Below, in pieces: positions 1 to 64,000 of a stretch of 64,000 nt of DNA. Both the position numbers and the translations under genes were made by a program. Numbering within the stretch: position 1 is the stretch's first letter; each line of letters opens with the position of its first letter. Below the pieces are notes generated by a model. It saw nothing but the letters and a program-made list of their open reading frames with translations, was not told the DNA's origin and searched no databases. Origin of the DNA: Ferruginibacter sp. Lineage in GTDB: Bacteria > Bacteroidota > Bacteroidia > Chitinophagales > Chitinophagaceae. The stretch is from the NCBI GenBank assembly GCA_025362235.1, contig JANYGZ010000077.1, forward strand, positions 1-64,000, in the 5' to 3' direction.

Positions 1-137
1 GACATCAGACATCAGACATCAGACATCAGACATCAGACATCAGACATCAGACATCAGACATCAGACATCAGACATCAGACATCAGACATCAGACATCAGA
101 CATCAGACATCAGACATCAGACATCAGACATCAGACA
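1..137. repeat. Heptamer tandem repeat (GACATCA)n
   Basis: About 19.6 uninterrupted copies of the 7-bp unit GACATCA, already in progress at the first base, so the true array is longer. It ends 13 bp before the rpe start codon. Because 7 is not a multiple of 3, every forward frame reads the same stop-free seven-codon cycle (D-I-R-H-Q-T-S), while the reverse strand has TGA in all frames. An in-frame TAA at 139-141 separates the array from rpe, so it is not an N-terminal extension of that protein. It occupies the place where the rpe promoter would be expected. Confidence 0.97.
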
Positions 138-150
138 ATAAAAAATAAAT

Positions 151-798
151 ATGGCTATCATTGCCCCTTCGCTTCTCGCTGCTGACTTTTTACAATTACA
201 AAAAGCATGCGACATGCTCAATGGAAGCCAGGCAGACTGGTATCACCTGGATATTATGGATGGGCGTTTTGTACCTAACATCAGTTATGGCCCCATGCTG
301 GTAAATTTTTTCAGAACTGCTACTACCAAAATATGTGATGTACATTTAATGATTGAAGAGCCTGAAAGATATGCTGAAGCATTTAAAGAAGCCGGCGCAG
401 ATATCTTAACGGTACATTACGAAGCCTGCACTCATTTGCACAGAAACATTCAACAGATAAAAAGCCTGGGTATGCAGGCAGGTGTAGCGCTTAACCCGCA
501 TACATCAGTTGAATTATTAAAAGATATCTTACAGGATATCGATGTGGTTTTATTGATGAGTGTAAATCCCGGTTTTGGTGGGCAATCATTTATCCCTCAT
601 ACCATTAATAAAATTAAAAGAATGAGGGAAATGATTGATGAACAGTTACTGCATGTAAAGATAGAAATTGACGGGGGCGTGACTGTAGAAAATGCCCAGA
701 TGATTATTGATGCAGGTGCCGATATATTGGTAGCAGGCAGCACTGTTTTTAAAGCGGCTGACCCAACAAAAACTATTGCTGCATTAAAAGCTATTTAA
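151..798 (+). CDS. rpe: Ribulose-phosphate 3-epimerase
   Basis: Interconverts D-ribulose 5-phosphate and D-xylulose 5-phosphate in the cytosolic pentose phosphate pathway. The 215-aa length is usual for the family. Visible signatures are HLDIMDGRFVPN at residues 32-43 (metal and catalytic residues H32, D34), DVHLMIEEP with H65, the phosphate-loop stretch VNPGFGGQSF, and EIDGGV near residue 173 carrying the second catalytic Asp. The ATG is preceded by an A-rich leader rather than a Shine-Dalgarno sequence, which is normal for Bacteroidota. The gene lies directly behind a heptamer array and its last 8 bases overlap the stop end of the convergent lipoprotein gene. Confidence 0.96.
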   Translation: MAIIAPSLLAADFLQLQKACDMLNGSQADWYHLDIMDGRFVPNISYGPMLVNFFRTATTKICDVHLMIEEPERYAEAFKEAGADILTVHYEACTHLHRNIQQIKSLGMQAGVALNPHTSVELLKDILQDIDVVLLMSVNPGFGGQSFIPHTINKIKRMREMIDEQLLHVKIEIDGGVTVENAQMIIDAGADILVAGSTVFKAADPTKTIAALKAI

Positions 799-1654
799 GC
801 GAATCGGCTACCTGTAATAATACATCCGCAGATTGTTTTACCCAGTTAGCTTCGTTTCGGTTCCAGTTATATTTTTTTGAGATTATATTTTCAAGCAGTT
901 GCTGGCCTTGCACAGCCTGGTCTTTATTATAAAAACAATCAATCCATTTAGGGGCTATTTTCGCTTTATTAACAATGGATATCCCGCCCTGGTACCATTT
1001 AAAACAACTGGGTAAACCATAAAAAGAAATTACAGATAACTTTCTGTTTACATGATCCTGCAAAAATTTATTATAAAAAATCACACACTCAATTACTCTT
1101 TGTTTAACCGCACTATCAGTTTCAATATGGGTAGGTTTTATGCGCCATTTATTGTTTGCCGGGTAAAAGGGATCATTAAAATTATTAATATATTTTTTGC
1201 CGTCTGCAATAAATTTTACTGCTGGTTCTTTACCTGTTTTTAAAAGAAGGTTTTTAATACCGATGGCATTTAACAGGTACTCTTTTTTTGCCCCATCATT
1301 AAAAACAATATTTATTTTTTTTGATTTTTCGTCCATCACCCACTTACCAGTTTTATTATTATCACGGGGGTTTTGCACCATCGAACCATCATCAAAAAAG
1401 CAAAATCCATGAAAAGGAATTTGAAGCCCATTATCACCGCTGCCACTTAAAATCCCGTCATCCACATCTTCTTTACTTTGCCAGTTTTGACACAATAGTT
1501 GCGCCAATGTATTTGAAGACGATAAATTTATCATTGAGCTGGATAAAGTATCGGCTGCCGGCTTTTTATCTTGCCCTGCATTATTATTATTTTTATTATT
1601 GCAACTACAAAAAAAGCATGCAAGCAAAATGGTAACTGGTAATAAAGTTTTCAA
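791..1654 (-). CDS. Predicted lipoprotein, lipocalin-like
   Basis: A secreted lipoprotein of unknown function. I place the start at a TTG at 1654, which gives MKTLLPVTILLACFFCSC, a short signal peptide ending in a lipobox-like Cys. A longer reading frame back to 1747 would add a tail before the signal and run into the inverted-repeat element upstream. After an Asn-rich linker, a segment with a W...G.W.....K.I.I.F pattern resembles lipocalin-like or META-type beta-barrel domains in Bacteroidota lipoproteins; this is inference from pattern only. The C-terminal half, with many aromatic residues, is not recognised. The stop is TAG and overlaps the rpe 3' end in convergent orientation. Confidence 0.7.
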   Translation of the reverse strand: MKTLLPVTILLACFFCSCNNKNNNNAGQDKKPAADTLSSSMINLSSSNTLAQLLCQNWQSKEDVDDGILSGSGDNGLQIPFHGFCFFDDGSMVQNPRDNNKTGKWVMDEKSKKINIVFNDGAKKEYLLNAIGIKNLLLKTGKEPAVKFIADGKKYINNFNDPFYPANNKWRIKPTHIETDSAVKQRVIECVIFYNKFLQDHVNRKLSVISFYGLPSCFKWYQGGISIVNKAKIAPKWIDCFYNKDQAVQGQQLLENIISKKYNWNRNEANWVKQSADVLLQVADSLK

Positions 1655-1704
1655 TTTTTTATTCGAAATTAAGGAGAACTGTTCAAATTGTATTTTCCAG
1701 TTAA

Positions 1705-1810
1705 TTTCACACAACGAAACCACGGATACAAAGTTCGCAAAGAACAAATTGTATTCTTCAAGACTGTATTTCTTTGTGTTCTTTTTTTTCGTTGTATGCT
1801 TTGTGTGAAA
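1705..1810. repeat. Inverted-repeat element, copy 1
   Basis: An approximately 106-bp segment bounded by TTTCACACAA on the left and the complementary TTGTGTGAAA on the right, with imperfectly complementary arms rich in ACAAAG/CTTTGT words. A second copy lies at 17268-17367. The right arms of the two copies agree closely when both are read inward (TTTCACACAAAG, then TACAACGAAAA). No reading frame is convincing inside it. It is probably a small dispersed palindromic element. Here it lies between the divergent lipoprotein and TonB receptor genes. Confidence 0.75.
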
Positions 1811-1974
1811 CCCGGCAGAGATTCAATATTTTGCAATAATCGGTCTATATACAAACATCCTTTTAAAATATAATACAATCAAAATATTTTTAATAAGTCT
1901 ACGTTATTAAAAAATGTAAATACCAATAACTTTACAAACAGTCTCCAGAAAAATAAAATATTTATCTTCATGCA

Positions 1975-4497
1975 ATGAGAGTATTTACAGTGCTTGTATT
2001 ATCCCTGTTTTTTTTTACTGCATCGGCCCAAAAAAAAATTGCTTTCATAAGCGGACATGTAACAGATGAAAATGACAAACCTTTAGCCAATGTTTCTGTT
2101 ATTGTATTGGGCAAAAAAAACGGCATCATCACCAACGACAGTGGTTTCTTTCGCATAAAAACAGCAGCATCAAAATCACTGGCACTTATTTTTTCGTACA
2201 CCGGTTATTCAGAAGCACAGAAAAATTTTTACTTAAGTGAAAATGAAGAAGAAAAAATTACTGTTCAGTTGCAACGGGGTTCAAAAATGCTTCAAAATGT
2301 TGTGATAGGTATGGGCAAAGAAAGAACGGAGATAGGGCTGATAAAAATAAACCCTAAAAATGCATTGGTGTTACCCAGTACGGTAGGCGGTATTGAAGGT
2401 TTAATAAAAATACTGGTAGGCAGCAATAATGAGCTAACTTCTCAATACAGTGTACGCGGCGGAAATTATGATGAAAACCTGGTGTACATAAATGATTTTG
2501 AAATCTTTCGTCCTTACCTGGTAAGAAGCGGCCAGCAGGAAGGGCTGAGTTTTATTAATCCTGAAATGACGAAGAATGTTAATTTCTATACGGGTGGTTT
2601 CCAGTCAAAATATGGAGATAAAATGAGCAGCGTTTTAGACATCCAATATAAGAAACCACATTTGCCCGATTCATCTGCAGGGTCTAAAAAAATTAGCGGT
2701 TCTGCCTATATCAGTTTGTTGGAACAGGGTATTTTTTTGGAAGGAGCCAGTAAAAATGAAAGAATCACTTATATGGTTGGCATGCGTTTTAAAAACAACC
2801 GCAGCCTATTAAATAGCCAGCAAACTATTGGCTATTACACACCAGCATCTGCCGATTTCCAGGCTTCAGTAACATACAAACTAAATGAAAAATGGCAGCT
2901 TGAAATGCTGGGCATTCTTTCTGCAACCAAATTTACCTTTATACCGCAATCGGTTCAAAAAACATCGGCTGTTTTTACTCCTTTGTTTACAGCAAACCTT
3001 GGGTTGAATATTGATTTTGACGGGGAGGAACAGGATAAATATACATCAAGCATGCTGGGCCTAACTGCAATACAGCAGGTAAATAAAAGGTTAAGGCTTA
3101 AATGGATGCTTAGCCGGTATGGAGATATAGAAAATGAAAATTTTGATATTGGCAGTTCTTATTTATTTGGTGAAAGAGATTTTGATAATACCAGCAGTAC
3201 CTATGGACAAATTATAAACCCGTTAGGAGCCGGATTTTACCTCAATTATGGACGCAACGAATTAAACATAGCCATCTATAATGCAGCAGTAAAGGGCAGT
3301 ATCGATTATGGCAAACATTTTATTCAGTTTGGCAACAGTATACAACAACAGAAAATAACTGATAAGTTATACGAGTGGGAATACCAGGATAGTACAGGTT
3401 ATTCGTTACCTGTTAATACAGGCAGTCTTTATCATTTTATAAATTCTTCCGGCAATCTTTCTATACAAACTTACAGTGGTTTTGTGCAGGACAATATCAA
3501 TTTTGCAAATAACAAAAATGACATTTTATTACAGGCGGGCATAAGATACAATTACAATACGTTTACCAAAGAGTTTTTAATAAGTCCCCGAGCGGAACTA
3601 AGTATTATACCCAAAACAAATAAAAATGTTGTGTACAAATTAGCTGCCGGCATTTACGACCAGCCGCCTTTTTACAGGGAATTCAGAAGGTATAATGGCA
3701 CATTAAATACAAATATACTGGCACAAAAAAGTGTACAGTTTGTAGCTGGGTTCGACTATAATTTTGTCACTACAAAAAAGCCATTTCGCATTACAACCGA
3801 AGCTTATTACAAATACATTAAAGATTGTATCCCCTATGATATCGACAATTTAAAAATCAGGTATTATGGTGAGAACAACGCCAAAGCCTATGCCTATGGA
3901 TTAGAGACGAGGTTGTACAGCGAATTGATAAAAGATGCTGAAAGCTGGCTGAGCATTGGGCTTATGAAAACCAAAGAAAATATTGACGGTGATTATTATT
4001 ATAATTATTTAAATAAAGACGGTGAAATTATTGGCCCAAGGATCCCGGATAAAATACCGGTTGACAGTGTTAAACAGGATGTAGGCTGGGTAAGGCGCCC
4101 GACAGACAGGTTATTAACTGTAGGATTATTTTTACAGGATTATTTAGCCACCAATAAAAATTTCAGGGTTCATTTAAATATCATTTACGGCAGTAATATG
4201 CCCTTTAATATTCCTGATAACCCTAAGTACCGTAATGCACTGATTATTGACCCTTATATAAGGGTAGATATTGGCTTTAGCGCATTGCTGTATGACAGAA
4301 ATAATAATAAAAACAGAAGCCATAATCCCTTTAAAGGTTTTGAGAATATTTGGGCAAGTTTTGAAGTGTATAACCTGATAGACAGGCCAAACACTATCTC
4401 CTATCAATCGATAAAAGATTTCTCCAATACGGTATACAGCATCCCTAACAGCCTTACGCCACGGTTGCTAAATTTTAAAATTTTGGGAAGATTCTGA
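1975..4497 (+). CDS. TonB-dependent receptor with CarboxypepD_reg-like domain
   Basis: Outer-membrane gated transporter taking up an unknown ligand using energy from TonB. The 840-aa protein has an N-terminal signal peptide (about residues 1-19, ending TASAQ), a CarboxypepD_reg-like beta-sandwich from about 26 to 95 (GHVTDENDKPLANVSV, then DSGFFRI), a plug domain from about 110 to 225 (YSVRGGNYDENLVYIND is typical) and a long beta-barrel ending in the outer-membrane-type terminal Phe (KILGRF). No SusD partner gene or carbohydrate-active enzymes sit beside it, so it is not part of a recognisable polysaccharide utilisation locus. The substrate cannot be read from the sequence. The 5' region is AT-rich, with no riboswitch that I can see. 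Confidence 0.92.
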   Translation: MRVFTVLVLSLFFFTASAQKKIAFISGHVTDENDKPLANVSVIVLGKKNGIITNDSGFFRIKTAASKSLALIFSYTGYSEAQKNFYLSENEEEKITVQLQRGSKMLQNVVIGMGKERTEIGLIKINPKNALVLPSTVGGIEGLIKILVGSNNELTSQYSVRGGNYDENLVYINDFEIFRPYLVRSGQQEGLSFINPEMTKNVNFYTGGFQSKYGDKMSSVLDIQYKKPHLPDSSAGSKKISGSAYISLLEQGIFLEGASKNERITYMVGMRFKNNRSLLNSQQTIGYYTPASADFQASVTYKLNEKWQLEMLGILSATKFTFIPQSVQKTSAVFTPLFTANLGLNIDFDGEEQDKYTSSMLGLTAIQQVNKRLRLKWMLSRYGDIENENFDIGSSYLFGERDFDNTSSTYGQIINPLGAGFYLNYGRNELNIAIYNAAVKGSIDYGKHFIQFGNSIQQQKITDKLYEWEYQDSTGYSLPVNTGSLYHFINSSGNLSIQTYSGFVQDNINFANNKNDILLQAGIRYNYNTFTKEFLISPRAELSIIPKTNKNVVYKLAAGIYDQPPFYREFRRYNGTLNTNILAQKSVQFVAGFDYNFVTTKKPFRITTEAYYKYIKDCIPYDIDNLKIRYYGENNAKAYAYGLETRLYSELIKDAESWLSIGLMKTKENIDGDYYYNYLNKDGEIIGPRIPDKIPVDSVKQDVGWVRRPTDRLLTVGLFLQDYLATNKNFRVHLNIIYGSNMPFNIPDNPKYRNALIIDPYIRVDIGFSALLYDRNNNKNRSHNPFKGFENIWASFEVYNLIDRPNTISYQSIKDFSNTVYSIPNSLTPRLLNFKILGRF

Positions 4498-4537
4498 TAC
4501 TTTATCGATTTCAGAAGTCTATAAGTTTTTTACCGGG

Positions 4538-5659
4538 CTACATATTTTTTTGAAACCAGCGTTCGTAAGCGGGATCTAAAAATTCAATGGTAGTACCACT
4601 GTCGTCAATTAATTCCTTTTGTACCAGCGCTTTTTTTATTTTCAGCACGTTGGCTGAAGTACCAAGTTCGTAGCGGTGGATGATATCCTTGGAGCTGAAA
4701 TTTTTTGTTATACCATCTGCCAGTGCTTTTAAAAAATTAAACTGCGGCGTAGAAAGGTTTTCCGTATCCCTTGTGTATAATAAGGCATTTTGTTCAAGCA
4801 GGTCTACTGTTGCATCTTCCAGTATTTTTTGTGTTGCCACCCTTTCTGTTTTTATCCATACAAGGTGCGATAATTGTTGTACATAATAGGAATGATCTTT
4901 TACAGTATCGGCAATTTCATTGGCCAATTGTGGTGAAATCTTTTTCTTAGTATTTAAAAATTGTCTTACAATATATTTAACCCATTCCTCCCTTTGTATT
5001 TTTGGCAAAAAAATCACTTCGCCAAATTTGTAAAATGCCTTGGATTGTTTTGTAAAAAGTTCAGTCATCATGTGTTGGCGGCTGCCATACAGGCAATAGC
5101 ATACATGGGTATGGTGCTGCCATTCGCTACGCAGGCGTTTTTGAAAAAGTTCAGGTTCATCAAAGTTGGCAAGGTTTTGAAACTCATCAAGGCACACTAT
5201 GATTTTTAAATTTTTAGCAACTGCAATTTTTTCGGGCAGGTTCAATATCTCCTGGTAATTTTTTTCAAGCAGTTTCCATTCAAACGAGATGTCCAGATCC
5301 TGCAACGGGTCGCTACCAATGGATATTTTTGGTGTCAGATTTTTTAAAAATTGTTTACTGGCTGCTATCCATTCTTCCACTTTACCAGAGGTAGCTTTTA
5401 TAGTAGCGGTTGCCAATGCCTTGTAAAATCCTTCTTCATTGCGTATGCCCATCATATCAATCATTACTGTTTTGGTTTGCCTGCCATGAAGGGATGCAGC
5501 CACTTTTTTTACCAGGGATGACTTGCCCCATCTGCGTGGTGATATCAGGATGGTATTTACCTGGTTGGTAAAATTATCTTTCAACCGCTGCATTTCTTTG
5601 CTGCGGTTGGTAAATTCATCTGCACTTACGGTTCTTCCAAATAAAAAGGGGCTTTGCAT
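4538..5659 (-). CDS. AAA/STAND-type ATPase with C-terminal winged helix
   Basis: A P-loop ATPase of the archaeal-ATPase-like group common in Bacteroidota, cellular role unknown. Walker A is PRRWGKSS at residues 41-48, and Walker B is IIVCLDEFQNL near residue 160. A sensor-like stretch (LYGSRQHMM) follows, and residues about 300-350 (TPQFNFLKALADGI to VQKELIDD) look like a winged helix. I choose ATG 5659, giving 373 aa; a TTG at 5665 lies inside the predicted -7 box and is unlikely. Predicted promoter geometry puts +1 on the ATG, so the message may be leaderless. A triple palindrome overlaps the -33 element, which suggests repression, possibly by the protein's own winged helix (inference). Confidence 0.85.
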   Translation of the reverse strand: MQSPFLFGRTVSADEFTNRSKEMQRLKDNFTNQVNTILISPRRWGKSSLVKKVAASLHGRQTKTVMIDMMGIRNEEGFYKALATATIKATSGKVEEWIAASKQFLKNLTPKISIGSDPLQDLDISFEWKLLEKNYQEILNLPEKIAVAKNLKIIVCLDEFQNLANFDEPELFQKRLRSEWQHHTHVCYCLYGSRQHMMTELFTKQSKAFYKFGEVIFLPKIQREEWVKYIVRQFLNTKKKISPQLANEIADTVKDHSYYVQQLSHLVWIKTERVATQKILEDATVDLLEQNALLYTRDTENLSTPQFNFLKALADGITKNFSSKDIIHRYELGTSANVLKIKKALVQKELIDDSGTTIEFLDPAYERWFQKNM

Positions 5660-5662
5660 ACT

Positions 5663-5694
5663 CAAATATAAAGGTGTTTTTTGAGCTTACCAAA
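5663..5694 (-). promoter_or_regulatory. Promoter of the ATPase gene (TTTG-N20-TATATTTG)
   Basis: Read on the minus strand, a -33 box TTTG (complement at 5691-5694) is followed after exactly 20 nt by the -7 box TATATTTG (complement at 5663-5670), matching the Bacteroidota consensus TTTG/TAnnTTTG. Only three bases separate the box from the ATG at 5659, so with usual spacing transcription starts at the start codon. The -33 box sits inside the first of three palindromic operator units. Confidence 0.6.
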
Positions 5695-5732
5695 TGGTAA
5701 GTTACCTTTTGGTAACTTACCATTTGGTAAGC
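5685..5732. repeat. Triple palindromic operator array
   Basis: Three 14-bp units of the form TTACC-N4-GGTAA at 5687-5700, 5702-5715 and 5717-5730, spaced exactly 15 bp apart. Together they form a perfect 22-bp inverted repeat (5685-5706 with 5711-5732) around a TTTT loop. Each unit is itself a near-perfect dyad, as expected for a dimeric regulator bound three times. The array overlaps the ATPase promoter and lies 134 bp before the divergent DUF1080 gene, so it could control either or both. It has no poly-T run typical of a terminator. Confidence 0.9.
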
Positions 5733-5866
5733 TGTTATAAAAGGTGCAGTCTCCGGTGCTAACCGGTTTATAGTACACCGCTGCAATATCTTTAAGGAAA
5801 CTCTATTTTTTTATAGTACTTTGAAAGAAAATTGAAACCCGGTTTTTAAAAGCTAAAATCTTAAAG

Positions 5867-6664
5867 ATGAAATTAATTTTTTCTTTTGCAGCATTACTGT
5901 TTTTTTCTTTGCCTGTTTTTTCCCAGTCAGATGCTGATAATAAAAAATGGATAACCCTTTTCAATGGCAAGGATATCAATGACTGGGTAGCAAAAATCAA
6001 CCATCATGATGTGGGTGATAATTATGGAAATACTTTTCGGGTAGAGGATGGAATTATAAAAGTGCGGTACGATCAGTATGATACATTTAATGAACAGTTT
6101 GGACACCTGTATTATAAGCAACCTTTTTCTTATTATCACCTTGTATTTGAATACCGTATCGTAGGCGAATGGCGAAAGGATGCCCCGGAATATACCATTA
6201 AAAACAGTGGTGTTATGATTCATTCGCAAGACCCTAAAACAATGCGACGAGATCAGAACTGGCCTATCTCTATTGAGTTTCAGTTACTGGGCGGCTTGGG
6301 TGATGGTGTGCCAAGGCCAACCGGCAATATGTGCTCACCCGGTACTGATGTAGTGTTCCAGGGAAAAATCGACTCCCGTCATTGTATTCCCTCCAGTTCT
6401 AAAACTTATGATGGGGACCAATGGGTAAAAGGTGAAATAATTGTGTTGGGCGATTCATTGATAACACATATCATTAATGGCGATACGGTATTGCAGTATT
6501 CAAAACCACAAATTGGCGGCGGGGTAGTAAACAATTACGACCCTGCTATCAAGCAGGATGGAAAACTGCTGAAAGAAGGTTTTATTGCCCTGCAAAGTGA
6601 GGGCCAGCCGGTTGATTTCAGGAATATAAAAATCCTTATCCTTGATCCTAAATCAAAAAAATAA
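5867..6664 (+). CDS. DUF1080 (3-keto-disaccharide hydrolase-like) secreted protein
   Basis: A 265-aa exported protein with an N-terminal signal peptide (about 20 residues, ending FSQ) and one DUF1080 / 3-keto-glucoside hydrolase domain, a concanavalin-like beta-sandwich. Supporting signatures are the N-terminal WITLFNGKDINDWV, the middle NSGVMIHSQDP and the C-terminal EGFIALQSEGQPVDFRNIKI. Characterised relatives cleave 3-keto-glycosides made by Gfo/Idh/MocA oxidoreductases; such an oxidoreductase occurs in this window at 60997-62442 but is far away. The exact substrate is unknown. It is divergent from the ATPase gene and shares its operator-bearing upstream region. Confidence 0.88.
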   Translation: MKLIFSFAALLFFSLPVFSQSDADNKKWITLFNGKDINDWVAKINHHDVGDNYGNTFRVEDGIIKVRYDQYDTFNEQFGHLYYKQPFSYYHLVFEYRIVGEWRKDAPEYTIKNSGVMIHSQDPKTMRRDQNWPISIEFQLLGGLGDGVPRPTGNMCSPGTDVVFQGKIDSRHCIPSSSKTYDGDQWVKGEIIVLGDSLITHIINGDTVLQYSKPQIGGGVVNNYDPAIKQDGKLLKEGFIALQSEGQPVDFRNIKILILDPKSKK

Positions 6665-6714
6665 ATTGAAATAATAAGAAACTTAATTGTGAATGTTTGT
6701 GATGGTGAGGATTG

Positions 6715-6768
6715 CTCCTTAAGAAAGAATTACTAATCCATCAATTTGAGCGTGCTATTATTAAGGAG
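6715..6768. repeat. Short inverted repeat upstream of orphan gene
   Basis: CTCCTTAA at 6715-6722 is matched by TTAAGGAG at 6761-6768, an 8-bp inverted repeat with a 38-nt spacer, in the gap between the DUF1080 gene and the orphan gene at 6806. It may be chance or a border of an acquired segment; no T-run follows. Confidence 0.3.
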
Positions 6769-6805
6769 ACTTGTTACCCTATAACACCTCTAATAGGATT
6801 TTAAT

Positions 6806-7282
6806 ATGAAGAATAAAGAAAACATCAAAACTTTAAAGGGATATTTTAATTTCTTAACTGATGTTTTGGATTTCAAAATTCAAGATATTGAAAGTTATAA
6901 TTATGCTTTATATGCGAAATTTATATCAAATAGTATTGGAATATATTTTATTTATGAGTTTCGGGATTTTGTTCCCTTAATACAATTTACTAAACTTAAT
7001 GGAAGTGATTTAAAAGAGAGGCAAGGACTTTATACAATAAGAGAATTATACAAAGATGAGAACTTTATACTTCAATCTTTTTATCTTGATGAAATTTTAT
7101 TATTTAAGGAACAAAAAGATTATAGGAGTTATTTTGAAAATGTAACTACAATAGAAGACGCCATTAAAAAAAGCTCAGAGTTAGTGGAAATATATGCAAT
7201 GGATTATGTGAGAGGTTATGAAAAAACTTATATTGAGACAGATAAATGGTATAGAAAACAGGTTCTCAAAAATGTAGATTAA
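6806..7282 (+). CDS. Hypothetical protein, AT-rich orphan
   Basis: A 158-aa soluble protein with no signal peptide or membrane segment, which I do not recognise. It is rich in Asp, Glu, Lys, Tyr and Phe, with a repeated pattern of aromatic and acidic residues (IYFIYEFRDF, IRELYKDENF, YRSYFENV). The gene is visibly more AT-rich than the DUF1080 gene before it and stands alone on its strand, followed by mobile-element debris, which suggests acquisition by transfer. Small acidic aromatic proteins in such places are sometimes immunity proteins to secreted toxins, but no toxin partner is present and I make no functional claim. Confidence 0.6.
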   Translation: MKNKENIKTLKGYFNFLTDVLDFKIQDIESYNYALYAKFISNSIGIYFIYEFRDFVPLIQFTKLNGSDLKERQGLYTIRELYKDENFILQSFYLDEILLFKEQKDYRSYFENVTTIEDAIKKSSELVEIYAMDYVRGYEKTYIETDKWYRKQVLKNVD

Positions 7283-7393
7283 AATTACCTGTAGGCAGGA
7301 CACATTCTGGCACAGGGATACAGGATCGGTAGATGCGACGGATCGGCTAAGGCCAAACCCGCTTGGAAACTTTGGGGAAGACTTGCTCGGGAA

Positions 7394-7672
7394 GTAAGAA
7401 GAAATATAAATCGGTTCCCTAATGATTTTATGTTTGAAATGAACAAAAAAGAACTTGAAAATTGGAGGACGCAAAATGCGTCCTCCAAAGAAGATAAACA
7501 AGGTTTGCACTATGCGCCTTTTTGTTTTACTGAGCAGGGAGTTACTATGTTATCGTGCGTTTTAAATAGCGACAGAGCGGTAGATGTAAATATCCACATC
7601 ATACTGATATTTACAAAAATGAAAGAAATGCTACTGACTAATAAAGATATTTTAACATTAGTGTCCTGTTAA
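7394..7672 (+). pseudogene. ORF6N-domain protein, truncated at both ends
   Basis: Translation from 7394 gives VRRNINRFPNDFMFEM, then an N-W-R motif, FCFTEQGVTMLSCVL and a DVNIHIILIFTKM helix. This is the core of the ORF6N/KilA-type domain found in phage and mobile-element proteins, possibly DNA-binding. The conserved N-terminal part (about 40 residues) is missing, replaced by an unrelated GC-richer stretch at about 7290-7390. The C-terminus ends where the IS-type sequence begins: the last residues and stop (LVSC, then TAA) come from that sequence. A 23-nt perfect hairpin at 7464-7486 lies inside. It is a relic. Confidence 0.75.
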
Positions 7673-8085
7673 ATTAGTTCAAATTTTAATTGTTCACATT
7701 TTTGTTCTTTGCCATTCTTAGGGATAGTGCTTTGTAGCAGATCATTTAGATGTGTTTTATCAAAAAGAGACGCACTCATTATCTGCAACATTTCATACGT
7801 TGGCCTATTTATTTTGAGCTTGCTCTTGATTATTGCAATCAGGGTATAGGTAGCTATTGCTATATAAACGTGGGTCTTTACTGCATTCATGGATGTACCC
7901 CAGAACGATTTTATTTTCAGGTGCTGTTTTATCCATTTAAAAAATAATTCCACTTTCCATCTGTACTTATACAATAGGGCAATTTCGACAGCAGGCAGTG
8001 TAAAATTATTTGTTAGGAATACAAATATTCTTTGTTGCGCGTGATCAAAATATTTAACCTTTCTTAAAATTTCAGGATAGTTTAT
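7661..8085 (-). mobile_element. IS4-type transposase remnant
   Basis: The minus strand encodes the C-terminal part of a DDE transposase, open from about 8085 and ending at 7669. The IS4-family signature Y-x2-R-x3-E-x6-K is intact in YKYRWKVELFFKWIK, followed by HLKIKSFWGTS. Upstream residues (FVFLTNNF, LPAVEIALLY) continue the frame until an in-frame TAA near 8082, so the N-terminal two thirds with the first catalytic Asp residues are lost. One element end is probably at about 7661 (GTGTCCTGTTAAATTA), exactly where the ORF6N homology stops. The other end is not visible. The remnant cannot transpose by itself. Confidence 0.8.
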
Positions 8086-8136
8086 TTACGAAATTAATTC
8101 TCGAATTTCAAGCCGGCCGTATTAAGCCTTAATCCT

Positions 8137-8144
8137 TAATTTTG
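8137..8144 (+). promoter_or_regulatory. Predicted -7 box of deoC
   Basis: TAATTTTG matches the Bacteroidota -7 consensus TAnnTTTG and sits 16 bp before the deoC ATG, predicting a leader of about 13 nt. A good -33 TTTG is not seen, so this is tentative. Confidence 0.4.
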
Positions 8145-8160
8145 CCCAATACAATAAAAT

Positions 8161-8823
8161 ATGCAGATAGCCGCTTACATTGACCACACCGTTTTAAAGC
8201 CAACTACACTTGTTACAGATATTGAAAAACTTTGCTCCGAAGCCATGCAATACCATTTTGCAGTGGTATGTGTACCCCCGCCCTTAGTAAAAAAAGCTGC
8301 TGCTTTGGTAAGTGGCAGCGGTGTTAAAGTAGCTACTGTTATTGGCTTTCCATTTGGTTACTCCGCCATTGAAGCAAAAGTTGCTGAAACCGTTTTGGCC
8401 ATTATAGATGGGGCCGATGAACTGGATATGGTAATCAATATCAGCGCCCTTAAAAATAACGACTGGCAGTTTTTAGCCGGGGAAATAAACGCTGTTTTAC
8501 CTATCGTAAGAAAGAGAAATAAAATAATAAAAATAATTATTGAAAGCGGTTTACTAACCAATGAAGAAATCATTAAATGCTGCGACCTGTATGGGGCTGC
8601 TGGGGTTGATTTTTTAAAGACCTCAACCGGCTATGCAGAAAAAGGTGTCACCGTAGAAGCTGTACAACTGATGCGTAAACACCTGGCAGATAAAATACAG
8701 ATCAAAGCAAGTGGTGGCATAAAAACCTATACTTTTGCCAAACAACTGATAGATGCCGGTGCTACAAGGATTGGCTGCAGCAGCAGTATAAAAATTGTAA
8801 ACGAAGCCGGACAGTTAAATTAA
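8161..8823 (+). CDS. deoC: Deoxyribose-phosphate aldolase
   Basis: Cleaves 2-deoxy-D-ribose 5-phosphate to glyceraldehyde 3-phosphate and acetaldehyde during deoxynucleoside catabolism in the cytosol. The 220-aa protein matches bacterial DeoC in length. It shows YIDHTVLKP at 6-14, VATVIGFPFG at 57-66, ADELDMVIN with the proton-relay Asp at 89, the Schiff-base lysine K153 in FLKTSTGY, and the second active-site lysine K182 in IKASGG. No other nucleoside catabolism gene is adjacent. It is followed after 28 bp by a SPOR-like gene on the same strand, which may be cotranscribed. Confidence 0.96.
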   Translation: MQIAAYIDHTVLKPTTLVTDIEKLCSEAMQYHFAVVCVPPPLVKKAAALVSGSGVKVATVIGFPFGYSAIEAKVAETVLAIIDGADELDMVINISALKNNDWQFLAGEINAVLPIVRKRNKIIKIIIESGLLTNEEIIKCCDLYGAAGVDFLKTSTGYAEKGVTVEAVQLMRKHLADKIQIKASGGIKTYTFAKQLIDAGATRIGCSSSIKIVNEAGQLN

Positions 8824-8851
8824 ACGGAACAGTTTTTGTCAATAGCTTATT

Positions 8852-9319
8852 ATGAAAAAAATATTTTTTGTATTGCTTCCTTTTTTTACAGTACCCCAGG
8901 CTATGGCACAAACTGCAACTGTAAGTGTAAAAGATACGGCTAACCTTGGCAAGGTAACCGTGTACAAAGACAGCCGTCTGGATGCACTGGTAAAAAAAGA
9001 AGGGGAATCGAATGAAATTTATGCGCTTAGCCCAAAGTCGGCAAAAGGTTACAGGCTGATGCTTTTAAATACCAGCGACAGGCCATTGGCCATGAATTTA
9101 AGGGCAAAGTTATTGCAGCGGTATCCCGAGCAAAAAGTGTATATGAGTTTTCAGCCGCCATATATCAAAATAAAATTTGGTAATTTTTCAGAACCGGACG
9201 AAGCAGAAAAATACAGGAAGGAAATTATCAAAACCAAATTGGTTGCTAATATATACTTATTACCAGAAATTATTGAAGTGAAACCTGATAAAGACAAGGA
9301 TAAAGAAGCCAGTAATTAA
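8852..9319 (+). CDS. Exported SPOR-domain protein
   Basis: A small 155-aa protein with a cleavable signal peptide (about residues 1-19, ending AMAQ) and a C-terminal region with the SPOR fold pattern: KGYRLMLLNTSDRPLAMNLR, then KVYMSFQPPYIKIKFGNFS and DEAEKYRKEII, where Y-I-K-I-K-F-G-N-F is the hallmark strand. SPOR domains bind denuded peptidoglycan glycan strands, so a periplasmic envelope role is likely. The short length and lack of other domains mean its precise job is unknown. The C-terminus is a highly charged Lys/Asp tail. Confidence 0.8.
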   Translation: MKKIFFVLLPFFTVPQAMAQTATVSVKDTANLGKVTVYKDSRLDALVKKEGESNEIYALSPKSAKGYRLMLLNTSDRPLAMNLRAKLLQRYPEQKVYMSFQPPYIKIKFGNFSEPDEAEKYRKEIIKTKLVANIYLLPEIIEVKPDKDKDKEASN

Positions 9320-9388
9320 TTGAATAATGTGAGGCAAATTTTTAGTGCCGATAAAACCACCAGTTTACAAATAATATAAATACAAACC

Positions 9389-10579
9389 GTGAGTGAACCT
9401 TTACAACAGCAAATAAAAAACCTGGCAAAACAATATGCTGATGAGTTTATTGAAGTACGCCATCACCTGCATACACATCCCGAATTAAGTTATAAAGAAT
9501 TTGAAACGTCTGCTTACATACAACAAAAATTAACTGCATTAAATATTCCTTTTGAAGTAAAAGCTACTACAGGCGTTATTGGTTTACTGAAAGGTAAAAA
9601 CCCCGATAAGCGGGTGGTAGCTTTAAGAGCCGATATGGATGCGTTACCCATAACAGAAGAAAATGATGTGCCTTATAAATCTGTGAACCCCGGTATCATG
9701 CACGCTTGCGGGCATGATGTACATACTACTTGCCTGTTGGGTGCAGCAAAAATTTTAAGCAGTTTAAAAGATGAGTGGGAAGGAACGGTGAAACTTATTT
9801 TTCAGCCCGGCGAAGAAAGAAACCCCGGTGGCGCCAGTTTATTGATTAAAGAAGGGGTGTTGCAAAATCCTGCACCACAAAATATTTTTGCCTTGCATGT
9901 ACACCCCGGCTTACCCGTGGGTAAACTTAGTTTCAGGGGCGGCATGGTAATGGCCAGTGCTGATGAAATTTATATTACCATCCGGTCAAAAGGCGGCCAT
10001 GCTGCAGCGCCACAAAATACTGCGGATACTATTTTAATTGCGTCACATTTAATAGTGGGCCTGCAACAAATTGTCAGCCGCAATAATGATCCGTTTAACC
10101 AATCCGTATTATCTATTACTTCTTTCCAGGGTGGTTATACTACCAATGTTATTCCCTCAGAAGTAAAGCTGATGGGCACTTTCAGGGCCATGAACGAAGA
10201 GTGGCGTTTTAAGGCACATGGGCTTATCACTAAAATAGCCACCGGGCTGGTACAAGGTATGGGTGCCGAGATTGACATAAAAATTGATGTGGGCTATCCT
10301 TTTGTTTTAAACAATCCCGCATTGAATACTGCGGCTCGAAAAAAAGGCGAAGCATATGTTGGTGCCGACAATGTTGAGGAAACAGAACTAAGAATGGGTG
10401 CAGAAGATTTTGCCTATTATTCTCACCAAATACCGGGTTGCTTTTTCAGGCTGGGTGTTGGTAATAAAGCAAAAGGCATTTCAATAGGTGTACACACGCC
10501 AACTTTTAATATTGATGAATCGGCCATTGAAATTGGTATGGGTATGATGGCTTTGTTGGGGGCTACGGGGACTGAGTAA
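9389..10579 (+). CDS. M20 family amidohydrolase (N-acyl amino acid / hippurate hydrolase type)
   Basis: A 396-aa metallohydrolase of the M20D group that removes acyl groups from amino acids. The start is GTG. Metal-site motifs are visible: ADMDALPITEE at 81-91, HACGHDVH at 105-112 (with Cys107 and His109), FQPGEER at 138-144 with the catalytic and metal Glu pair, ALHVHPGLPVG, and the C-terminal MGAEDFAYY and GVHTPTF with the last His. A lid/dimerisation domain (GGHAAAP onward) lies in the middle. No signal peptide is seen, so it is cytosolic. The substrate (hippurate, N-acetyl-diaminopimelate or another acyl amino acid) cannot be fixed from sequence. Confidence 0.92.
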   Translation: MSEPLQQQIKNLAKQYADEFIEVRHHLHTHPELSYKEFETSAYIQQKLTALNIPFEVKATTGVIGLLKGKNPDKRVVALRADMDALPITEENDVPYKSVNPGIMHACGHDVHTTCLLGAAKILSSLKDEWEGTVKLIFQPGEERNPGGASLLIKEGVLQNPAPQNIFALHVHPGLPVGKLSFRGGMVMASADEIYITIRSKGGHAAAPQNTADTILIASHLIVGLQQIVSRNNDPFNQSVLSITSFQGGYTTNVIPSEVKLMGTFRAMNEEWRFKAHGLITKIATGLVQGMGAEIDIKIDVGYPFVLNNPALNTAARKKGEAYVGADNVEETELRMGAEDFAYYSHQIPGCFFRLGVGNKAKGISIGVHTPTFNIDESAIEIGMGMMALLGATGTE

Positions 10580-10647
10580 AGAGTAATCTATATATTCGAA
10601 AATATAATCATTGGCTGTAAGTTTAGACAAAAATTCAAAAATACATT

Positions 10648-11325
10648 ATGATTTTATACTTGCTTTTAATTATCGTATTTGGACTGATCATTTTGGTTTC
10701 AGTTGGACTTGTAATCTTTGGATTAATTAAAAAGCGGAAAAATATTTTAGTTACATCAGCTATCCTTTTTACAGTTGGGATAATTGGTTGTGCTTTTTCA
10801 GCCTTGACATACACAAAAAAAACATTAGAATATGTGAAAAGCAAAGAGTTTCAAGATGACACAAAAAAAGGAGCAGAAATTATTGGGCAAACAGTTGGCT
10901 CGACAACTTCAGGAATTTCAAATGGTTTATCAAAGACACTTGACGAAGCCGCTATAAAAAATCTTGCAAGCAAATCTGCAATCATATTAAGCAAGGTAAC
11001 AAAGACCATTGCCTCAAACTTAGACTCAACACTCGGACACAAAAATATTTTCTTAGATAAAACTCTTGAAAACAGTGGAATCGAACTTGGTAGAGCTGAT
11101 GAAAGATACAACTCAAAGACAAACAACTTAGGGGTTTTTATTGAATTTAAAAACGATTTTAAAGGAATTCTAAGAATTACAAACTTTGACCAAACAGGGC
11201 AAAAAATTGAAGTTGTAGATAAAACTATAAATGCTAAAGCTGGACAAAATAAAGTTGAAGTATTTGGTTTTTTGCATTCAGACTTAGGCCTGACGACTTA
11301 TTACATTATCTCAAAACCTGAGTAG
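10648..11325 (+). CDS. Hypothetical membrane protein with two N-terminal TM helices
   Basis: A 225-aa protein of unknown function. Two membrane helices (about residues 2-27 and 34-56) are followed by a soluble domain of about 165 residues. The middle part (EIIGQTVGSTTSGISNGLSK, then LASKSAIILSKVTKTIASNL) is small-residue-rich and probably helical. The end (IKVEV-like strands near GQNKVEVFGFLHSDLGLTTYY) looks beta-rich. The gene is AT-rich, stands alone, stops with TAG, and is followed by a segment resembling the borders of acquired single-gene inserts. I recognise no family. Confidence 0.65.
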   Translation: MILYLLLIIVFGLIILVSVGLVIFGLIKKRKNILVTSAILFTVGIIGCAFSALTYTKKTLEYVKSKEFQDDTKKGAEIIGQTVGSTTSGISNGLSKTLDEAAIKNLASKSAIILSKVTKTIASNLDSTLGHKNIFLDKTLENSGIELGRADERYNSKTNNLGVFIEFKNDFKGILRITNFDQTGQKIEVVDKTINAKAGQNKVEVFGFLHSDLGLTTYYIISKPE

Positions 11326-11461
11326 AAAAAGCTTTCGCCCTTGGTGTTCTACTCTTCATACCAAACAAAACATCTAATCACGTGAGCCGCCGTCTGGTCT
11401 CCGAACAACGGTATAAATTGCTGGGTGATTTTTTTATTCTCAGCTAAAAAAATAAATTATC

Positions 11462-11856
11462 ATCAACCTTAATCAAATAACCGTTCCAGTAATTGGTGTT
11501 CAAAAATCAATTGAGTTTTATAAAAAATTAGTACTGCATTTAATTGTTCAGTCGCAACCGCATTTTGCAAGGTTTCAGTGCCCTGATGGCGTGCTACATT
11601 TTCCTTACACCAGGTTAACCAACTGCCTTCCGGGGAAGGTATATGGATTTATTTTGAAGTGGAGAAATTAGACCTGTATATTCAAATACTCATTAACCAG
11701 GGAATTATTTTTGAAGAATTACCCAATGATAAGCCATGGTTATGGCGGGAAGCAAGATTAAAAGATGTGGATAATAACCAGGTAATTCTTTATTTTGCCG
11801 GCACCAACAGAACAGGCCCGCCATGGAAAATTCCATCCTCCACATTAATATGCTGA
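11462..11856 (+). pseudogene. VOC-fold (glyoxalase/bleomycin resistance-like) protein, frameshifted
   Basis: Two frames together encode one VOC-superfamily protein. Frame one from 11462 reads INLNQITVPVIGVQKSIEFY, then HFARFQCPDG. At about 11591 the reading must jump (two extra bases or one missing) to continue as ATFSLHQVNQLPSGEGIWIY, then FEVEKLDLYIQ, EELPNDKPWLWREARLKD and a GTNRTGPPWKI end. No ATG is present at the expected start, and frame one hits TAG soon after the shift. VOC proteins are metal-dependent dioxygenases, lyases or drug-binding proteins, and this one's original role is unknown. Either a decayed gene or a sequencing indel could explain the break; the missing start favours decay. 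Confidence 0.8.
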
Positions 11857-12033
11857 AGATTAAGGGCATTGAAAATCATTTTTGTACCTTGCTTCTTATT
11901 TATTAAAATATTACCCTTTATTCACTTTAATAAAAACTTAATTGTAACCATGTGCTTAAATATTGGGTTAAAAAAATAAGCATTAATATATTCTATAGCG
12001 GTTACAAAAAAATTAAGGAATAGTAAAAAAGTT

Positions 12034-14382
12034 ATGTCAAAAGAATTAAGTAAACAACAGGCCCTGGAATATCATGCCAAAGGCAGGCCAGGAAAAATTG
12101 AAGTAATACCCACCAAAGAATACAAAACACAAAGAGACCTTTCCCTTGCCTATTCGCCCGGTGTAGCAGTGCCTTGTCTTGAAATTGCCGCTAACCCCGA
12201 AGACGTATATAAATACACTGCCAAGGGAAACCTTGTAGGCGTTATCAGCAACGGCACTGCAGTATTAGGTTTGGGCAATATTGGGCCGGAAGCAGGCAAA
12301 CCTGTGATGGAAGGAAAGGGTGTATTGTTTAAAATTTTTGCCGATATTGATGTATTTGATATTGAGATAAATGAAACTGACCCGGAAAAATTTGTACAGA
12401 TAGTAAAGGCGCTGGAGCCAACTTTTGGCGGCATTAACCTGGAAGACATAAAGGCGCCGGAATGCTTTTATATAGAACAAAAGCTGAAAGAGGAATTGAA
12501 AATTCCCATCATGCACGACGACCAGCACGGTACCGCCATTATATCGGCAGCCGCTTTGTTAAATGCGCTTGAATTGCAAAAAAAGAAAATAGCTGATGTG
12601 CGTATAGTGGTGAATGGTGCAGGGGCCGCGGCAATGGCTTGTATGAAATTGTACGAATCGCTGGGTGCCAAACACAGCAATTTTATGGTGTTTGACAGAA
12701 AAGGAATTTTATACAAAAGCAGGGAAGATGTAGAAGACCTGAAAAAAGATTTTTGTGTAGATGATAAGTATAAAGAATATGATTTGGTTAAAGCATTAAA
12801 AAATGCTGATGTATTTGTTGGTCTTAGTGTAGGTAATGTGGTAACTGCAGAAATGGTGAAAACCATGGCCAAAAACCCTATTGTATTTGCACTGGCAAAT
12901 CCCGACCCTGAAATAGCATACGATGTTGCAGTGGGCAGTCGAAAAGATTTGATCATGGCCACGGGCAGAAGTGATTACCCCAACCAGGTTAATAATGTAT
13001 TGGGCTTCCCTTATATATTTCGTGGTGCCTTAGACGTTAGGGCAACAACCATCAATGAAGCGATGAAACTGGCAGCGGTAAAAGCATTGGCAGCTTTAAC
13101 AAGAGAACCGGTACCGGATATGGTTAACCTTGCTTACAATGAAAAAACAATTTCCTTTGGTGCAGATTATATTATTCCAAAAGCATTAGACCCCCGCCTG
13201 CTCTCTACCGTGGCCCCTGCTGTAGCAAAAGCAGCAATGGATAGTGGTGTGGCAAAATACCCCATTGAAGATTGGGAAGCATATAAACTGGAGCTGAATA
13301 AACGCCTTGGTTTAGACAACCAGCTAAGCCGCGTAATAGGCAGTAAAGCAAGAAAGGACCCGAAAAGGGTGGTATTTGCAGATGCGGAAAATATAAAGAT
13401 TTTAAAAGTTGCCCAGCTGGTAGTGGAAGAAGGGGTGGGCTACCCTATTTTATTGGGTGATGTAAAAAGAATATCAAAACTGGCGGCTGAAAATGGTATA
13501 GACCTGGAAGATATGCCCATCATTGATCCAAAGGCGGAAGAATATGAAGAATTGCGGAAACAGTTTGGCGATGTGTTTTATGCAAGGCGACAACGCAAGG
13601 GCGTTAATAAACATGATGCCTATAAATTAATGCGTGACAGAAATTATTTTGGTTGCATGATGATAGAATGTGGAGAGGCAGATTGTATGATCAGTGGTTT
13701 AACAAGGAATTATCCTGATACCATTAGACCAGCCTTGCAAATTTTTGGCACTGAAGCCGGTGTTAAAAAAATTGCGGGCATGTATATTATGCTTACCAAG
13801 CGGGGCCCTTTATTTTTGGCGGATACCACCATCAATTTTAACCCAACAGCAGATGAACTGGCCGAAATAACTTTGCTTACAGCCAAAATGGTGAAGCAGT
13901 TTAATATTGTACCCCGCATTGCAATGCTCTCCTACTCTAACTTTGGAAGCAGCGATTCGCCCGAAGCAAACCTTGTTCGCAGTGCAAGGGAAATGGTAAA
14001 AGCAAAAGAACCTTCTTTGATCTGTGATGGTGATGTGCAGGGTATCCTGGCATTTAATAAAGAAATATTAAAAGACAATTATCCGTTTACAGAATTATTG
14101 GATGGAGAAGTAAATACATTGATTTTCCCAAATCTTGCTGCAGGCAATATTGCCTATAATTTATTACAGGAAGTAGGCGGAGCCGACGCCATTGGCCCCA
14201 TATTACTGGGGTTAAGAAAACCCGTTCATGTATTGCAGCTTGGAAGTTCCATCCGTTCTATTTTTAATGTAGTACTGATAGCAGTAGTAGATGCCCAAAT
14301 GAAATGCGATACAAATACACATGAGGCCATCAACAATAGCAAATGGTGGAAAAAGTTTAAAAGAATTGCACATGATTTATAA
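12034..14382 (+). CDS. maeB: NADP-dependent malic enzyme with phosphotransacetylase-like domain
   Basis: Oxidative decarboxylation of malate to pyruvate with NADP reduction, linking the TCA cycle to gluconeogenesis and NADPH supply. The 782-aa length is typical of the MaeB fusion. An N-terminal malic domain ([11 protein letters not shown] at about 37-47; MHDDQHGTA at about 160) is followed by an NAD(P)-binding domain ([37 protein letters not shown]). The C-terminal half (from about 430) resembles phosphate acetyl/butyryltransferase, with LEDMPIIDP and [11 protein letters not shown] stretches; in relatives this half is regulatory and binds acetyl-CoA. It is monocistronic, with a GC-rich structured element downstream. 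Confidence 0.95.
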
Positions 14383-14456
14383 AAGGTTTACTGTTTTGGT
14401 TTTTAGTTTATTAATATTGAGAATTTTGGGTGCATTCCAAATTGAGGCTACCGGTT

Positions 14457-14513
14457 TCGGCCGGTGCGGACTCCGGCCGAGGCTGAGCCGTGGTTGGTGT
14501 CCGCACCAACCAC
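14457..14513. repeat. GC-rich structured element with alternative pairings
   Basis: In the 263-bp gap between maeB and the permease gene, a GC-rich island stands out. TCGGCCGG (14457-14464) pairs with CCGGCCGA (14473-14480). GTGGTTGGTG (14490-14499) pairs with CACCAACCAC (14504-14513) around a TCCG loop. In addition GGTGCGGAC (14463-14471) is exactly complementary to GTCCGCACC (14499-14507), which would break both hairpins. No T-run follows, so it is not a classical terminator. It may be a dispersed palindromic element or a structured RNA leader of the mlaE/mlaF unit. Confidence 0.7.
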
Positions 14514-14645
14514 TTGTTGCTGTTAGATCCGATATCCATAGGATTTAAAAAGCGCACAAAATGTATTAACATGCAAAAAGTATCAAAATCAAATTTATCT
14601 TCGTCTTTAACAACAGAATAATAAACAGTAAACTGCAAATTAATA

Positions 14646-15389
14646 ATGGATTTTTTTACACATTTCGGCCGCTATCTTTTAATGATCAAAGGGATGTTTA
14701 GCAGGCCCGAAAATTTTAAAATGTACTGGAAAGAATTTATGCATCAATGCAATGATATCGGCATTGGTTCTTTGGGTATTGTATCTATCATTTCTGTATT
14801 TATTGGTGCAGTTAGTGCCGTACAAACAGCCTACCAGCTGGTAAGCCCGATAATACCAGCCGAAACCATCGCTACTATTGTAAGGGATACAGTAATACTG
14901 GAGTTTGCACCTACTTTGGTATGTATTGTTTTGGCTGGTGTAATTGGCAGTAAAATTGCCAGCGAACTGGGTAATATGAGGGTGAGCGAACAAATTGATG
15001 CTTTGGAAATTATGGGTATCAATACCAAGGCATATTTAGTAATGCCTAAAATTGCTGCTGCCCTGCTGACAATACCGCTTTTGGTAATTATATCAATGGT
15101 GCTGGGCATTTGGGGGGGAAGGCTTGCAGGAGTTGCATCCGGAATATTGTCTACCGCTACATTCGACAGGGGCCTGATAATGGATTTTATTCCCTACAAC
15201 GTAATTTTTGCGTTGATTAAATCGTACACATTTGCTTTTATCATCAGCAGTATACCCGCTTATTATGGTTATTATGTAAAAGGTGGCGCACTGGAAATTG
15301 GCCGCAGCAGTACCAAAAGTGTAGTGGTAAGTTGTATTATGTTGTTGTTTGCCGACTATGTTTTAACGCAGCTATTATTAACCCATTAA
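14646..15389 (+). CDS. mlaE: MlaE-type lipid ABC transporter permease
   Basis: Inner-membrane permease of the MlaE/TTG2B family, which moves phospholipid between inner and outer membrane. The 247-aa protein has about five to six hydrophobic segments. The family signature is GVIGSKIASELGNMRVSEQ, then DALEIMGINTKAYLVMPK, and it ends with a Y-Y-V-K-G-G-A-L-E-I-G-R-S-S-T segment. It is followed 18 bp later by its ATPase partner, so the pair forms an operon. The MCE substrate-binding subunit (MlaD) that usually completes the complex is not encoded next to them. Cargo direction is not known from sequence. Confidence 0.93.
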   Translation: MDFFTHFGRYLLMIKGMFSRPENFKMYWKEFMHQCNDIGIGSLGIVSIISVFIGAVSAVQTAYQLVSPIIPAETIATIVRDTVILEFAPTLVCIVLAGVIGSKIASELGNMRVSEQIDALEIMGINTKAYLVMPKIAAALLTIPLLVIISMVLGIWGGRLAGVASGILSTATFDRGLIMDFIPYNVIFALIKSYTFAFIISSIPAYYGYYVKGGALEIGRSSTKSVVVSCIMLLFADYVLTQLLLTH

Positions 15390-15407
15390 TTTTTGTAGAA
15401 ACAGAAT

Positions 15408-16235
15408 ATGATTGAATTTAAAAATATCAAAAAAAGTTTTGGGGATAAAGTTGTACTTAATGATGTAAGCCATACGGTAGAGACGGGTAAATGCAATCTT
15501 ATTATTGGTACCAGCGGCAGCGGTAAAACAGTATTGCAAAAATGCCTGGTAGGTTTATTTGAACCAGACAGCGGCCAGATTATTTACGACGGGGTAGACT
15601 TTACAGATATGGATGAAGATGGCAGAAAAAACCTGCGCCAGCAGATAGGCATGCTTTTTCAGGGCTCTGCCCTATTTGATAGTATGACTGTAGAGCAAAA
15701 TGTAATGTTTCCGTTAGATATGTTCAGCAAAATGAACAATGCAGAAAAAAAGGAACGGGTAAACGAAGTGCTGAAAAAAGTAAACCTGGTAGATGCACAT
15801 AAAAAATTTCCGGCAGAAATAAGTGGCGGCATGAAAAAAAGAGTGGGTATTGCCAGGGCCATTGTATTAAATCCCAAATATTTATTTTGCGATGAACCCA
15901 ATTCGGGCCTTGATCCGCAAACATCTATGTTAATTGATAAACTCATCCACCAGATCACAAAAGAATTTAACATGACAACCGTTATCAATACCCACGACAT
16001 GAACAGTGTAATGGAGATTGGTGAAAATATTTTGTACATGTACGAGGGCCAGAAAGAATGGGTGGGTAATAACGAAGAGATTATTTTCTCAAAAAGCGAA
16101 AAGTTGAACAATTTTATTTTTGCCTCTAAATTTTTGCAGGATGCCAAAGACATGCGTATGCTGGAAGCAAAAGGCATTATTGCAGATGACAGGAATATGG
16201 ACGAGATGCTTAAAAATGGTAATGAAATAAAGTAA
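15408..16235 (+). CDS. mlaF: MlaF-type ABC transporter ATP-binding protein
   Basis: ATPase energising the MlaE permease encoded just upstream. The 275-aa protein shows Walker A GTSGSGKT at about residues 35-42, a Q-loop (IGMLFQGSALFDSMT), the ABC signature ISGGMKKRVGIARAI, Walker B KYLFCDEPNSGLDP, and an H-loop in NTHDMNSVMEIG. The Asn-Ser-Gly variant in the D-loop neighbourhood (EPNSGLDP) is typical of MlaF proteins. The C-terminal extension (FIFASKFLQDAKDMRMLEA onward) probably contacts a partner. The following gene, sucD, has its own predicted promoter, so the operon probably ends here. Confidence 0.93.
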   Translation: MIEFKNIKKSFGDKVVLNDVSHTVETGKCNLIIGTSGSGKTVLQKCLVGLFEPDSGQIIYDGVDFTDMDEDGRKNLRQQIGMLFQGSALFDSMTVEQNVMFPLDMFSKMNNAEKKERVNEVLKKVNLVDAHKKFPAEISGGMKKRVGIARAIVLNPKYLFCDEPNSGLDPQTSMLIDKLIHQITKEFNMTTVINTHDMNSVMEIGENILYMYEGQKEWVGNNEEIIFSKSEKLNNFIFASKFLQDAKDMRMLEAKGIIADDRNMDEMLKNGNEIK

Positions 16236-16334
16236 TAACAAGGTGAAAATGTGGAAATTTAGAAATGTGAAACTGTACGATTTACATCTTCGTTTACTAA
16301 TTCCCGAATTTGCTAATTTGCTGATTTACTCCCC
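16236..16334. other. Low-complexity intergenic words
   Basis: The segment after the MlaF-like gene is built from repeated short words (GTGAAAATGTGG then AAATGTGAAA; AATTTGCTAATTTGCTGATTT). It has no reading frame and no clear hairpin. Such wordy AT-rich spacers are probably non-functional slippage products; nothing else is seen here. Confidence 0.4.
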
Positions 16335-16342
16335 TATCTTTG
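16335..16342 (+). promoter_or_regulatory. Predicted -7 box of sucD
   Basis: TATCTTTG matches TAnnTTTG exactly and lies 43 bp before the sucD ATG, predicting a leader of about 40 nt. Upstream TTTG words occur at spacings of 14 and 22 nt, the latter near the accepted range for the -33 box. Confidence 0.45.
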
Positions 16343-16385
16343 CGAAAAATTTTTAATTATTCATTTCTAATTCTTAATTGATACC

Positions 16386-17261
16386 ATGTCAGTTCTAGTA
16401 AATAAAAACTCCAAAATTATTGTACAGGGTTTTACCGGTACAGAAGGTACATTTCATGCCACACAAATGATTGAATATGGCACCAACCTTGTTGGTGGCG
16501 TAACGCCGGGCAAAGGCGGCAGCACGCATTTAGATAAGCCTGTATTTAATACGGTAGCCGATGCAGTTAAAACAACGGGTGCCGATGTGAGTATTATTTT
16601 TGTACCACCTGCGTTTGCAGCTGATGCCATAATGGAATCGGCAGATGCTGGTATAGCATTAATTGTATGTATAACAGAGGGTATTCCGGTTCAGGATATG
16701 GTGAAGGTTAAAAATTATTTAATAGGCACAAAAGCAAGATTGATAGGGCCAAACTGTCCGGGTGTAATTACTGCCGATGAATGTAAAGTGGGGATCATGC
16801 CGGGCTTTATTTTTAAGAAAGGAAGAGTGGGTATTGTTTCAAAAAGTGGTACGCTTACCTACGAGGCTGCCGATCAGGTAGCAAAAGCGGGCCTTGGCAT
16901 ATCAACTGCTATTGGCATTGGCGGCGACCCGATTATAGGTACCACCACTAAAGAAGCGGTTGAACTGTTTATGAACGACCCTGAAACTGATGCCATTGTA
17001 ATGATTGGCGAAATTGGCGGCGGCATGGAAGCAGAAGCTGCCAACTATATTAAATCAACCGGTAATAAAAAACCGGTGGTTGGTTTTATCGCTGGTCAAA
17101 CAGCGCCTCCCGGTCGTCGTATGGGCCATGCCGGTGCCATTGTAGGCGGGGAAGATGATACAGCTGCTGCCAAAATGAAGATCATGGCATCCTGCGGTAT
17201 TATTGTAGTTGCAAGCCCTGCAGATATTGGTAAAACAATGGCAGAAGCATTGAAGAAATAA
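16386..17261 (+). CDS. sucD: Succinate-CoA ligase (ADP/GDP-forming) alpha subunit
   Basis: TCA-cycle enzyme subunit that forms succinate from succinyl-CoA with nucleotide phosphorylation. The 291-aa protein has a CoA-binding N-terminal Rossmann domain ([24 protein letters not shown]) and the ligase domain, with [30 protein letters not shown] and the phosphohistidine loop [13 protein letters not shown]. The beta subunit sucC is not in this window, so the two genes are separated in this genome, as seen in other Bacteroidota. It is followed by the second copy of the inverted-repeat element. Confidence 0.96.
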
Positions 17262-17267
17262 TTTTTA

Positions 17268-17367
17268 TTTCACACAAAGAAAACTAAGCATACAAAGTAC
17301 ACTAAGGATATTCATTCAGTGTGTATTATTTTGTGGCCTTTGTTTTCGTTGTACCCTTTGTGTGAAA
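17268..17367. repeat. Inverted-repeat element, copy 2
   Basis: A 100-bp segment starting TTTCACACAAAG and ending CTTTGTGTGAAA, with arms that are only partly complementary inside, related to the copy at 1705-1810. It fills the gap between the convergent sucD and sulfatase genes almost completely and ends 2 bp before the sulfatase stop codon. In this place it could act as a bidirectional terminator or simply be a tolerated insertion. Confidence 0.75.
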
Positions 17368-17368
17368 C

Positions 17369-19354
17369 CTATTTGCCATGGTTATTTACAAGCATCCATC
17401 GGGCAGTTTCAAAAATAGCAGACGTTAGTTCAGACAAATGATGTTTAACAGAATCTGTTTGCTGCTTAGTAAGCGAGGGGGCATCTGCCCGAACAGGCAT
17501 TAATTCTTCTTTATTGATCCACAAATTTTTGGTGTAAAAAAAATCATCATTTACAATCCCGATCTTGCCTTCATCGTGATGTATAATAAAAGCCGCATTT
17601 TCTTTTTCAGTTGAATGCAACAAATCTCTGCCAAGGGTTTTATTAGTATAAGGTTGATGTATCATACCAGCCAAAGTTGGCAGCAGGTCTATTTGCGATG
17701 CAGTAGTGGTAATTTTTTTTGGTGACAGCAATGCGGGTGCATAAAATAACAAAGGGATATGTTCGTCATTCAAACGCTGCTCTGTCCATGCAGTTGGGTA
17801 CATTGCTGCCGCGTTACCTTCTACTCCATGATCGCCCACGAAAATAAAAATTGTATTATTAAAATAAGGTGATTGCTGAGCTGTTTCTATAAATTTTTTA
17901 TAGCAATAATCGGTATAACAAAATGCATTGAATTCCGGCTGTGATTCAAAACCAAATTTTTTTAATTCTTCTTCAGGAATTGTACGTGGTACAAAATCCG
18001 TATCTTCTTTAGGTATTGAAAAGGGGCGATGATTATCGGATGTTTGAATGATGGTAAAGAAAGGTTTTTTTTGTAGCTTCATTACCTTGTCTGCTTCTAA
18101 AAATAAATTTTTATCACTGATACCCCATACATTTAATTTAGGAGAAATCAATTTTGCTTCATCATAAATATTAACATCATTGATGTTACCGACAAGTCCC
18201 CGGAAATTATTAAAATCGCTGTTGCCTCCTAAAAAATAAAATTTATCATAGCCCTCAAAATCATTGATGATACTGTATTGATTTAATGACCTTTCATTAC
18301 GGCTGCTGAATTTAGAAAGCTGAACATCCGGTATACCGGTAAGCGTTGCAAAAACGCCTCTTGCAGTGCCAAAAGTGGGCGAAAAACAACGGTCGAAAAA
18401 AATACCTTTTTGAGTAAGCTCGTTAAAGAAAGGTGTACTGTTTAAAGGGTTACCACTCATGCTGCTTTTATACATGCTGAAACTTTCGCAAATAACGAGT
18501 ACAATATTGGGCTGACTTTCTAAAGATTTACTATCCGGGTTTACAATTCGTTCGTACCTGTTTACCGGAAACCCTGTTTTACCTAATTGCAAAAAATTAC
18601 TGATAATGGGATAATATTTTTTTGCCTTTCCTTCATCGGCAGCAGGCTTACGAAACTGAAGCGTAGTAAAAAAATTTTGTAAAGGATTTAGCGCCAGGTA
18701 GCTTTTAAAATTATCATTTAATTTAAATGCATCCGACCAGCGCAGTGGTGCCAAGGTTAAAAATCCAAATAAAAACCAACCGAGCAATACAATGGTAGCC
18801 GTATGCCATCGCCTGTTATAGCTAAACTTATGTATATTAATATTCCGCTCCTCTACACTTACATGCGTTTTACTAAACATCCATGCCATCATTACCACAG
18901 CACCAATAAGCCCCATGGTGATCCACACCATCGGGTACGATTGCCAAAGCATTTCAAAAGAAATTTTTGCATCTTCTGCAAAATTTAATGCGCTTGCATT
19001 AAGCCTTGTACTAATATAGGCAAAGTGGCCAAAATCGGCACCAAAGAAAAACAACAGCAGCAAGGTTACCACTGCCAGGTAAATGGCCCAGCCCCTTTTA
19101 CTTCGTTCAGAATAAAATGGAGAAAATCCGCGGAAGAGGGAAATACATGCAATGGGTAATAATACAATGGCTATCCACCTGAGATCATACTGAAAACCCA
19201 GCCAAAACGAAGGAAATAATTCAATAACTTTTGTAGCAGCCGGTATAAAAAAAATTAAAGTTAAAATGCGAAAGCCCGTAAAAATACACAAGTAGATGAT
19301 AAATAATTTTATTATCCATTGTATTGTTTTGGGAAATTTCCAACGGATGAGCAT
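17369..19354 (-). CDS. LTA synthase family membrane sulfatase/phosphotransferase
   Basis: A 661-aa inner-membrane protein with about five N-terminal TM helices (within residues 12-215) and a large periplasmic alkaline-phosphatase-superfamily domain. The domain starts at NIVLVICESFSMYKSSM, contains the nucleophile region FGTARGVFATLTG (Thr as the likely phosphorylated residue) and a metal-ligand stretch FVGDHGVEG. Relatives in Gram-negatives transfer phosphoglycerol or phosphoethanolamine groups to envelope glycolipids; the true acceptor here is unknown because Bacteroidota lack lipoteichoic acid. It is divergent from the PAP2 gene 166 bp away, consistent with an envelope-lipid theme in this region. 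Confidence 0.88.
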   Translation of the reverse strand: MLIRWKFPKTIQWIIKLFIIYLCIFTGFRILTLIFFIPAATKVIELFPSFWLGFQYDLRWIAIVLLPIACISLFRGFSPFYSERSKRGWAIYLAVVTLLLLFFFGADFGHFAYISTRLNASALNFAEDAKISFEMLWQSYPMVWITMGLIGAVVMMAWMFSKTHVSVEERNINIHKFSYNRRWHTATIVLLGWFLFGFLTLAPLRWSDAFKLNDNFKSYLALNPLQNFFTTLQFRKPAADEGKAKKYYPIISNFLQLGKTGFPVNRYERIVNPDSKSLESQPNIVLVICESFSMYKSSMSGNPLNSTPFFNELTQKGIFFDRCFSPTFGTARGVFATLTGIPDVQLSKFSSRNERSLNQYSIINDFEGYDKFYFLGGNSDFNNFRGLVGNINDVNIYDEAKLISPKLNVWGISDKNLFLEADKVMKLQKKPFFTIIQTSDNHRPFSIPKEDTDFVPRTIPEEELKKFGFESQPEFNAFCYTDYCYKKFIETAQQSPYFNNTIFIFVGDHGVEGNAAAMYPTAWTEQRLNDEHIPLLFYAPALLSPKKITTTASQIDLLPTLAGMIHQPYTNKTLGRDLLHSTEKENAAFIIHHDEGKIGIVNDDFFYTKNLWINKEELMPVRADAPSLTKQQTDSVKHHLSELTSAIFETARWMLVNNHGK

Positions 19355-19520
19355 AATTGTAAAAAGGTTTCCCTGGTTTTGTAATCCACAAAATTAATAA
19401 GGATAGTTGGATAAGACTTACTTTTAACATATACAACTAACCTGAAAATAATAGTAAAGCCTAAACACTTAATTTTACCAGAATGTAATTTTATTTAAGA
19501 TAAAATATTTTATAAAAAAG

Positions 19521-20105
19521 ATGTTAACCACATTACAAAACTGGGACAGATGGTTGTTTACCAAAATAAACCAGGACTGGACAAATCCTTTTCTTGACAA
19601 TATTTACCCGATGTGGAGGGACTCTATCACCTGGCTCCCATTGTATATTTTTTTACTGGTATTTGTACTGGTAAATTTTGGTAAAAAAGCATGGCAATGG
19701 ATTGCAGGCTTGCTGATTACTGTAGCGCTTACGGACCAGGTAAGCAGCAATTTTTTAAAACACCTTGTAAACAGGCCAAGGCCTTGTCACGATATATTGC
19801 TGGCCGATCATATTCGTTTGCTGCTGGGTGGTTGTTCAGATAACCCCAGCTTTACTTCATCGCATGCCACCAATCATTTTGGTATGGCTTTTTTCATTTT
19901 TTTTACCTTAAAACCTTATTTTAAAAAATGGGGCTACCTGTTATTTTTCTGGGCCGCAAGCATCAGTTATGGGCAAATATATATTGGTGTACATTATCCT
20001 GTCGATGTTATCTGTGGTGCTTTGCTCGGAAGCGCTATTGGATATTTTACAGCCTCCTATTTCAATAAAAAATTCAGGCTCCCCTTATTCATTACTAAAG
20101 CTTAA
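19521..20105 (+). CDS. PAP2 family lipid phosphatase
   Basis: A 194-aa membrane phosphatase with the three PAP2 motifs: KHLVNRPRPCHD (K-x6-RP), SFTSSHATNHF (PSGH-type, with S-S-H-A in place of S-G-H) and YIGVHYPVDVICG (SR-x5-H-x3-D-type). About five TM helices are apparent. Members dephosphorylate undecaprenyl diphosphate, phosphatidylglycerol phosphate or lipid A. The adjacent glycosyltransferase, 14 bp downstream and probably cotranscribed, uses polyprenyl-phosphate sugars, which favours a role in polyprenyl carrier recycling or lipid A editing. This role is inferred from context. Confidence 0.88.
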   Translation: MLTTLQNWDRWLFTKINQDWTNPFLDNIYPMWRDSITWLPLYIFLLVFVLVNFGKKAWQWIAGLLITVALTDQVSSNFLKHLVNRPRPCHDILLADHIRLLLGGCSDNPSFTSSHATNHFGMAFFIFFTLKPYFKKWGYLLFFWAASISYGQIYIGVHYPVDVICGALLGSAIGYFTASYFNKKFRLPLFITKA

Positions 20106-20119
20106 ACCGGAATGAATGC

Positions 20120-21781
20120 ATGAAAAAACAGGTACTATTAAAGCTTTTAGCATTGTGCCTGCTCACTTATCTGCTGGGCATTTTTTGTGTTCCATTAATG
20201 GATATTGATGCCACGCAATATGCTTCCATCAGCAGGGAAATGCTGTTAAAGGGCAATTACCTGCAATTATACGATTTAGGAAATGATTACCTTGATAAAC
20301 CTCCTATGCTTTTCTGGCTGAGTAGCTGTTCGATGTATATATTTGGCATACACGACTGGGCTTACCGCCTTCCATCTTTTTTATTTTCGTTACTGGCTAT
20401 TTACAGCACCTACAGGCTGGCGCTGCTTTTCTATAAAAAAGAAATTGCCTTATTAAGTGCCTTACTGCTGGCCAGCTGCCAGGCCATGTTTCTTATTAAT
20501 CATGATGTAAGAACCGATACTATGTTAATGGGTTGGGTAGCCTGCAGCATCTGGCAATTGGCAGAATGGTATCAACATAATAAATGGAAAAATTTATTGG
20601 TTGCGGCAATTGCCATTGCAGGCGGAATGATGACCAAAGGCCCGCTGGCACTGATGATTCCGGTATTTGCATTTGTACCGCATTTTATACTTAAAAGAAA
20701 CTGGAAGGCTTTTATACAATGGCAGTATATACCCTTACTGGTAATTATTGCATTACTGCTGGTACCAATGAGCATTGGCCTGTACCGTCAATATGATATG
20801 CACCCTGGTAAAATGATAGGGGGCAGAAAGATAAACTCCGGGTTAGTTTTTTATTACTGGTCACAAAGTTTTGGCCGTATAACAGGGGAAAATAATGATA
20901 AAGAAAATGCCCATTTTTTCTTTTTATTTCAAAATATGTTGTGGAGTTTTTTGCCGTGGATATTGTTTTTGGTGATGGGCATTTTTACTGCGGTTAAAAA
21001 TTTGCTGCAGGCAAAATTTTTATTACAAAAAAAAGAAGAAGCTATTACCCTTGGTGGATTTATAATTACTTATTGCGCCCTGGGCAGCAGTAGTGTTCAG
21101 TTGCCTCATTACATATTTATAGTTTTTCCTTTTGCCGCCATTATTACGGCCAATTTTTTTTATGAGTTGTTGGTTGCGCATAAATGGAGGAGCTGGGAAA
21201 AACCTTTGCTGGTTATACATGCAATAGTTTTTTCTTTGCTATGGATTGCGTTGTTAATTTTATTATCCTTTTCCTTTAAAAACATACCAATATATGTTTG
21301 CATTATTGCAGTATGTTGTTTTGCATTTTTCATTTTATTGCTTTTTGCTAAAAATTTATCAATTCCAAAACTTTTAGGCATTGCCTTTTTTACTACAATA
21401 GGTATCAATATTTTTTTAAATACTGCAGTTTACCCTACGCTGTTACAGTACCAAACCGGTAATATTGCGGCCCGCTTTATCAATGATAATAAATTACCAA
21501 AACAGCATGTATTTATTTGGGGGGATGTAGGTGATGCAAGAAATTCACTTTATTTTTACGGCGATTATTTTTTTAAGAAAATCAATTCCACAGATCAACT
21601 GCTGTCCGGCGATTATGTGCTTACTACACAAAAAGATTATGAGGAGCTGGCAAAAGGAAAGCCATCAACAATTATATTTACGGGTAAAGGTTATCCAGTA
21701 AGCAGGCTGAATATACAATTTTTAATTCCTGCCAAAAGAGAAGCGGAATTGTTGCCTTTTTATATTGTAAAAATAAATTAG
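20120..21781 (+). CDS. Glycosyltransferase family 39 (ArnT/PMT-like)
   Basis: A 553-aa multi-pass inner-membrane glycosyltransferase that moves a sugar from a polyprenyl-phosphate donor. The N-terminal signature MDIDATQYASISREML (with the DE/DD-type acidic pair reduced to D-I-D) and YLDKPPMLFWL, then IFGIHDWAYRLPS, is characteristic of ArnT/PMT_2 proteins. About eleven hydrophobic segments follow, with a C-terminal soluble tail (HVFIWGDVGDARNSLYFYG). The acceptor (lipid A or surface protein) is not evident. Stop is TAG. It probably forms an operon with the PAP2 gene and meets the FAD oxidoreductase gene tail-to-tail. Confidence 0.88.
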   Translation: MKKQVLLKLLALCLLTYLLGIFCVPLMDIDATQYASISREMLLKGNYLQLYDLGNDYLDKPPMLFWLSSCSMYIFGIHDWAYRLPSFLFSLLAIYSTYRLALLFYKKEIALLSALLLASCQAMFLINHDVRTDTMLMGWVACSIWQLAEWYQHNKWKNLLVAAIAIAGGMMTKGPLALMIPVFAFVPHFILKRNWKAFIQWQYIPLLVIIALLLVPMSIGLYRQYDMHPGKMIGGRKINSGLVFYYWSQSFGRITGENNDKENAHFFFLFQNMLWSFLPWILFLVMGIFTAVKNLLQAKFLLQKKEEAITLGGFIITYCALGSSSVQLPHYIFIVFPFAAIITANFFYELLVAHKWRSWEKPLLVIHAIVFSLLWIALLILLSFSFKNIPIYVCIIAVCCFAFFILLLFAKNLSIPKLLGIAFFTTIGINIFLNTAVYPTLLQYQTGNIAARFINDNKLPKQHVFIWGDVGDARNSLYFYGDYFFKKINSTDQLLSGDYVLTTQKDYEELAKGKPSTIIFTGKGYPVSRLNIQFLIPAKREAELLPFYIVKIN

Positions 21782-21800
21782 CAGCAGGGGCTCGTATGGT

Positions 21801-23270
21801 TTAAAGCCCCAGTTTTTCCGGAACCATTCTTCCACCTTCCTGAGTACCCCTTTCGCCAGACTCATGGTATTCTGCATCCTGGTTTACTTTCCATAAATCA
21901 TATAACTCTTCACCAGCTATAATGTTTTTTGCTGCCAGCATAGCCGTCATCATACTATGGTCCTGGTTATTGTATTTATGCATGCCATTTCTTCCCATCA
22001 GGTACAAGCCCTTATATTGTAGCAGCGCCTTTTTTATGGTTTCAACATTTTCGGTATAAAAATGGTCATATACCGGGTAAGCTTTTTTTTGCCTTACCAC
22101 ATAACCGTCAGTAATATCGGTTCCCATTGCCAGGCCTATCTGTTCAATTTCTTTTTTACCTAATTCAATCAATGATTCATTACTCCCCGTCCACAAGCCA
22201 TCGCCTTCAAAACAAAAATATTCTAATCCGTAGCAGGCCATTGATGCATCTGGCACCATATAAGGGCTCCATGATTTATAGTTTTGTATCCGCCCCACTT
22301 TTACAGATGGGTCATGAATATATATCCAGTTATCGTTAAATTTATTTTTATCCTTCAATATTAAAATAACGGTAATAAAATCCCGGTACTTCAATTGCTT
22401 TGCCGCTTCAAGTGCAGGCACAGGCAAAGCCGGGGAAATAAATGGTACTAACTGCCCCATAGCAGCTGATGATAAAATATAATTGAAACCGTCAAAATTC
22501 TTTCCCGCATCTGTTTTTACCGACCATTCTTCACCGGATAAACTAATGCCGCTTACTGATTGATTCATTAATAACTGTACACCCATTTGTTTACATTTTT
22601 CGGCACACACTTCCCACATCATTCCAGGCCCGTATTTTGGGTAACGAAAGGTATCAATCAATGTCTTGATGAGCTTATCTTTATTTTCATTTTTTGCAGA
22701 TTTAACCAATGCATTTTTAATCGCACTACTTAATGATAAACCTTTAATACGCTGCGCAGCCCAATCAGCTGATATTTCTTTGCAGGAAACACCCCATACT
22801 TTTTCTGTATAGGTTTTAAAAAAAATATTGAACAGTCTTTTACCAAAATTATTTACTACCCAATCTTCAAAATTTACCGGATTTTTTACCGGAAATATTT
22901 TTGCTCTTATATAACTCATTACACATAATGCAGATTCTATTATCCCTAATTTTTTTAATGCTTCAATTGCAATCAGGGGATAAGAAAAAAAATGCTTGTT
23001 GTAATATATCCTTGAGCTTCTTGGCCTGTCGAGCATATCATTGCCCAGTATCTCAGTCCAAAAATTTTCCACTTCACTGCTTTTTGAAAAAAAACGATGG
23101 CCTCCGATATCAAACAAATAACCCTTATAATGTTCGGTACGGGAAATGCCGCCTACATATTCTGGATCTGCCTCAAATATTGTCACTTGAAGGCCGGCTT
23201 TAGCTAGTAGATAAGCTGCTGTTAAACCTGACGGGCCGGCGCCTATAATACCAATATTTTTTTTTTGCAT
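21801..23270 (-). CDS. FAD-dependent oxidoreductase, amine-oxidase/UDP-galactopyranose-mutase-like
   Basis: A flavoprotein with an N-terminal dinucleotide fold GIIGAGPSGLTAAYLL, followed by the E-A-D-P acidic ribose-binding end and GGISRTEHYKGYLFDIGGH. I use ATG 23270 (489 aa), since the preceding ten residues of the longer frame add nothing to the fold. Middle motifs such as YTEKVWGVSCKEISADWAAQRIKG are found in the NAD(P)/FAD oxidoreductase group annotated near UDP-galactopyranose mutases and protoporphyrinogen-oxidase-like proteins. The C-terminus has YLMGRNGMHKYNNQDHSM, the FAD-closing motif. It is likely linked to sugar or polyprenol modification with the GT39 gene, but the substrate is unknown. 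Confidence 0.82.
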   Translation of the reverse strand: MQKKNIGIIGAGPSGLTAAYLLAKAGLQVTIFEADPEYVGGISRTEHYKGYLFDIGGHRFFSKSSEVENFWTEILGNDMLDRPRSSRIYYNKHFFSYPLIAIEALKKLGIIESALCVMSYIRAKIFPVKNPVNFEDWVVNNFGKRLFNIFFKTYTEKVWGVSCKEISADWAAQRIKGLSLSSAIKNALVKSAKNENKDKLIKTLIDTFRYPKYGPGMMWEVCAEKCKQMGVQLLMNQSVSGISLSGEEWSVKTDAGKNFDGFNYILSSAAMGQLVPFISPALPVPALEAAKQLKYRDFITVILILKDKNKFNDNWIYIHDPSVKVGRIQNYKSWSPYMVPDASMACYGLEYFCFEGDGLWTGSNESLIELGKKEIEQIGLAMGTDITDGYVVRQKKAYPVYDHFYTENVETIKKALLQYKGLYLMGRNGMHKYNNQDHSMMTAMLAAKNIIAGEELYDLWKVNQDAEYHESGERGTQEGGRMVPEKLGL

Positions 23271-23445
23271 ACCTGTAAAGATAATGCCTGCAGCATACAA
23301 AAAAATACTTCATTAGATGTGGAAACTGATTCCTAAACAAACTACATTTTTATTATTGTAAATCCTTAAAAGCCCCATTAAAAATAGAATATAGATATTT
23401 GTAACTTCTTCCGTTGCATAAAATGGCGGTTACAGTTAAAAAAAT

Positions 23446-24744
23446 ATGACAGAAATATTAATACTATTTGCGCTTATTATATTAAACGGGCTATTTGTAA
23501 TGAGCGAAATTGCATTGGTTAGTGCCCGTAAAGGAAGGCTGGAAAGCATGAGCAATAAGGGAGATTTAAAATCGAAAGTTGCACTGGAATTATCTTTCAA
23601 TCCTGAAAAGTTTTTACCCACGGCGCAAATAGGCATAACACTTATTTCAATTTTAACGGGTTTTTACTCCGGCGAAAAATTCAGTAAGGGCCTGAAACCT
23701 CTTGTAGAAAATTTCAGCATTTTAAAACCTTACGCTTCCACCATATCTACTGTTATAATTGTTATACTGGTTACATTTTTATCTATTATACTGGGCGAGC
23801 TGATACCCAAAAGAATGGGGATGTTAAGGGCGGAAAAAATAGCCCGGGCGGTTGCTGGCCCCATGAATATATTATCGAAGATTGTTTACCCGATTGTATG
23901 GTTATTAAATGCAATTACCAATGTTGTTTTTAAATTATTAAACATTAAAACAGCCACCGATAATGCCATTACTGAAGATGAGATAAAAGCAATGATATCA
24001 GAAGGCAGTGAACACGGAACAATTGAAGAAGAAGAAAAAGAAATTATTGAACGGGTTTTTCATTTAGGGGACAGAAATATTACTTCACTAATGACACACC
24101 GTACCGAAATTGCCTGGTTCGATATAGAAGATACAGTGAGAACAGTTACAGAAAAATTTGACCAGATAACCTACTCTACTTACCCGGTATGCGATAAAAC
24201 TGTAGATGATATCAAGGGCCTTATTTACATTAAAGATCTTTTAAAAGTTCCTTTAACTACTCTTTTAAAAGACCTTACCAAACCTGCTTTATTTGTGCCC
24301 GAAAACAACAGCCCCTACCAGGTTTTGGAAAAAATTAAACAAACAAGAATTCATAGCTGCTTTATTGTAAACGAATATGGCACGCTGGAAGGGATGATAA
24401 CCCTGAATGATATACTGGAAGCCATTGTTGGCGACGTACCGCAAACAGGGCAGGAAGAATATGAAATAATTGAACGTAGTGATGGCACTTATTTAGTAGA
24501 CGCACAAATTACCTTTTACGATTTTTTAAGCCATTTCGAAAAAACAGAATGGATGAATGAAGGCGAACATGAGTTTGATACCATTGCAGGTTTTGTGCTG
24601 CACGAGCTGGAGCGCATTCCTAAAACCGGGGAAACTTTTGAATGGCGTGGATTTGAGTTTGAAATAATTGATATGGACGGACAAAGAATTGATAAGCTGC
24701 TGGTAAAAATATCCGACGAATTAAAATATGATATGGATGAATAA
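23446..24744 (+). CDS. CNNM/CorC (HlyC) family transporter-like protein
   Basis: A 432-aa membrane protein with three parts: a CNNM domain with about four TM segments (residues 1-195, including GLFVMSEIALVSARKGRLE and GELIPKRMG), two CBS domains (about 200-330, HRTEIAWFDIEDT to NDILEAIVGDVP) and a C-terminal CorC_HlyC domain (about 345-430). Relatives take part in magnesium or cobalt efflux and resistance; haemolysin is a historical name. It stands alone on its strand, and its stop lies 10 bp from the stop of the convergent DUF6702 gene. Confidence 0.92.
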   Translation: MTEILILFALIILNGLFVMSEIALVSARKGRLESMSNKGDLKSKVALELSFNPEKFLPTAQIGITLISILTGFYSGEKFSKGLKPLVENFSILKPYASTISTVIIVILVTFLSIILGELIPKRMGMLRAEKIARAVAGPMNILSKIVYPIVWLLNAITNVVFKLLNIKTATDNAITEDEIKAMISEGSEHGTIEEEEKEIIERVFHLGDRNITSLMTHRTEIAWFDIEDTVRTVTEKFDQITYSTYPVCDKTVDDIKGLIYIKDLLKVPLTTLLKDLTKPALFVPENNSPYQVLEKIKQTRIHSCFIVNEYGTLEGMITLNDILEAIVGDVPQTGQEEYEIIERSDGTYLVDAQITFYDFLSHFEKTEWMNEGEHEFDTIAGFVLHELERIPKTGETFEWRGFEFEIIDMDGQRIDKLLVKISDELKYDMDE

Positions 24745-24754
24745 AAACCTTAAA

Positions 24755-25255
24755 TCAAAACTCAAAACTAACTTTATCGTCGGGGTTATTTAGCCTGCTG
24801 CTTTTACGGTTTCCATTTACGGTTACATGAATGATCTGCATTTGCTGTGGTCGTGATTCGTAGAGTATATTATCAGTTACTCCTATTTTTTTTACAGCGG
24901 CAATATTATCTACCTGTAAATAACTTACAATCCCTTCTTCCTGCTGTTCAAAACCCAAAAACTGCATAGCTACATTCTTGTCATCTAACTTTAATTGTAA
25001 ATGGTTTTGAATATATTTATTTACCAATACATTCATAGCCTGTTTATAAGCAGGGTCCAGTAAATCTACCTTTGTGTTATTTTGTTTGCGAAGGGTTTGC
25101 TCAAAATCATCGGTAAAAATTTTACAGCTTATTTCCAATGTTTTGGCTGTAGCATTATAACCTATCTCTGCTACACTTACAAAAATCGGGTGATGATGAT
25201 TACTAAAAGAAGTTGAAGCAAAAACAATTAACCATTTATAGAGTATAGATGCCAT
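24755..25255 (-). CDS. DUF6702 family protein
   Basis: A 166-aa exported protein of the Bacteroidota family DUF6702. The hallmark is HHHPIFVSVAEIGYN right after a short hydrophobic N-terminal signal, followed by LEISCKIFTDDFEQTL and a C-terminal TVNGNRKSSRLNNPDDKVSFEF-like beta end. The family's function is not established. In Bacteroidota it tends to lie beside HupE/UreJ-like membrane proteins and M1 peptidases, as here, where those two genes start divergently 84 bp away. The His-rich mature N-terminus could bind metal, but that is only a suggestion. Confidence 0.75.
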   Translation of the reverse strand: MASILYKWLIVFASTSFSNHHHPIFVSVAEIGYNATAKTLEISCKIFTDDFEQTLRKQNNTKVDLLDPAYKQAMNVLVNKYIQNHLQLKLDDKNVAMQFLGFEQQEEGIVSYLQVDNIAAVKKIGVTDNILYESRPQQMQIIHVTVNGNRKSSRLNNPDDKVSFEF

Positions 25256-25339
25256 TTAAACAAAGAATTAGCTCGTTACGTGCTGATTGGTGATATTTAC
25301 CTGCAAATTTAATACAATCTGCCAACTAATTAATATAGT

Positions 25340-25918
25340 ATGAGTGATGTTGCTTTTTACTTTGCAACCGGCTGGCACCATATTATTAGCTGGAATGCAC
25401 TGGATCATATTTTATTTATTATTGCCCTGGCAGCTATTTACCAGTTGCAAAACTGGAAACAGGTTTTGGTATTAGTTACAGCTTTTACCATCGGCCACTC
25501 GCTTACACTGGCTTTAAGTGTGTACGATGTTATACGTTTTAATGAAAAGTGGGTTGAATTTTTAATACCATGCACCATTATTGCTACGGGTATATTTAAT
25601 TTTTTTGTAAAGGATTATACCCCTAAGTCTTTAAGGGTAAATTATTTTTTGGCCCTGTTTTTTGGATTGATACACGGAATGGGGTTTGCCAATACAATCC
25701 GTTTTATGCTGGCAAAAAACCAGGGTATTGCAGTACCATTGATAAGCTTTAATATTGGTTTGGAAGCGGGCCAGGTTGTGGTAGTTGCGTTTATTTTATT
25801 GATAAGCTATATGCTGGTACATAAATTAAAACTAAACAGGAAATGGTGGGTATGGTCTTTATCTGCTATCGCTGTATTGGTGGGTTTAATAATGGTAAAG
25901 CAAAGATGGCCTTTATAA
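25340..25918 (+). CDS. HupE/UreJ-like membrane protein
   Basis: A 192-aa integral membrane protein with about six TM helices. Conserved histidines stand in ALDHILFI, TIGHSLTLAL and GLIHGMGFA, the pattern of the HupE/UreJ family. Members are linked to nickel or cobalt supply for hydrogenase and urease, but no such enzyme is encoded in this window, so its cargo here is open. It is probably expressed with the M1 peptidase 102 bp downstream and is divergent from DUF6702. Confidence 0.85.
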   Translation: MSDVAFYFATGWHHIISWNALDHILFIIALAAIYQLQNWKQVLVLVTAFTIGHSLTLALSVYDVIRFNEKWVEFLIPCTIIATGIFNFFVKDYTPKSLRVNYFLALFFGLIHGMGFANTIRFMLAKNQGIAVPLISFNIGLEAGQVVVVAFILLISYMLVHKLKLNRKWWVWSLSAIAVLVGLIMVKQRWPL

Positions 25919-26020
25919 AAATATATGTTAACGCAAGCCATATAAAACAAAAAAATAGTACTTTACAATAGATAGTATAAAAAATTATAATAAAAAAATA
26001 ATAGAAAAATAAATACAACA

Positions 26021-28396
26021 ATGATGAAAAAACTGATCTCACTTACTTTCTTATTTGCGTTTACGCTTTGCTGTTATGCACAGGATATTAAAAATAATCC
26101 GGGCAGTAATCACGGCAATCGTTTTGAACAATTAGGCACTATTCTGCCTACACCTAATGAATACCGCACAGCAAGCGGTGCACCCGGACCAAAATACTGG
26201 CAGCAAAGATGCGATTATGATATTGTTTGCCAGCTGGATGAGCCTAACCGAAGGCTTAATGGCAAAGAAACCATTACCTATTTCAACAACTCGCCCGACC
26301 AGTTAAGCTACCTGTGGATTCAGTTAGATGAAAATGAACATAGCAGTAAAAATAATTCTGGCTACCAAACCAGCAACCCAATGCCCAAGAGTATCACGGA
26401 GCAGGATATGCTTCGTTACAGTGGCAAAACAGACAGGGAATATGGCGATAATATTTTAAAAGTTACCGATGCCATGGGTAAGGCATTAGCCTATACCATT
26501 AACAAAACAATGATGCGAATTGAATTGCCGCAAATTTTAAAACCAGGCCAGCAGTTTATTCTTAAAATAGAATGGAACTATAATATTATTGAACGTACCA
26601 AATATGGCGGCCGTGGTGGTTTTGAATATTTTCCAGAAGATGGAAATGATTTATATACCATGACGCAGTGGTATCCCCGTCTTTGTGTGTACAGTGATTT
26701 CCAGGGATGGCAAAATCACCAGTTTGTTGGCAGTGGCGAATTCGCACTCACTTTTGGAAATTTTAAAGTAGCAATGACAGTACCTGCAGACCATATAGTA
26801 ATGGCTACCGGCCAGGCTCAAAACTATCAACAGGTTTTATCGCCTGCACAATTCAGCCGTTGGCAAAATGCGCAGACAGCTACAGATGTTACTGAAATAA
26901 GCACATTAGCCGAAGCTAAGGCCAGGGAAAAACAAAAATCTACACAAACCAAAACATGGATATTTAAAGCCGGTATGGTACGTGACTTTGCATGGGGAAG
27001 CAGCAGGAAATTTGTATGGGATGCAATGCCGGTAAAAATAGAAGGCAAAAAGGTAATGTGCATGAGTGCTTACGGAAAAGAAGCGTATAATCTTTACCGC
27101 AAGTTCAGTACAAAAGCTGTGGCGCACACCATAAAAAGCTATTCAAAATTTACTATTCCTTACCCCTACCCTGTTGCACAAAGTATTGAAGCTGCTAACG
27201 GTATGGAATACCCGATGATATGTTTCAACTTCGGCCGTTGTGAAAAAGATGGCACCTACAGCGAAGGCACTAAAAATGGTATGTTGGGTGTAGTAATACA
27301 TGAAGTAGGACATAATTTTTTCCCAATGATCATCAACAGCGATGAAAGACAATGGACCTGGATGGATGAAGGCTTAAACTCTTTCTGCGAATATTTAACT
27401 GAAGAATTATGGGATAATAAGTACCCCGTTAGCAAAGGCCCGGCTTATAAAATTGTTGATTACATGAAGTTGCCGAAAGACCAACTAGAACCTATTATGA
27501 CCAATAGCGAAAACATTATACAGTTTGGGCCAAACGCTTACAGCAAACCAACCACAGGTTTAAATATATTAAGAGAAACCATTGTGGGAAGGGAATTATT
27601 TGACTATTCTTTTAAAGAATATGCAAAACGGTGGGCATTTAAACATCCTACACCTGCTGACCTTTTCAGAACAATGGAAGATGCAAGTGGTGAAGACCTT
27701 GATTGGTTTTGGCGTGGATGGTTTTACAATACCGACCCTTGTGATATTTCTTTAGATTCTGTTAAATGGGCTACTTTAACGCTGGATGGAGGTAACCCAA
27801 AAGTTGGTGGCAATACCATTACTCAAAAAGTTGCAAAACCAATTGTAAATTCATTTGACGATGTATCTAAAATAAGAAACAGGGAAGATAAAAAAATTAT
27901 TTTTGCCACTGATGCAGATACTTCATTAAGGGATTTTTACTGGCGCTACGACAGGGGGATGACAAAGGTTGATACTGCATCAGTAGAAGTAACAATACCT
28001 GTTGCTGTTGTTGATACATTTACCAACGAGCAAAAAACAACATTGGCTGGTACTAAAAATATGTACGAGTTGACATTTAGTAACAAAGGGGGCCTTGTAA
28101 TGCCCATCATTATTGAGTGGACGTTTAAAGATGGTACTAAAGAAATTGACCGCATATCAGTACAGGTTTGGCGCAAAAACGAAAACAAAGTGATTAAAAC
28201 ATTTTTGAAAGATAAAGAAGTTGTGTCTATTAAATTAGACCCAATGAGGGAGACAGCAGATATTAATGAAAGCAACAACACATGGCCGGCAGTTACCACG
28301 CCAACCAGCTTTCAATTATTCAAGGCAAGATCGGGCGGAGGCAGAGGAGGTGCATCAGGCAACATTAACCCGATGCAAAAAGAAATTAAAAACTAA
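26021..28396 (+). CDS. M1 family zinc metallopeptidase
   Basis: A 791-aa exported aminopeptidase-like enzyme. After a signal peptide (about residues 1-21) it has the M1 beta-sandwich N-domain (DIVCQLDEPNRRLNGKETIT) and the catalytic domain with the zinc motif HEVGHNFFPMI and, 18 residues on, the third ligand in WMDEGLNSF. The substrate-anchoring GxMEN loop appears as NGMEYP. The end is Gly/Arg-rich (GGGRGGASG) and has no T9SS sorting domain, so a periplasmic location is likely. It is followed by a strong terminator. Confidence 0.92.
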   Translation: MMKKLISLTFLFAFTLCCYAQDIKNNPGSNHGNRFEQLGTILPTPNEYRTASGAPGPKYWQQRCDYDIVCQLDEPNRRLNGKETITYFNNSPDQLSYLWIQLDENEHSSKNNSGYQTSNPMPKSITEQDMLRYSGKTDREYGDNILKVTDAMGKALAYTINKTMMRIELPQILKPGQQFILKIEWNYNIIERTKYGGRGGFEYFPEDGNDLYTMTQWYPRLCVYSDFQGWQNHQFVGSGEFALTFGNFKVAMTVPADHIVMATGQAQNYQQVLSPAQFSRWQNAQTATDVTEISTLAEAKAREKQKSTQTKTWIFKAGMVRDFAWGSSRKFVWDAMPVKIEGKKVMCMSAYGKEAYNLYRKFSTKAVAHTIKSYSKFTIPYPYPVAQSIEAANGMEYPMICFNFGRCEKDGTYSEGTKNGMLGVVIHEVGHNFFPMIINSDERQWTWMDEGLNSFCEYLTEELWDNKYPVSKGPAYKIVDYMKLPKDQLEPIMTNSENIIQFGPNAYSKPTTGLNILRETIVGRELFDYSFKEYAKRWAFKHPTPADLFRTMEDASGEDLDWFWRGWFYNTDPCDISLDSVKWATLTLDGGNPKVGGNTITQKVAKPIVNSFDDVSKIRNREDKKIIFATDADTSLRDFYWRYDRGMTKVDTASVEVTIPVAVVDTFTNEQKTTLAGTKNMYELTFSNKGGLVMPIIIEWTFKDGTKEIDRISVQVWRKNENKVIKTFLKDKEVVSIKLDPMRETADINESNNTWPAVTTPTSFQLFKARSGGGRGGASGNINPMQKEIKN

Positions 28397-28411
28397 ATAC
28401 CTTTTTAAAAT

Positions 28412-28442
28412 AAAAAGCCGCTCCTTGTTGAGCGGTTTTTTT
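28412..28442. terminator. Rho-independent terminator after the M1 peptidase
   Basis: Stem CCGCTC (28418-28423) with GAGCGG (28430-28435), loop CTTGTT, flanked by an A-run on the left and seven T on the right. The two runs extend the stem, so it can terminate transcription from both converging genes. Confidence 0.9.
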
Positions 28443-28482
28443 GTGTTTAAAATGATATTGTCTTTTTGGAAACTATTTAATA

Positions 28483-29181
28483 TTACAAAGAGGTTTTACC
28501 TGTATTTTCCAGGTGACCTTTTTTCTTTTTACTGTATTTTTTTTCGTACTCCAAAACTTCTTTGGGCTTTGCATTGGCATCAATTATTTCCTGCGTAGCT
28601 TTTGTATTTGCAATACCGGCGCCATCAACAGTTTTTAATAAATGGCCGCGGTCGTACGTTTCAAATTTTATTAATTTTTGGCCAGGAGTATAATATTTCC
28701 ATTCGCCATGCGGCACACTGTACTGCTCTGCCTTCACAATTTTATAATTGGTTATTTCATTATTGCCCTGGCCATAAACAGCTATTGTATCATAAGGCGC
28801 ATCGGGGTTAAAACCTCTCCATTCTTCATGCCTTATAAGGTCTCCTAAAAAAGTAAAATATTCCTGCACACCATCTTTACCACCAAATTTGTAATTTTCA
28901 ACAGCAAGAATATCGCCGGTGCTATTATACCTGCGCCATGAGCCGGTCTTTTTACCATCTTTAAAATAGCCTTCTTCCTCATAACCAGGTTCACCCCTTA
29001 ACTCTGTAACTACTACTACCCATTTGCCCTGCTTCAGGTTTTTTTTATCAATTATATTTAAAGTATCACCCTTGGCTGATAATTTAAATTCCTTGTATTG
29101 CGCTGTTGACGTAAACGCTACACAAAGCAGGGTCATCAAAGTGGAAATAAAGAAAATGAATTTATTAATTGTATATTTCAT
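28483..29181 (-). CDS. Exported MORN/YwqK-like repeat protein
   Basis: I place the start at ATG 29181, giving a 232-aa protein with a clear signal peptide (hydrophobic core FIFFISTLMTLLCVAF, cleavage after STAQ); the longer frame to 29265 adds 28 unlikely residues. The mature part has MORN-like units of the form G-x-W-x-x-Y (LKQGKWVVV, KKTGSWRRYNSTGDI, PHGEWKYYTPGQKLIK), as in YwqK-type antitoxin-like and Bacteroidota secreted proteins. A Lys-rich tail ends the protein. Function is unknown; a beta-sheet surface or binding scaffold is the usual inference. Confidence 0.72.
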   Translation of the reverse strand: MKYTINKFIFFISTLMTLLCVAFTSTAQYKEFKLSAKGDTLNIIDKKNLKQGKWVVVVTELRGEPGYEEEGYFKDGKKTGSWRRYNSTGDILAVENYKFGGKDGVQEYFTFLGDLIRHEEWRGFNPDAPYDTIAVYGQGNNEITNYKIVKAEQYSVPHGEWKYYTPGQKLIKFETYDRGHLLKTVDGAGIANTKATQEIIDANAKPKEVLEYEKKYSKKKKGHLENTGKTSL

Positions 29182-29343
29182 ACTACTGACTTTTACGGAT
29201 GCCCCGTTACATGCAAATTTACTTTTTCTTATACAAACCATGTCTGCAACTACATTTTTTAACATCTGCTATAAAGTTGCAGGCATAATTTATGATATTA
29301 ACGTACTATATGGCCGGATATTTTGTCAGTGCCATAAACAAAA

Positions 29344-29377
29344 AAAACCGTTTCAGGTAATTACCTGAAACGGTTTT
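29344..29377 (-). terminator. Rho-independent terminator of the catalase gene
   Basis: A perfect 34-bp palindrome with 17-bp arms (AAAACCGTTTCAGGTAA and its complement) lies 21 bp beyond the catalase stop codon. On the minus strand it ends in a run of seven T, as expected for intrinsic termination. Confidence 0.9.
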
Positions 29378-29398
29378 GGATTCCCTGAAAAAATATTT

Positions 29399-30931
29399 TT
29401 ATATAGGTTGCAATGTTTCCAGAGCAGCATGTGTTGCACTCATACCCGACATTACTGTATCCACATCTACGCCTAACCCTTTGGCAATTGCCACTCCCAA
29501 TTTAACATCTGCCCTAAAAAAATGGCATAACTGGCGGTTGATAATAATATCCTTTTTTGACCCGCTAATACCACTCATTGCTCCGATAATATTAGATACC
29601 AGGTTATGCCTGTCATAATCATTCATAGCTTTATTGAACAATAATCCGGGCTGTGTGTAATGATCATTCTCCCCTTCACCATTTCTATCATACCAATTTG
29701 CCAATGTGCTTTCTAAAGGCATAGCCGGTTCTTTGTATTCAAGATCTACTTTAATATCATCAAACCTATTAGGGAAATAATTTGGTGCATCTTCACCATT
29801 ACCATTTACAGCAAAGTATCCATCACGCTGGTAATTATTAACTGCATAAGGACACCTGTTAACCGGTATCTGCTCGTAATTGCCTCCCAGCCTATGCCTG
29901 TGCGCATCAGGATAACTAAGCAACCTGCCCTGCAACATTTTATCGGGCGAATAACCAATTCCATCTATCACATGTGCAGGTGCAAAAGCGCTTTGCTCAA
30001 TTTCGGCAAAATAATTTTTGGGTACCTGGTTCAGTTCAAGCACACCCACATCTATCAAAGGAAAATCGCCATGCGGCCAAACTTTAGTAAGGTCAAATGG
30101 ATTGAATGGAAATGTTTTTGCCTCCGCATCTGTCATCACCTGTATTTTTACATTCCATTTTGGAAAATCCTTATTATCAATTGCATTCACTAAATCACGT
30201 TGTGAAAAGTCAGGATCTTTTCCCTTCATTTCGGTAGCTTCATCATTGGTAAAATTTTTAATACCCTGTGCTGTTTTAAAATGAAATTTTACCCAAACCC
30301 TTTCATTGTTTTTATTGATCATTGAAAAAGTGTGGCTTCCATATCCATTCATGTGGCGGTGCCCATAAGGTGTTCCCCTGTCGCTCATCAATATTAATAC
30401 CTAGTGCAGGCTTTCAGGATTCAAACTCCAGTAATCCCACATCATTGTGGGGCTTTTGCAATTAGTGCGTGGATCTCTTTTTTGCGTATGAATAAAATCG
30501 CTGAACTTTTTAGGGTCCTTAATAAAAAACACAGGTGTGTTATTACCCACTAAATCCCAATTGCCATCTTCGGTGTAAAATTTAAGTGCAAAACCACGGG
30601 GATCCCTTTCTGTATCTGCACTTCCCTTTTCGCCTCCTACCGTACTGAATCTTAATAATATTTTTGTTTGCTTGCCAATGGTATTAAAAAATTTAGCCTT
30701 GGTGTATTTACTGATATCATTGGTTACAGTAAATGTGCCAAATGCACCTGACCCTTTTGCATGCACCACTCTTTCAGGAATACGTTCCCTGTTAAAATGA
30801 GCCATCTTTTCGTGAAGGATATAATCCTGCAGTAAAAGGGGGCCGCGTGGGCCAATGCTCATTGAATTTTCGTTTTCAGTAAAAGGCCTGCCGGATGCAG
30901 TGGTGAGCTTTTTACTTTTTTCTTCGTTCAT
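29399..30931 (-). pseudogene. katA: Haem catalase interrupted by one in-frame amber codon
   Basis: Read through, this is a full 510-residue monofunctional catalase that splits hydrogen peroxide. The distal His57 (ERVVHAKG), the Asn in [13 protein letters not shown] and the proximal haem ligand Tyr340 (GRLLSYPDAHRHR) are all present. Codon 177, Gln in the expected [10 protein letters not shown] context, is TAG (complement at 30401-30403), a single C-to-T change; the frame is otherwise intact on both sides. The 176-aa product lacks the haem ligand. Reinitiation at 30391 (TTG) or 30388 (ATG) would lack the distal His. TAG ends other genes here, so reassignment is unlikely. It may be a fresh null mutation, a strain polymorphism, suppression or a base error. 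Confidence 0.93.
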
Positions 30932-30969
30932 ATAAATCGTTTTAAAAGTTGGATAATTTTATTAACATT

Positions 30970-30977
30970 CAAATGTA
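30970..30977 (-). promoter_or_regulatory. Predicted -7 box of the catalase gene
   Basis: Minus-strand TACATTTG matches TAnnTTTG exactly and predicts transcription from about 30966, a 35-nt leader before the ATG at 30931. No good TTTG -33 box is present at the usual spacing, as expected for a promoter needing an activator. Confidence 0.5.
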
Positions 30978-31000
30978 AAACAAACCACATAATAAACTAT

Positions 31001-31036
31001 ATTGATATTTATGATAATGATATAGATATTTTCTAT
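31001..31036. promoter_or_regulatory. Predicted OxyR binding site between katA and oxyR
   Basis: ATAG-N7-CTAT at 31022-31036 matches the half-site pair of the enterobacterial OxyR consensus. A weaker related stretch (ATTG-N7-TGAT) at 31001-31015 is spaced 6 bp away. Relative to the predicted katA start this spans about -36 to -71, the position expected for activation. It also lies within 10 bp of the oxyR ATG, where it could give autorepression. The consensus comes from distant bacteria, so this is inference. Confidence 0.45.
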
Positions 31037-31045
31037 TTTTACATC

Positions 31046-31981
31046 ATGACAATTACACAATTGGATTACATCATTGCACTGGATAATTACCGGCATTTCG
31101 CTACTGCTGCAGACAAGTGTTTTGTAACCCAGCCTACACTAAGTATGCAAGTACAAAAACTGGAAAATGAATTGGGCAGTAAACTTTTTGACCGAAGCAA
31201 ACAACCGGTAATACCTACCGAAATTGGAGAAGAGGTAATTCAACAGGCAAGGATAATTGTGCATGAAGTAAAAATGATGCACCAGTTGATAAAAGATAAA
31301 CAGGGTATACTTCAGGGCGAATTAAGCATCGGTATCATCCCTACCCTTGCGCCTTACCTTTTACCACTTTTTCTACAGCCCTTTCTGCAAAAATATCCCG
31401 ATATTAAAATAAGGGTAAAGGAAATGACCACGGACATTATTGTAGAAAAATTGAAAACCGGGAAGATTGATGCCGGTTTATTAGTAACACCTTTGCAGGA
31501 TAACAGCATCAAAGAGTATCCCTTGTTTTACGAAGAATTGGTTGCCTATGTTTCTAAAAAAAATGCAGCGTATAAAAAAACTTATGTATTGGCAGATGAT
31601 ATAGACCTGAAAGAATTATGGTTGCTGGAAGAAGGGCATTGTTTCCGGTCGCAGATTGTCAACCTTTGCGAATTAAAAAAAATGAGCAAGCAACAAAGTC
31701 ATTTTGAATATGAAGCAGGTAGTGTTGAAACCCTTAGAAAAATGGTAGAAATGAATAATGGCGTTACTATTTTACCCGAAATGGCAACCCTTGATTTTTC
31801 TATAAAACAATTCAACATGGTAAGACACTTTAAAGCGCCGGTTCCGGTAAGGGAAGTAAGCCTTGTTACGCACCGGGACTATGTAAAGAAAAAACTGGTA
31901 GATGTGCTTAAGGCAGAAATCATATCCGCCATCCCTCCTAAAATTATGCTCAATAAAAATAAAAATGTGGTTAAAATCTGA
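31046..31981 (+). CDS. oxyR: LysR-family peroxide sensor OxyR
   Basis: A 311-aa transcription factor with an N-terminal LysR helix-turn-helix (TQLDYIIALDNYRHFATAAD at 4-23, then TQPTLSMQVQKLE) and a C-terminal effector domain. The redox cysteines of OxyR are both present as C199 and C208 in HCFRSQIVNLC, with the same spacing and even the same numbering as in E. coli. Peroxide forms a disulfide that switches on target genes. It is divergent from the catalase gene across 114 bp and followed by a peroxiredoxin gene, so a local peroxide regulon is likely. Confidence 0.95.
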   Translation: MTITQLDYIIALDNYRHFATAADKCFVTQPTLSMQVQKLENELGSKLFDRSKQPVIPTEIGEEVIQQARIIVHEVKMMHQLIKDKQGILQGELSIGIIPTLAPYLLPLFLQPFLQKYPDIKIRVKEMTTDIIVEKLKTGKIDAGLLVTPLQDNSIKEYPLFYEELVAYVSKKNAAYKKTYVLADDIDLKELWLLEEGHCFRSQIVNLCELKKMSKQQSHFEYEAGSVETLRKMVEMNNGVTILPEMATLDFSIKQFNMVRHFKAPVPVREVSLVTHRDYVKKKLVDVLKAEIISAIPPKIMLNKNKNVVKI

Positions 31982-32075
31982 TGCCTGCATTTTTACTGTT
32001 AAACAAAAACAGGCAAATACTGTTTGTTTATTTTCGTAGCCATATATTTACAAACTAAATTTTAAATTAAAAAAT

Positions 32076-32546
32076 ATGTCAATTGAAATTGGGCAAAAAG
32101 CCCCGGAATTTACACTACACGACAGCGCTAAAAATAAAGTGGGCCTAGCTGAATATAAAGGCAAAAATGTATTGCTGGTATTTTTTCCACAGTCTTTTAC
32201 AAGCGTTTGCACAGCAGAATTGTGCAGCCTCCGGGATAATATAGCTATTTATAATAATGCCAATGCACAGGTATTCGGCATTTCGGTAGATTCTGTTTTT
32301 ACGCTTGCCAAATTTAAAGAATTGCAGCAGCTTAATTTTCCTTTATTAAGCGATTTTAATAAAGAAGTGTCTACTGCTTACGGTACTATTTATACCGACT
32401 GGATTCTGGATATGAAAGGTGTAAGCAAACGTTCTGCTTTTGTTATTGATAAAGAAGGCAATATCCGTTATGCAGAAGTGCTGGAAATTGCGGGCAACCA
32501 GCCCAATTTTAAAGCAATACAGCAGATTTTGGCGGAGCTTAACTAA
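32076..32546 (+). CDS. Peroxiredoxin (AhpC/TSA family)
   Basis: A 156-aa thiol peroxidase. Thioredoxin-fold motifs are IGQKAPEFTLHDSAKNK at the start, FFPQSFTSVCTAELC with the peroxidatic Cys in the T/S-x-x-C position, and FGISVDS. A second Cys five residues later could resolve the disulfide, but partner details are uncertain. No signal peptide is seen, so it is cytosolic. It lies 94 bp behind oxyR on the same strand and may supply peroxide reduction, especially if the catalase is inactive. Confidence 0.92.
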   Translation: MSIEIGQKAPEFTLHDSAKNKVGLAEYKGKNVLLVFFPQSFTSVCTAELCSLRDNIAIYNNANAQVFGISVDSVFTLAKFKELQQLNFPLLSDFNKEVSTAYGTIYTDWILDMKGVSKRSAFVIDKEGNIRYAEVLEIAGNQPNFKAIQQILAELN

Positions 32547-32674
32547 GTTTATTTTCATAAAAGGTTCATTAAGTGCATACTTATTGAATGTTTTCACAAT
32601 AAAATGTATTTTTATTTGTTTAATGAGTAAATACTTAACTTCTATTTATAAAAGAATTTATTACTTTTACAACA

Positions 32675-33019
32675 CTGAAATATTTAATAATTATATCAAT
32701 TGTATTGTTTGGATTAATTTTTACTTCGTTTGCTCAAAATAAAATTGCCGGTTTTAGCGGCGATGAGCCTGCAAAGCTGATAAAATATTATCCAAATCCT
32801 GCCACTACGGCTATTAACTTCGAATTTATACGAGGTTACGGTAAAGCTTTTAACCTGCAATTCTACAATTTTATGGGTAAAAAAGTTTTAGAAGTTAATA
32901 GCCCTTCTCAGCTCACTAATTTATCGCTTAACAGTTTTTATCGTGGTGTTTACATTTTTCGCTTAAGCGATAAAAATGGTAAAATTATTGATTCCGGCAA
33001 ATTCCAGGTTGTTAAATAA
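32675..33019 (+). CDS. Small T9SS type A sorting-domain protein
   Basis: A small exported protein that is almost only a T9SS type A (Por_Secre_tail) domain. After a signal peptide ending TSFAQ come YYPNPATTAINFEF, then FYNFMGKKVLEV, LSLNSFYRGVYIFRL and a final GKFQVVK. No ATG is in frame after the upstream stop at 32636-32638. A TTG at 32705 would cut the hydrophobic core, while a CTG at 32675 gives a complete signal (LKYLIIISIVLFGLIF), so I use the latter with caution. It carries no passenger domain of its own beyond about 15 residues, which is odd for a T9SS cargo. Confidence 0.7.
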   Translation: MKYLIIISIVLFGLIFTSFAQNKIAGFSGDEPAKLIKYYPNPATTAINFEFIRGYGKAFNLQFYNFMGKKVLEVNSPSQLTNLSLNSFYRGVYIFRLSDKNGKIIDSGKFQVVK

Positions 33020-33077
33020 TACTTCTATATTTTCCTGTAGCATTTTTACTCCTCCGGATTTTTCAATCACGTTTGTA

Positions 33078-34259
33078 TTACAAAACCTGTACAATCAAAA
33101 ACTTCAAATAATGAGTATTTTCCTGCCCCCTAATAATTGGATGATCGGCTGATTGTGCATTGAATACTACCTGTCTTATTTTGCGTTTGGCATCTTTGGC
33201 AGCCATTTGTATAATGTCTAAAAATAATTCAGGTTGCACAAGGTTTGTACAGCTGGAGCTCACTAAAAAGCCCCCGGGCTTTACCAGTTTCATTCCACGT
33301 AAGTTAATTTCTTTGTAACCGGCAACAGCTTTATCAATAGTACTTCTGTTTTTGGTAAACGAAGGAGGGTCAAGCATTACTACATCCCATTGCTTTCCTT
33401 CTTTGCTCCATTCTTTCAGCACGTCAAATGCATTTACACATTCAAAGTGGCAGGTGCTTTCCAATCCGTTCAATGGCGCATTTTTATTACACATATCTAT
33501 GGCTGCCTGTGAAATATCTAACCCCAATACACTCTTTGCTCCATATTGCGCTGCAGCTATTTCAAATGACCCTGTATAACAAAAAGCGCCCAGCACATCC
33601 GCATCTTTTACAATATTTTGTATGGCCCGGCGATTATCCTGCTGGTCTAAAAAATAACCCGTTTTTTGTCCATTAGCTATATCAACATTAATTTTTATTC
33701 CATTTTCCTTTATAACAATATTGGTATCAAAAGGTGCCGATAAAAAACCTTTTTGCTGCTCCATTCCTTCTAACTCCCTAACGGGTACATCGTTGCGTTC
33801 ATAGATACCTTTAGGTGAAAATATTTTTTCGATGGCGCTTACAATGGCAGGCTTCCATACATCTATGCCCAAAGCAAGTGTTTGTACAACAAAATAATCG
33901 TTGAATTTATCTATTATCAATTGCGGAATATCGTCTGCTTCTCCAAAAATTAAACGGCAGTTTTCAATATAGCCTAATGTTTGGCGATATGCCCAGGCCT
34001 GATTTATTTTATTGTAAAAAAACTGTTCATCTATCACTTCTTCCCTATTCCTCGTAAGCAATCGAATCATAATTTGCGATTGAGGGTTGATATACCCCTT
34101 ACCTATAAATTTCTTATCATGTGTAAACAGATTTACTATTTCTCCTGCTTTGGCAGCAGCATCAAGGGCCTTACCACGGTTTATTTCATTGGCAAAAACC
34201 CAGGGATGGCCATTTTCCACCCTGTTGCCCGCATTTTTATTAAGAAAAAGACTTTTCAT
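33078..34259 (-). CDS. Class I SAM-dependent rRNA methyltransferase, RlmI-like
   Basis: A 393-aa RNA methyltransferase. The N-terminal PUA domain (about 1-80: RVENGHPWVFANEI, GKGYINPQSQIMIRLL) is followed by a linker and a Rossmann methyltransferase domain with GYFLDQQDNRRAI, motif I VLGAFCYTGSFEIAA, VLGLDIS, motif IV VVMLDPPSFTKNR and a catalytic-Cys motif SSSCTNL. This architecture matches RlmI, which makes 5-methylcytosine 1962 in 23S rRNA; the specific base is inferred from the family. It is convergent with the small T9SS protein gene and divergent from grpE. Confidence 0.9.
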   Translation of the reverse strand: MKSLFLNKNAGNRVENGHPWVFANEINRGKALDAAAKAGEIVNLFTHDKKFIGKGYINPQSQIMIRLLTRNREEVIDEQFFYNKINQAWAYRQTLGYIENCRLIFGEADDIPQLIIDKFNDYFVVQTLALGIDVWKPAIVSAIEKIFSPKGIYERNDVPVRELEGMEQQKGFLSAPFDTNIVIKENGIKINVDIANGQKTGYFLDQQDNRRAIQNIVKDADVLGAFCYTGSFEIAAAQYGAKSVLGLDISQAAIDMCNKNAPLNGLESTCHFECVNAFDVLKEWSKEGKQWDVVMLDPPSFTKNRSTIDKAVAGYKEINLRGMKLVKPGGFLVSSSCTNLVQPELFLDIIQMAAKDAKRKIRQVVFNAQSADHPIIRGQENTHYLKFLIVQVL

Positions 34260-34320
34260 GCCGCAAAGGTAACTTTTAACGTGTCAGGCTGTTCAATATT
34301 TGCCTTAATACACAATATGA

Positions 34321-34352
34321 TTGCCAAAATGACTGTAAAACAAGGTTGGCAA
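34321..34352. promoter_or_regulatory. Inverted repeat TTGCCAA/TTGGCAA upstream of grpE
   Basis: TTGCCAA (34321-34327) and its exact complement TTGGCAA (34346-34352) flank an 18-bp spacer just upstream of the predicted grpE -7 box. The second arm overlaps the expected -33 position. It is a possible operator for heat-shock control; the regulator is unknown. Confidence 0.35.
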
Positions 34353-34367
34353 AATGTTTGACTATCG

Positions 34368-34375
34368 TACATTTG
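34368..34375 (+). promoter_or_regulatory. Predicted -7 box of grpE-dnaJ
   Basis: TACATTTG matches TAnnTTTG exactly; TTGG lies 18 nt upstream as a possible -33 element. It predicts a start near 34379 and a leader of about 58 nt to the preferred grpE ATG. Confidence 0.45.
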
Positions 34376-34436
34376 CACACAATTTAAAACCCCTTATGAA
34401 GACTGAATGCGAGGGTTTGTACAATTAATCAATAAT

Positions 34437-35012
34437 ATGGAACAAAAAATAACACCAACTGGAGCCGAACAATCAATATCAGACGAAATGCAGGGTTTTG
34501 AGGATATAAATTCAGATTCGGATATTCCGGGAAATATGCATTTAACCAATCCTGAAGAAGATAGTGATATTGAAAAAATACAGGCAGAACTGGATGAGCA
34601 AAAAGATAAGTACATACGTTTGTTTGCAGAATTTGATAATTTCAAACGTCGTAGTGCTAAAGAAAGAATTGAACTGATTCAAACTGCAGGCAGGGAAGTA
34701 ATTACTTCATTACTGGATGTGTTGGATGATAGCGAAAGAGCTGAAAAACAATTACAAACCAGCAACGATTTGGAAGAAATAAAAAAGGGTATCGCACTTG
34801 TATTTGGTAAACTTAGAAATGTTTTGCAAAGCAAGGGCTTAAAAGCTATGGAAAGCATTAATACCAATTTTGATGTAGAAAAACATGAAGCAATAACAGA
34901 AATACCAGCACCCACTGAAGCCTTAAAAGATAAAGTGGTAGATGAGGTTCAAAAAGGATATTATCTAAATAGTAAAATCATTCGTTTTGCTAAAGTGGTT
35001 GTAGGAAAATAA
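34437..35012 (+). CDS. grpE: Nucleotide exchange factor GrpE
   Basis: Releases ADP from the DnaK chaperone. I prefer ATG 34437 (191 aa) over the in-frame ATG at 34407, as the ten extra residues are not typical of the acidic GrpE N-terminus. The coiled-coil helix (about 45-85: LDEQKDKYIRLFAEFDNFKR is the hallmark) and the C-terminal beta domain (HEAITEIPAPTEALKDKVVD, then GYYLNSKIIRFAKVVVGK) are complete. dnaJ follows 89 bp later, probably in the same operon; dnaK is not in this window. Confidence 0.95.
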   Translation: MEQKITPTGAEQSISDEMQGFEDINSDSDIPGNMHLTNPEEDSDIEKIQAELDEQKDKYIRLFAEFDNFKRRSAKERIELIQTAGREVITSLLDVLDDSERAEKQLQTSNDLEEIKKGIALVFGKLRNVLQSKGLKAMESINTNFDVEKHEAITEIPAPTEALKDKVVDEVQKGYYLNSKIIRFAKVVVGK

Positions 35013-35101
35013 CACTGGCTTATAAAAAATAATATAAAAAATGCCTGGTTCTTTTAAAGGATCGGGAACAAAAACAAAATCATCCTTTGGGATCACGGGT
35101 T

Positions 35102-36271
35102 ATGAAGAAAGATTTTTATGAAATATTAGGAGTTACAAAATCCGTATCGCAGGATGAGATAAAGAAAGCGTACCGTAAAGTGGCCATGCAATACCACCCG
35201 GACCGTAACCCCGGTGATAAAGCATCCGAAGAAAAATTTAAAGAAGCCGCAGAGGCTTATGAAATATTAAGCGACCCTGATAAAAGGGCACAATACGACC
35301 GTTTTGGGCACCAGGCATTTAGCGGTGCACGTGGTGGTGGTGGATTTAATGGCGGGGGTGGTATGAATATGGATGATATATTCAGCCAGTTTGGAGATAT
35401 TTTTGGTGATGAGAGCCCGTTTGGAAGTTTCTTTGGTGGAGGTGGTGGTCGCCGTTCTTCTGGTGGGCGCAACCATGGTGTAAGAGGCAGCAACCTTAGG
35501 ATAAAAATAAAACTGAATTACGAGGAGATGGCCAAGGGCGCTTCTAAAACAGTTAAGGTAAAAAAATATGTTCCCTGCACAACCTGCAGCGGTAGCGGAG
35601 CCAAAGATAAAAATAGCGTACAGACCTGCAGCACCTGTGGTGGCAACGGCCAGGTAAGAAAGGTTCAGAATACTTTTTTAGGCCAGATGCAAACCGTAAC
35701 CACCTGCCCAACCTGTAATGGCGAGGGGTCCACAATTGCTAATAAATGTACTGCTTGTAAAGGCGAAGGCAGGGTTTATGGAGAAGAAACCGTAACCATT
35801 GAAATTCCGGCTGGTGTTCAGGAAGGCATGCAATTAAGTATGAATGGCAAGGGTAATTCTGGCGAACGTGGCGGTGCAAATGGTGATTTAATAATACTAA
35901 TAGAAGAAGAAGCACATGCACAATTACACAGGGATGGATTAAATGTTGCATTCGACTTACATATATCTTTTCCTGAAGCGGTATTTGGTACTAATATAGA
36001 AGTGCCTACCATTGACGGCAAAGCAAAAATTAAAATTCCGCCGGGAACACAAAGTGGTAAAATATTCCGTTTAAAAGGCAAGGGATTTCCAGCTGTTAAC
36101 TCGTATGAAAAAGGCGATCAGTTGATACATGTAAATATCTGGACACCTCAGGGTATTAGCAGTGAAGAAAAGGCAATGCTGGAGAAAATGCAGGAGAGTG
36201 AAAACTTTGTGCCAAAGCCAGAGAAGGGTGATAAATCTTTCTTTGATAAAGTAAGAGAGATGTTTGCTTAA
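35102..36271 (+). CDS. dnaJ: Chaperone DnaJ (Hsp40)
   Basis: Co-chaperone that delivers unfolded proteins to DnaK and stimulates its ATPase. ATG 35102 (389 aa) is chosen because it begins directly at MKKDFYEILGV; the upstream TTG adds only five residues. It has a J domain (1-70) with the HPD motif in YHPDRNPGD, a Gly/Phe-rich linker, four zinc motifs (CTTCSGSG, CSTCGGNG, CPTCNGEG, CTACKGEG) and the C-terminal substrate-binding domains. The last 42 bases belong to a 44-bp direct repeat whose second copy lies at 36736-36779, suggesting that the 3' end was replaced by an insertion. Confidence 0.96.
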   Translation: MKKDFYEILGVTKSVSQDEIKKAYRKVAMQYHPDRNPGDKASEEKFKEAAEAYEILSDPDKRAQYDRFGHQAFSGARGGGGFNGGGGMNMDDIFSQFGDIFGDESPFGSFFGGGGGRRSSGGRNHGVRGSNLRIKIKLNYEEMAKGASKTVKVKKYVPCTTCSGSGAKDKNSVQTCSTCGGNGQVRKVQNTFLGQMQTVTTCPTCNGEGSTIANKCTACKGEGRVYGEETVTIEIPAGVQEGMQLSMNGKGNSGERGGANGDLIILIEEEAHAQLHRDGLNVAFDLHISFPEAVFGTNIEVPTIDGKAKIKIPPGTQSGKIFRLKGKGFPAVNSYEKGDQLIHVNIWTPQGISSEEKAMLEKMQESENFVPKPEKGDKSFFDKVREMFA

Positions 36272-36273
36272 TT
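36230..36273. repeat. Direct repeat A: dnaJ 3' tail
   Basis: The 44 bases covering the final codons of dnaJ (KSFFDKVREMFA and stop) recur at 36736-36779 with 4 mismatches. Two differences near the end are synonymous third-base changes (AAA/AAG, GAG/GAA). The pair encloses a 462-bp AT-rich segment. This looks like an attachment-site duplication. Confidence 0.9.
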
Positions 36274-36471
36274 TAATTTGGTTATTAATTTTCTTCTATC
36301 CCCTAAAATTGAACAAACCGCTTCAAAAAATTCAATTGTTGAAATACTTTTTTTATTTTCAATATTGAATTACAAATTATACTCCCCATCCTTTGTACAC
36401 GCAATGTCCTAAGTTCTGCTCAAGCTCGTTGGGAACGTTGCTGGGAATGTACATTGAAAAATATATTAATT

Positions 36472-36675
36472 ATGAACTTGCTTTTAAGAATATTTATTTT
36501 TATAGGAGTCCTTTTATCACTTGTTGGATGTTTTATCATTTATACTTTTTCCCCACACTATTCTTTTAAGTTATATGACAGTATAATACTTGATATTTTA
36601 GGCTTTATGTTTTTGGTATATAGAACCGATTATAGGGCTTATTTTAATTTTTTATTTCCCAAAAAAAGGGTATAA
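36472..36675 (+). CDS. Small hypothetical membrane protein inside dnaJ-tail repeat
   Basis: A 67-aa protein from ATG 36472 with two hydrophobic helices (about LLLRIFIFIGVLLSLVGCFI and IILDILGFMFLVY) and a basic end FPKKRV. An upstream TTG at 36454 would add six residues. I recognise no family. It is the only coding candidate between the two copies of the duplicated dnaJ tail, is very AT-rich, and is preceded by a segment (around 36404-36450) resembling borders of acquired single-gene inserts. Expression is uncertain. Confidence 0.45.
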   Translation: MNLLLRIFIFIGVLLSLVGCFIIYTFSPHYSFKLYDSIILDILGFMFLVYRTDYRAYFNFLFPKKRV

Positions 36676-36735
36676 GATATTTTGGTATTTTCTTTTTTGT
36701 ATTATGGGTTTGCGCTATTCTATGCTATGCCTATT

Positions 36736-36779
36736 GGTAAATATTTCTTTGATAAGGTAAGAGAAATGTTTGCTTAATT
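36736..36779. repeat. Direct repeat B: second dnaJ tail
   Basis: A copy of the dnaJ 3' end that still reads GKYFFDKVREMFA then TAA. It is detached from dnaJ and overlaps the stop codon of the convergent VWA gene, which suggests that it is the original tail and that copy A came with the insert. Confidence 0.9.
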
Positions 36780-38543
36780 GCTATTCTTTTTTCTTTTTTT
36801 TACGTAAATTTTTTTTGCGGCAGCAACCAGTTCAACAAACTGTTTTTGCAGGTAATTTGACGGATCATAAGCACTGTAGGCAATTTTTTCAATATCAGTC
36901 CATTCAGAATTAGGGAAAAATTTTGATGCCCGTAGTTTCATTCCAAACATAGCAATGGCAGTTCCTAATTGAAATTCTTTGTCTATATCAGTAAAAGGAG
37001 CATAATTATTGGGGCAATTATAATTCAATTCCATTCTGTTTCCTGTATTTGCAGGAACATTTGGAAGGGCATATCTTAATGATACCTGCGCCGGTGATTG
37101 CGAGAAAGTGGCATTAATAAATTCATCTTCTTTTAGTGGTGTTATTTCAAAAATTGCTAATACACTGTTACCACTCCCTATATCCCCTCCCTCCAGTTCG
37201 CCGGTACTGTCCGCAATGGCATCCCGCTTATTGTCAAACCCAATTAAACGGTAACTTTTTATTACACCCGGGTTAAAATGCACATTTAAAAAAACGTCAT
37301 CGGCAACAGAATAAAAAGTTTGTGTAACTTCTTTCACCAATACTTTTTCAGCCTCATTGATATCATCCAGGTAGGCATAATTACCATTGCCCCTTTTTGC
37401 CAGTATTTCTAATTTAGAATCTTTATAATTACCCATGCCAACACCAAGGCATGTTAAATAAACACCGGTCTTTTTCTCCTTTGTAATAAGGTCATCCAAT
37501 GCTTTTTCAGATACCTCACCAACATTAAAATCGCCATCCGTTGCCAGTATGACCCGGTTATTTCCTCCTTTAATAAAAGTATGTTCTGCCAGTTCGTAAG
37601 CCATCCGGATAGCAGATTCGCCAGGGGTATCACCCCTGGCTGTAAGTTCTTCAATGGACTGTATAATTTTTTGCTTTTCGGCACCGCTGGTAGGCTGCAG
37701 CCAAACCGAAACCGTACCTCCATATGCTACAATGGATACAGTATCTTTTTCCCGTAAATTTTTTATTAGCATTTGAAAAGCAGCTTTTACAAGTGGCAGC
37801 CTGTTAGGCATATCCATGCTTCCCGATACATCAATTAGAAAAACAAGATTGGATGGTGGAACATTTTCCATATCCAGTTTACGTGCATTTACATTAAGAA
37901 ATAATAATTTACTTTCCACATCCCACGGGCAATCTGATATTTGGGATTCAATACTGAAAACATCTTTTTTTGCAGGTTCCCTGTAATGAAGATTGAAATA
38001 ATTTAATAGCTCCTCAATGCGCACTGCATCCGGCGGTACCATGCTTTGGTTATTGATAAAGCGCCTGATATTACTATACGAAGCTTTATTTATATTAAGT
38101 GAAAAACCGGTATTGGGGAATTTATTGACATCTACTATTTCATTTTCAACAAGCGAAAAATAAGATTCATCGCTTACGTACCAATTATAGGTTGAAGAAA
38201 AATTCTGATCCTTTGTTATGGAAATTAATTTCTGCCGGTTTTTGGTACTGTTAGAAGATAATGCCTTTAAAGTTATTTGCTGAAACACATCTGTTTTTAC
38301 TGCAAATGATTTTGTTTCGTATCCATCCAGAATTAATGTAATGGAATCAGAAAGGTTGCGGCATGTAATACCAAATCCGCCTGAAGTACCGGAATAATAA
38401 ATATACCGGGTACTGTGAAGCATTATTTTTACATTCTGCAAATATTGGTTTTTTTCGTCCTTTATTTCTCCCCGCAAGTAATACTGGGCATTAGCATAAG
38501 GAATAAAAAACAAGAAAGATATATATGTAATTAGATTTTTCAA
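36774..38543 (-). CDS. von Willebrand factor type A domain protein (YfbK-like)
   Basis: A 589-aa exported protein with a signal peptide (about 1-19, ending ANAQ), a CarboxypepD_reg-like beta-sandwich (about 22-95: RGEIKDEKNQYLQNVKIML), a VWA N-terminal region (NTGFSLNINKASYSNIRRFI), the VWA domain with the metal-binding DVSGSM motif near residue 240 and TDGDFNVG, and a C-terminal DUF3520-type region (PFTDIDKEFQLGTAIAMFGM). Such proteins occur widely in Bacteroidota; function is not established, but protein-protein binding at the envelope is likely. Its stop codon overlaps the displaced dnaJ tail copy. Confidence 0.88.
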   Translation of the reverse strand: MKNLITYISFLFFIPYANAQYYLRGEIKDEKNQYLQNVKIMLHSTRYIYYSGTSGGFGITCRNLSDSITLILDGYETKSFAVKTDVFQQITLKALSSNSTKNRQKLISITKDQNFSSTYNWYVSDESYFSLVENEIVDVNKFPNTGFSLNINKASYSNIRRFINNQSMVPPDAVRIEELLNYFNLHYREPAKKDVFSIESQISDCPWDVESKLLFLNVNARKLDMENVPPSNLVFLIDVSGSMDMPNRLPLVKAAFQMLIKNLREKDTVSIVAYGGTVSVWLQPTSGAEKQKIIQSIEELTARGDTPGESAIRMAYELAEHTFIKGGNNRVILATDGDFNVGEVSEKALDDLITKEKKTGVYLTCLGVGMGNYKDSKLEILAKRGNGNYAYLDDINEAEKVLVKEVTQTFYSVADDVFLNVHFNPGVIKSYRLIGFDNKRDAIADSTGELEGGDIGSGNSVLAIFEITPLKEDEFINATFSQSPAQVSLRYALPNVPANTGNRMELNYNCPNNYAPFTDIDKEFQLGTAIAMFGMKLRASKFFPNSEWTDIEKIAYSAYDPSNYLQKQFVELVAAAKKIYVKKRKKNSN

Positions 38544-38612
38544 CTGGTATTAAGTTGAAGTTAGTTATAAAATTTATCTGACAAGGTATTTTTATCTTGC
38601 CAGCAACTGTTT

Positions 38613-39164
38613 TTAGTTTTCTACCAATTTGTATATTTCTGCAAGATTCCTGCCTAATCCATCATAATCAAGCCCGAAGCCCAATAAAAATATATTGGGA
38701 ACATTAAAACCCAGGTAATCTATTACAATGGGATATTGCAGTGCTGTTGGCTTGTGCAGCAATGCAGCAATTTTTAATGAAGCCGGTTGCTGATCATATA
38801 ACTGCGGTAAAAATTTATTCAATGTATTCCCTGTATCAACAATATCTTCAATAATTACTACATGCCTGTCTTTTAACGGTTCGTCAAGCCCAATAGAAGT
38901 AATTACATTCCCGCTGGAACGGGTTCCTTTATAAGAAGCTAATTTTATAAAACATATTTCTGCATCAATATGTATTTGCTTAAACAGGTCTGATGCAAAC
39001 ATAAAAGAACCGTTTAAAATAGCAATGAATATCGGCCGTTTGCCTTCATATGCCATATTAATTTCTGCTGCCAATTCTTTTATCCTTGTTTCAATTTTTA
39101 AAGCATTGATGTATGGCTGAAATTTTTTATCAAATACCTGTATTACGGGTGTTGAAGTGGGCAT
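38613..39164 (-). CDS. hpt: Hypoxanthine phosphoribosyltransferase
   Basis: Purine salvage enzyme converting hypoxanthine or guanine with PRPP to IMP or GMP. The 183-aa protein shows the flexible-loop region IKLASYKGTRSSGNV, the PRPP-binding motif VVIIEDIVDTGNTLNKF and the base-binding C-terminal part VPNIFLLGFGLDYDGLGRN. It lies 18 bp after the LysM glucosaminidase gene in a run of minus-strand genes (41039 down to 38613) that is probably partly cotranscribed. Confidence 0.95.
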   Translation of the reverse strand: MPTSTPVIQVFDKKFQPYINALKIETRIKELAAEINMAYEGKRPIFIAILNGSFMFASDLFKQIHIDAEICFIKLASYKGTRSSGNVITSIGLDEPLKDRHVVIIEDIVDTGNTLNKFLPQLYDQQPASLKIAALLHKPTALQYPIVIDYLGFNVPNIFLLGFGLDYDGLGRNLAEIYKLVEN

Positions 39165-39182
39165 TTGTTTTTTCTTTATAAA

Positions 39183-40370
39183 TTATTTTGAAACAATTAG
39201 TTGCTGGCCTACTTTTAAATTATCATCTGCCAGATTATTCCACTCTCTTAATTGCTGTACACTAACCTGGTAATTCTTTGCAATACTATACAGCCCTTCT
39301 TTGGGTTGAACCTCATGAATTTTCTTTGCGGTAGCTGGCACAGCATAAATACCCACAAATTTTCCATTTTCTTTAGCTACAGGCTGCTTTAATGCAACCG
39401 GATTCAGTTTCAATTGCGTTCCTGCAGCTACTAACGAATTTTCTGTTAAATCATTATACTTCAAAAGATATTTTAATTGTATGCCATTTTTTTGGGCAAC
39501 ATCGTAAAGAGATTCCTGTTTTTGTACCTTGTAAAAATCTTCTTTGCTTGTGTTGGATTTTTTTTGCAGAAAAATAACCTGGTCGCTTATAAGTATACCG
39601 TCATCTTTCATATCATTATATGACAATAATTTATTTAAATCAATATCATTTTCTGAAGCAATGGCCAATAGCGAAGTGCCTTTTACAGCAATCATATATT
39701 TACATCCATTGATAAAATTTGCAGATTCGTTTGTAGCTGAACTATTGTTTTTGACGGCATCACTAAGGGGAAGAATATTTTTATCCTGAGCCTTTATAAT
39801 CGCAATGCCTTTATCTGCTTTATTTTTACCAGCTATTACTGTATCCCCCTCTTCTTTAATTCCTTCAATTGTATATTGTTCAAGGTTGTATTGTTCAATA
39901 TTTTTTATCAATATTTCGGGGTATTGGGGATTGGTAGCATAGCCTGCTTTTCTTAATCCATTTGCCCAGCCCTTGTAGTCTGTTGGTTGCAATGCAAATA
40001 AAAATGCATACCTGTCAGTACCACGCAAATAATTGCTGTGATCCCTGTAAGATGCTTCTGCGTCTTTATAACTTCTAAAACATTCACCTGCTGCATCATC
40101 ATCATGATAAACTGTTTCTGCCGTCCAGGTGCCCTTGCATTTTATACCAAAATGATTATTAGATTTTTTTACCAGGTCGCTGTTACCGCTCTCTGTTTCC
40201 AATAAACCCTGGGCAAGGGTTATTGCTGCAGGAACGCCCATACGCTTCATTTCTTTTATAGCAAGACCCTTGTATATTTCAATATACTGCACAGGTGTAA
40301 GTGTTTGCGCAGTTACCTTTGCAAAACTACCTGCAACAATTACCAGCAAATAAAATAATTTTCTACTCAT
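39183..40370 (-). CDS. Peptidoglycan glucosaminidase with LysM domains
   Basis: A 395-aa exported cell-wall hydrolase. A signal peptide (about 1-21) is followed by a FlgJ-type glucosaminidase domain (about 27-165: YKGLAIKEMKRMGVPAAITL, AQGLLETESGNSDL with the catalytic Glu, NNHFGIKCKG). Three LysM modules follow in the C-terminal half (about 222-270, 283-327 and 350-394, e.g. HEVQPKEGLYSIAKNYQVSV then LREWNNLADDNLKVGQQLIV), which bind glycan strands. It probably trims peptidoglycan during growth or separation. Confidence 0.92.
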   Translation of the reverse strand: MSRKLFYLLVIVAGSFAKVTAQTLTPVQYIEIYKGLAIKEMKRMGVPAAITLAQGLLETESGNSDLVKKSNNHFGIKCKGTWTAETVYHDDDAAGECFRSYKDAEASYRDHSNYLRGTDRYAFLFALQPTDYKGWANGLRKAGYATNPQYPEILIKNIEQYNLEQYTIEGIKEEGDTVIAGKNKADKGIAIIKAQDKNILPLSDAVKNNSSATNESANFINGCKYMIAVKGTSLLAIASENDIDLNKLLSYNDMKDDGILISDQVIFLQKKSNTSKEDFYKVQKQESLYDVAQKNGIQLKYLLKYNDLTENSLVAAGTQLKLNPVALKQPVAKENGKFVGIYAVPATAKKIHEVQPKEGLYSIAKNYQVSVQQLREWNNLADDNLKVGQQLIVSK

Positions 40371-40400
40371 ACCCGATCCAATATTTTTAGCGATTACTTT

Positions 40401-41039
40401 TTATAACTTTTGTATTAACATCAGGCCATCCCTTACTGTTAACAAAACTTGCCGAACCCTGGTATCATTTTTTATATGCTCATTAAAAGCCTGGATGGCC
40501 TTGGCATTTTTACCACTTATATTTTTGTCTAATACCTGCCCGTGAAATAAAACATTATCAGCAATGATAATACCGTTTTGTTTTACTGATGGCAAAATTA
40601 ATTCGTAATAATCAATATACCCTGTTTTATTCGCATCAATAAAAACCATATCCCATTGCTCATTTAATGTGGGAATGATTTGATTGGCATTACCTACATG
40701 CAACTTTATTTTATCTTTATTAACTGACTGTTCAAAATAAGATTTTGCAATAGCCGCATCTTCCTCTCTTAATTCAATCGTATGTAACAGACCGCCTGTC
40801 TTTAACCCCTTAGCTAAACATAAAGCACTATACCCTGTAAAAGTTCCTATTTCTAAAATTTTTTCGGGCTGTAAAAGGCCGCTTAATAAAGTTAAAAAAC
40901 TTCCCTGCACATGGCCACTAAACATATGTGCATGTTCATGTGTACTGGTAGTATACAAATTTATTGCCTGCAAAAGTTCATCTTCTTCAAAAGAATATGT
41001 AGCAGCATATTCTTCTGCAATGCTATTTACTAACTCCAT
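40401..41039 (-). CDS. O-methyltransferase family 3 (class I SAM-dependent)
   Basis: A 212-aa cytosolic methyltransferase of the catechol-O-methyltransferase-like group. It shows QGSFLTLLSGLLQPEKILEI, the motif I continuation GTFTGYSALCLAKGL, IELREED, and DMVFIDANKTGYIDYYE with metal-binding Asp residues, then IIADNVLFHGQV. Members methylate hydroxyls of catechols or other small phenolics with magnesium. The substrate is unknown. The gene is 30 bp upstream of the LysM gene on the same strand. Confidence 0.9.
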   Translation of the reverse strand: MELVNSIAEEYAATYSFEEDELLQAINLYTTSTHEHAHMFSGHVQGSFLTLLSGLLQPEKILEIGTFTGYSALCLAKGLKTGGLLHTIELREEDAAIAKSYFEQSVNKDKIKLHVGNANQIIPTLNEQWDMVFIDANKTGYIDYYELILPSVKQNGIIIADNVLFHGQVLDKNISGKNAKAIQAFNEHIKNDTRVRQVLLTVRDGLMLIQKL

Positions 41040-41140
41040 ACCAGCTTTTTGTTTTATAACAATAGTGCCATTCTTATTTTATTATATCAATAAAGAATGG
41101 CACGTGTGATTATACAAAAGTAAAATATATATTGGTTTAA

Positions 41141-42679
41141 CTATTGTTTTTTAGAAATGATTAACAAGCCTGTAAAAGTAAGCAGCCCGTTAATAATAAG
41201 AATTTCAATTCCTATTACATAACCATTTAATAAATGAGAAGCATTTGTTTGAAGAAAATAACAAATTACAGGGCTTACCAAAGCTATTAATGCAATAATA
41301 TATTTATCAGGCAAATTTCGTTTTGTTAAAATACCAAATGAAAACAACCCCAATAACGGCCCATAAGTATACCCCGCAAGGTCTAAAATTTTATCAATGA
41401 TGGACCTGCTGTTAATTTCCCTGAAAATTAATATGCTTATAAAAAATATAACAGTCATTATTAAATGAACAGTAAGCCGCATTCGCTTTTTTTGCTTTTC
41501 ATTTAAATCATCTCTTTCTTTAATGCCCAGTATATCTATACAAAAAGTTGAAGTTAGTGCAGTTAATGCACCATCAGCACTTGGAAATAACGCTGATATT
41601 AAAGCAATAATAAAAATGATTGAAATAAAAGATGGCATAGATTGCAATAAACCCAATGCAACTGAAGGAAATAAATTATCGCCGGTTATAACAAGGTTGT
41701 TTTGAACAAATGCCCACGTTGGTTGATCGTTTACCATTACTGTGGTAAAACTCGCTCCCTGGTTGTATGCATATAAATACAAAAGGCCGCCTAATAATAG
41801 AAATAGTAAATTTACAAAAACCAATATCACACTAAAACTGAGCATATTTTTTTGCGAATCTTTCAGGTTTTTTACACTGATATTTTTTTGCATCATTTCC
41901 TGGTCTAACCCCGTCATGGCAATAGTAATAAATGCACCTCCTATAATTTGCTTTATAAAAAAACCCTTACTTTTTATATCCGTATTAAATATTTTAGTGA
42001 GCCTTTTTGCTTCCATTGCATTAACAGCCCCGCTTACAGAAAAATTAAGGTGGGATAATATATAACCTATACAAACAACCAAACCAAGTATCATTAATGT
42101 TGTTTGTAATGTATCTGTGTAAACAATTGTTTTTACACCTCCTTCAAAAGTGTATAGCAATATCATTATTAATACTACGGCAGCAGATACCCAAAATGGT
42201 ATATGCATTCTTGATAAAATAAAAATATGGAGTATATTAATTACAAGGTAAAGCCTTGCAGTGGCACCAACTGTTCTTGATAAAATAAAAAATGAAGCAC
42301 CGGTTTTATAAGCCCAGGTTCCAAAACGTTGTTTCAGGTAATTATAAATAGAGGTTAAATTGAGCTTATAATAAAGTGGCAACAATACATACGCTACTAC
42401 AATGTAACCAATAAAATAACCGATCACTACCTGGAAATAGCCTAGTGCATTTGGCAGTAACCCTGCTTTACCAATATTACCTACACTGCCTGGCACACTT
42501 ACAAATGTTACACCGCTTAACGAAGTACCAATCATGCCAAAAGCAACCAGCATCCAGTTACTGTTTCGGTTACCAATAAAAAAAGAATCGTTATTTGAAT
42601 TTTTACTGGTATACCATGCTACAATAAATAATAATAAAAAGTAACAGATAACAAAATACAAAAGCGTTGAAGGAGACAT
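41141..42679 (-). CDS. Sodium:solute symporter (SSS family)
   Basis: A 512-aa inner-membrane transporter with about 13 hydrophobic helices. The SSS signature is visible in FGMIGTSLSGVTFVSVPGSV (sodium-site region) and FKQIIGGAFITIAMTGLDQ-like segments, followed by LFPSADGALTALTS and the late YTYGPLLGLFSFGI helix. The carried solute cannot be told from sequence. It heads a probable minus-strand cluster; a second, distinct SSS transporter is found at the right edge of the window. It is divergent from the LOG gene 82 bp away. Confidence 0.9.
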   Translation of the reverse strand: MSPSTLLYFVICYFLLLFIVAWYTSKNSNNDSFFIGNRNSNWMLVAFGMIGTSLSGVTFVSVPGSVGNIGKAGLLPNALGYFQVVIGYFIGYIVVAYVLLPLYYKLNLTSIYNYLKQRFGTWAYKTGASFFILSRTVGATARLYLVINILHIFILSRMHIPFWVSAAVVLIMILLYTFEGGVKTIVYTDTLQTTLMILGLVVCIGYILSHLNFSVSGAVNAMEAKRLTKIFNTDIKSKGFFIKQIIGGAFITIAMTGLDQEMMQKNISVKNLKDSQKNMLSFSVILVFVNLLFLLLGGLLYLYAYNQGASFTTVMVNDQPTWAFVQNNLVITGDNLFPSVALGLLQSMPSFISIIFIIALISALFPSADGALTALTSTFCIDILGIKERDDLNEKQKKRMRLTVHLIMTVIFFISILIFREINSRSIIDKILDLAGYTYGPLLGLFSFGILTKRNLPDKYIIALIALVSPVICYFLQTNASHLLNGYVIGIEILIINGLLTFTGLLIISKKQ

Positions 42680-42761
42680 AATGAATTAATAATTAAAAAA
42701 TAATGCTGCTAAATTAGCAGATGTAAAATTAATTGATGAATTTTAAATAATAAGCAGCATT

Positions 42762-43292
42762 ATGACATTCCAATCCATCGCAGTTTTTTGTGGCAGCAAA
42801 ACCGGTAACAATATTTTATTTGCAACACAGGCAACAGAGTTAGGTTACCTTTTGGCTGAAAAAAATATCACCTTAATTTATGGTGGTGGCAACAAGGGCT
42901 TAATGGCATCAGTAGCAAATGCTGTACTGGAAAAAGAGGGTAAAGTAATTGGCATTATTCCACAGGTTTTAACTGAATGGGAACACCAGCATAAAGGTAT
43001 AACAGAATTAATAGTTGTTGAAAACATGCACGTACGTAAACGCATGCTGTACGAAAAATGTGATGCGGCCATTGTATTACCTGGCGGTTATGGCACATTG
43101 GATGAACTGTTTGAAATGCTTACCTGGAACCAGCTCAGCATCCACGATAAACAAATTTTTATTTTAAACACCGATGGCTTTTATGACGGATTATTGAAGC
43201 ACATGAATAAAATGTCGGGAGAAGGTTTTTTATACAATCACTTGAAAGAAAATTTTACCGTTGTTAATAAACCAGAAGATATATTTACGTAA
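42762..43292 (+). CDS. LOG family protein (TIGR00730-type Rossmann fold)
   Basis: A 176-aa protein with the two family motifs: the GGG loop in LIYGGGNKGLMASVA and PGGYGTLDELFEMLTW. Characterised members are phosphoribohydrolases that release free cytokinin bases or hydrolyse nucleoside monophosphates. In a bacterium of this type, nucleotide salvage is the more likely role. The length is close to the family norm of about 180-190 residues. Its stop lies 17 bp from the convergent outer membrane protein gene. Confidence 0.93.
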   Translation: MTFQSIAVFCGSKTGNNILFATQATELGYLLAEKNITLIYGGGNKGLMASVANAVLEKEGKVIGIIPQVLTEWEHQHKGITELIVVENMHVRKRMLYEKCDAAIVLPGGYGTLDELFEMLTWNQLSIHDKQIFILNTDGFYDGLLKHMNKMSGEGFLYNHLKENFTVVNKPEDIFT

Positions 43293-43309
43293 TTAAATAA
43301 TTGATTATT

Positions 43310-43906
43310 TTATCTGTGCTGGAACAGTGCAATATTATACCCTGCTTTTATAACAGGTATTAACCTTCCGTAATAATCTACATAGGGCGAACCTGGGTTC
43401 CTTAATATATCAAACAATACTGAAAAATAAAAAAAACTGTTGTTTGACGGGATGCGGCCGGAACAATAGCCCAATCCAAGTAATAAACTGTTTACACTTG
43501 CTGAATAAGAAGAAAGAGTGACCCCTCGTGGTGTTGTTAATTTGCTATTGATAAAATTATGCTCGAATTGGGCCTGTGTGTATAAAAAATTCAAAGGATA
43601 AATTTTTACAAATGCGCCAGGGCCAACATTTGTCTGACTATATTTATTTGCATAAATATCCTTTTGGCCGGCATAATAAAAATTTAAACTTAAGGCGGCA
43701 TCCAGCCATGGTGTTACACTATACCCCAAAAAAGGGCTTATACCAAAAGCTATACCCCCGGAGTAAAAGGAAAAACTTAGATCGCCGCCAGAAAATAATT
43801 TATCCTTTTGAAACCCTCTAGTTTTATTCTCGGCAGGCTCATTTTCCTGGGCGGATATTGTTATCGAAAAACAAGGTACCAGTACTAAAAAAACTATTTT
43901 TTTCAT
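43310..43906 (-). CDS. Outer-membrane beta-barrel protein
   Basis: I use ATG 43906 (198 aa), which starts a signal peptide MKKIVFLVLVPCFSITISAQ; the longer frame to 43954 adds 16 charged residues before it. The mature protein alternates polar and hydrophobic residues with many Gly, Tyr and Phe (GGDLSFSFYSGGIAFGISPF, then YSVTPWLDAALSLNFYYAGQ), the look of a small eight-stranded barrel. No specific function is recognised. It is downstream of the PorP/SprF gene by 167 bp and could be part of the same T9SS-related cluster. Confidence 0.75.
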   Translation of the reverse strand: MKKIVFLVLVPCFSITISAQENEPAENKTRGFQKDKLFSGGDLSFSFYSGGIAFGISPFLGYSVTPWLDAALSLNFYYAGQKDIYANKYSQTNVGPGAFVKIYPLNFLYTQAQFEHNFINSKLTTPRGVTLSSYSASVNSLLLGLGYCSGRIPSNNSFFYFSVLFDILRNPGSPYVDYYGRLIPVIKAGYNIALFQHR

Positions 43907-44073
43907 TCCGCTTTTATTAATTTTTCTTACCACTGTTTTCTTATTATGAAACAATACTTATACCAGGTGAATTTAATTTAAATCAATATGTAGAAGGATA
44001 TTTAAAAAAACAGCCGGCACAAAATAGTAAACTTAGTGAAACAAATACCGGGTACAAGTAAGCAGAATCCTAT

Positions 44074-45105
44074 TTAAAATTTGGGACAAAGTACCTGGTG
44101 GGTATCTCCGCCTGCTTTTGCATAAAAGCCCTTTTTAATTATACTAAATTCGGTTGCCCCCTGGGAATTATTAAAAGTTTTCAATGATGATGTGGTTGCA
44201 TCATAACTAAATGTAAAGCTTATATGTTTTATTTCGAACCCTAACATTGGTATAATTGCATCTCCTGCCCGGTAATACACACCGGCTATTAATTGCGTTT
44301 CGCCGCCTGCACCAGAGAGATTGTAGTTGGCATTTAAACCAATTACCATTTCACTTGCTTTTGCCTGGTTGGTATAATAAGCATTGGGATTAATAATAAC
44401 CCTGTCATTTATTTTTAAAATAGCATTTACAAAACCTGTATGCCGCATAGATATCCGGCTTGTATCGTAATTCGCAGAAAAAAAAGTTTCCTTTGGCTGA
44501 TTTACATGCATTAGTGAATAGCCCCCGTTTATATAAACATTTTCTGTAGGGAAATACGCATAATTTAAACCAACCTGCATATCAAAGTAATTAATGCTGG
44601 TAGTGACTAATTGAACCGAAGTGAATGCATTACCATCAAAAAATTTTCCATCAAACTGATCAGGAAAATTTAATTTAGATGGATCAATTACTTTATTAAC
44701 CCACCCCACATTAAACCCGGCAGAAAGTAAGCTGCTTACACCAAGCATTTGATGATAGGCCATTGATGCATATACTTTGTTTGAACGAAGGCCGCCACTA
44801 CCCGCAATATCGCTTAATATTACACCACCCAAGCCTACCCAGCCATTGTCAAACCGATCACGCAAAACCTGTGCATCTCCAAATACACTAACCGTTTTAT
44901 AAGGCGATGCCAATATGGATGAAAATTGGTTTCGATAAATGGCACCAATTCTATAATCCGCATCAGGAATAAACCCTGTATTCGCGGGATTGGTGATAAG
45001 CGGAGAATTAAAGAATTGAGAAAAATGAAGATCCTGTGCCTGCACAAGGGATACCAATGTGAGGCTATATGCAAGTAGAAATAATATTGTTTTTTTGTGC
45101 TTCAA
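44074..45105 (-). CDS. PorP/SprF family type IX secretion system membrane protein
   Basis: A 343-aa outer-membrane protein of the PorP/SprF family, which anchors or helps secrete T9SS type B cargo. After the signal peptide (ending LVQAQ) comes the family start DLHFSQFFNSPLITNPANTG, then YRNQFSSILASPYKTVSV and a barrel region ending ISFTFSYDATTSSLKTF. It starts 25 bp after the stop of the large PKD protein on the same strand, the usual cargo-SprF arrangement. Core T9SS genes are not in the window. Confidence 0.93.
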   Translation of the reverse strand: MKHKKTILFLLAYSLTLVSLVQAQDLHFSQFFNSPLITNPANTGFIPDADYRIGAIYRNQFSSILASPYKTVSVFGDAQVLRDRFDNGWVGLGGVILSDIAGSGGLRSNKVYASMAYHQMLGVSSLLSAGFNVGWVNKVIDPSKLNFPDQFDGKFFDGNAFTSVQLVTTSINYFDMQVGLNYAYFPTENVYINGGYSLMHVNQPKETFFSANYDTSRISMRHTGFVNAILKINDRVIINPNAYYTNQAKASEMVIGLNANYNLSGAGGETQLIAGVYYRAGDAIIPMLGFEIKHISFTFSYDATTSSLKTFNNSQGATEFSIIKKGFYAKAGGDTHQVLCPKF

Positions 45106-45130
45106 TTATAAAAATATTAAATACTTATAC

Positions 45131-48100
45131 TCATCTTACCAAAGTGATATCGCCTGTTTTTCTTTCTATCAGGCCGGTTGAATATTGAACCTCTAATGTA
45201 TAGGCATATACATCCATTGGTTGTAAGGCCCCCTTAAATGTACCATCCCATCCCTTGTTTTTAGCGGAAGACGTAAAAACCAACTGTCCCCAGCGATTAT
45301 AAATATTCCAGGTCATTTTTGTTATTCCAAATCCTTCTACTTTTATAGTGCTGTTCTTTCCATATTGCCCCGGGGTAAACGCATTGGGGACGGCAACCAA
45401 TGGTGTAATTTTTGCAGACACATCCAAACAAAAAGTATCTATACAACCTGCTGCATTAATTGCCTGCAGGCATACATTAAAAACACCTGTAGAGGTAAAT
45501 TGGTATAAAGGATTAATTTCTGTAGAGGTTTGCCCATCTCCAAAATTCCATATATAACTGGATGCCCCGACAGAAAGATTAGTAAACTGTGTGGGAGTAT
45601 TTTCTTTAACTCCGGGATTAGGCGATGCCGTGAAACCTGCAGTTGGATTGGCAATTACAGTAATATTAAAAGTAGTTGAATCTACCTTATTACAGGTGGA
45701 TGTATCAAAAGCAACCAATTTAACCGTATAGGTGCCCAAACCTTTATAAAGATGAGAAGGGTCAACTGCTGTTGAAGTAGTTCCATCTCCAAAATTCCAC
45801 AGAAAATCAGTTCCCCCTAAAGAGGTATTTTGAAAAAGAGCGTTGTAAGGAACGCAACCAGTTGCCGGCGTTTCAAACTGGGCCTTAACGGCAACGGCTA
45901 AACGCACCTGGTGAATCACAGAATCCGGGGCATTACAGAAAGTAGTATCATCTACCACCAGTTTCACATTATAAGAACCAACAGAAGCATAGGTATGTTG
46001 AACTGAATTAAGTCCTGCCCTTACCTGGGGACTGCCATCACCAAAATCCCACAAAAAGCTGTTTGCAGTAAAACTGGGCAAAACTGCTGTAGTAGTATTT
46101 GTAAAATCGTAGGAAAGGTTGGTACAAGGTGGAATTTTTGTAGCAAAGAAACCGGGAGTTACCTGGTTATTACCCACTTTTACCGTTACGTAAGCAGTAT
46201 CAGACCCATTGCAGCTACTTGGATCAATAGCAATCTCCATCACTGTGTAAACACCCACCTGTGTGTAAGTATGTGTTGCAAAATTATTGGGAGCAAAAGT
46301 AGTATCGTTTTTGGTACTGAAAGGATCACCATAATCCCAAATATATTGCTTGCCCTTTGCAAGTGTATCTACAAATTTTATAGCTAATGGTACACACCCT
46401 ATTGTATCGATAACGCCATTAATAGTGGCTGTTACGCTGGCAATAACACCACCAAAATTCATTTCAATTTTAACAGCTGCTTCATTACAATTGTTTCCTC
46501 CATTTACTGTAGCCCAAACGCCGGGTGTAGTGGGAAAAAAACCAGGTGTTTTTGGGCCGCCGCAATTTGCGCAAATGGCTGTATAAATAACACCTTGGGC
46601 ATCAAACCGGCTGGTACCGCCGTCTACGTGATCATCAAACCCGCCGTTTTGCCCAAAGAAGCTACCGAATAACTGACTGGCCGCATCTCTTTCTAATACA
46701 AAAAAGTAAAAATCACCACCATCAGTAGTCGATTTAAGTGCATTGGCAGTAACCGGCAATCCAAATGTACCTGCGCAAGGGTAACCAAAGTCATTATTAA
46801 ATTTACCACCCCACCCTGATACATAAACATTTTGACACCGGTCAACCAAAAAAGCAACAGGCGAAATATTAGGAATAGGAGAGCCAGAGCCAAATACGGT
46901 AGAATAAACAAAGCCTGATAAATCTGGCTTTAATTTCGAAATAAATTGTTTACCGTTTGCATTACTATAAGCAGCATTTTTAACCGGCCAATTGCCAGTA
47001 GTGGAACCCATTATATAAGGAAAACCAAACTTGTCAATTTGTACACCATACACCAAATCATTACCACTGGTGCCAGCAAAAATAGTTTTAATAATAGCAG
47101 ACCCATCTGCTTTAATTTCTGTTACAAAACCGTCTGTTTCACCACCCTGGAAATTAGCGCTTATCCCTGCTTCGGGGGTACCGCCTGAAGTACCAGCCAG
47201 CGTGGGGCTTGTTGTTCCTCCGGCTATATATAAATTATTTAAAATCGGGTTATAAGTTGCAACAAAACATGCATCGGTACCAGTTCCGCCAAAATAAGTA
47301 CTAAACATCAATGCTGTGAGGTTGGGTGTAAACTTCAATATTACACCATCTTGCCGGCCTCCACCATAAGTACCTTGTAAAACTCCGGCGGTAACGGGAA
47401 AGTCGTTAGATTGTGTACAGGAAGCAAGATAAATATTATTGGCACCATCCAGTATTACTTCACTTCTTGCATCATCACCATAATTCCTTCTTGTTTCAAA
47501 AGCGCCATTCCCTATAGTAGGATCAAGCACGTATTTTGGTTTTATATTAACACCATCATCTTTAGTACCCCCTATTTTTATAGAACCCACCAGTGCAGTA
47601 CCAGTAGCATTAAATTTTGTTACCACAATATCATACCCCCCGGTAGTGCCAATGGTATTTGTAACAGGGTAATCGGTTGAGGTAGTTCTGCCTGCAACTA
47701 TAAGGTTTCCTTTGTTATCACAAATCATACTGTGTGGTTGTTCGTTACCACTGGAACCACCAAGATAGGTACCATATAACCTGTTAACTCCATTGGAAGA
47801 TAATTTGATAATCGCAATATCATAAGGACCATTGGCATCTTCATTATTACCACCGTTATAAGTTACATCAAAAGCACCCGGTGATACAGGATATCCCGAA
47901 CCAAAAGAAATTCCACCGGCAAAAAAGCTGCCGTCTGGCCCGGGGGTTGCAGTGTACCCCCAATTGTCTGTGGTACTTCCGGTAAAAGAACTAAAAATTA
48001 ATGTTGGGTCAATAATAACCGTTGCATCAGGAGAGTAATCTTTTACCTTAAATGTTACCACATTGTCTTTAATCACATACTTACAATCAACTGTTGTTCT

Positions 48101-48799
48101 CCCTGTTTTTTCTACCTGGTAGGTATAGGGGTATAATTCTTTAACATCCCCAACTGAAGTACCTATAATAAGTTCCTTATTTTTTACTTCCAGTTTATCC
48201 ACCCCTTCATACTTTAAAGTGATATCACTTATTTTACCTCCAGGATGCACTATCAAATCATACTTTAGAGTTCCCATATCAGTGTAATACCTTACATCAA
48301 TATTGGGGTATACATTTTTGTAAGTAACCCCCTGGTAAATTTTACAATTGCTTTTCCATTTTGATTTATCATTTCCGATGTAATAATTATTATAAGTATC
48401 CAGGGCCTTATCAGGCATTACTTCTGCTGCATTTGAACCACCTGAAAAACTTACACGGTAAGCATGTGAATGAATGGTGTAACTGGTATTTAAAGTAGCA
48501 GATGAATTACTGATACCTACTTTTACGGTACTGGTATTAAGTTTTACACTATCAATTTTATGCTGGCCATGAATATGCTCAGCATATTTTTTTAAATCAT
48601 CGGCATTGTGCAATAATACAGTAAAACCATTTTTTTGGAGAAAAAAGGCACCGCTGGAAATTTCACTTTTAAAATCAACCCTCTTATCCCACTGTCCCTT
48701 ATTTTCAATAAATTGTAATTGGGCAAAGGAAGTTTTGCCTATAAGAATGATAGATAAGGCAATGCAGAAGCAAGCTGTTATTTTTTTTATAAAATTCAA
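45131..48799 (-). CDS. PKD-domain adhesin with T9SS type B (gliding motility) sorting domain
   Basis: A 1222-aa cell-surface protein. After a signal peptide it has a DUF7948-type domain (FIENKGQWDKRVDFK at residue 30 on), beta-propeller-like SBBP repeats (GTYLGGSSGNEQPHSM, MFSTYFGGTGTDACFVA), at least four PKD-like domains with the W-[DN]-[FY]-G-D core (YIWDYGDPFS, FLWDFGDGSP, FLWNFGDGTT, YIWNFGDGQT) and a C-terminal CHU_C/type B sorting domain (VPNAFTPGQYGKNSTIKVEG, IYNRWGQLVF, GWDGTFKG). It is exported by the T9SS and displayed with the PorP/SprF partner. An adhesin or motility role is inferred; no enzyme domain is seen. Confidence 0.93.
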   Translation of the reverse strand: MNFIKKITACFCIALSIILIGKTSFAQLQFIENKGQWDKRVDFKSEISSGAFFLQKNGFTVLLHNADDLKKYAEHIHGQHKIDSVKLNTSTVKVGISNSSATLNTSYTIHSHAYRVSFSGGSNAAEVMPDKALDTYNNYYIGNDKSKWKSNCKIYQGVTYKNVYPNIDVRYYTDMGTLKYDLIVHPGGKISDITLKYEGVDKLEVKNKELIIGTSVGDVKELYPYTYQVEKTGRTTVDCKYVIKDNVVTFKVKDYSPDATVIIDPTLIFSSFTGSTTDNWGYTATPGPDGSFFAGGISFGSGYPVSPGAFDVTYNGGNNEDANGPYDIAIIKLSSNGVNRLYGTYLGGSSGNEQPHSMICDNKGNLIVAGRTTSTDYPVTNTIGTTGGYDIVVTKFNATGTALVGSIKIGGTKDDGVNIKPKYVLDPTIGNGAFETRRNYGDDARSEVILDGANNIYLASCTQSNDFPVTAGVLQGTYGGGRQDGVILKFTPNLTALMFSTYFGGTGTDACFVATYNPILNNLYIAGGTTSPTLAGTSGGTPEAGISANFQGGETDGFVTEIKADGSAIIKTIFAGTSGNDLVYGVQIDKFGFPYIMGSTTGNWPVKNAAYSNANGKQFISKLKPDLSGFVYSTVFGSGSPIPNISPVAFLVDRCQNVYVSGWGGKFNNDFGYPCAGTFGLPVTANALKSTTDGGDFYFFVLERDAASQLFGSFFGQNGGFDDHVDGGTSRFDAQGVIYTAICANCGGPKTPGFFPTTPGVWATVNGGNNCNEAAVKIEMNFGGVIASVTATINGVIDTIGCVPLAIKFVDTLAKGKQYIWDYGDPFSTKNDTTFAPNNFATHTYTQVGVYTVMEIAIDPSSCNGSDTAYVTVKVGNNQVTPGFFATKIPPCTNLSYDFTNTTTAVLPSFTANSFLWDFGDGSPQVRAGLNSVQHTYASVGSYNVKLVVDDTTFCNAPDSVIHQVRLAVAVKAQFETPATGCVPYNALFQNTSLGGTDFLWNFGDGTTSTAVDPSHLYKGLGTYTVKLVAFDTSTCNKVDSTTFNITVIANPTAGFTASPNPGVKENTPTQFTNLSVGASSYIWNFGDGQTSTEINPLYQFTSTGVFNVCLQAINAAGCIDTFCLDVSAKITPLVAVPNAFTPGQYGKNSTIKVEGFGITKMTWNIYNRWGQLVFTSSAKNKGWDGTFKGALQPMDVYAYTLEVQYSTGLIERKTGDITLVR

Positions 48800-48877
48800 G
48801 AGAGGTATTTTTTACAAATTACTTAAATTTAGCCATAAAGCTACCGGATTGTAACTTTAAAGATTGTTAATTATTAT

Positions 48878-51028
48878 TTACGATATTTTGCTCCATACTG
48901 TTTTATCTTTTTGAACCTGAAGAAAGTTTTTTATAGGTAAGTTTTCGGCCAATAATAAATCAGGGTCGGTATCTATTATATGAGATGCGGCATTTTTTGC
49001 TGCATCCAGCATTATTCTGTCATTGACAATATTCGCCAGCTTAAAGTTTAATAAGCCGCTTTGTTTTGTTCCTTCAATATCACCGGGCCCACGTATTTCA
49101 AGATCTTTCTCTGCTACTTTAAACCCATCATTGGTAGCACATAATATTTTTAATCTTTCCCTTGCATCATTTGATATTTTATTGCCGGTTAGTAAGATAC
49201 AAAAACTTTTTTCACTGCCCCGTCCTACCCTTCCCCTTAACTGGTGTAATTGCGACAATCCAAATTTTTCTGCGCTTTCAATAACCATAATAGAGGCATT
49301 GGGTACATTTACGCCCACTTCAATTACGGTGGTACTCACCATAATTTGTGTGTCGCCATTTACAAACCTTTGCATATTGGTATCTTTTTGTATGGCAGGC
49401 TGCCTGCCATGTACCATGCTAATCCAATACTTTGGTTCCGGGAAAAAAGATTTCACTTCTTCAAACCCCTTCATCAGGTTCTCGTAATCCATTTTTGCTG
49501 ATTCCTCAATCAATGGATAAACAATGTATACCTGTCGTCCTTTTTTAATTTCGGCTTTGATAAAATCCATTACCATAGGCCGTTTATTTTCAAAACGATG
49601 CACCGTGTCTATTGGTTGCCTGCCCGGTGGCAGTTCATCTATTACGCTGTAATCAAGATCGCCATAAGCCGTTAGCGCTAGGGTTCTTGGGATAGGCGTT
49701 GCCGTCATAACCAAAATATGTGGTGGCAATGTGTTTTTATTCCACAACCTGGCCCGCTGTGCTACGCCAAATTTATGTTGCTCATCTATAACTGCAAAAC
49801 CAAGGTTTTTAAATATTACTTTTTCTTCAATTACTGCATGGGTACCTATTAATATAGTCAGTGATCCGTCTTCGCAGGCTTTTAAAATCTCTTTGCGTTG
49901 TTTATTAACAGATGAGCCGGTTAAAAGTTTTACACAAACAGGCATATCTTTTACCAGGGCTGTAATGGTATTATAATGTTGCCTGGCCAGTATTTCGGTA
50001 GGCGCCATTAATACACTTTGAAAACCCTCCCCGTCTGACTGGCGGATATTATCTGCTGCAATCAGCATACTTAACAATGCCACAATAGTTTTTCCGCTAC
50101 CCACATCGCCCTGTAAAAGGCGGTTCATTTGTTTGCCGGTTCTGGTATCTTTTCTGATTTCTTTTAACACCCTTTTTTGTGCATTGGTTAATTCAAAGGG
50201 TAGGTAACTATTATAAAATGTATTGAAAAGATCGCCTACTTTATTAAATTCCCAACCCTTACTAAAACGTTGCCTGGTACTACGGATAAGGCCTAAACGT
50301 ATCTGGGCAAAATACAACTCTTCAAATTTTAACCGCCTTACTGCATGGGTATACATTTGCTCCGTGGCGGGAAAATGAATAGAACAAAAAGCATCCCATC
50401 TCGCAATAAAACGATATTTTTTTATGATGGCATTGGGCAAATTTTCAGGAAGATCATTGGCAGATAATTGTTGCAACAAAGCAAAGGACAGTCTTGCAAA
50501 TGCTCGCCCAGTCAATCCTCTTGCTTTTAGTTTTTCAGTAGAAGAATAAATTGGTTCCAGAAATTTTTTTCCATCTGATTTATCATCGGAATACAATTCA
50601 ATATCAGGGTGACTGATCTGCACTTTGCCCATAAAAAAACCAAGCTTGCCAAACACCAAATAATGATGGCCGATGGTTAATAATTTTTCTGCCCAGCTTA
50701 TTCCCTGGAACCATACCAGTTCTAATTCACCAGTATCGTCCTGCAGGTAGGCTACTAAACGCTTACTCCTTTTTTCTCCTATCAGTTCAACATGTGTTAA
50801 CCTGCCTGCAACCTGTGCGTATTCTATATCCGGGCCAAGAGAACCTATTTTATCTATTTTGGTTTTATCTATATGCCTGAAGGGGTAATATTCTAGCAAA
50901 TCTTTAAAGGTGAAAATGCCTAATTCTTTTTTTAACAGGTCGCCTCTTAAAGGGCCAACACCTTTAAGATATTCAACAGGGCTAAATAATATATTGGCAG
51001 TAGACGAAATAATAAATTGTTTGCACAA
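48878..51028 (-). CDS. recG: ATP-dependent DNA helicase RecG
   Basis: Branch-migration helicase that remodels stalled replication forks. The 716-aa protein has the N-terminal wedge domain (GVGPLRGDLLKKELGIFTFK, YYPFRHID, VAGRLTHVE), the helicase motor with Walker A LLQGDVGSGKT, motif II DEQH in FAVIDEQHKFGV, motif III MTATPIPRTLAL and motif VI QLRGRVGRG, then the RecG C-terminus. The start is TTG at 51028; no in-frame ATG lies close to the conserved region, though an ATA at about 50992 just before LFSPVEYLKG is conceivable. It follows the DEAD-box gene after 51 bp. Confidence 0.95.
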   Translation of the reverse strand: MCKQFIISSTANILFSPVEYLKGVGPLRGDLLKKELGIFTFKDLLEYYPFRHIDKTKIDKIGSLGPDIEYAQVAGRLTHVELIGEKRSKRLVAYLQDDTGELELVWFQGISWAEKLLTIGHHYLVFGKLGFFMGKVQISHPDIELYSDDKSDGKKFLEPIYSSTEKLKARGLTGRAFARLSFALLQQLSANDLPENLPNAIIKKYRFIARWDAFCSIHFPATEQMYTHAVRRLKFEELYFAQIRLGLIRSTRQRFSKGWEFNKVGDLFNTFYNSYLPFELTNAQKRVLKEIRKDTRTGKQMNRLLQGDVGSGKTIVALLSMLIAADNIRQSDGEGFQSVLMAPTEILARQHYNTITALVKDMPVCVKLLTGSSVNKQRKEILKACEDGSLTILIGTHAVIEEKVIFKNLGFAVIDEQHKFGVAQRARLWNKNTLPPHILVMTATPIPRTLALTAYGDLDYSVIDELPPGRQPIDTVHRFENKRPMVMDFIKAEIKKGRQVYIVYPLIEESAKMDYENLMKGFEEVKSFFPEPKYWISMVHGRQPAIQKDTNMQRFVNGDTQIMVSTTVIEVGVNVPNASIMVIESAEKFGLSQLHQLRGRVGRGSEKSFCILLTGNKISNDARERLKILCATNDGFKVAEKDLEIRGPGDIEGTKQSGLLNFKLANIVNDRIMLDAAKNAASHIIDTDPDLLLAENLPIKNFLQVQKDKTVWSKIS

Positions 51029-51079
51029 ATATATTTCATTGGTAGCAATTGCACATCGCTGTTGAGTTGGTAACTTAAC

Positions 51080-52321
51080 TTACGAAGATTTGCGTGCCGG
51101 CGAATTTCTGCTAAAATGCATGGGCTTTTTGCCATGCCTGTGACCCCCTTCCGGGTGTACGAATGTAGTAGGTGTATAAGCAGGCGCTTCTCCAAATTGC
51201 TCAGGCACGGTTTCCTTTTGTACAGGCTTCCCCAATAACTTTTCTATAGAAGCAAATTTGCGTTGTTCTTTTACACTTATAAATGTAATGGCCGTACCAT
51301 CTGCCGCAGCCCTTGCAGTGCGGCCAATACGATGTACATAATCTTCCCCGTCATGTGGTACATCATAATTTAATACCAGGCCTATATTATCAATATCAAT
51401 ACCACGGCTAAGTATATCAGTAGCTACTAAAATCTGTAGTCGGCCGCTTTTAAAATGCATCAGTACTTCTTCTCTTTTATCCTGCTCAAGGTCGCTATGT
51501 ATTTCATCAACCGGTAAGCCGGTTCTTTTAAGCTGCCGGTTCAATTCCTTAACGCTGTTTTTGCTGCTGCAAAATATAAGTACACTGGAAAATTTTTTTT
51601 GAAGCAACAGGTATTTAACAAGAGGTATTTTTTGTGTGTCGTACACTACGTATGCCAGCTGAATAATTTTTTCGTTTGGCTTACTGATAGAAATATTTAT
51701 TTCTGCCGGCTGGTGCAAAATACGACGAGCCATTTCCCGTATCTTCTGCGGCATGGTTGCCGAAAATAAAAGGTTTTGCCTTTTTGCAGGCAGGGCAGCA
51801 ATGATGCGCATGATATCATCATAAAAACCCATATCCAGCATACGGTCGGCTTCATCTAAAATTAAATATTTTAATCCCTGGAATTTTACATAGCCCATAT
51901 TAATATGCGCCAGCATTTTACCGGGTGTACAAACCACCACATCAGCACCCACACTTAATGCCTTTTTTTCCTGTATAAAAGCATTGCCATCTCCACCACC
52001 GTACACTGCAATAGAACTTACAGAAGTAAAATAACTTAAGCCTTCCATATGCTGGGCTATTTGTACGGCCAATTCCCTTGTTGGTACAATTACAAGGGCA
52101 GTAATACTATGGTGATTCAGTGGGCTGGAAATAATATTATTGATAAGAGGCAATAAAAAAGCAGCAGTTTTACCGGTACCGGTTTGTGCGGAAGCAATAA
52201 CATCTTTGCCTGCCAATACCAGCGGAATAACCTGCTCCTGAACCGGTGTTGCTTCATTGTATCCTGAGGCTTCTATACCTTCAATCAATCTTTCATCGAA
52301 ACCAAAATCTGTAAACTTCAA
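51080..52321 (-). CDS. DEAD-box RNA helicase (RhlE-like)
   Basis: A 413-aa RNA helicase for ribosome assembly or mRNA turnover. Motifs are complete: Q motif GYNEATPVQEQVIP, motif I ASAQTGTGKTAAFLL, Ia PTRELAVQ, II DEAD in YLILDEADRMLDMGFY, III SATMPQKI, IV LIFCSSK, V ATDILSRGIDIDNIG and VI HRIGRTARA. The C-terminal tail is basic and His-rich (HPEGGHRHGKKP), typical of Bacteroidota RhlE-like helicases and probably RNA-binding. recG lies downstream on the same strand. Confidence 0.94.
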   Translation of the reverse strand: MKFTDFGFDERLIEGIEASGYNEATPVQEQVIPLVLAGKDVIASAQTGTGKTAAFLLPLINNIISSPLNHHSITALVIVPTRELAVQIAQHMEGLSYFTSVSSIAVYGGGDGNAFIQEKKALSVGADVVVCTPGKMLAHINMGYVKFQGLKYLILDEADRMLDMGFYDDIMRIIAALPAKRQNLLFSATMPQKIREMARRILHQPAEINISISKPNEKIIQLAYVVYDTQKIPLVKYLLLQKKFSSVLIFCSSKNSVKELNRQLKRTGLPVDEIHSDLEQDKREEVLMHFKSGRLQILVATDILSRGIDIDNIGLVLNYDVPHDGEDYVHRIGRTARAAADGTAITFISVKEQRKFASIEKLLGKPVQKETVPEQFGEAPAYTPTTFVHPEGGHRHGKKPMHFSRNSPARKSS

Positions 52322-52374
52322 AATATATAAGGGTAATTAAATGTAAATGTTTAGTGTTTTAAAAAGTAAAAATA

Positions 52375-52740
52375 TTACCCCTGCTCTGTTTCTACTGCTG
52401 CAATTTCGTTTGCTGTTACAGGTTGTGGTGTAGTATTTTTTATTGTAAGCTGAAATTTAGTATTTAAAATAACTTCAAACTGGCCGGTACGTAAAACGGT
52501 TTTTGTAGCATCATCTTCGAGCATTGCAGCGGCCAAATGACTCGCTAAATCTGACCCGCTGATTACGTTACTCACTTTGCCATCAGTATATGCAATGGTA
52601 AACTTATACCCAGCCTTTCTACCTGTTCCGGCTCTTTCAAAATCATCCCTGTTAAGGTTAAGTAACTGATCGCCTGTTACAGATTTTTTTAATAAAATCC
52701 TTATCACCGGCAGGTATTTGTTCCAAATATATGTGTACAT
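52375..52740 (-). CDS. Hypothetical protein, small conserved-looking
   Basis: A 121-aa soluble protein that I do not recognise by name. It begins YTYIWNKYLPVIRILLKKS, has a basic segment ERAGTGRKAGYKFTIAYTDG, and a second half with possible beta strands (TGQFEVILNTKFQLTI), ending in an acidic tail. There is no signal peptide or membrane helix. It lies 53 bp upstream of the DEAD-box gene on the same strand and may share its operon. Its regular composition is like that of neighbouring genes, so it is probably a native gene. Confidence 0.65.
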   Translation of the reverse strand: MYTYIWNKYLPVIRILLKKSVTGDQLLNLNRDDFERAGTGRKAGYKFTIAYTDGKVSNVISGSDLASHLAAAMLEDDATKTVLRTGQFEVILNTKFQLTIKNTTPQPVTANEIAAVETEQG

Positions 52741-53206
52741 ATAAAAAAATTTAAATATTGAAGCTTTCTAACCAATGACGGATATTTTATCTAAAATAAA
52801 TACGGGCTGATAAAGATACGCTTTATAGGTGGATAATGGTGCTTTGATTTGAAGATTCCTGAAAATTAAGCGGTTTTTATCGCAACAATAAAATTGAATT
52901 CAAAAAAATTGAACAGCCGGTTCTTTTGCAATTTTATGTTTCTATTGATGTTATATCTTAGGTTTTAACTGAGTGATAAGGAAAGCCATAAAGCTTCTTT
53001 TAAAACACTGTAATAAAGATTTGAACCTAAACTATTAAATGCTATACTTATAAATACTACATTAGCATAACAAAACGATCGTATGCTACCGTGCATTTTT
53101 AAAAAAATCACTACACTAAATTTCATGCACTTTTGCTTTTGCTTTTTTAACTACTCCCGTCAACCCTACTTATTTTCTTCATTAAAATAATCAATAACCA
53201 ACCCAT
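52741..53206. other. 466-bp intergenic region before glpK
   Basis: This gap separates two divergent genes and presumably holds both promoters. I see no reading frame, riboswitch or strong terminator. Short dyads occur (AGCATA at about 53063 with TATGCT at about 53081; GTGCAT with ATGCAC near 53092-53130), the second within 80 bp of glpK and a possible operator site. No exact TAnnTTTG box at a sensible distance from glpK was found. Confidence 0.5.
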
Positions 53207-54703
53207 ATGCAGCAGTATATTTTATCATTCGACCAAGGAACTACCAGTTCAAGAGCCATCATTTTTGATCAGAAAGGTTCCATTGTTTCACTTGCTCAAA
53301 AAGAGTTTACACAAATTTTTCCGAAACCGGGCTGGGTAGAACATGATGCCAATGAAATATGGAGTACGCAGTTTGGCGTAGCTGCAGAAGCCATCAGTAA
53401 AGCGGGTTTATCAGCTGAAAATATTGCAGCTATTGGTATTACCAATCAACGGGAAACCACTGTGGTGTGGGATAGAAATACGGGCATACCTGTTTACAAC
53501 GCCATTGTATGGCAGGACAGAAGAACCGCTGCCTTTTGTGATGAACTAAAAGCGGTAGGTGCCGATAAACTGATTCAGCAAAAAACGGGGCTGATAGTAG
53601 ATGCTTATTTTAGCGCCACCAAAATAAAATGGATATTAGATAATGTGACAGGTGCAAGAGAAAAAGCCAACAATGGGCAATTGTGTTTTGGTACCATCGA
53701 TACCTGGCTGATATTTAACCTTACTAAAGGCAAGGTACATGTTACTGATGTATCCAACGCATCCCGCACTATGTTGTGCAATATACATACCCTTCAGTGG
53801 GATGGAGAATTGCAGGAAATATTTGGTATACCCGGGAATATGTTGCCCGAAATACGCAGCAGCAGTGAGGTGTACGGCCATACACAAAATATTTTATCGG
53901 CACATAATATACCCATTGCCGGTATTGCCGGCGATCAGCAATCGGCATTGTTCGGGCAAATGTGTACACAGCCCGGGATGGTAAAAAATACCTATGGTAC
54001 TGGTTGTTTTATGTTAATGAATACCGGCAAAAAACCGGTAGCATCCACCAATAATTTATTGACAACTGTTGCCTGGAAAGTAAATGGCATTACGCATTAT
54101 GCTTTAGAAGGCAGTGTGTTTATTGCAGGCGCCATTATACAATGGTTAAGGGATAGCCTGGGTATTATTAAAACATCTGCCGAAGTAGAAATACTGGCAG
54201 CAAAAGTAAAAGACAGCGAAGGCGTGTATGTAGTACCTGCCTTTGCCGGCCTGGGTGCACCACACTGGAATCAACACGCCCGTGGAATTATTACAGGGCT
54301 TACAAGGGGTTCCAATGCATCGCATATTGCAAGGGCTGCATTAGATAGTATCGCTTATCAAACAATGGATGTATTAAAAGCTATGGAAGCAGATGCAGGC
54401 ATCAGCATCAAAGAATTAAGGGTAGATGGCGGCGCAACAATTAACAACATGTTGATGCAGTTTCAAAGTGATATTATGAACACCACCGTAATAAAACCCG
54501 TTATCACCGAAACTACGGCCTTGGGTGCTGCTTATTTAGCAGGACTTGCTGTTGGCTACTGGCCAAATATGGAAGCCATACAACACCAATGGCAGGTAGA
54601 TAAAAAATTTACTGCAACCATGCAGGAAGAAGAAAGAAACAAATTAACCAGGCAATGGCAGCGGTCTGTAAAAACCGCCAAAGCATGGGCAGATGATTTA
54701 TAA
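53207..54703 (+). CDS. glpK: Glycerol kinase
   Basis: Phosphorylates glycerol to sn-glycerol 3-phosphate with ATP in the cytosol. The 498-aa length matches GlpK. FGGY-kinase motifs are [16 protein letters not shown] at 6-21, [48 protein letters not shown] and the C-terminal signature [19 protein letters not shown]. It is the first gene of an apparent glpK-glpD-glpF operon. Confidence 0.97.
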
Positions 54704-54797
54704 TGCTGCCCGACACCAGTACTAAAAATTGTCACCAAAAAGTTTACGGCAGCAGTTACGGAATGCAATAAAAAAACCAGCAGCAGCAAAAATTATT

Positions 54798-56354
54798 ATG
54801 GACAGGAATACAATGTTACAACAACTGCAGGATGTATCAGAATGGGACATCATTATTATAGGGGGTGGGGCTACAGGCTTAGGATCTGCCGTGGATGCTG
54901 CTTCCAGGGGATATAAAACTTTACTGGTAGAGCAGGCAGATTTTGCCAAGGGTACTAGCAGCCGCAGCACCAAACTGGTTCATGGCGGTGTTCGCTACCT
55001 GGCACAGGGCAATATTAAATTGGTAAGGGAAGCGTTGAGAGAAAGGGGTCTTTTGTTAAAAAACGCCCCGCATGTTTGTCATAATTTATCTTTTATTATA
55101 CCTTCTTTTCATTGGTGGCAAAAATGGTATTACGGTATCGGGTTAAAGTTGTACGATGTAATGGCAGGTAAATTAAGTTTAGGCAAAACGAAAATACTCT
55201 CCAAAGAAACAATACAACAATTGTTACCCGCAATAGCCACGCAAAATTTAAGCGGTGGGGTACTTTACCACGACGGGCAGTTTGATGATTCAAGGCTGGC
55301 CATTAACCTTGCACAAACAGCCGTTGAGCAGGGGGCCGTTGTTATTAATTACTGCAAACTTACCTCACTAACTAAAACGGATAAACGCATTAGTGGTGTG
55401 GTGGTGCAGGATGTTTTATCAAACAAAGAATATACCCTCCGCAGTAAAGCGGTTATTAATGCCACCGGGGTATTTACTGATTATGTAATGAGGATGGATG
55501 ATCCCAAACACCATGCGATTGTTTCCCCATCACAAGGCGTTCATATTGTTGTAGACCAGCATTTTTTTCCGGGCGAACAGGCAATGATGATACCTAAAAC
55601 AGATGATGGCAGGGTATTGTTTGCGGTGCCCTGGCACAATAAAATTGTATTGGGCACCACTGATACACCCATCAGCCATATCTCTTTAGAACCAACTGCA
55701 TTAAAAGAAGAAATTGATTTTATTATTAAGCATACCAACCGTTACTTGAGCACAGGGGTCGAGTACAAGGATATAAAAGCAGTGTATGCCGGGTTAAGGC
55801 CATTAATAAAAATAAAAGGAAAAAAAACAACTTCACTTTTACCACGGGATCATACAACCATCATTTCCAACAGCGGACTTGTTACCATTACCGGTGGCAA
55901 ATGGACTACTTACCGCACCATGGCAAAAACCGCCATTGACAATGCTGCATTTGCCTGTAAGCTAACAAAGCAGCCGTGTGTTACTGCGGAATTGAACATT
56001 CATGGACACAAAATAAATATGGATTACGCCGATACTTTAAATATGTATGGCAGCGATGCAGAAAAAATTAAACAATTAATAATTGATCAGCCGGCGCTTG
56101 CAGAAAAAATTCATAAATCATTACCTTACACAAAGGCAGAAGTTGTATGGGCCGTACAGGAAGAAATGGCCATGACGGTTGAAGACGTGCTGGCAAGGCG
56201 TACAAGAGCATTGTTTATTGATGCGGGCGCAGCCATAGAAGCAGCGCCGCTGGTTGCAAACCTAATGGCTGCAATCCTGCAAAAAAATTACGATTGGCAA
56301 CAGCAACAGGTAACGGCATTCTCAGCTGTTGCCAATAATTATTTATTACAATAA
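54798..56354 (+). CDS. glpD: FAD-dependent glycerol-3-phosphate dehydrogenase
   Basis: Oxidises glycerol 3-phosphate to dihydroxyacetone phosphate and passes electrons to quinone at the membrane. I use ATG 54798 (518 aa), which begins just before the FAD fold IIIGGGATGLGSAVDAASRG; the longer frame starts with TTG and adds a basic stretch. Other motifs are TSSRSTKLVHGGVRYL, INATGVFTDYVMRMDD, YAGLRPLI and the TGGKWTTYRTMA FAD-binding end, with a C-terminal DAO_C domain. It lies between glpK and glpF. Confidence 0.95.
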   Translation: MDRNTMLQQLQDVSEWDIIIIGGGATGLGSAVDAASRGYKTLLVEQADFAKGTSSRSTKLVHGGVRYLAQGNIKLVREALRERGLLLKNAPHVCHNLSFIIPSFHWWQKWYYGIGLKLYDVMAGKLSLGKTKILSKETIQQLLPAIATQNLSGGVLYHDGQFDDSRLAINLAQTAVEQGAVVINYCKLTSLTKTDKRISGVVVQDVLSNKEYTLRSKAVINATGVFTDYVMRMDDPKHHAIVSPSQGVHIVVDQHFFPGEQAMMIPKTDDGRVLFAVPWHNKIVLGTTDTPISHISLEPTALKEEIDFIIKHTNRYLSTGVEYKDIKAVYAGLRPLIKIKGKKTTSLLPRDHTTIISNSGLVTITGGKWTTYRTMAKTAIDNAAFACKLTKQPCVTAELNIHGHKINMDYADTLNMYGSDAEKIKQLIIDQPALAEKIHKSLPYTKAEVVWAVQEEMAMTVEDVLARRTRALFIDAGAAIEAAPLVANLMAAILQKNYDWQQQQVTAFSAVANNYLLQ

Positions 56355-56394
56355 CTTTTTTATACCTATTTTATTACCAAAAATAAATTGTACA

Positions 56395-57102
56395 ATGACA
56401 CCTTTTATAGCAGAACTTACCGGCACCGCTTTATTGATTCTTTTAGGCGATGGCGTTGTTGCCAACGTAATACTTAACAAAACCTATGGCCATAATGGCG
56501 GGCTGATAGTAATAACTTTTGGCTGGGCCATGGGTGTATTTGTGGGTGTATATGTGGCATCGCCTGTAAGCGGCGGGCATTTAAACCCTGCTGTCACTAT
56601 CGGACTTGCGGCACTCGGAAAGTTTGAGTGGGCCAAGGTTCCATTGTATATAACCGCTCAATTACTGGGTGCAATGATTGGTTCTTTTTTAGTGTGGCTT
56701 ACCTACCGTAAACATTTTGAAGCAACTCCAGACACTAATTCCAAACTGGCTGTTTTTTGCACGGCCCCTGCTATTGCCAGTATTGCAGACAATTTCATAT
56801 CGGAAGTTATCGGAACTTTTGTGCTGATTTTGGGCGCTTTATTTCTAGTAAAGTCCACAAGTAGTATTGGTTCTTTACAGGCTCTACCTGTAGCATTATT
56901 GGTATTGGCAATTGGTGTTAGCCTTGGAGGAACAACGGGATATGCCATCAACCCGGCAAGAGACCTTGGCCCAAGAATCATGCATGCCATCTTACCCATT
57001 AAAGATAAAGGAAGCAGTAACTGGAAATATAGCTGGATACCTGTTGCAGGGCCAATTGCAGGAAGCCTTTTAGCAGCCTTGTGTTTTTCATTGATTCAGT
57101 AA
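56395..57102 (+). CDS. glpF: Glycerol uptake facilitator (MIP/aquaporin family)
   Basis: Channel for passive glycerol entry across the inner membrane. ATG 56395 (235 aa) is chosen since it starts at the typical TPFIAELTGTALLILLG helix; the longer frame would overlap the glpD 3' end by 26 bp. About six TM helices and the two half-helix motifs are present: GGHLNPAVTIG and YAINPARDLGPRI, where the Asp after NPAR marks glycerol-type rather than water-type channels. It completes the glycerol operon. Confidence 0.95.
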   Translation: MTPFIAELTGTALLILLGDGVVANVILNKTYGHNGGLIVITFGWAMGVFVGVYVASPVSGGHLNPAVTIGLAALGKFEWAKVPLYITAQLLGAMIGSFLVWLTYRKHFEATPDTNSKLAVFCTAPAIASIADNFISEVIGTFVLILGALFLVKSTSSIGSLQALPVALLVLAIGVSLGGTTGYAINPARDLGPRIMHAILPIKDKGSSNWKYSWIPVAGPIAGSLLAALCFSLIQ

Positions 57103-57132
57103 TTGCTGTACCAGTTAAAATTATTTTATCTT

Positions 57133-57906
57133 CTAAAATTTAATTTCGGGTAATCCATATTGCACAGAAAATTTTATGTATTCAGTTTTTGGCAACTGAA
57201 CCAATAATGGATTGTCTGTACTTTTTATCCAGTGAAGAATTCTTATCATATCTTCTTCCTTCATCGCAGTGCAGCCCCAGGTGCCTTCATGATCGTTGCC
57301 CCAGATATGTATAAAAATACAGGATCCATTTCCGGGAATTTTATTTGTATTGTAATTTACAAACAGCCCCCATTTGTAATAATTTTTTTCCATCAGCATA
57401 TCTTCATGGCTGTTATAATCTTTTGTTGCTGTATCGGTTTTTACCAGTTTATTATAATTAACCGAATGCAGGTCATCCACACAAATAAGTGTATCAGTAC
57501 ACATGATGTAGCGGTTATTTATCCAGCCGGCCTCTTTGTAAGGCGCATAACCGAACGCTGTACCAATTGAAAAAATACCTGCCGGTGCCCTTAAGTCGCC
57601 TTCTTTTTTTACAGGTACATTGGCAATGGCAATTGGAACAAGTCCATCACCAAGGCCCAATCCTTTTTCGCCTAAAACTATCGGGTTACTGAATTGTAAA
57701 ATCCATTTACTGCCAACTTTATTATAAGCATACAAACTGCCCTGCAAATTGTTCCACCCCTCAGCAACAACCACCAATATTTGACGGGCAGGCAAACTGT
57801 CCTTTTTACTGACAACTTTTATTGCAGTATTTTCAGCTTTCGCCAAAACAGGAAACCAACAGGCAGATAATACAAGTATAAAAAAGAGAATCTTTAAAAA
57901 TTTCAT
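57133..57906 (-). CDS. L,D-transpeptidase (YkuD/ErfK family)
   Basis: A 257-aa exported enzyme that forms or breaks peptidoglycan L,D-cross-links or attaches proteins to it. A signal peptide (about 1-24) is followed by a YkuD-type domain with catalytic His and Cys in CIFIHIWGNDHEGTWGCTAM (H-x-x-G ... G-C-T). The N-terminal segment QILVVVAEGWNNLQGSLYAY is common in the YafK/YkuD subgroup. It is tail-to-tail with glpF, 30 bp apart, and precedes nothing on its strand in an obvious operon. Confidence 0.87.
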   Translation of the reverse strand: MKFLKILFFILVLSACWFPVLAKAENTAIKVVSKKDSLPARQILVVVAEGWNNLQGSLYAYNKVGSKWILQFSNPIVLGEKGLGLGDGLVPIAIANVPVKKEGDLRAPAGIFSIGTAFGYAPYKEAGWINNRYIMCTDTLICVDDLHSVNYNKLVKTDTATKDYNSHEDMLMEKNYYKWGLFVNYNTNKIPGNGSCIFIHIWGNDHEGTWGCTAMKEEDMIRILHWIKSTDNPLLVQLPKTEYIKFSVQYGLPEIKF

Positions 57907-57960
57907 GCTGTAAAATAATATTTTTTTGCTAAAGGCTGCAGACTGCAGTTTCCTTTTTGC

Positions 57961-58611
57961 TTAATCTGTAATAAAAGGAAATGTTGCCTGTGCATAAACC
58001 GGCAGTTTTATTTTTTCTTTCAAATTATTAAATGACTCATAGGGGCCGCTTACCGAAAATAAATTCGCCAGCCAGGCAGGTACATTTTCGCCAACATCTA
58101 ATTGAAGCCGGTAATCGATTTTTAATTTTTTATTATTGATGGGGGTAACCGTCCATATGGCACTTGAATATTTAAGCCGAACAATATCTTCTTTTACGGG
58201 CAAATAATTATCCGTATTTTTTGCTTCAACGGTCAGCACCTTGCTTACCGGGTTCTGCCTCATCACCATGTGTACCACCATATCACGGTTTTCGTATGGC
58301 CAGGGAACTTCAATTTCGGTATAGAAAAAAACATCCGCAGTACCAACCTGTTTTAGCAATTGCGATTTGATTGTTTTGTATGCCCATTTATATTGTTTGT
58401 TTACATCAAACAACAACGCAGCCAGCTGCGATATCCTGCCATCGATTTCACACTCTACTTTTAATTCATCAAACTTAAAATTTTTGGTTGGCCTTGAAAA
58501 TACCTTGATGCCATTTTTATCTTTTCGCAGGGTCCAGTTCTCCTGGCCTTTTGCAGCATTTGCCAACAGCAGGCATGTAAAAAATAATATAACTGGGCCA
58601 AATTTCATCAA
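57961..58611 (-). CDS. START-domain lipid-binding-like protein
   Basis: A 216-aa exported protein with a signal peptide (about 1-22, ending AAKGQ) and one START-type domain: NWTLRKDKNGIKVFSRP, LLFDVNKQYKWAYKTIKSQL, YTEIEVPWPYENRDMVVHMV and the C-terminal helix GPYESFNNLKEKIKLPVY. START domains hold lipids or hydrophobic ligands in a groove; in Bacteroidota these exported versions are uncharacterised. It lies 54 bp before the L,D-transpeptidase gene on the same strand, so cotranscription is likely. Confidence 0.85.
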   Translation of the reverse strand: MMKFGPVILFFTCLLLANAAKGQENWTLRKDKNGIKVFSRPTKNFKFDELKVECEIDGRISQLAALLFDVNKQYKWAYKTIKSQLLKQVGTADVFFYTEIEVPWPYENRDMVVHMVMRQNPVSKVLTVEAKNTDNYLPVKEDIVRLKYSSAIWTVTPINNKKLKIDYRLQLDVGENVPAWLANLFSVSGPYESFNNLKEKIKLPVYAQATFPFITD

Positions 58612-58733
58612 TAATTTTTTTCAAAAATAGTTGATTTTTAAAAGATGCCTGCTGTACGGCAAAATACTATGATTGATTTAACAAAAATTCATACTTATGA
58701 ATACATTAATAAAACAAGCTCGTCTGCTAAAGA

Positions 58734-58753
58734 TTTAATTTTACAAAATTAAA
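58734..58753. repeat. AT-rich palindrome before the diacylglycerol kinase gene
   Basis: TTTAATTTT and AAAATTAAA form a 9-bp perfect dyad around AC in the divergent gap (58612-58863). Possible operator or chance in AT-rich DNA; nothing else is recognised in this gap. Confidence 0.3.
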
Positions 58754-58863
58754 CTTGCATATATTTATAAGAGTTGACCACAAACTATTAGACTTTATGA
58801 AAGCAGCCATTCTACTGCAAAAGGATCCTGGCAGCTAATAGTAAGCACTTTAAAAAAGAGAAC

Positions 58864-59235
58864 ATGAAACAACAGAAATTTTCCTTCACCAAAAGATTAA
58901 ATAGTTTTTCATACGCCTACAAAGGGCTGAAAATTTTATTGAAAGAAGAACATAATTCCAGGATACATTTTATAGCAGCAATAACAGTAGTTGCTGCTTC
59001 TTTCTTTTTTAAAATCAATCTTTATGAATGGATAGCCGTCATTTTTTCAATAGGGTTTGTGATTGTATTGGAAATAATCAATTCGGCAATTGAAAATATT
59101 GCTGATTTTATTTCACCCAATAAGCATGAAAAAATAAAACGGATAAAGGACTTATCCGCAGCCGCTGTTTTGATAAATGCATTGACTGCCCTTGTTATTG
59201 GGTTGATAATATTTATTCCAAAAATATTTACATAA
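58864..59235 (+). CDS. Diacylglycerol kinase family protein (DgkA-like)
   Basis: A 123-aa small integral membrane kinase of the DgkA/undecaprenol kinase family. Three TM helices are evident, with the catalytic and metal-binding signature EIINSAIENIADFI, and the upstream EEHNSRIHFIAA conserved in the family. Members phosphorylate diacylglycerol or undecaprenol and so feed phospholipid or cell-wall carrier pools. The substrate here is not determinable by sequence alone. It stands alone on its strand. Confidence 0.92.
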   Translation: MKQQKFSFTKRLNSFSYAYKGLKILLKEEHNSRIHFIAAITVVAASFFFKINLYEWIAVIFSIGFVIVLEIINSAIENIADFISPNKHEKIKRIKDLSAAAVLINALTALVIGLIIFIPKIFT

Positions 59236-59403
59236 AAGATAAAAGCAAATATTACTTACTGAATAAAACAAAACACCGATAACACCTGCTTTATGATATT
59301 TTATACTGTCTATATTGCTCTATTAAATTCTTATTAAGTCACTGCTGTCCCAAAATATTTACCCTAACTTTATAGAAGCAATTTTTAATTGCAACTCAGT
59401 TTT

Positions 59404-60186
59404 ATGAACTTAAAAGTTATCTCTTTTCAGGTGGCAGACAGCATTGATTTAAAACAGTTTAGAACTGCCTTTACTGCCAAAATTCATTATGCAGATACGG
59501 ACGAATTGTTTTATCATATAGAAACCTATAAATACCTCTATGTATTTAAATATGGCATTGTTTCTTTTTTGGGTTATAATGAAACCGAGACGACAGCTTT
59601 TTTACAATTGATAATGCCCTTCAGCAAAAATTTTATTGAACAAAGGCTGAGCGATGAATTTGATATAGAAACCGGTACTCTCGCTATCAATTACGGTTAC
59701 AATAAAATTGAAATACCCAAACCCGGTATTGAAATGATCCGGCTGATTATGCTCAACGCATCGCAAAGTGTGGCGCTGGATCATTACAACCAGCAAACCA
59801 ACCTGCTACTTGAAGAAACCAATTACCATACACAGGTATTGGAAAAAAAAGGGAAGATCGACCTTGGTGGTACTGAGCTTAAAAAATATATTGGCCGAAC
59901 ACTTAACCTTAAAAATAAAATCGCCGCAAACTTATACATTTTTTATTCGCCGGAAGAAACGTGGGAAGATGAGAACCTGAATAAATTGGATATAGGACTG
60001 AAAAAAACATTTGATCTGCAGCCACGCTTTCGCACCATACAAGAAGGGCTTCAGATTGTAAAAGACAACCTGGAACTGTTCAAGGACTTGCTCCAATATC
60101 GCAATAGCGTGGTGCTGGAATGGGTTATTATACTTTTGATATTAGTGGAAGTTATCAATTTACTGCTGGAAAAATTCTTTAAGTAA
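59404..60186 (+). CDS. RMD1/YagE family protein (DUF155)
   Basis: A 260-aa protein of the RMD1/sif2/YagE family, widespread and poorly characterised, with roles reported in mitochondria for eukaryotic members. Features include FKYGIVSFLGYNETE, then SQSVALDHYNQQTNLLLEE, an alpha-helical segment ending LKDLLQYRNSVVLEWVIILL and a C-terminal TM helix that tethers it to the membrane. ATG 59404 is preferred to a TTG at 59389. A near-consensus box TAACTTTA lies about 40 bp upstream. Confidence 0.85.
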   Translation: MNLKVISFQVADSIDLKQFRTAFTAKIHYADTDELFYHIETYKYLYVFKYGIVSFLGYNETETTAFLQLIMPFSKNFIEQRLSDEFDIETGTLAINYGYNKIEIPKPGIEMIRLIMLNASQSVALDHYNQQTNLLLEETNYHTQVLEKKGKIDLGGTELKKYIGRTLNLKNKIAANLYIFYSPEETWEDENLNKLDIGLKKTFDLQPRFRTIQEGLQIVKDNLELFKDLLQYRNSVVLEWVIILLILVEVINLLLEKFFK

Positions 60187-60367
60187 CAAATGTGTTTATG
60201 CGGTGACTACTTATTGTGCTTACGCTGCTCACACAGAATTGTTACCCTACGCAAATAAAAAAATATAAATTTTCTGATAAAATCATTTGTAGCAGGGAAT
60301 TTGCTTACACATCCGGGTAATGTGTATTTTGATAAACCCTATTGTTCAATTATTAAATTCAATTAGT

Positions 60368-60859
60368 ATGAAAATGACCCTTTTTATCCTTGCAGTTGTA
60401 ATAAGTATACAACCTTGCATGGCCCAGCTAAAAGTAACACCTGTGTGCCCAGCTTTTGTAGTGGACATACTGGAAGGTACAGTAAATGAAAAATTATTTA
60501 CATATTCGTCCATAGCAGAAGTACAAAATAAATTCCCCTGTTTTACAAGTACTACACAAGAAACAAATGGCAATACCTGCGGCGGCGTTTTTTACAAAGA
60601 CAAAGACATTTATTTTTTTACGGAAAGAGATTATATAGAAGTGGGTCCCAATTTTAAAGGCGCCATAAGCCTGCCAATAATGGGTGCCAGCCGCGGCAGT
60701 CTCTTTAAATGGCTGGGTAACCCTAAAATAAAAGACGTAACCTGGGATGCCTATCAAACAAAATATGGCATTCTTATTTTATACTTTAATAAAGCGAATA
60801 AAATAAATAAAATACAACTAAGCAACAAAGGTGTAGAATCAATAAAGCTCTGTGAGTAA
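60368..60859 (+). CDS. Hypothetical exported protein
   Basis: From ATG 60368 this is a 163-aa protein with a signal peptide (hydrophobic core TLFILAVVISI, cleavage after CMAQ). The longer frame to 60320 adds 16 residues before the signal and is rejected. The mature domain contains several Cys (VCPAFVV, NKFPCFTST, NTCGGVFYKDK, IKLCE) that may form disulfides, and aromatic beta-like stretches (DIYFFTERDYIEVG). No family is recognised. A bidirectional terminator follows. Confidence 0.7.
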   Translation: MKMTLFILAVVISIQPCMAQLKVTPVCPAFVVDILEGTVNEKLFTYSSIAEVQNKFPCFTSTTQETNGNTCGGVFYKDKDIYFFTERDYIEVGPNFKGAISLPIMGASRGSLFKWLGNPKIKDVTWDAYQTKYGILILYFNKANKINKIQLSNKGVESIKLCE

Positions 60860-60942
60860 GATAAGCATAGGGAATTGAGGATTGATTAAATTTCAATGCC
60901 GCAATTTTTGTTGCTTTTGTAAAGAGCAAAACTTTTATACAT

Positions 60943-60976
60943 AAACAAGGAGCTATTACATAATAGCTCCTTGTTT
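60943..60976. terminator. Bidirectional rho-independent terminator
   Basis: Sixteen-bp perfect stem (AAACAAGGAGCTATTA and complement) with a CA loop, followed by TTTTATT-type runs on the plus strand and a weaker run on the minus strand, between two convergent genes. Confidence 0.9.
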
Positions 60977-60996
60977 TATTACAATGTAAGGTATCA

Positions 60997-62442
60997 TTAA
61001 AGACTCCAACCTTCCCTGTATGTACGTTTTACAAACTGGTTGGCTTCATCAAAATTAGTGATTTTCATATTCGGGCCATCCCAAAGTAATTTTATATTGC
61101 GGCCTGGATAATCAAAATCATCGCCTTTCTTTTTACGAATATCATAACTGCGTATGGCCAAATTTCCCATCAACACACTTTCTGTAAGCGGCCCCGCAAC
61201 ATCAAAATTAGAACTTAGGTTTTTTGCTTTATCACTGCCGTAACCTGCTATCGCAGCTTCTACCCAAGCAGCATAATGCCCGTCTTCTCCACCTTTTACA
61301 CGTTGCACTGTCTGTGGTACTTTTACTTCGTTTGTGCGTGAAGTTGGCAACAACTTCGGATCTACTCCATAAGTGCCGGCCATCATCTTTCCTTTTGTTC
61401 CCATAAAAATTACACCATTACCGCCATCGCCCATTACTTCATTGGCGCCTAATTCTTCAGGCCTGGTTGGTTGTATACCACCATCCATCCAGTGAAGCTG
61501 CACATCCGGCTTACCATTTTTGCCTTTAAAGTTTAAGGTAATATGCGAAGCAATCGGGCCACTTTCTGGATAATAGGCCCTGTTCCAGTTTTCAATATAT
61601 TTTGTTGCTACGCTGCATTCTGCACTGGTAGGATAACCCAGGCCCATTACAGCAAAAGCAGGCGCCATAATATGGCAGGCCATATCGCCCAATGCACCGG
61701 TACCATAATCCCACCAGCCACGCCAATTAAAAGGTAAAATGCCTTCAAAATATTCTTTCTTAGGTGCAGTACCCAGCCATAAATCAAAATCGAGACCGGC
61801 GGGTATTGGAGAACTATTTCCCGGACGACCAACACCCTGCGGCCATATCGGCCTGTCGGTGTAACAATAAATGGTGTGTACGTCACCCACCAAACCTGCA
61901 TTAAACCAATCCTGTAATTGCCGCACCCCATCACCTGAAGAACCCTGGTTACCCATTTGCGTTACTACTTTATATTTATGTGCAGCTTCTGTTAACATAC
62001 GTGCTTCATAAATATCATGCGTTAATGGTTTTTGCACATACACATGTTTGTTCAATTGCATGGCTGCCATAGCGGCTACGCCATGCTGGTGATCGGGTAT
62101 TGAAACAGACACTGCATCAATTGATTTTCCTTCCTTAGCCAGCATCTCTCTAAAGTCTTTATAGTATTTTGCTTTCGGAAATTTTTTACGGGTTTCCACG
62201 GCCTGGCGGTCATCAACATCGCATAAAAAACCAATATCGGCTTTACCGCTTTTAAAAAAGTTTTCAATATCACTGGAACCTTTTCCACCGGCACCAATAC
62301 CAGCTACTACCAGCCTGTCGCTGGGTGCAACAAAACCACGGCCCAATACATGACGTGGTACAATAAAAAAACCGGCAGCAGTCAGTGCTGTATTGCGGAT
62401 AAATTTCCGCCGGGAATCCTGAGGAACATTTTTCTTTTTCAT
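60997..62442 (-). CDS. Gfo/Idh/MocA family oxidoreductase with Tat signal
   Basis: A 481-aa NAD(P)-dependent sugar or inositol oxidoreductase exported folded through Tat: the N-terminus holds SRRKFIRNTALTAAGFFIVP. The Rossmann fold begins LVVAGIGAGGKGSSDIEN, followed by VDDRQAVETRKKFPKA and VSVSIPDHQHGVAAMAAM; the family catalytic Lys-Pro appears as YVQKPLTHDIYEA in place of the usual EKP. The C-terminal alpha/beta domain includes WRGWWDYGTGALGDMACHIM. Such enzymes may make 3-keto sugars for DUF1080 hydrolases. It lies 168 bp from the symporter gene on the same strand. Confidence 0.93.
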   Translation of the reverse strand: MKKKNVPQDSRRKFIRNTALTAAGFFIVPRHVLGRGFVAPSDRLVVAGIGAGGKGSSDIENFFKSGKADIGFLCDVDDRQAVETRKKFPKAKYYKDFREMLAKEGKSIDAVSVSIPDHQHGVAAMAAMQLNKHVYVQKPLTHDIYEARMLTEAAHKYKVVTQMGNQGSSGDGVRQLQDWFNAGLVGDVHTIYCYTDRPIWPQGVGRPGNSSPIPAGLDFDLWLGTAPKKEYFEGILPFNWRGWWDYGTGALGDMACHIMAPAFAVMGLGYPTSAECSVATKYIENWNRAYYPESGPIASHITLNFKGKNGKPDVQLHWMDGGIQPTRPEELGANEVMGDGGNGVIFMGTKGKMMAGTYGVDPKLLPTSRTNEVKVPQTVQRVKGGEDGHYAAWVEAAIAGYGSDKAKNLSSNFDVAGPLTESVLMGNLAIRSYDIRKKKGDDFDYPGRNIKLLWDGPNMKITNFDEANQFVKRTYREGWSL

Positions 62443-62610
62443 TACGATGTATTTATTTTTTAGTGTGAAATTTTTATACGGTTTCTAAACAAATTGCCGT
62501 ACAATATACTTGAACAATTTCATTTTACTTTACAATTTACACTTTCCTTTTCAACATCAAACATGTTGGCAAAAAAGAACCCATTTTAATCTTCCGGCAA
62601 TCAATTTATT

Positions 62611-64000
62611 TTACCAGAAAACTGTATACAATGCCAATAATATTCCCATAATTATAATAGAGCCAATGGCAAATCCTGTTGTAATGCGAAACATAGATGT
62701 ATCTACTTCAATAGCATGTGTATCACTTTGTTTTCTGGGGTTAATGAGGCTCATGGCAATCATTACAATTACAATGGATACAAACGTTATACTCATCCTG
62801 TCTAAAAAAGGATAATCAGGAAAAGCCCCATTTGTCCATACTGGTAAAAATTTCAATACGGTTGAAATAGGGATGGTTAGTAAAGCCCCTGCCATAGCTG
62901 CGTTTGCAGTAGTGCGCTTCCAGAAAAAACCCAGTAAAAAAATGGCCAGTACACCCGGCGAAATAAACCCTACATATTCCTGTATAAACTGGTAGGCCTG
63001 GTCGAGCGATTTTAATGCAGGTGTTACAATGGCTGCAATCACCATGGCAATAACAACAGCCCATCTTCCCACCAGCACCATCTTTCTTTCAGAAGCTTCT
63101 TTATTAAAATATTTTTTATAAATATCCAGCGAAAAAATAGTGGAAATACTATTTGCTTTACCAGCCAGCGAAGCTACTACTGCGGCAGTAAGTGCCGCAA
63201 AAGCGATGCCCTTTAAACCGGCGGGTAATAAATTCATTAATGTTGGATAAGCGTGATCTGGTTTAAGTGTGCCGGCAGCATCTGTCATTTCCTGCTGAAA
63301 CATTTCCTTGTTGTGCAATACATACATTACAATACCGGGCAACACTGCAATAACAGGAACCAGCAGTTTTAAAAAGGCCGCAAATAAAATCCCTTTTCTT
63401 GCCGTCACCAAATCAGCGCCCAGCGCACGTTGTACAATGTATTGGTTACACCCCCAATAGGCAAGATTATTCACCAGCATACCACCAAACAACACCGACA
63501 GACCGGGCAGTTCTTTATAATATTTATTGGACGAATCAAATATCATATGAAAATGTTCCGGCGCTTCCTTCCGTAAAATTGAAAGCCCTTTAAAAATATC
63601 TTTGCCAAAACCATACTGTTCTGATAATAAAGACAGTGCCAGGTAGGTAGTAACAAGTCCCCCGATAATCAACACAATTACCTGCACTACATCGGTATAG
63701 CCAATTACCTTCATACCACCCAATGTTACAAACAAAGAAAAAATTACTAATCCAACAATACTCCATTCAAAACTGATGGTGGAAATTGAGGAAATAGCCA
63801 GGGCCCCGAGATAAATAATTGAAGTGAGGTTTACAAATACATACACCAGTAACCAGAACACTGCCATAATGGTACTTACTTTATCATTGTACCGTTTTGA
63901 TAAAAATTGCGGCATGGTGAATATCTTATTTTTAAGATATACCGGTATAATAAAAACCGCAACAATAATCAGGGTTGCTGCGGCCATCCATTCGTAAGTA
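62611..64000 (-). CDS. Sodium/solute symporter (SGLT-like SSS family), partial
   Basis: The frame stays open to the right edge, so the N-terminus is outside the window; at least 462 residues are visible, starting TYEWMAAATLIIVAV. SSS features are YLKNKIFTMPQFLSKRYND, GLVIFSLFVTLGGMKVIGYTDVVQ, NQYIVQRALGA (SGLT-type CNQ-like motif), AALTAAVVASLAGKANSIS and late TM helices ending with an ISTVLKFLPVW stretch. It probably imports a sugar, which would fit with the neighbouring Gfo/Idh/MocA oxidoreductase. It is distinct from the other SSS protein at 41141. Confidence 0.93.
   Translation of the reverse strand, partial: TYEWMAAATLIIVAVFIIPVYLKNKIFTMPQFLSKRYNDKVSTIMAVFWLLVYVFVNLTSIIYLGALAISSISTISFEWSIVGLVIFSLFVTLGGMKVIGYTDVVQVIVLIIGGLVTTYLALSLLSEQYGFGKDIFKGLSILRKEAPEHFHMIFDSSNKYYKELPGLSVLFGGMLVNNLAYWGCNQYIVQRALGADLVTARKGILFAAFLKLLVPVIAVLPGIVMYVLHNKEMFQQEMTDAAGTLKPDHAYPTLMNLLPAGLKGIAFAALTAAVVASLAGKANSISTIFSLDIYKKYFNKEASERKMVLVGRWAVVIAMVIAAIVTPALKSLDQAYQFIQEYVGFISPGVLAIFLLGFFWKRTTANAAMAGALLTIPISTVLKFLPVWTNGAFPDYPFLDRMSITFVSIVIVMIAMSLINPRKQSDTHAIEVDTSMFRITTGFAIGSIIIMGILLALYTVFW

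Follow-up and report, generated by a model that had tools for sequence, protein, structure and literature searches.

The stretch of DNA analyzed here (the window, 64,000 nucleotides of a Ferruginibacter sp. contig) carries on its minus strand, at positions 4538–5659, a gene for a 373-residue ATPase of the ATPase_2 family (PF01637), matched with 37.8 bits against a gathering cut-off of 33.2. A mechanical call of the open reading frame starts at a TTG at 5665; aligned homologs begin within a few residues of the ATG at 5659. The family profile was matched at 1e-3 by 44 of 45 aligned members, and alignment of these 45 sequences showed invariant G45 and K46 in the P-loop region (residues 40–47, 5519–5542) together with D158 and E159, predicted to act in ATP binding or hydrolysis, at 90% or more. 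An AlphaFold2 model (mean pLDDT 92.5) placed a winged-helix domain at the C-terminus (residues 304–372, 4544–4750) with helices at 304–314, 324–330 and 335–347 and strands at 351–353 and 358–360; the helix at 335–347 (4619–4657) is the predicted recognition helix. The best Foldseek matches in the PDB were 2qen (E 1e-15, TM 0.71) and 2fna (E 4e-13, TM 0.67), followed by archaeal Orc1/Cdc6 and ORC subunits, and model and fold matches agree with the C-terminal winged helix proposed in a first-pass annotation of this DNA. Seven solved structures were found by profile search, 2fna and 2qen again the best, and none by single-sequence search with the window ATPase. The Pfam ORC-CDC6-like model was matched at 1e-3 by only one of the 45 members, not that of the window, so that the protein does not belong to that sequence family. 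Matches to the PADLOC profiles PDC-S01/S27 were weak, reaching E 1e-4 over residues 15–74 for the window protein and 1.2e-9 at best among the 45 members, 20 of which matched one PDC-S01 model.

Other features of the window and its relatives were recorded in passing. The very start of the window (1–137) is a perfect 7-bp tandem repeat, GACATCA, in 19.6 copies, and an ORF6N-domain fragment (7430–7669) lies beside part of a DDE transposase gene in the opposite orientation (7672–7974), apparently decayed. The same genome encodes a second, larger ATPase_2-type frame of 915 aa (G000:C20:8564-8965, L317). Four further loci (L141, L144, L145, and L146) have open frames of about 1,320–1,480 aa whose N-terminal part is this same ATPase domain; by reading, these frames also have AT-rich repeats upstream.

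Upstream of the ATPase gene, positions 5684–5733 (50 bp) form a perfect inverted repeat with 23-bp arms around a TTTT loop. Within it, the 14-bp palindrome TTACC-N4-GGTAA occurs exactly three times with a 15-bp period: a gene-proximal unit at 5687–5700 (TTACCAAATGGTAA; TTACCATTTGGTAA on the minus strand), a second at 5702–5715 (TTACCTTTTGGTAA) and a distal one at 5717–5730 (TTACCATTTGGTAA). Tandem Repeats Finder delimited 5687–5731 with period 15 and 3.0 copies, and the palindromes (5687–5730) end 27 bp from the ATG. With at most one mismatch the motif has 13 matches in the window against 2.9 expected, a number reached in none of 100 shuffles. The single exact palindrome, searched in the forward form, occurs at 25 sites in the genome, compared with 15 for a reversed control pattern, and the double array at one place only; among the 294 family genomes searched the double array was found in two, this genome included. 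The RNA fold of 5675–5745 is strong (-39.3 kcal/mol, z -9.4, equaled by 0 of 200 shuffles), yet an RNA hairpin was rejected as the explanation, since transcription is predicted to start only past the stem, which would then be absent from the ATPase mRNA.

The gene-proximal palindrome overlaps a candidate promoter. On the minus strand, a TTTG (5694–5691) inside this unit is followed after exactly 20 nt by TATATTTG (5670–5663), a candidate -7 box of the form TAnnTTTG, and the ATG begins 3 nt past this box; the TTTG was named as a candidate -33 element by the -33/-7 consensus given in PMC7366714. In Flavobacterium psychrophilum the -7 box spans positions -12 to -5 (PMC9723704), so a start codon 4 nt past the box would itself be +1. 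Most of the first-pass description of this region stands as written: the three palindromes with an exact 15-bp period, the TTTG within the proximal unit at N20 from TATATTTG, and a predicted +1 that falls within about 1 nt of the ATG if the box sits at -12 to -5 as in PMC9723704. The stem with its 4-nt loop is likewise perfect, at 23 bp rather than the 22 bp first given.

To follow the array through the family, homologs were collected by protein and profile search, with no regard to arrays in the choice of genomes. The 138 loci and the window gave 133 near-full-length ATPases, of which 120 remained after near-identical ones were dropped; for 48 further matches without a locus, 40 were fetched and eight partial or broken ones were left out. 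The search profile itself included proteins from array loci and may favor their relatives. Scored in the 110 nt upstream, with the threshold at the 99th percentile of 720 windows drawn at random from these loci, 92 of the 120 distinct ATPases had a significant phased dyad array, with a period of 14 bp in 49, 15 bp in 41 and 17 bp in two. Control genes, any near an ATPase excluded, passed in 12 of 273 cases, in four with a 14-bp period and in none with a 15-bp one; these replaced a first gene control (37/450 passing) in which ATPase genes, and neighbors across the same intergenic DNA, had still been present. A second route, through array loci, led to 20 genomes and 30 added loci with 29 more ATPases, 24 of which passed, giving 116 of 149 in both samples pooled. 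Among those below threshold (28/120; 33/149), some have a repeat visible by eye and others none (L131, L134, and L174).

A scan starting from the DNA gave a complementary view. The exact double TTACC motif was found at 100 database loci, 64 of them from Bacteroidota as counted from titles, and at 43 of the 100 the array lies 5' of an ATPase that begins no more than 250 bp away, while three have it on the 3' side, for a total of 45 loci; they include L013, from a gammaproteobacterium, and L101, from a Thermoplasmata archaeon, the one archaeal case with an ATPase. Among the 55 loci without an ATPase call, seven from Bacteroidota (L016, L028, L052, L056, L066, L073, and L095) do have a whole or partial ATPase next to the array, at L056 and L095 by reading alone, and 27 are actinobacterial, the one tested there (L021) lying by a TetR-type gene. 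Searched from the protein and from the DNA alike, then, homologs do carry arrays, on which the first-pass annotation had staked its idea of autoregulation, and an operator-like site at the gene's own promoter is kept in homologs (92/120 vs. 12/273) as in autoregulated transcription factors. The array as a single shared motif did not hold up, because subgroups of the ATPases have palindromes of their own. A wider regulon was discarded as an explanation: the double array is single in the window's genome and occurs once or twice per genome in 20 others (at most one mismatch).

Some arrays stand before other genes. In Muribaculaceae, double TTACC arrays at L024 (7782–7810), L050 (3581–3609) and L087 (3042–3070) precede DUF4492-like and cytochrome bd oxidase genes with no adjoining ATPase (domains checked for L050 only), and the ATPase upstream regions in those genomes have other motifs or none by reading. 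In Bathyarchaeota, TTACC arrays at L061 (6235–6263) and L096 (1896–1924) lie directly before a small gene, of the ArsR-type HTH class at L061 and similar by reading at L096; these probably belong to a regulator that has a similar operator but no relation to the ATPases.

The promoter box also recurs. Among 118 members with arrays scoring at least 15 and at least 90 nt of downstream sequence (the set used for box and 3'-array counts; 93 when array-chosen genomes are removed), 62 have a TAnnTTTG box between array and start codon, compared with about five expected from shuffles. The distance from dyad to box varies (median 14.5, 10–90% range 5.6–33.8), which suits occlusion or steric repression better than an activator working at fixed spacing. 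A TTTG 18–22 nt before the box was seen in only eight of 39 listed upstream regions, so that the -33 element placed within a palindrome unit by the first-pass annotation is exact in the window without being general in the family.

The start codon lies 3–5 nt past the box in 32 of the 60 box-bearing members of the 120, at exactly 4 nt in 22, compared with three of the 35 control genes that have a box (Fisher p 7e-6). One box rule was applied throughout, and start codons were profile-guided for the ATPases and taken as the first Met for the controls. This comparison replaced an earlier one (29/62 vs. 13/118) in which the box rules had differed and loci from actinobacteria had been counted. In the 20 array-chosen genomes, mostly of Prevotella relatives, a start at 3–5 nt was found for none of the 24 members with a box. 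Elsewhere in the phylum transcripts of this kind are uncommon: about 3.7% of 5' leaders are shorter than 10 nt in PMC7366714, and 5.5% are leaderless in PMC9723704. Judged from the sequence, leaderless transcription is plausible at the window gene and in part of the family; the leaderless message originally predicted thus keeps its footing here without extending to the array-chosen genomes.

By reading, the palindromes fall into many types across members, among them TTACC, ATACC, TAACA, CATAA, GCGTAACGC and CGA-N6-TCG. Same-genome paralogs rarely had operator 6-mers in common (3 of 31 pairs in which both arrays scored at least 15); in one genome (G1002), with four ATPases and as many arrays, some 6-mers are common to two of the arrays. 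The relation between protein and palindrome was assessed by comparing 11-residue windows along the protein with operator 6-mer similarity after removal of overall similarity, using a register-free k-mer measure on 138 members scoring at least 14. The covariation peaked at residues 335–345, the ten best windows starting at 329–339, and the peak position was unchanged with 5-mers and 6-mers in a smaller run of 108 members. The peak value was a modest partial correlation of 0.166, compared with 0.091 for the strongest window whose first residue precedes 290, and it was reached by 0 of 999 label permutations, a test that leaves phylogeny in. Its site agrees with the recognition helix given independently by the structure model.

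The same relation was evident in pairs of distant members. In pairs with an overall identity below 40%, operator 6-mers were common to 1.0% (871 pairs) when recognition-helix identity was below 10% and to 28% (7 of 25 pairs) when it was at least 70%; for seven control segments the figure was never above 10%. A first operator measure, based on dyad-register profiles, gave r 0.15 with peaks at residues 227–250 and 299–312, off the recognition helix, and was dropped because tandem palindromes have two interchangeable dyad registers (unit and inter-unit); the switch to k-mers was made after that result was seen. Recognition of the array by the ATPase itself, as first suggested for the window, is well supported at the sequence level by the covariation with the recognition helix, which appears with the k-mer measure and not with the dyad-register measure.

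The array is thus frequent in the family, its motif tracks the recognition helix, and its position is on the promoter or beside it. We consider it probable that it is the private operator of the adjoining ATPase, which would bind the array at its own promoter and repress itself; for the details, we infer that the ATPase binds directly, with one dimer on each palindrome, that the effect is to repress and not to activate, and that ATP may drive a switch. ATPase dimers, or a row of them, would occupy the palindromes spaced 14–15 bp apart through the C-terminal winged helix, covering the promoter and keeping the level of the ATPase low. A change in the ATPase driven by nucleotide or ligand may then loosen or tighten its grip on the array, and in this way the ATPase domain would decide when its own promoter is shut. 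As members tend to carry their own palindrome and their own reading helix, paralogs in one cell would rarely cross-talk. What would be new here is a family-wide rule of one ATPase and one private phased palindrome array. No description of arrays at PF01637 genes was found in the literature searched, which left most subscription journals out of reach, and no role for this ATPase subgroup was found there.

Type Ia ParA proteins and toxin-antitoxin systems provide familiar cases of a DNA-binding protein that represses its own promoter in a manner private to each system; the ATPase here is a single gene, with no partner gene or centromere seen. By Pfam family and fold the closest proteins are SSO1545 (2fna) and PABY2304 (2qen), both AAA-like ATPases of PF01637 with a C-terminal winged helix; no DNA target for this family was found described in the literature searched (the SSO1545 paper being outside its reach). 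The closest precedent for the proposed self-binding is Orc1-2, an archaeal DNA-damage regulator that likewise combines an Orc1-like AAA+ ATPase with a winged helix and binds its own promoter (PMC9738581). Orc1-2 uses a hexanucleotide motif at several promoters, in contrast to the phased palindromes found here, mostly one array per ATPase and with motifs specific to each paralog. Archaeal Orc1/Cdc6 proteins and their ORB repeats also pair an AAA+ ATPase and winged helix with dyad-symmetric sites (PMC9738581); in the present family the sites are at the promoter, the motifs differ among paralogs and the genes are sporadic. An SSO1545-like ATPase domain is also found in a transcription regulator, the mycobacterial signal-transduction ATPase IniR, but this protein of 818 aa has a MalT-like domain as well as a DNA-binding domain resembling SdiA, and controls iniBAC (PMC5760070).

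An operator alone leaves arrays past the stop codon unexplained, and for this reason a mobile or self-marking reading was kept under consideration. Own-motif 3' arrays, with at least six of the member's own 6-mers in the 100 nt past the stop, were found in eight of the 93 members from genomes not chosen for arrays, compared with 0.8% of 8,556 cross pairs. They span different motif classes (L222, L235, L184, L231, and L143), and more were seen in genomes reached via array loci (L266, L270, L281, and L269). An earlier count of 12/118 had included genomes picked via loci with arrays on both flanks and was redone. At L055 a solo array stands where L064 has its 3' array; the two loci are 84% identical over 1,318 bp, a match that stops at the array, and the L055 genome, a metagenome assembly that may be incomplete, gave no ATPase at E 1e-10. 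Between the window and L112, DNA similarity extends from the ATPase stop codon (4538) as far as the outer array edge (5735), and the other five window proteins tested had no match in L112 within 1.5 kb on each side. Four relatives were found in viral contigs in a search with a single peptide pattern.

One account of these observations is a self-addressed genetic unit, in which the ATPase would recognize only its own array, serving both as operator and as flank address, and the gene with its arrays would move, excise or exclude relatives, leaving solo arrays behind. We regard this as unlikely; if it were true, private addresses would be selected as they are in plasmid incompatibility or phage immunity. 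Quite unlikely, in our judgment, is that the arrays are primarily the ends, targets or scars of a minimal unit, mobile or self-propagating, that consists of the ATPase gene plus its palindromes, with regulation secondary. Own-motif 3' arrays in several motif classes, the solo array of L055 in its apparently ATPase-free genome, the bounded similarity to L112 and the sporadic occurrence of the gene (in two of 58 congeners searched besides its own genome) would all fit such a unit. However, 104 of 116 downstream regions fell below the array threshold and 12 passed, no array was seen by reading past the stop codon of the window ATPase, and genomes hold only one or two double arrays (20 genomes). 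Domain searches of the window protein and of the 45 aligned members found no recombinase or transposase domain in the ATPase itself, so that the ATPase gene of the window shows neither this mark of an insertion sequence or transposon nor repeats at both ends. The far side of L055 has no match to L064, leaving a one-sided similarity rather than a clean empty site, and since intergenic DNA diverges fast, block edges at gene and operator as seen with L112 are expected anyway. A search for an empty site in the genus via the neighboring hydrolase gene (12 loci) found the other window proteins tested absent beside it.

The resemblance in fold to Orc1/Cdc6 and ORC subunits, next after 2qen and 2fna, also brings to mind a nucleoprotein assembly site with an origin-, partition- or anchoring-like role, at which the ATPase would mark itself and repression would be a by-product. 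Arrays on both flanks in some members would suit this, as would motifs seldom common to paralogs, which recall the incompatibility of partition systems. We nonetheless find it very unlikely given the promoter-like -7 box beside the arrays in 62 of 118 members and the lack of the gene in most genomes searched (present in 8 of 98 relatives at E 1e-3 and in 29 of 395 genomes at E 1e-30). Least likely, in our view, is a separate host regulator or nucleoid protein that binds the arrays with the ATPase as a mere target gene, an idea favored by the ATPase-free arrays before the DUF4492-cydA pair in the three Muribaculaceae loci and by the actinobacterial loci with their TetR-type neighbor at L021, but opposed by motifs that follow the ATPase's own recognition helix, by different motifs within one genome, each at its own paralog, and by a pattern reaching beyond one phylum (L013, L101).

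Self-repression through a private operator therefore remains the reading that we prefer. If the rule of one ATPase and one array holds, the upstream sequence of many members would reveal their DNA target, and the function of these ATPases could be probed through their promoters. The pairs of recognition helix and palindrome would also constitute a large, mostly orthogonal set of repressors and operators built on one scaffold.
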